NCBI GenBank assembly: GCA_030639985.1
Contig: DAOWKG010000170.1
Coordinates: forward strand, 1-10,643
Direction of reading: 5' to 3'
Length of the DNA stretch: 10,643 nt
Source: Desulfuromonadaceae bacterium
GTDB taxonomy: Bacteria > Desulfobacterota > Desulfuromonadia > Desulfuromonadales > Geopsychrobacteraceae
Shown: in pieces, positions 1 through 10,643 of the stretch
Layout: the number at the start of each line of letters is the position of its first letter
Position numbering within the stretch: the stretch's first letter is position 1
Translations under genes and position numbers: made by a program
Notes under the pieces: generated by a model
What the model saw: the letters and a program-made list of their open reading frames with translations, nothing else
Databases searched by the model: none
Told to the model about the DNA's origin: nothing

Positions 1-2
1 AT

Positions 3-1358
3 TTTACCAACATCAACATCGGCGGCATCAGCAGTGACGGCAAGGATGGTGTCAGCGACGTTTCCTACCTTATGCTTGAGGTGGTTGAAGAACTGCACAT
101 CCTGCAACCGGGCAGCTCGGTCCATATCAGCAGCAAAACCCCAGATCGCTTCCTGCATGCCGCCTGCAAAGTTATCCGCCAGGGACACGGCTATCCTTCG
201 GTTTTCAATCCGGATGTCTACACAATTGAATTGATGCGTCAGGGAAAATCTCTGCAGGATGCCCGCGAAGGTGGTTGCAGCGGCTGTATCGAGGTCGGTG
301 CTTTCGGCAAGGAAGCCTATATTCTGACCGGCTATCTGAATGTTCCTAAAATTCTGGAAATTACCCTTAACAACGGAATCGATCCCGTCAGTGGAAAAAT
401 GGTCGGGATCGAAACCGGCAATCCTCGCAAATTCGAGAGCTATGCGGAACTGTACGCAGCGTTCCTCAAGCAACTCAATTTCATTGTCGACACCAAAATT
501 CGGGTCAGCAACTATATCGACCGGATGTTCGCCAAGTACGCCCCGGCTCCCTTTCTTTCGGTAGTGATTGAGGACTGTATCAGCAAAGGAAAAGATTATT
601 ACGACGCCGGGCCACGCTACAACACCAACTATATCCAGTGCACCGGGCTGGGAACGGTCACCGACAGTTTGGCCGCCTTGAAAAAACATGCCTTTGAAGA
701 CCAAACCTTCAGCATGGAACAGATTCTTGCTGCCGTGGCAAAAGACTTTGCCGGAGAAGAATTTTTGCGCCAGACGATCATCAACAAGACCCCCTTCTTT
801 GGCAACGATGATGATTATGCTGATGCTATTGCGCTGCAAATCTACCACGATCTCCTCAACGCAATTGATGGCAAACCAAACGTCAAGGGTGAGACCTTCC
901 ACCTGAACATGCTTTCAACCACTTGTCACATCTATTTCGGCAAGGTGATGGGTGCCACCCCCAATGGCCGCTTTGCCGGAAAATCGATCTCTGACGGTAC
1001 CTCGCCATCCCATGGTGCTGACACCCATGGGCCATCGGCGGTGATCAGATCACTGACCAAACTGGATCACAGTATGTCGGGCGGCACCCTGCTCAATCAA
1101 CGTTTTCTCCCCAGCCTGCTGAAGCGGGACCAGGATATCGTCAAACTCGGGCAGTTGATTCGCAGCTATTTCACCCTTGGTGGCCACCATATTCAATTTA
1201 ACGTCGTCGATACCGCAACCCTCCACGCGGCGCAGGAAAACCCTGAAGAGTACAAAGATCTGCTGGTGCGGATGGCGGGATATAGTGATTATTTCAACGA
1301 TATGAATGGGGATCTACAGCAGGAAGTGATTGAGCGGACGGAGAATGAAGCATTTTGA
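3..1358 (+). CDS. hypD: Glycyl radical enzyme, trans-4-hydroxyproline dehydratase type (HypD/HplG group), C-terminal part
   Basis: The reading frame is open from the left edge, so the N-terminus is outside the window; 451 residues remain, against about 790 for the family. The catalytic loop reads GGCSGCIE, with the thiyl cysteine codon at 285-287 and the general-base glutamate at 291-293. The glycyl radical loop near the C-terminus reads VRMAGYSDYF, with the radical glycine codon at 1278-1280. From recall of the Clostridioides difficile HypD sequence, similarity runs along the whole piece, for example LTGYLNVPKILE, KTPFFGNDDDYAD, TTCHIYFG and GGTLLNQRF. HypD removes water from trans-4-hydroxy-L-proline to give pyrroline-5-carboxylate; the close relative HplG cleaves a C-N bond of hydroxy-D-proline instead, and I cannot separate the two here. 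Odd point: a second cysteine (276-278) lies three residues before the catalytic one, where I recall Thr in HypD. No pyrroline-5-carboxylate reductase gene is in the window. The enzyme is cytoplasmic and oxygen-sensitive, and needs the activase downstream. Confidence 0.85.
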   Translation, partial: FTNINIGGISSDGKDGVSDVSYLMLEVVEELHILQPGSSVHISSKTPDRFLHAACKVIRQGHGYPSVFNPDVYTIELMRQGKSLQDAREGGCSGCIEVGAFGKEAYILTGYLNVPKILEITLNNGIDPVSGKMVGIETGNPRKFESYAELYAAFLKQLNFIVDTKIRVSNYIDRMFAKYAPAPFLSVVIEDCISKGKDYYDAGPRYNTNYIQCTGLGTVTDSLAALKKHAFEDQTFSMEQILAAVAKDFAGEEFLRQTIINKTPFFGNDDDYADAIALQIYHDLLNAIDGKPNVKGETFHLNMLSTTCHIYFGKVMGATPNGRFAGKSISDGTSPSHGADTHGPSAVIRSLTKLDHSMSGGTLLNQRFLPSLLKRDQDIVKLGQLIRSYFTLGGHHIQFNVVDTATLHAAQENPEEYKDLLVRMAGYSDYFNDMNGDLQQEVIERTENEAF

Positions 1359-1370
1359 TTAAAACCAGTA

Positions 1371-1615
1371 TAGCCACCAAGACACCAAGAAAAACAGGTT
1401 CAAAATATTTTTAACGGAGAGGCGGAGAGTTGCAGAGAAAGTCAAAAAAGATTTTTAAGATTTTAATGTCCAAACATAAAAGCTTCTCAAATTTTGTTGT
1501 GGTTTTAAAACCTTAAAAAAAGATGTTGATTGTGATTTTCTCTCCGTTTCTCCGCCTCTCCGTTAAAATGGTTTCGGTCTCGTTTTTCTTGGTGTCCTTG
1601 GCGCCTTGGTGGCTA
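1371..1615. repeat. Palindromic intergenic element with nested 8-bp tandem repeats
   Basis: Two arms, about 1371-1443 and 1537-1615, are imperfect inverted copies of each other around an AT-rich centre of about 90 bp. Each arm has an outer and an inner block of short tandem units. The left outer block is CACCAAGA twice (1375-1390); the right outer block is three units of the form CTTGGTG/CTTGGCG (about 1589-1612). The inner blocks are units of the form CGGAGAGG on the left (about 1413-1438) and TCTCTCCG, TTTCTCCG, CCTCTCCG on the right (1540-1561). The centre also has the 12-bp palindrome GGTTTTAAAACC at 1501-1512. No protein is encoded. In RNA it would fold into a very long hairpin between the glycyl radical enzyme and its activase, which could end or process the transcript. 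It resembles the short repeat clusters scattered through many environmental bacterial genomes; whether it is mobile (MITE- or REP-like) cannot be told from one copy. Confidence 0.85.
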
Positions 1616-1636
1616 ACATAAGATTTCAGGACTATC

Positions 1637-2545
1637 ATGCAACAACCTCTCATCTTCGATATCAAACGCTATGCCATCAACGATGGCCCCGGCATCCGTA
1701 TCACCATCTTTTTTAAAGGTTGTCCGCTCTCCTGCATCTGGTGCCATAACCCCGAAAGTATCTCGGCCAAACCGCAAAAAATGTACAATCCAGGCAAATG
1801 TATCGGTTGCGGCGAATGTGTGAAAGCCTGCCCGAATCATGCCTGTAGTTTGACTCAGGATGGGATCATCACCGACCTGCAGCGTTGCAATCTCAGCGGT
1901 CAATGTGCAGCGATATGCCCGACCCTGGCGACAGAGATTTCTGGTTATTACAAATCGGCTCCAGAGCTACTGAAAATTATCGAAACAGAGCGTGTCCTGT
2001 TTGACCAGTCTGGCGGCGGAGTCACCTTCTCCGGCGGGGAGCCACTGCTTTACCCCGACTATCTGACTGAAATTCTCGATGTCTGCGGCAATCAACAGAT
2101 TCACCGCAGCGTTGACACCAGTGGCTTTGCCAAACAGGAGCTCCTCCTTGAGGTTGCCAAACGAACCGATTTGTTCCTTTATGACCTCAAACTGATGGAT
2201 TCCGCTAAACACAAGGCATACACCGGGGTCGGCAATGAACTGATCCTTGCCAACCTTGGTGCCCTGGCTGAAACTGGAGCAGCCATCCAGATTCGCATTC
2301 CCTTGATCAAAGGGGTCAATTCTGACTTGAAAAACCTAGCAGCGTCAGCCGCCTTCATCACCAAACTGGCGGGGGAGAAAAAGAGTGTCAATCTCCTCCC
2401 CTATCATGATATAGCCAGTCATAAGTATCAAAAACTGGGAGAAAACTATCTGGCTGACAAGCTGCAGGAACCAGACGATGTTGACCTGCGACAGGCTATC
2501 GACTGCTTTACTGCCCACGACTTGTTAACCGTTGTCGGCGGCTGA
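1637..2545 (+). CDS. Glycyl radical enzyme activating enzyme (radical SAM, two-cluster ferredoxin insert)
   Basis: This 302-residue protein is a PflA-type activase that cleaves S-adenosylmethionine to put the radical on the glycine of the enzyme encoded just upstream. The radical SAM motif is CPLSCIWC (Cys29, Cys33, Cys36) after the typical YAINDGPGIR start and FFKGCPLSC. A ferredoxin-like insert follows: the first cluster motif is complete (Cys55, 58, 61, 65), but the second reads C-x5-C-x3-C (Cys84, 90, 94), with Ser87 at the usual second cysteine. The SAM-binding GGE motif lies in VTFSGGEPLL around residue 133, and the C-terminus has the usual LLPYHDIASHKYQKLG. The ATG at 1637 fits the family start and has a modest Shine-Dalgarno (CAGGA, about 1627-1631). 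The 245-bp palindromic repeat separates it from its target gene, and two transporter genes follow closely, suggesting an activase-transporter-transporter transcription unit. Confidence 0.93.
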   Translation: MQQPLIFDIKRYAINDGPGIRITIFFKGCPLSCIWCHNPESISAKPQKMYNPGKCIGCGECVKACPNHACSLTQDGIITDLQRCNLSGQCAAICPTLATEISGYYKSAPELLKIIETERVLFDQSGGGVTFSGGEPLLYPDYLTEILDVCGNQQIHRSVDTSGFAKQELLLEVAKRTDLFLYDLKLMDSAKHKAYTGVGNELILANLGALAETGAAIQIRIPLIKGVNSDLKNLAASAAFITKLAGEKKSVNLLPYHDIASHKYQKLGENYLADKLQEPDDVDLRQAIDCFTAHDLLTVVGG

Positions 2546-2556
2546 AATACAACTTC

Positions 2557-3882
2557 ATGGAAAATAAATCCACCCTCAGCTACAAACAGATATTTCTTTT
2601 CTGGCTCCCATTAGCCGCAACCTGGTTGATGATGGCAATTGAAGGGCCGTTTCTGGCGGCGGTTATTGCCCGGTTGGCGGCAGAGAAAATAAATCTGGCC
2701 GCCTACGGGGTAGCTTTTGCTTTTGCCTTGGTAGCAGAATCGCCCATAATCATGCTGATGAGCGCCAGTACGGCATTGTGCCGGGACCGGAAAAGTTACC
2801 GCCAACTCCGCAACTTCTCATTATTCCTCAGCCTGAGCGTCACCCTGTTGCTGGGTCTGTTCCTACTCCCGCCATGTTTTGATCTTATTATTATTAAACT
2901 GCTGGGCTTGCCCATCGAAGTAGCAAAGCTAACCCATACGGCACTGCTCTGGCTGCTCCCCTGGCCGGGGGCAATCGGTATCCGCCGGTTTTATCAAGGG
3001 ATTCTGATCGTCAAACATCAAACCCGCCGGATTGCTGTTTCCACTTCATTACGCCTGCTCACTATGGCAGCTAGCGCCCTACTGCTATATCACTATAGCT
3101 CTCTAGCGGGAGCGATAATTGGTGCCATTGCCTTATCGATCGGAGTAGTCGCCGAAGCACTCCTCACCCGCTATTTGACCCGCTTTGCCATTGCTGAAAT
3201 CCTACAAACCAAGGGTGAATCACAGCAGCAATTAAATTATCGGGAAATTTGGCATTACTATCTTCCCCTCGCCCTTACCCCATTTATCGGCTTATCAATC
3301 CACCCACTGGTTACTTTTTTTCTGGGAAAGGGTCGCGATGCCATCGAATCTTTGGCAGTTATGCCGGTTATTTATGGGCTGACCTTTATCTTCCGTGCTA
3401 TCGGGATTTCATATCAAGAGGTTGCAATTGCACTGCTGGGGGAAAACCGGGACAACTACCCCAAAGTTAGAAACTTTGCCATTGTATTGGGACTACTAAC
3501 CTCGACAGCGTTGTTTTTGATCGCCTTTACTCCACTTAGCGGTTTCTGGTTTCAACAACTATCCGGGCTTGATGACTTGCTAACCAGCTTTGCCACCGTG
3601 CCACTCCAGATATTGGCAATTTTCCCAGCTTTAACGGTGCTTGTATGCTTTCAACGATCAGTTTTGATAGTTACCCGTGCTACCCACCCAATCTCTATTG
3701 CCACCACAATTGAAGCTGGCACCATTTTTTTGGTTTTATTACTGGCACTGTTATACCTTCCCCTTTCGGGTGTCGTTGCCGCCGCATCTGCCTACGTCAT
3801 CGGTCGCTTACTGGCAGTAGCAGCACTGCAACGCTCGGTAATCCCGCAACTGCAGCAACTAACCAAAAAGGGAGGATTCTGA
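2557..3882 (+). CDS. MATE/MOP-superfamily integral membrane transporter, ANK-like
   Basis: A 441-residue very hydrophobic protein with about 12 predicted transmembrane helices in two related halves; each half opens with a helix of similar form (FLFWLPLAATWLMMAIEGP near residue 13 and WHYYLPLALTPFIGLSIHP near residue 230). This is the pattern of the MATE/MOP flippase superfamily, and the two openings resemble those of the ANK (progressive ankylosis) group more than the drug-exporting NorM group, judged from memory. The substrate is unknown. It starts 11 bp after the activase stop codon without a clear Shine-Dalgarno, suggesting translational coupling, and the EamA gene follows after 4 bp. The context suggests that it moves a substrate or product of the glycyl radical enzyme pathway, which is inference only. 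A polysaccharide or lipid flippase is the main alternative. Confidence 0.75.
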   Translation: MENKSTLSYKQIFLFWLPLAATWLMMAIEGPFLAAVIARLAAEKINLAAYGVAFAFALVAESPIIMLMSASTALCRDRKSYRQLRNFSLFLSLSVTLLLGLFLLPPCFDLIIIKLLGLPIEVAKLTHTALLWLLPWPGAIGIRRFYQGILIVKHQTRRIAVSTSLRLLTMAASALLLYHYSSLAGAIIGAIALSIGVVAEALLTRYLTRFAIAEILQTKGESQQQLNYREIWHYYLPLALTPFIGLSIHPLVTFFLGKGRDAIESLAVMPVIYGLTFIFRAIGISYQEVAIALLGENRDNYPKVRNFAIVLGLLTSTALFLIAFTPLSGFWFQQLSGLDDLLTSFATVPLQILAIFPALTVLVCFQRSVLIVTRATHPISIATTIEAGTIFLVLLLALLYLPLSGVVAAASAYVIGRLLAVAALQRSVIPQLQQLTKKGGF

Positions 3883-3886
3883 TTCG

Positions 3887-4759
3887 ATGAATCTGCAACG
3901 TCGGGTACTTCTTTACGGCCTAAGTGCCGTTCTGCTCTGGTCAACAGTTGCCACCGCCTTCAAACTATCGCTGCGCTATCTAAGCCCGATTGAGCTCCTC
4001 GTTTACTCCAGTATTGTTGCCACTCTCCTGCTGGGTGCAATTCTCCTCTACCAAGGCAAACTGGGACAAACCCTCAAGTGCAGTGGCAAAGAATACCTGC
4101 TATCGCTGCTCCTCGGACTACTTAACCCGTTTCTCTATTACCTGCTGCTGTTCGAGGCCTATGCACTGCTACCAGCACAGCAGGCACAGCCGCTCAATTA
4201 CACTTGGGCAATTACCCTTTCACTCCTTGCCGTACCACTCCTGAAACAAAAAATTGGCTGGCAACATTGGCTGGCGCTATTGGTGAGTTATTGTGGGGTA
4301 GTGATTATTTCTACCGAAGGGCAACCATTCAGTCTCCAATTCACCGATGGCGTCGGGGTAACTTTAGCGTTGACCAGCACTATCATCTGGTCATTTTACT
4401 GGATTTTCAACATCCGTGACCGCCGTGATCCAATCATCGGCCTGTTTATCAATTTTTTCTTCGGCACCATTTTTGTGATCAGCTACTACCTGCTCACTAC
4501 AGAGTTGCGCCAACCGCCGCTAAGCGGTCTACTTGGTGCCGCTTATATCGGTGCCATTGAAATGGCGATCTGTTTTGTCCTTTGGCTCCGGGCAATGAAG
4601 CAAACCGACAACACCGCCAAAACCAGTAACCTGATCTTTTTAGCGCCGTTTCTCTCCTTGATATTGATCCATTTTATGGTTGGTGAAGAGATCCTCACTG
4701 CTACTTTTATCGGTCTTATTTTGATTATTGCCGGATTGCTGTGCCAACGGCTTAAATAA
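3887..4759 (+). CDS. EamA/DMT-family transporter (10 TM)
   Basis: A 290-residue inner membrane protein with about ten transmembrane helices arranged as two EamA repeats. The first repeat begins with GLSAVLLWSTVATAFKLSLRYLSP near the N-terminus, and the second with LALTSTIIWSFYWIFNIRDR around residue 165. Length and layout are normal for drug/metabolite transporters, many of which export amino acids or related metabolites. The ATG at 3887 has GGAGG at 3871-3875 inside the end of the upstream gene and starts 4 bp after its stop, so the two transporters are almost certainly co-transcribed. The substrate cannot be read from the sequence; an amino acid or a hydroxyproline breakdown product would fit the neighbourhood. 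No convincing intrinsic terminator lies in the 42 bp before the convergent yitT-like gene. Confidence 0.88.
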   Translation: MNLQRRVLLYGLSAVLLWSTVATAFKLSLRYLSPIELLVYSSIVATLLLGAILLYQGKLGQTLKCSGKEYLLSLLLGLLNPFLYYLLLFEAYALLPAQQAQPLNYTWAITLSLLAVPLLKQKIGWQHWLALLVSYCGVVIISTEGQPFSLQFTDGVGVTLALTSTIIWSFYWIFNIRDRRDPIIGLFINFFFGTIFVISYYLLTTELRQPPLSGLLGAAYIGAIEMAICFVLWLRAMKQTDNTAKTSNLIFLAPFLSLILIHFMVGEEILTATFIGLILIIAGLLCQRLK

Positions 4760-4801
4760 TCACCAAAGATGGATAAAAGTACCCTCGTTTTCAATTAAAA
4801 G

Positions 4802-5665
4802 TTAATAGAGCTTGCGCTTGGAAAAAGTTGATCCCAAGACGTTAAAGGTATTCTCAACGATACACAAAGCGTGCTCATCTTGGGTAAAGACAATTTCCTC
4901 CAAGCGTTTGAGCTGAATATTATTGATCACCACCATCAACACCGTCTTAGCTTCGCGACGATAAGCACCGACTGCTGGCACCAGTGTTGTGCCGATTTTC
5001 AAATGGCTCATCAGCTGATCGGCAATTGCATCGGAGTGTGGCGAAATAACAAAAACCAGTTTACGCTGACTGAATAACGACAAGGTATAATCAATGGTCT
5101 GTGCAGCAATGAATACGGCTATCATTGAAGCGATAACAAGATCAGCAGGCATTGAGAAAAAGCAGACAACATAAAGGGTTAAATTAAAACCAAACGCAAA
5201 CTTGCCGATGCCAAGGTTATACTTTTGGTTTAAAATGATCGCCAGAACATCGGCACCGCCATTGGAACCAAGGGAACGGAGGACAATACCACTGCCAAGT
5301 CCGAAGACAGCACCAAAGACAATGGCGGCATAAAATTGGTTCTCAATCGGGATGGGGATATTGATAAACTGGTAGGTCAGCGACACTACCAGCATCGCCA
5401 AGGCACTGTACCAGAGGAACCGGCGTGAGACAAAAAGGTATCCCAAGATAAACATCGGAATATTCAGGAGCAGATAAAGCAAACCCGGATTCAGCCAATC
5501 GGTCTGATAATGGATCAATGAAGCAATCCCGAACAGTCCACCGGGAATAAATTGCTGTGGGGCGGCAATCCCTTTAAGGACAACGGTTTGAATCAGGGTG
5601 CCAACAATTATCAGCCCACAATTCCAAAATATTGAATAAACAAATTTGCGTTTTTTACCGGTCAT
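4802..5665 (-). CDS. YitT family membrane protein (DUF161 + DUF2179)
   Basis: A 287-residue protein with five to six hydrophobic segments in its first 200 residues, followed by a soluble C-terminal domain of about 80 residues. The N-terminal part shows the YitT repeat pattern: FIPGGLFGIASLIHY near residue 39, GLGSGIVLRSLGSNGGADVLA near 120, then NQKYNLGIGKFAFGFN. The tail (KLVFVISPHSDAIADQL to the C-terminus) is the DUF2179 domain. The family is widespread and its molecular function is not settled. The start at 5665 is well supported: reading on the minus strand, GGAAGGA (5672-5678) lies six bases before the ATG. It is convergent with the transporter pair and divergent from uvrB, so it is likely transcribed alone. 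Confidence 0.92.
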   Translation of the reverse strand: MTGKKRKFVYSIFWNCGLIIVGTLIQTVVLKGIAAPQQFIPGGLFGIASLIHYQTDWLNPGLLYLLLNIPMFILGYLFVSRRFLWYSALAMLVVSLTYQFINIPIPIENQFYAAIVFGAVFGLGSGIVLRSLGSNGGADVLAIILNQKYNLGIGKFAFGFNLTLYVVCFFSMPADLVIASMIAVFIAAQTIDYTLSLFSQRKLVFVISPHSDAIADQLMSHLKIGTTLVPAVGAYRREAKTVLMVVINNIQLKRLEEIVFTQDEHALCIVENTFNVLGSTFSKRKLY

Positions 5666-5727
5666 ATCATATCCTTCCGTAATGGTGCAGTTTCATATGC
5701 TGCTGTCCTGTAAAAAAGGCGGGATTC

Positions 5728-5746
5728 TGAACCTCAAAATGGTTCA
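5728..5746. promoter_or_regulatory. Possible operator: perfect 6-bp dyad upstream of uvrB
   Basis: TGAACC and GGTTCA form a perfect inverted repeat with a 7-bp spacer in the yitT/uvrB divergent region. The last base is the A of the possible upstream ATG at 5746, so if uvrB starts at 5797 the dyad lies in its leader. uvrB is a classic SOS gene and the half-site GAAC/GTTC occurs in some LexA boxes, but this spacing does not match a LexA site I know. A chance dyad is possible. Confidence 0.3.
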
Positions 5747-5796
5747 TGTCAACTGCGATTTTCAAGTTTAACAAAAAAATATTATGGATAGAAAAA

Positions 5797-7791
5797 ATGG
5801 CTCAATTTAGATTGCAATCGGACTATCAACCCTGTGGTGACCAACCCCAGGCGATTAAGGAATTGGTCGAAGGAATTGAACGTGGCGACCGTCATCAGGT
5901 ACTGCTCGGCGTCACCGGTTCAGGGAAAACCTTCACCATGGCAAACATGGTCAATCAGTTACAGCGACCGACCTTGGTGCTGGCTCACAACAAAACTTTG
6001 GCAGCACAGCTTTATGCTGAGTTCAAAGAACTGTTTCCCGATAATGCGGTCGAATATTTTGTCAGTTACTACGATTACTACCAACCTGAAGCCTACGTCC
6101 CCTCTACCGATACCTTTATCGACAAGGACAGTTCAATCAACGAAGAGATTGACAAATTACGCCACAGCGCCACCCGTTCACTCCTCTCCCGCCGCGATGT
6201 ATTAATCGTCGCCTCGGTCAGTTGTATCTACGGGCTCGGTTCACCAGAAGCGTACTTTGGCATGTTGATAAAGTTGCAAACCGGGATGGAATTGGATCGC
6301 AACAAGTTTCTCCATAATCTGGTTGAAATTCAATATGAACGCAACGATATTGATTTTCATCGAGGCACCTTCAGGGTCCGGGGTGACAGTGTCGAAATTT
6401 TTCCCGCTTATGAAGAAAAACGCGCTCTGCGGATTGAATTTTTCGGTGATGAAATTGATGCCATCAGTGAAATTGACCCACTGCGGGGCAAAGTAATAGA
6501 CCGCCTTGACAGCACAACTATTTTTCCCGCCAGCCACTATGTTGCCACCAAACCGACCTTGAAACGGGCAATCGGTGAAATTCAAGATGAACTGCAACAA
6601 CGGATTCAGTATTTTCAAGAACGCAACATGCTGTTGGAAGCACAGCGAATTGAACAACGCACCCTCTTCGATATCGAAATGATAGAAGAGATAGGCTATT
6701 GTCAGGGGATCGAAAATTATTCCCGCTTTCTCGACCGACGCAAAGTTGGTGAACCACCGTCTACCCTGTTCTCGTATCTGCCCGATGATGCTCTGATGTT
6801 TATCGACGAAAGTCACGTCAGTGTCAGTCAGGTTGGCGGTATGTATCGTGGCGACCGTTCCCGCAAGGAAACGCTGGTCAACTACGGCTTTCGCCTGCCA
6901 TCGGCACTCGACAATCGACCCCTGATGTTTGAAGAGTTTGCTGCCCGGCAACCACAGACAGTTTACGTTTCTGCCACCCCCGCCGATTATGAAATGGAAA
7001 AAGCAGATGGGGTTTTTGTCGAGCAAGTAATCCGCCCAACCGGTCTGGTTGACCCGCCGATAGAGATTCGTCCCGCCACCGACCAAGTCGATGACCTGAT
7101 CGAAGAAATCCGCATCACGGTTGCGACTAAAGCTCGAGTACTGGTAACCACATTGACCAAACGGATGGCCGAAGACCTCACCAGCTACCTGCAAGAACTC
7201 GATATCCGGGTCAACTACCTCCATTCTGATATCGTTACCATTGAACGAATCCAAATCATCCGTGCCTTACGGGAAGGGGAATTTGACGTACTGGTGGGAA
7301 TTAACTTATTGCGGGAAGGGCTCGACATCCCCGAAGTAGCCCTTGTCACTATTTTGGATGCCGATAAAGAGGGCTTCTTGCGTTCGGCACGTTCACTGAT
7401 CCAGACTTGTGGTCGGACAGCACGAAATGTCAACGGCCGGGTAATCATGTATGCCGACAAGATCACCCGCTCAATGCAAGCCTGTCTTGACGAAACCGAA
7501 CGCCGCCGTACCAAGCAACTGGCTCACAACGAAAAATATGGGATCACCCCCAAATCGATAACCAAACCGCTGCGCTCAATTCTTGATGACATCTCCTCCA
7601 AAGATGATGCGGGGCTGTCTCTGGTGGCCGAAGCTGAAACAGAATATGGTAATCCGGCAGAACTAAAAAAACTGATCATTGAACGAAAACAACAAATGCT
7701 CGCAGCAGCGGCCGATCTCGATTTTGAAAAAGCAGCAAAACTACGCGATCAAATGCTGATATTTGAAAAGTGCGAGTTGGCGTTACGCTGA
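5797..7791 (+). CDS. uvrB: Excinuclease ABC subunit B (UvrB)
   Basis: UvrB is the damage-verifying helicase-like subunit of nucleotide excision repair; it receives DNA from UvrA and recruits UvrC. The 664-residue form chosen here has all landmarks: Walker A GVTGSGKT (Lys44), the beta-hairpin region [21 protein letters not shown], motif II in FIDESHV, YVSATP, the helicase motif region [17 protein letters not shown], and a C-terminal UVR domain ([11 protein letters not shown] to KLRDQM) for UvrC contact. The start at 5797 puts the Walker lysine at 44, next to 45 in E. coli UvrB, and the protein begins [19 protein letters not shown] as in the family. An in-frame ATG at 5746 would add 17 residues; both starts have weak ribosome sites. 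Small departures from the usual signature: [16 protein letters not shown] where RSERSLIQTIGRAARN is common. It is a single gene, convergent with the ThiC-family gene. Confidence 0.97.
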
Positions 7792-7800
7792 CCGATTCAT

Positions 7801-7838
7801 AAAGCTATGCCCTTCCAGCTGATTCAAGGGTCGGGCTT
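7801..7838. terminator. Weak hairpin between convergent uvrB and bzaF
   Basis: AAAGC and GCTTT enclose a second stem, CCCTT with AAGGG, with a 4x4 internal loop and an 11-nt apical loop. It lies 9 bp after the uvrB stop and is followed by a poor T-rich stretch (GACTTTAACT). It could serve both convergent genes, but the stem is interrupted and no U-run is present, so this is a tentative call. Confidence 0.3.
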
Positions 7839-7882
7839 TGACTTTAACTCTACAATCTAACCCCCTCGCGGCAACCTTCAGA

Positions 7883-9190
7883 TCAAACCTTATCCCCAGC
7901 TAAATCACCGTTGAACAACTTGCCAGAACCATTGGCAGCACAAAATTCACCACACATAGTACAGGTTTTTTCATCCTCTGGAATGCGGGAAGCACGTATT
8001 GCCTTGGCTTCTTCGGGGATCAAAGCGAGTTCAAATTGCTTGTCCCACTGCAGGTCACGACGCGCTTTGCTCATTTGCTTGTCACGTTCGCGCCCTTTTT
8101 CTGGGTACTTGTTCATATCACCAATATAGGTAGCAACACGGGCAGCATGAACCCCCTGGCGAACATCGTCTTCATTGGGCAGTGCCAAGTGCTCCGCCGG
8201 GGTAATGTAACAGATCAAGTCGGCACCATAACGGGCCGACTGAGCCGAACCAATCGCGGAACTGATGTGATCGAAACCGGGGACGATATCGCTAGTTATA
8301 GGGCCGAGCATGTAGTAAGGAGCTTCGTCACTCATCCGCTTCTGGATAAGAATATTGGCCTCAACTTCATCCAGCGGCATATGTCCAGGTCCTTCGACCA
8401 ACATTTGGCAGCCCATTTCCCGACCAATCTGTGCCAACTCACAATTGATAATCAACTCCTGCATTTGCGCCCGGTCGTGGCTGTCGTGAATTGCCCCCGC
8501 CCGCAAGCCGTTGCCTAACGACAAACAGACATCGTATTTTTTCAGGATATTTACCACCCGGTCAAAATGTTCATAAAGGGGGTTTTCCCGATTATTTTTT
8601 TCCATCCACGACACCATGGTGGTTCCACCCTTGGAGACCAGACCACCGTACCGGTAGTGCTGTTTGCGCAACCTCTCAATGGTATAGAGGTTGATGCCAC
8701 AATGAATTGCCATGAAGGCCAGACCGTCTTCACACTGCTTTTCGATCAGGTCGAACAGCTCTTCAGGGTCGAGTTTGTCGGCACTGCCCCGTTTTTTAGC
8801 AGCTTCACAAAAGGCCTGATATAGGGGGACATTGCCGACAGGAAGATCAACGGCAGCAATAACTTCACGTCGCACTTTATCCAGATTGCCGCCGACCGAC
8901 AGTTCCATCAGGGTATCGGCTCCAGCCGCTTGAGCAATTTTGGCTTTGCGAACTTCGGCGGCATAATCAACAATGTCGGATGAGGTACCGATGGAAGCAT
9001 TAACCTTGGTGCGTAAGCCTTTTCCGATTCCCACCGGGCGAGGCTTACTATTAATATTATTGGGGATGACGATTTTTCCGGCGGCAACCATATCGCGAAT
9101 ATATTCGGGGCAATATCCTTCCGCGGTGGCCACAGCAGCCATTTGTGGGGTGATAATTCCTTTTATCGCTTGTTCAACCTGGGTAAACAT
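7883..9190 (-). CDS. bzaF: ThiC-family radical SAM enzyme, probably 5-hydroxybenzimidazole synthase BzaF
   Basis: A 435-residue ThiC-family protein with the C-terminal cluster motif CTMCGEFC (Cys410, 413, 417), of the short clostridial C-x2-C-x3-C form. ThiC turns aminoimidazole ribotide into the thiamin pyrimidine; BzaF turns the same substrate into 5-hydroxybenzimidazole, precursor of the B12 lower ligand in anaerobes. Three signs favour BzaF. The gene sits behind a cobalamin riboswitch and terminator, not a TPP riboswitch. Several near-invariant ThiC stretches are changed: SLGNGLRAG for SLGDGLRPG, MLGPITSDIVPGFDHI for VLGPLVTDIAPGYDHI, and SAIGSAQSA for SAIGGA. Also, bzaF is known in Geobacter and Desulfuromonas relatives. 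The start at 9190 is set by AAGGAG (9201-9206); an in-frame ATG at 9262 would place the N-terminus inside the terminator hairpin. No bzaCDE-type methyltransferase or other cobamide gene adjoins. A plain thiC is the alternative. Confidence 0.8.
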   Translation of the reverse strand: MFTQVEQAIKGIITPQMAAVATAEGYCPEYIRDMVAAGKIVIPNNINSKPRPVGIGKGLRTKVNASIGTSSDIVDYAAEVRKAKIAQAAGADTLMELSVGGNLDKVRREVIAAVDLPVGNVPLYQAFCEAAKKRGSADKLDPEELFDLIEKQCEDGLAFMAIHCGINLYTIERLRKQHYRYGGLVSKGGTTMVSWMEKNNRENPLYEHFDRVVNILKKYDVCLSLGNGLRAGAIHDSHDRAQMQELIINCELAQIGREMGCQMLVEGPGHMPLDEVEANILIQKRMSDEAPYYMLGPITSDIVPGFDHISSAIGSAQSARYGADLICYITPAEHLALPNEDDVRQGVHAARVATYIGDMNKYPEKGRERDKQMSKARRDLQWDKQFELALIPEEAKAIRASRIPEDEKTCTMCGEFCAANGSGKLFNGDLAGDKV

Positions 9191-9200
9191 GTTGGTAATT

Positions 9201-9206
9201 CTCCTT
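9201..9206 (-). promoter_or_regulatory. Shine-Dalgarno site fixing the bzaF start
   Basis: On the minus strand AAGGAG lies 10 bases before the ATG at 9190 and about 40 bases downstream of the terminator U-run. It excludes the longer in-frame start at 9262 as the normal one. Confidence 0.75.
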
Positions 9207-9244
9207 GCAATACGGGTGATGTTGGCAAAATTAAAATGATTTCG

Positions 9245-9285
9245 CAAAAAAAATCCCCGCAACCTTGTTAAGGGCTGCGGGGATT
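9245..9285 (-). terminator. Intrinsic terminator, expression platform of the cobalamin riboswitch
   Basis: Read on the minus strand, AATCCCCGCA and TGCGGGGATT make a perfect 10-bp GC-rich stem, extended by CCTT/AAGG around a 3-nt loop and followed by eight T residues. It lies between the riboswitch aptamer and the Shine-Dalgarno site of bzaF, so it can only act as an attenuator: with cobalamin bound, transcription should end here. Confidence 0.92.
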
Positions 9286-9317
9286 CCGTTTTTAATCCAC
9301 ATAATTATTTATCCACA

Positions 9318-9449
9318 CACCTCATACCACGGAGGAGTAGCAAACAATAATAAATTGGGCGAGTATCTGACTGACATCAACAAATATGCTGATGATCACA
9401 GTGGCGGGTCCGTGACGGATTTACACCGTCTTCCACGATTCCAATTATT
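9318..9449 (-). promoter_or_regulatory. Cobalamin (B12) riboswitch
   Basis: On the minus strand the core reads GGAAGACGGTGTAAATCC and then ACGGACCCGCCACTGTGA, matching the conserved cobalamin aptamer core (GGTGnnAATCC and CCCGCCACTGTGA; + strand 9394-9435). After a single 7-bp hairpin (CATCAGC/GTTGATG) comes AGTCAGATACTCGCCC (9357-9372), a B12-box form. A small hairpin follows (CCTC/GAGG, 9320-9335) whose loop holds CCGTGG, complementary to TCACGG in the P5 region and so a candidate for the kissing loop of this class. The aptamer is compact: the peripheral GCCACTG domain of the long AdoCbl type is absent. A terminator follows, giving transcriptional off-control of the ThiC-family gene by B12. 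Confidence 0.88.
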
Positions 9450-9456
9450 CTATTCA

Positions 9457-9484
9457 ATTGTATGTTGTGCTGTTAGAAATGCAA
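9457..9484 (-). promoter_or_regulatory. Promoter for the riboswitch-bzaF transcript
   Basis: On the minus strand TTGCAT (9479-9484) and TACAAT (9457-9462) are separated by 16 bp, close to sigma-70 consensus. Transcription would start near 9450, just at the 5' edge of the riboswitch. A second possible -10, TAGAAT at 9447-9452, is less well placed. Confidence 0.55.
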
Positions 9485-9530
9485 TTTATGACTACCAATG
9501 TAAAAAGTAAACAAAAATAGCAAAAAAATA

Positions 9531-9559
9531 TTGAAGAAATGGGCGAATAAACGTAGAAT
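9531..9559 (+). promoter_or_regulatory. Promoter for selC
   Basis: TTGAAG (9531-9536) and TAGAAT (9554-9559) are exactly 17 bp apart in an AT-rich region. The expected start near 9567 leaves a leader of about 11 bases before the tRNA. It is divergent from the bzaF promoter. Confidence 0.65.
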
Positions 9560-9577
9560 CCCAGCGAAATAAGTTAT

Positions 9578-9673
9578 GGAGGTAGCTAGTTCTCTGGTGA
9601 GGCTCACGGTCTTCAACACCGATGGGGGGCGCATCCCGTCCCTGGTGAGTTCGATTCTCATCTACCTCCGCCA
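9578..9673 (+). tRNA. selC: tRNA-Sec (anticodon TCA)
   Basis: A 96-base selenocysteine tRNA including the encoded CCA end. The acceptor stem is 8 bp (GGAGGTAG with CTACCTCC), one longer than in ordinary tRNAs. The D region CTCTGGTGAGGC closely follows the bacterial selC pattern. The anticodon loop CTTCAAC gives UCA at 9613-9615, which reads UGA. A long G/C-rich variable arm (about 9622-9642) precedes a T arm with TTCGATT. SelA charges it with selenium after seryl loading, and SelB brings it to UGA codons that have a SECIS element. selA and selB are not in the window, nor do I see a selenoprotein gene here. Confidence 0.97.
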
Positions 9674-9746
9674 TAATTAAACTGGCAGAAGAATACTGTC
9701 GTGAACGGTTCTCCTCTCATTGTATCTTCCAAATCCGGATACTACC

Positions 9747-10117
9747 ATGCACATAACCAAAGAAATTAATGATGAATGCATGATTGTAACCTGCGTCGGT
9801 GAATCCAATTGCGAAAATTGTATTGAGAATATCTATCGGCCAATCCTGAATATTCTGAAAATTCAAATTGTACCGGGCTGGTAATTGATAAGCGCAAAAT
9901 TCAATGTTCGCGGGAAAAAAAAAGCTTACGGTTAGTTGCCGATACCATCATCATTTACAAAAATCGCTCGCCACTCCGAAAGCTTGCACTCATTACCTCG
10001 ATTGAATATACCCAGGATGAAGAAATTCTCCAGACCATCCTGTTTGACAAGGGTCTGAATATCCGCCTGTTCAGTGACAAGGATCTGGCAGTTGCATGGG
10101 CACTATCATATCCTTAA
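9747..10117 (+). pseudogene. STAS/SpoIIAA-like small protein, broken by a frameshift
   Basis: The ATG at 9747 opens a frame (MHITKEINDECMIVTCVGES...) that stops at a TAA at 9882-9884 after 45 codons. The -1 frame takes over without a break as NCTGLVIDKRKIQ... and runs to TAA at 10115-10117. Joined at the A-run near 9865-9867 the two parts give about 123 residues with the outline of a SpoIIAA-like STAS domain: a strand, a helix (ENIYRPILNILK), the strand GLVIDKRK, and a C-terminal NIRLFSDKDLAVAWAL helix typical of that family. Restoring one A (CAAATT to CAAAATT) repairs the frame. The stop is TAA, so selenocysteine insertion cannot rescue it, and no slippery heptamer is visible. A sequencing error in the A-run is the alternative. 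The 73 bp between selC and this gene hold no clear ribosome site. Confidence 0.65.
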
Positions 10118-10317
10118 ACCCTTCATGGGCATATGACAATCACGCTGGTCATTTCAACATTAATTTAAGATTTTCCTCCTCCAACCTATTTCTCACACTC
10201 TAAATACCCTAAAGAATTACAATACTTACCTACAGAAGCCATCTTTATCAACATGATGGTTTGATTTTTGCATTCTTCGGAAGTTTGCCAAACGTACCTA
10301 TGCACACATCACTTTTC

Positions 10318-10323
10318 TGGAGG
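10318..10323 (+). promoter_or_regulatory. Shine-Dalgarno site of the cytochrome gene
   Basis: TGGAGG, ending 5 bases before the ATG at 10329, fixes the start of the cytochrome gene. In the 211 bp between the STAS-like pseudogene and this start I see no convincing promoter or hairpin. Confidence 0.7.
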
Positions 10324-10328
10324 AATCA

Positions 10329-10643
10329 ATGACCCGCTGTTCAACTATCAAACCAGTGCTTACCTTATCGCTTTTTTGTTGCATAACTTTTTTTGCAACC
10401 ACTCTTATCGCCGCACCAACGCTTTCAAAAGATGATTGTGTAAAGTGTCACGAAACGCAACCAGCCGAGATAAAAGCGGCTGGAGCAGCCCACGAAAGTA
10501 AGATCAACTGTATCGATTGTCATGCGGGGCACAAACCTGACAGTCGCAGTAATATACCTCTCCGTAGTCAGTGCCACGAGGCTGCAGACCACTATACGCT
10601 GGACAACTGCTTGAGCTGCCACGACCCCCACCAACCATTAAAG
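10329..10643 (+). CDS. Exported multiheme cytochrome c, N-terminal part
   Basis: The frame is open at the right edge; 105 residues are present. A signal peptide of about 29 residues (basic start, hydrophobic core LTLSLFCCITFFATTLIAA) directs it to the periplasm. Three CxxCH heme motifs follow: CVKCH (Cys37), CIDCH (Cys61) and CLSCH (Cys94), with extra histidines as possible distal ligands (His55, His68, His88). Between the second and third lies IPLRSQCHE, which looks like a fourth motif whose first cysteine is replaced by Arg79 (CGT, 10563-10565). The pattern GHxP...IPxCxxCH...NCLSCHxPHxPL is familiar from periplasmic cytochromes of Geobacter-like bacteria, from memory. Its role is probably electron transfer in anaerobic respiration; the heme total and partners lie beyond the window. 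Confidence 0.9.
   Translation, partial: MTRCSTIKPVLTLSLFCCITFFATTLIAAPTLSKDDCVKCHETQPAEIKAAGAAHESKINCIDCHAGHKPDSRSNIPLRSQCHEAADHYTLDNCLSCHDPHQPLK

Follow-up and report, generated by a model that had tools for sequence, protein, structure and literature searches.

The window analysed here, the whole stretch of 10,643 nucleotides of a contig from a Desulfuromonadaceae bacterium, carries a ThiC-superfamily gene, identified below as bzaF, which lies alone between uvrB and a tRNA-Sec gene, with its own riboswitch and without cob neighbours (Table 1). The open reading frame, from its start codon and the AAGGAG before it to its end, is the one that an earlier note, made from the letters of the window, had read as a ThiC-family gene. 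The genome to which the window belongs (G000) is a draft of 2.06 Mb in 345 contigs, about 90% complete.

Table 1. Positions of bzaF, its leader elements and its neighbours in the window.
Feature	Position	Strand	Remarks
uvrB	5746..7791	+	convergent neighbour of bzaF
bzaF CDS	7883..9190	-	435 aa, ATG at 9190; ThiC superfamily (PF01964, 600 bits); in BzaF clade (100/100)
AAGGAG, Shine-Dalgarno-like	9201..9206	-	10 nt 5' of the ATG; read from the sequence
Intrinsic terminator hairpin with eight-U tail	about 9250..9287	-	between aptamer and bzaF; from folding
Predicted antiterminator strands	9294..9322	-	overlap the 3' end of the aptamer match; from pairing probabilities
AdoCbl (cobalamin) riboswitch aptamer, B12 box GCCACTG	9307..9459	-	RF01482, RF00174
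tRNA-Sec gene	9578..9669	+	RF01852, 65.8 bits; opposite-strand neighbour marking the site of the unit

The leader of bzaF

The cobalamin aptamer proposed in the earlier note was recovered by two Rfam models, RF01482 (51.2 bits, E 3.1e-7), whose gathering threshold of 50 was exceeded by only 1.2 bits, and RF00174 (38.3 bits, threshold 31.5). It shares with known AdoCbl riboswitches the B12 box, the core and the downstream terminator. It leads a single lower-ligand gene, whereas in most relatives the nearest such switch found heads a cob operon. The strong terminator of the note is equally well founded, as its hairpin reaches -26.4 kcal/mol with a z-score of -5.1, and none of 200 shuffled sequences folded as well; the terminator scan did not report this minus-strand hairpin, which was revealed by folding. 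Folding of the whole leader gave a z-score of -4.1. Within the window no TPP riboswitch was found, in agreement with the note. The promoter that it placed before the gene was not borne out: the search returned 3 promoter-like sites, no clear excess over the 1.3 +/- 1.0 in shuffled sequences, and the one site oriented like bzaF coincides in part with the aptamer.

The folding predictions give the 5' half of the terminator a mean probability of 0.65-0.83 of being paired with upstream sequence as long as the 3' half is not yet made, and of 0.00 thereafter; in the better case for an antiterminator within this range, the pairing partners overlap the end of the aptamer. An OFF switch usually works in this way, with an antiterminator that forms first and a terminator that wins afterwards. 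A switch between antiterminator and terminator is plausible for this leader, with OFF logic as the predicted outcome.

Identity of the enzyme and its active-site residues

The window gene is almost certainly bzaF, encoding a 5-hydroxybenzimidazole synthase, which makes a part of vitamin B12 anaerobically, and not thiC, as judged from phylogeny, residues and genomic context. In a tree of 87 rows, the window protein falls within the BzaF clade (25 rows, support 100/100), and BzaA, BzaB and ThiC each stand apart. A tree of these four families was a check suggested by the earlier note, and its outcome agrees with the BzaF reading given there. The clade includes the Geobacter metallireducens protein, named 5-hydroxybenzimidazole synthase in UniRef, which served as the BzaF reference (GSU3005 of Geobacter sulfurreducens lies outside the comparison set), and with which the window protein shares the residues at all counted places. 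Like Geobacter bzaF, the window gene would be a B12 gene of an anaerobe. BzaF (GSU3005) is tied to 5-hydroxybenzimidazole in passages of PMC7726332 and PMC8123684, and passages of PMC13119186 also link BzaF with this product. When nine signature columns were dropped, support for the BzaF clade was still 100. Descent of BzaF, BzaA and BzaB from a single ancestor was also considered and dropped, its SH-aLRT support having fallen from 96 to 76 without the same columns. With the BzaB model TIGR04386, the window protein scored 529.5 bits, below the curated cut-off of 700.

The genome carries two ThiC-family genes. The second, on contig C195, encodes a protein 46% identical to the window protein that groups among ThiC in the tree, and lies 3' of an ORF read as thiED. 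The earlier note had advised a search for another thiC gene with a TPP riboswitch, and both parts were found, the gene beside thiED and the only TPP riboswitch of the genome 5' of ORFs read as thiF, thiS and thiG; the link between them is interrupted by contig breaks.

That the window protein is a second ThiC, an HMP-P synthase that came under cobalamin control by chance, is very improbable. Annotation does point that way, given that two NCBIfam equivalog models for ThiC, TIGR00190 with 559 bits (cut-off 460) and NF009895 with 591 bits (cut-off 410), call it ThiC, and that most of the named relatives carry the same label. However, BzaA, BzaB and G. metallireducens BzaF likewise score over the cut-offs of both models, so that these proteins come to be named ThiC, a database error that the comparison exposes. 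Among the 120 relatives listed, only 3 (P0048, P0055 and P0096) are called 5-hydroxybenzimidazole synthase by any source. A second ThiC is further opposed by the placement in the tree, with and without the signature columns, by the other ThiC in the same genome, by the location of orthologues in cob operons, and by the loss of the Asn and Asp with which ThiC contacts aminoimidazole ribotide (AIR).

Residues were compared over 82 BzaF, 60 ThiC, 121 BzaA and 121 BzaB rows and numbered after Arabidopsis ThiC, onto which the window protein was aligned, with the numbering offset taken from residues named in papers. The ThiC rows are all from Desulfobacterota (31 from Desulfuromonadales and 29 others from the best hits of the BzaB-model search), and BzaA and BzaB are each represented by one protein and the best 120 hits to it. 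In ThiC, N228 holds the ribose 3'-OH of AIR and D383 is placed at the imidazole N3, as described in passages of PMC4389238 and PMC11117688. The window protein has Ser66 and Asn227 at these positions, and therefore lacks the Asn228 and Asp383 that mark a ThiC. Position 228 is Ser in 82/82 BzaF and 121/121 BzaA rows, Leu in 121/121 BzaB and Asn in 60/60 ThiC; position 383 is Asn in 82/82 BzaF and Asp in every ThiC, BzaA and BzaB row. In all rows compared, BzaF and ThiC can be told apart by the N228S and D383N pair, which is accompanied by R343K (Lys in 82/82 BzaF, Arg in 60/60 ThiC) and about two dozen other fixed differences. BzaF resembles ThiC in its fold family, its C-terminal Cys motif, the catalytic Cys (C474 of Caulobacter ThiC, conserved in every row of all families), Glu422 and Tyr449.

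BzaA and BzaB, of the Moorella and Eubacterium type, resemble BzaF in belonging to the ThiC superfamily, in lacking Asn228 and in three further changes that nearly all of them share with it. These are T320A (82/82 BzaF, 119/121 BzaA, 121/121 BzaB; Thr in 60/60 ThiC), A393S (82/82, 120/121 and 121/121; Ala in 59/60 ThiC) and F448Y (82/82, 120/121 and 120/121; Phe in 60/60 ThiC). Unlike BzaF, they form their own clades and keep Asp383. Moreover, Glu422, kept in BzaF and BzaB, is Lys in 121/121 BzaA rows, and Tyr449, kept in BzaF, is Phe in 121/121 BzaA and 119/121 BzaB rows. A second set of 32 BzaF proteins, which overlaps the first and includes a divergent copy from genome G003 of the host genus, agrees at all these places (32/32).

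Of two motifs that the earlier note regarded as altered from ThiC, SLGNGLRAG proved characteristic of the family, with Asn for Asp and Ala for Pro in 82/82 BzaF rows, against Asp and Pro in 60/60 ThiC rows. The other, GPITSDIVPGFDHI, is not diagnostic as a whole, since G. metallireducens BzaF reads GPISTDVAPGFDHI and the G003 protein GPLPADTGAGYDHI.

The D383A and N228D variants of Arabidopsis ThiC gave no HMP-P, only shunt product, and D383N partly restored activity, according to passages of PMC11117688; these data also count against a second ThiC. The D383N change by itself is clearly not enough to abolish ThiC activity. Given that both contacts are changed in BzaF and that the ThiC mutants are impaired, the two changes appear to fit a redirected radical cascade.

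Gene context among relatives and in the host genus

We collected 91 bzaF loci, 78 of them with at least 2.5 kb of upstream DNA. Among these 78, cob genes lie upstream of bzaF in 72, so that orthologues are linked to cobamide genes, though not in the window itself, and most stand inside cobU-cobT-cobS operons. In Geotalea daltonii, a passage of PMC13119186 places bzaF after cobU-cobT-cobS-cobC-cbiA, in contrast to the window gene, alone under its own riboswitch. Six loci have no upstream cob genes (L031, L066, L074, L077, L174 and L282). A text pattern for the riboswitch missed the switches of the window and of the G003 locus and gave 8 matches in shuffled sequence, its distances being only indicative, and Rfam models were therefore used for the solo cases. 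A cobalamin riboswitch was found 114-125 nt before bzaF in five of the six, L174 having none. Two further solo cases, with less upstream DNA, are the window (riboswitch 116 nt before bzaF) and G003 (87 nt); in all, 7 of the 8 solo bzaF genes seen stand behind a B12 switch of their own. No tRNA was found in the available DNA near the six solo loci, and solo bzaF genes are thus not generally tied to tRNA-Sec. Across the order, BzaF at 66% identity or more is present in 55 of 136 genomes, by our own count.

Two loci are unusual in other respects. L174 (contig C73 of G034) holds a second bzaF copy, with no Rfam riboswitch in 9 kb, in a genome that also has bzaF in a cob operon. L113 (contig C8 of G352) is a bzaA-bzaB-cobT cluster, and G352 is the sole genome among 297 of the phylum sample with a BzaB above the TIGR04386 cut-off.

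In the host genus, bzaF is present in 2 of 14 genomes, G000 and G003. ThiC-family fragments of G002, G003 and G012, and likewise of G030, were candidates for further bzaF but proved to be ThiC, with 85-96% identity to the ThiC of the same genome, and among the twelve genomes without bzaF, three (G006, G007 and G013, 63-88% complete) have no ThiC-family match at all. CobT was found in 11 of the 14 genomes and CbiD in 4. Ten sister genomes have cobU-cobT-cobS-cobD/cobQ without bzaF, and in nine of these a cobalamin riboswitch precedes cobU. In G000, contig C111 holds a cobT fragment, cut by the contig end, and then cobS and cobD-cobQ, with no bzaF between; CbiD is encoded on C16. G003 has bzaF and no CobT match, in a genome rated complete.

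The order uvrB-moeA-tRNA-Sec occurs in five sister genomes, moeA-tRNA-Sec in G002, in G003 and in a further genome of the family, G020, and uvrB-tRNA-Sec, without moeA, in G001. In the window, the bzaF unit occupies the place of moeA, and the moeA of G000, 81% identical to that of G003, lies on another contig. The G003 locus (L163, contig C97) has the order moeA, tRNA-Sec, riboswitch (105.8 bits), bzaF; its BzaF, on the 3' side of tRNA-Sec, is only 66% identical to that of the window. The two riboswitch-bzaF units thus lie on opposite sides of tRNA-Sec, each some 117 nt from it, and the chance of finding two unlike bzaF genes beside the same tRNA is about one in a thousand by an after-the-fact estimate. 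In G001 (locus L222, contig C16), positions 854-3245 encode a phage integrase (PF00589) and Abi_2 just past the 3' end of tRNA-Sec, and for this reason the tRNA gene seems to be a site of integration in this genus.

Origin and possible role of the unit

The riboswitch-bzaF unit was probably acquired horizontally, given that the closest relatives of the window BzaF are in other families. With UvrB as a yardstick for genome kinship, the window BzaF is 87-91% identical to those of G353-G356 (the genomes of loci L003-L006), whose UvrB is 75-77% identical, and 76-79% identical to those of genomes of its own family, whose UvrB is 81-88% identical. A linear fit of BzaF on UvrB distances put the distances of the window to its presumed donors only 1.6-2.0 sd off, too weak by itself, and trees were used instead. 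The window BzaF groups with those of G353-G356 and G041 (98/93), and constraining it to the BzaF of its own family, a group named after the identities had been seen, was rejected (lnL 176 lower, p-AU 7.5e-106). Its ten nearest full-length relatives (85-91% identical) all have bzaF directly behind cobU-cobT.

Relocation within the genome is a rather unlikely alternative. It supposes an ancestral bzaF of the genus, between cobT and cobS, that in this species left the operon together with a duplicate of the leader and in the others was lost, with no recent transfer of bzaF alone. The cobU-cobT-cobS-cobD/cobQ order of the genus is that of relatives bearing bzaF between cobT and cobS, the CobT of the genus is sister to theirs, and GC3 of the window bzaF is host-like (0.52, with 0.51 for uvrB and 0.59-0.77 for bzaF of L003-L006). 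In addition, an AU test did not reject a window BzaF just outside the relatives' group (p-AU 0.19), a value compatible with transfer and with relocation alike. Taken together, the GC3, the type of cob operon and this test speak against a simple recent transfer. Relocation, however, requires losses across a genus in which few genomes have the gene, and it sits poorly with the ratio of the distances from G000 to the relatives over those among the relatives, which is 1.58 for CobT and 0.98 for BzaF. The leader also disagrees with it, as it shares 70-73% identity with the L004 and L005 leaders, against 55-62% with nine cobU leaders of the same genus.

The draft state of the assembly and the nearest BzaF relatives in other families could also suggest an assembly or binning artefact, in which bzaF and its leader come from another organism. 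Such an artefact is highly improbable, as uvrB, bzaF and tRNA-Sec are held on one contig, GC3 of bzaF is like that of uvrB and unlike that of the L003-L006 genes, and G003 also has a riboswitch-bzaF unit beside tRNA-Sec.

Very probably, the locus as a whole is a solo riboswitch-terminator-bzaF unit that makes the lower ligand of B12 and is repressed by adenosylated cobamide. Family, aptamer match, terminator, separate ThiC, CobT fragment and CobS were computed directly; homology suggests 5-hydroxybenzimidazole as the product, and homology and leader anatomy suggest an adenosylated cobamide as the ligand and repression by B12. At low levels of adenosylated cobamide, the antiterminator would form in the nascent leader and bzaF would be transcribed. 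BzaF would then convert AIR to 5-hydroxybenzimidazole by ThiC-type radical-SAM chemistry, and CobT and CobS, whose genes lie on other contigs or sites of the genome than bzaF, would attach it as the cobamide lower ligand. With plentiful cobamide, the bound aptamer would let the terminator form, and AIR, an intermediate common to purine and thiamin synthesis, would be spared.

The enzyme and the B12 switch are of known kinds, and the solo, self-switched setting is less usual. A free-standing, probably mobile bzaF and a family-wide residue signature were not found in the open-licence literature, nor a BzaF-ThiC-Bza residue comparison in passages of it, the primary BzaF papers being outside this scope. 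Two readings are put forward jointly and tentatively. The first is that a few positions around AIR set the outcome between thiamin pyrimidine and benzimidazole, as suggested by the absence of Asn228 from all 82 BzaF, 121 BzaA and 121 BzaB rows, by the Ala320, Ser393 and Tyr448 of nearly all of them, and by D383N in BzaF. The radical cascade of the ThiC family is among the most complex known; a simple residue signature tells the enzymes apart, and lets the residues that steer the cascade be tested. The second is that riboswitch-bzaF is a mobile lower-ligand cassette, given that two bzaF genes of 66% identity, each with its own riboswitch, flank tRNA-Sec, and a third species has an integrase at the same tRNA. 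The cobamide lower ligand decides who can use a cobamide. If the cassette is indeed mobile, a species could acquire a lower ligand of its own in a single step, which suggests the movement of one self-regulated gene as a route to this ligand.

Two other parts of the window were also inspected. A small ORF just past tRNA-Sec (9747-10117, plus strand) is frameshifted relative to intact homologues of 123 aa in G002 (L226, 3016-3387) and G006 (L227, 5690-6061), both also 3' of tRNA-Sec; the one in G002 matched no Pfam family. At the other end, positions 3-2545 (plus strand) encode a PFL-like glycyl radical enzyme, cut by the contig end, and its radical-SAM activating enzyme.
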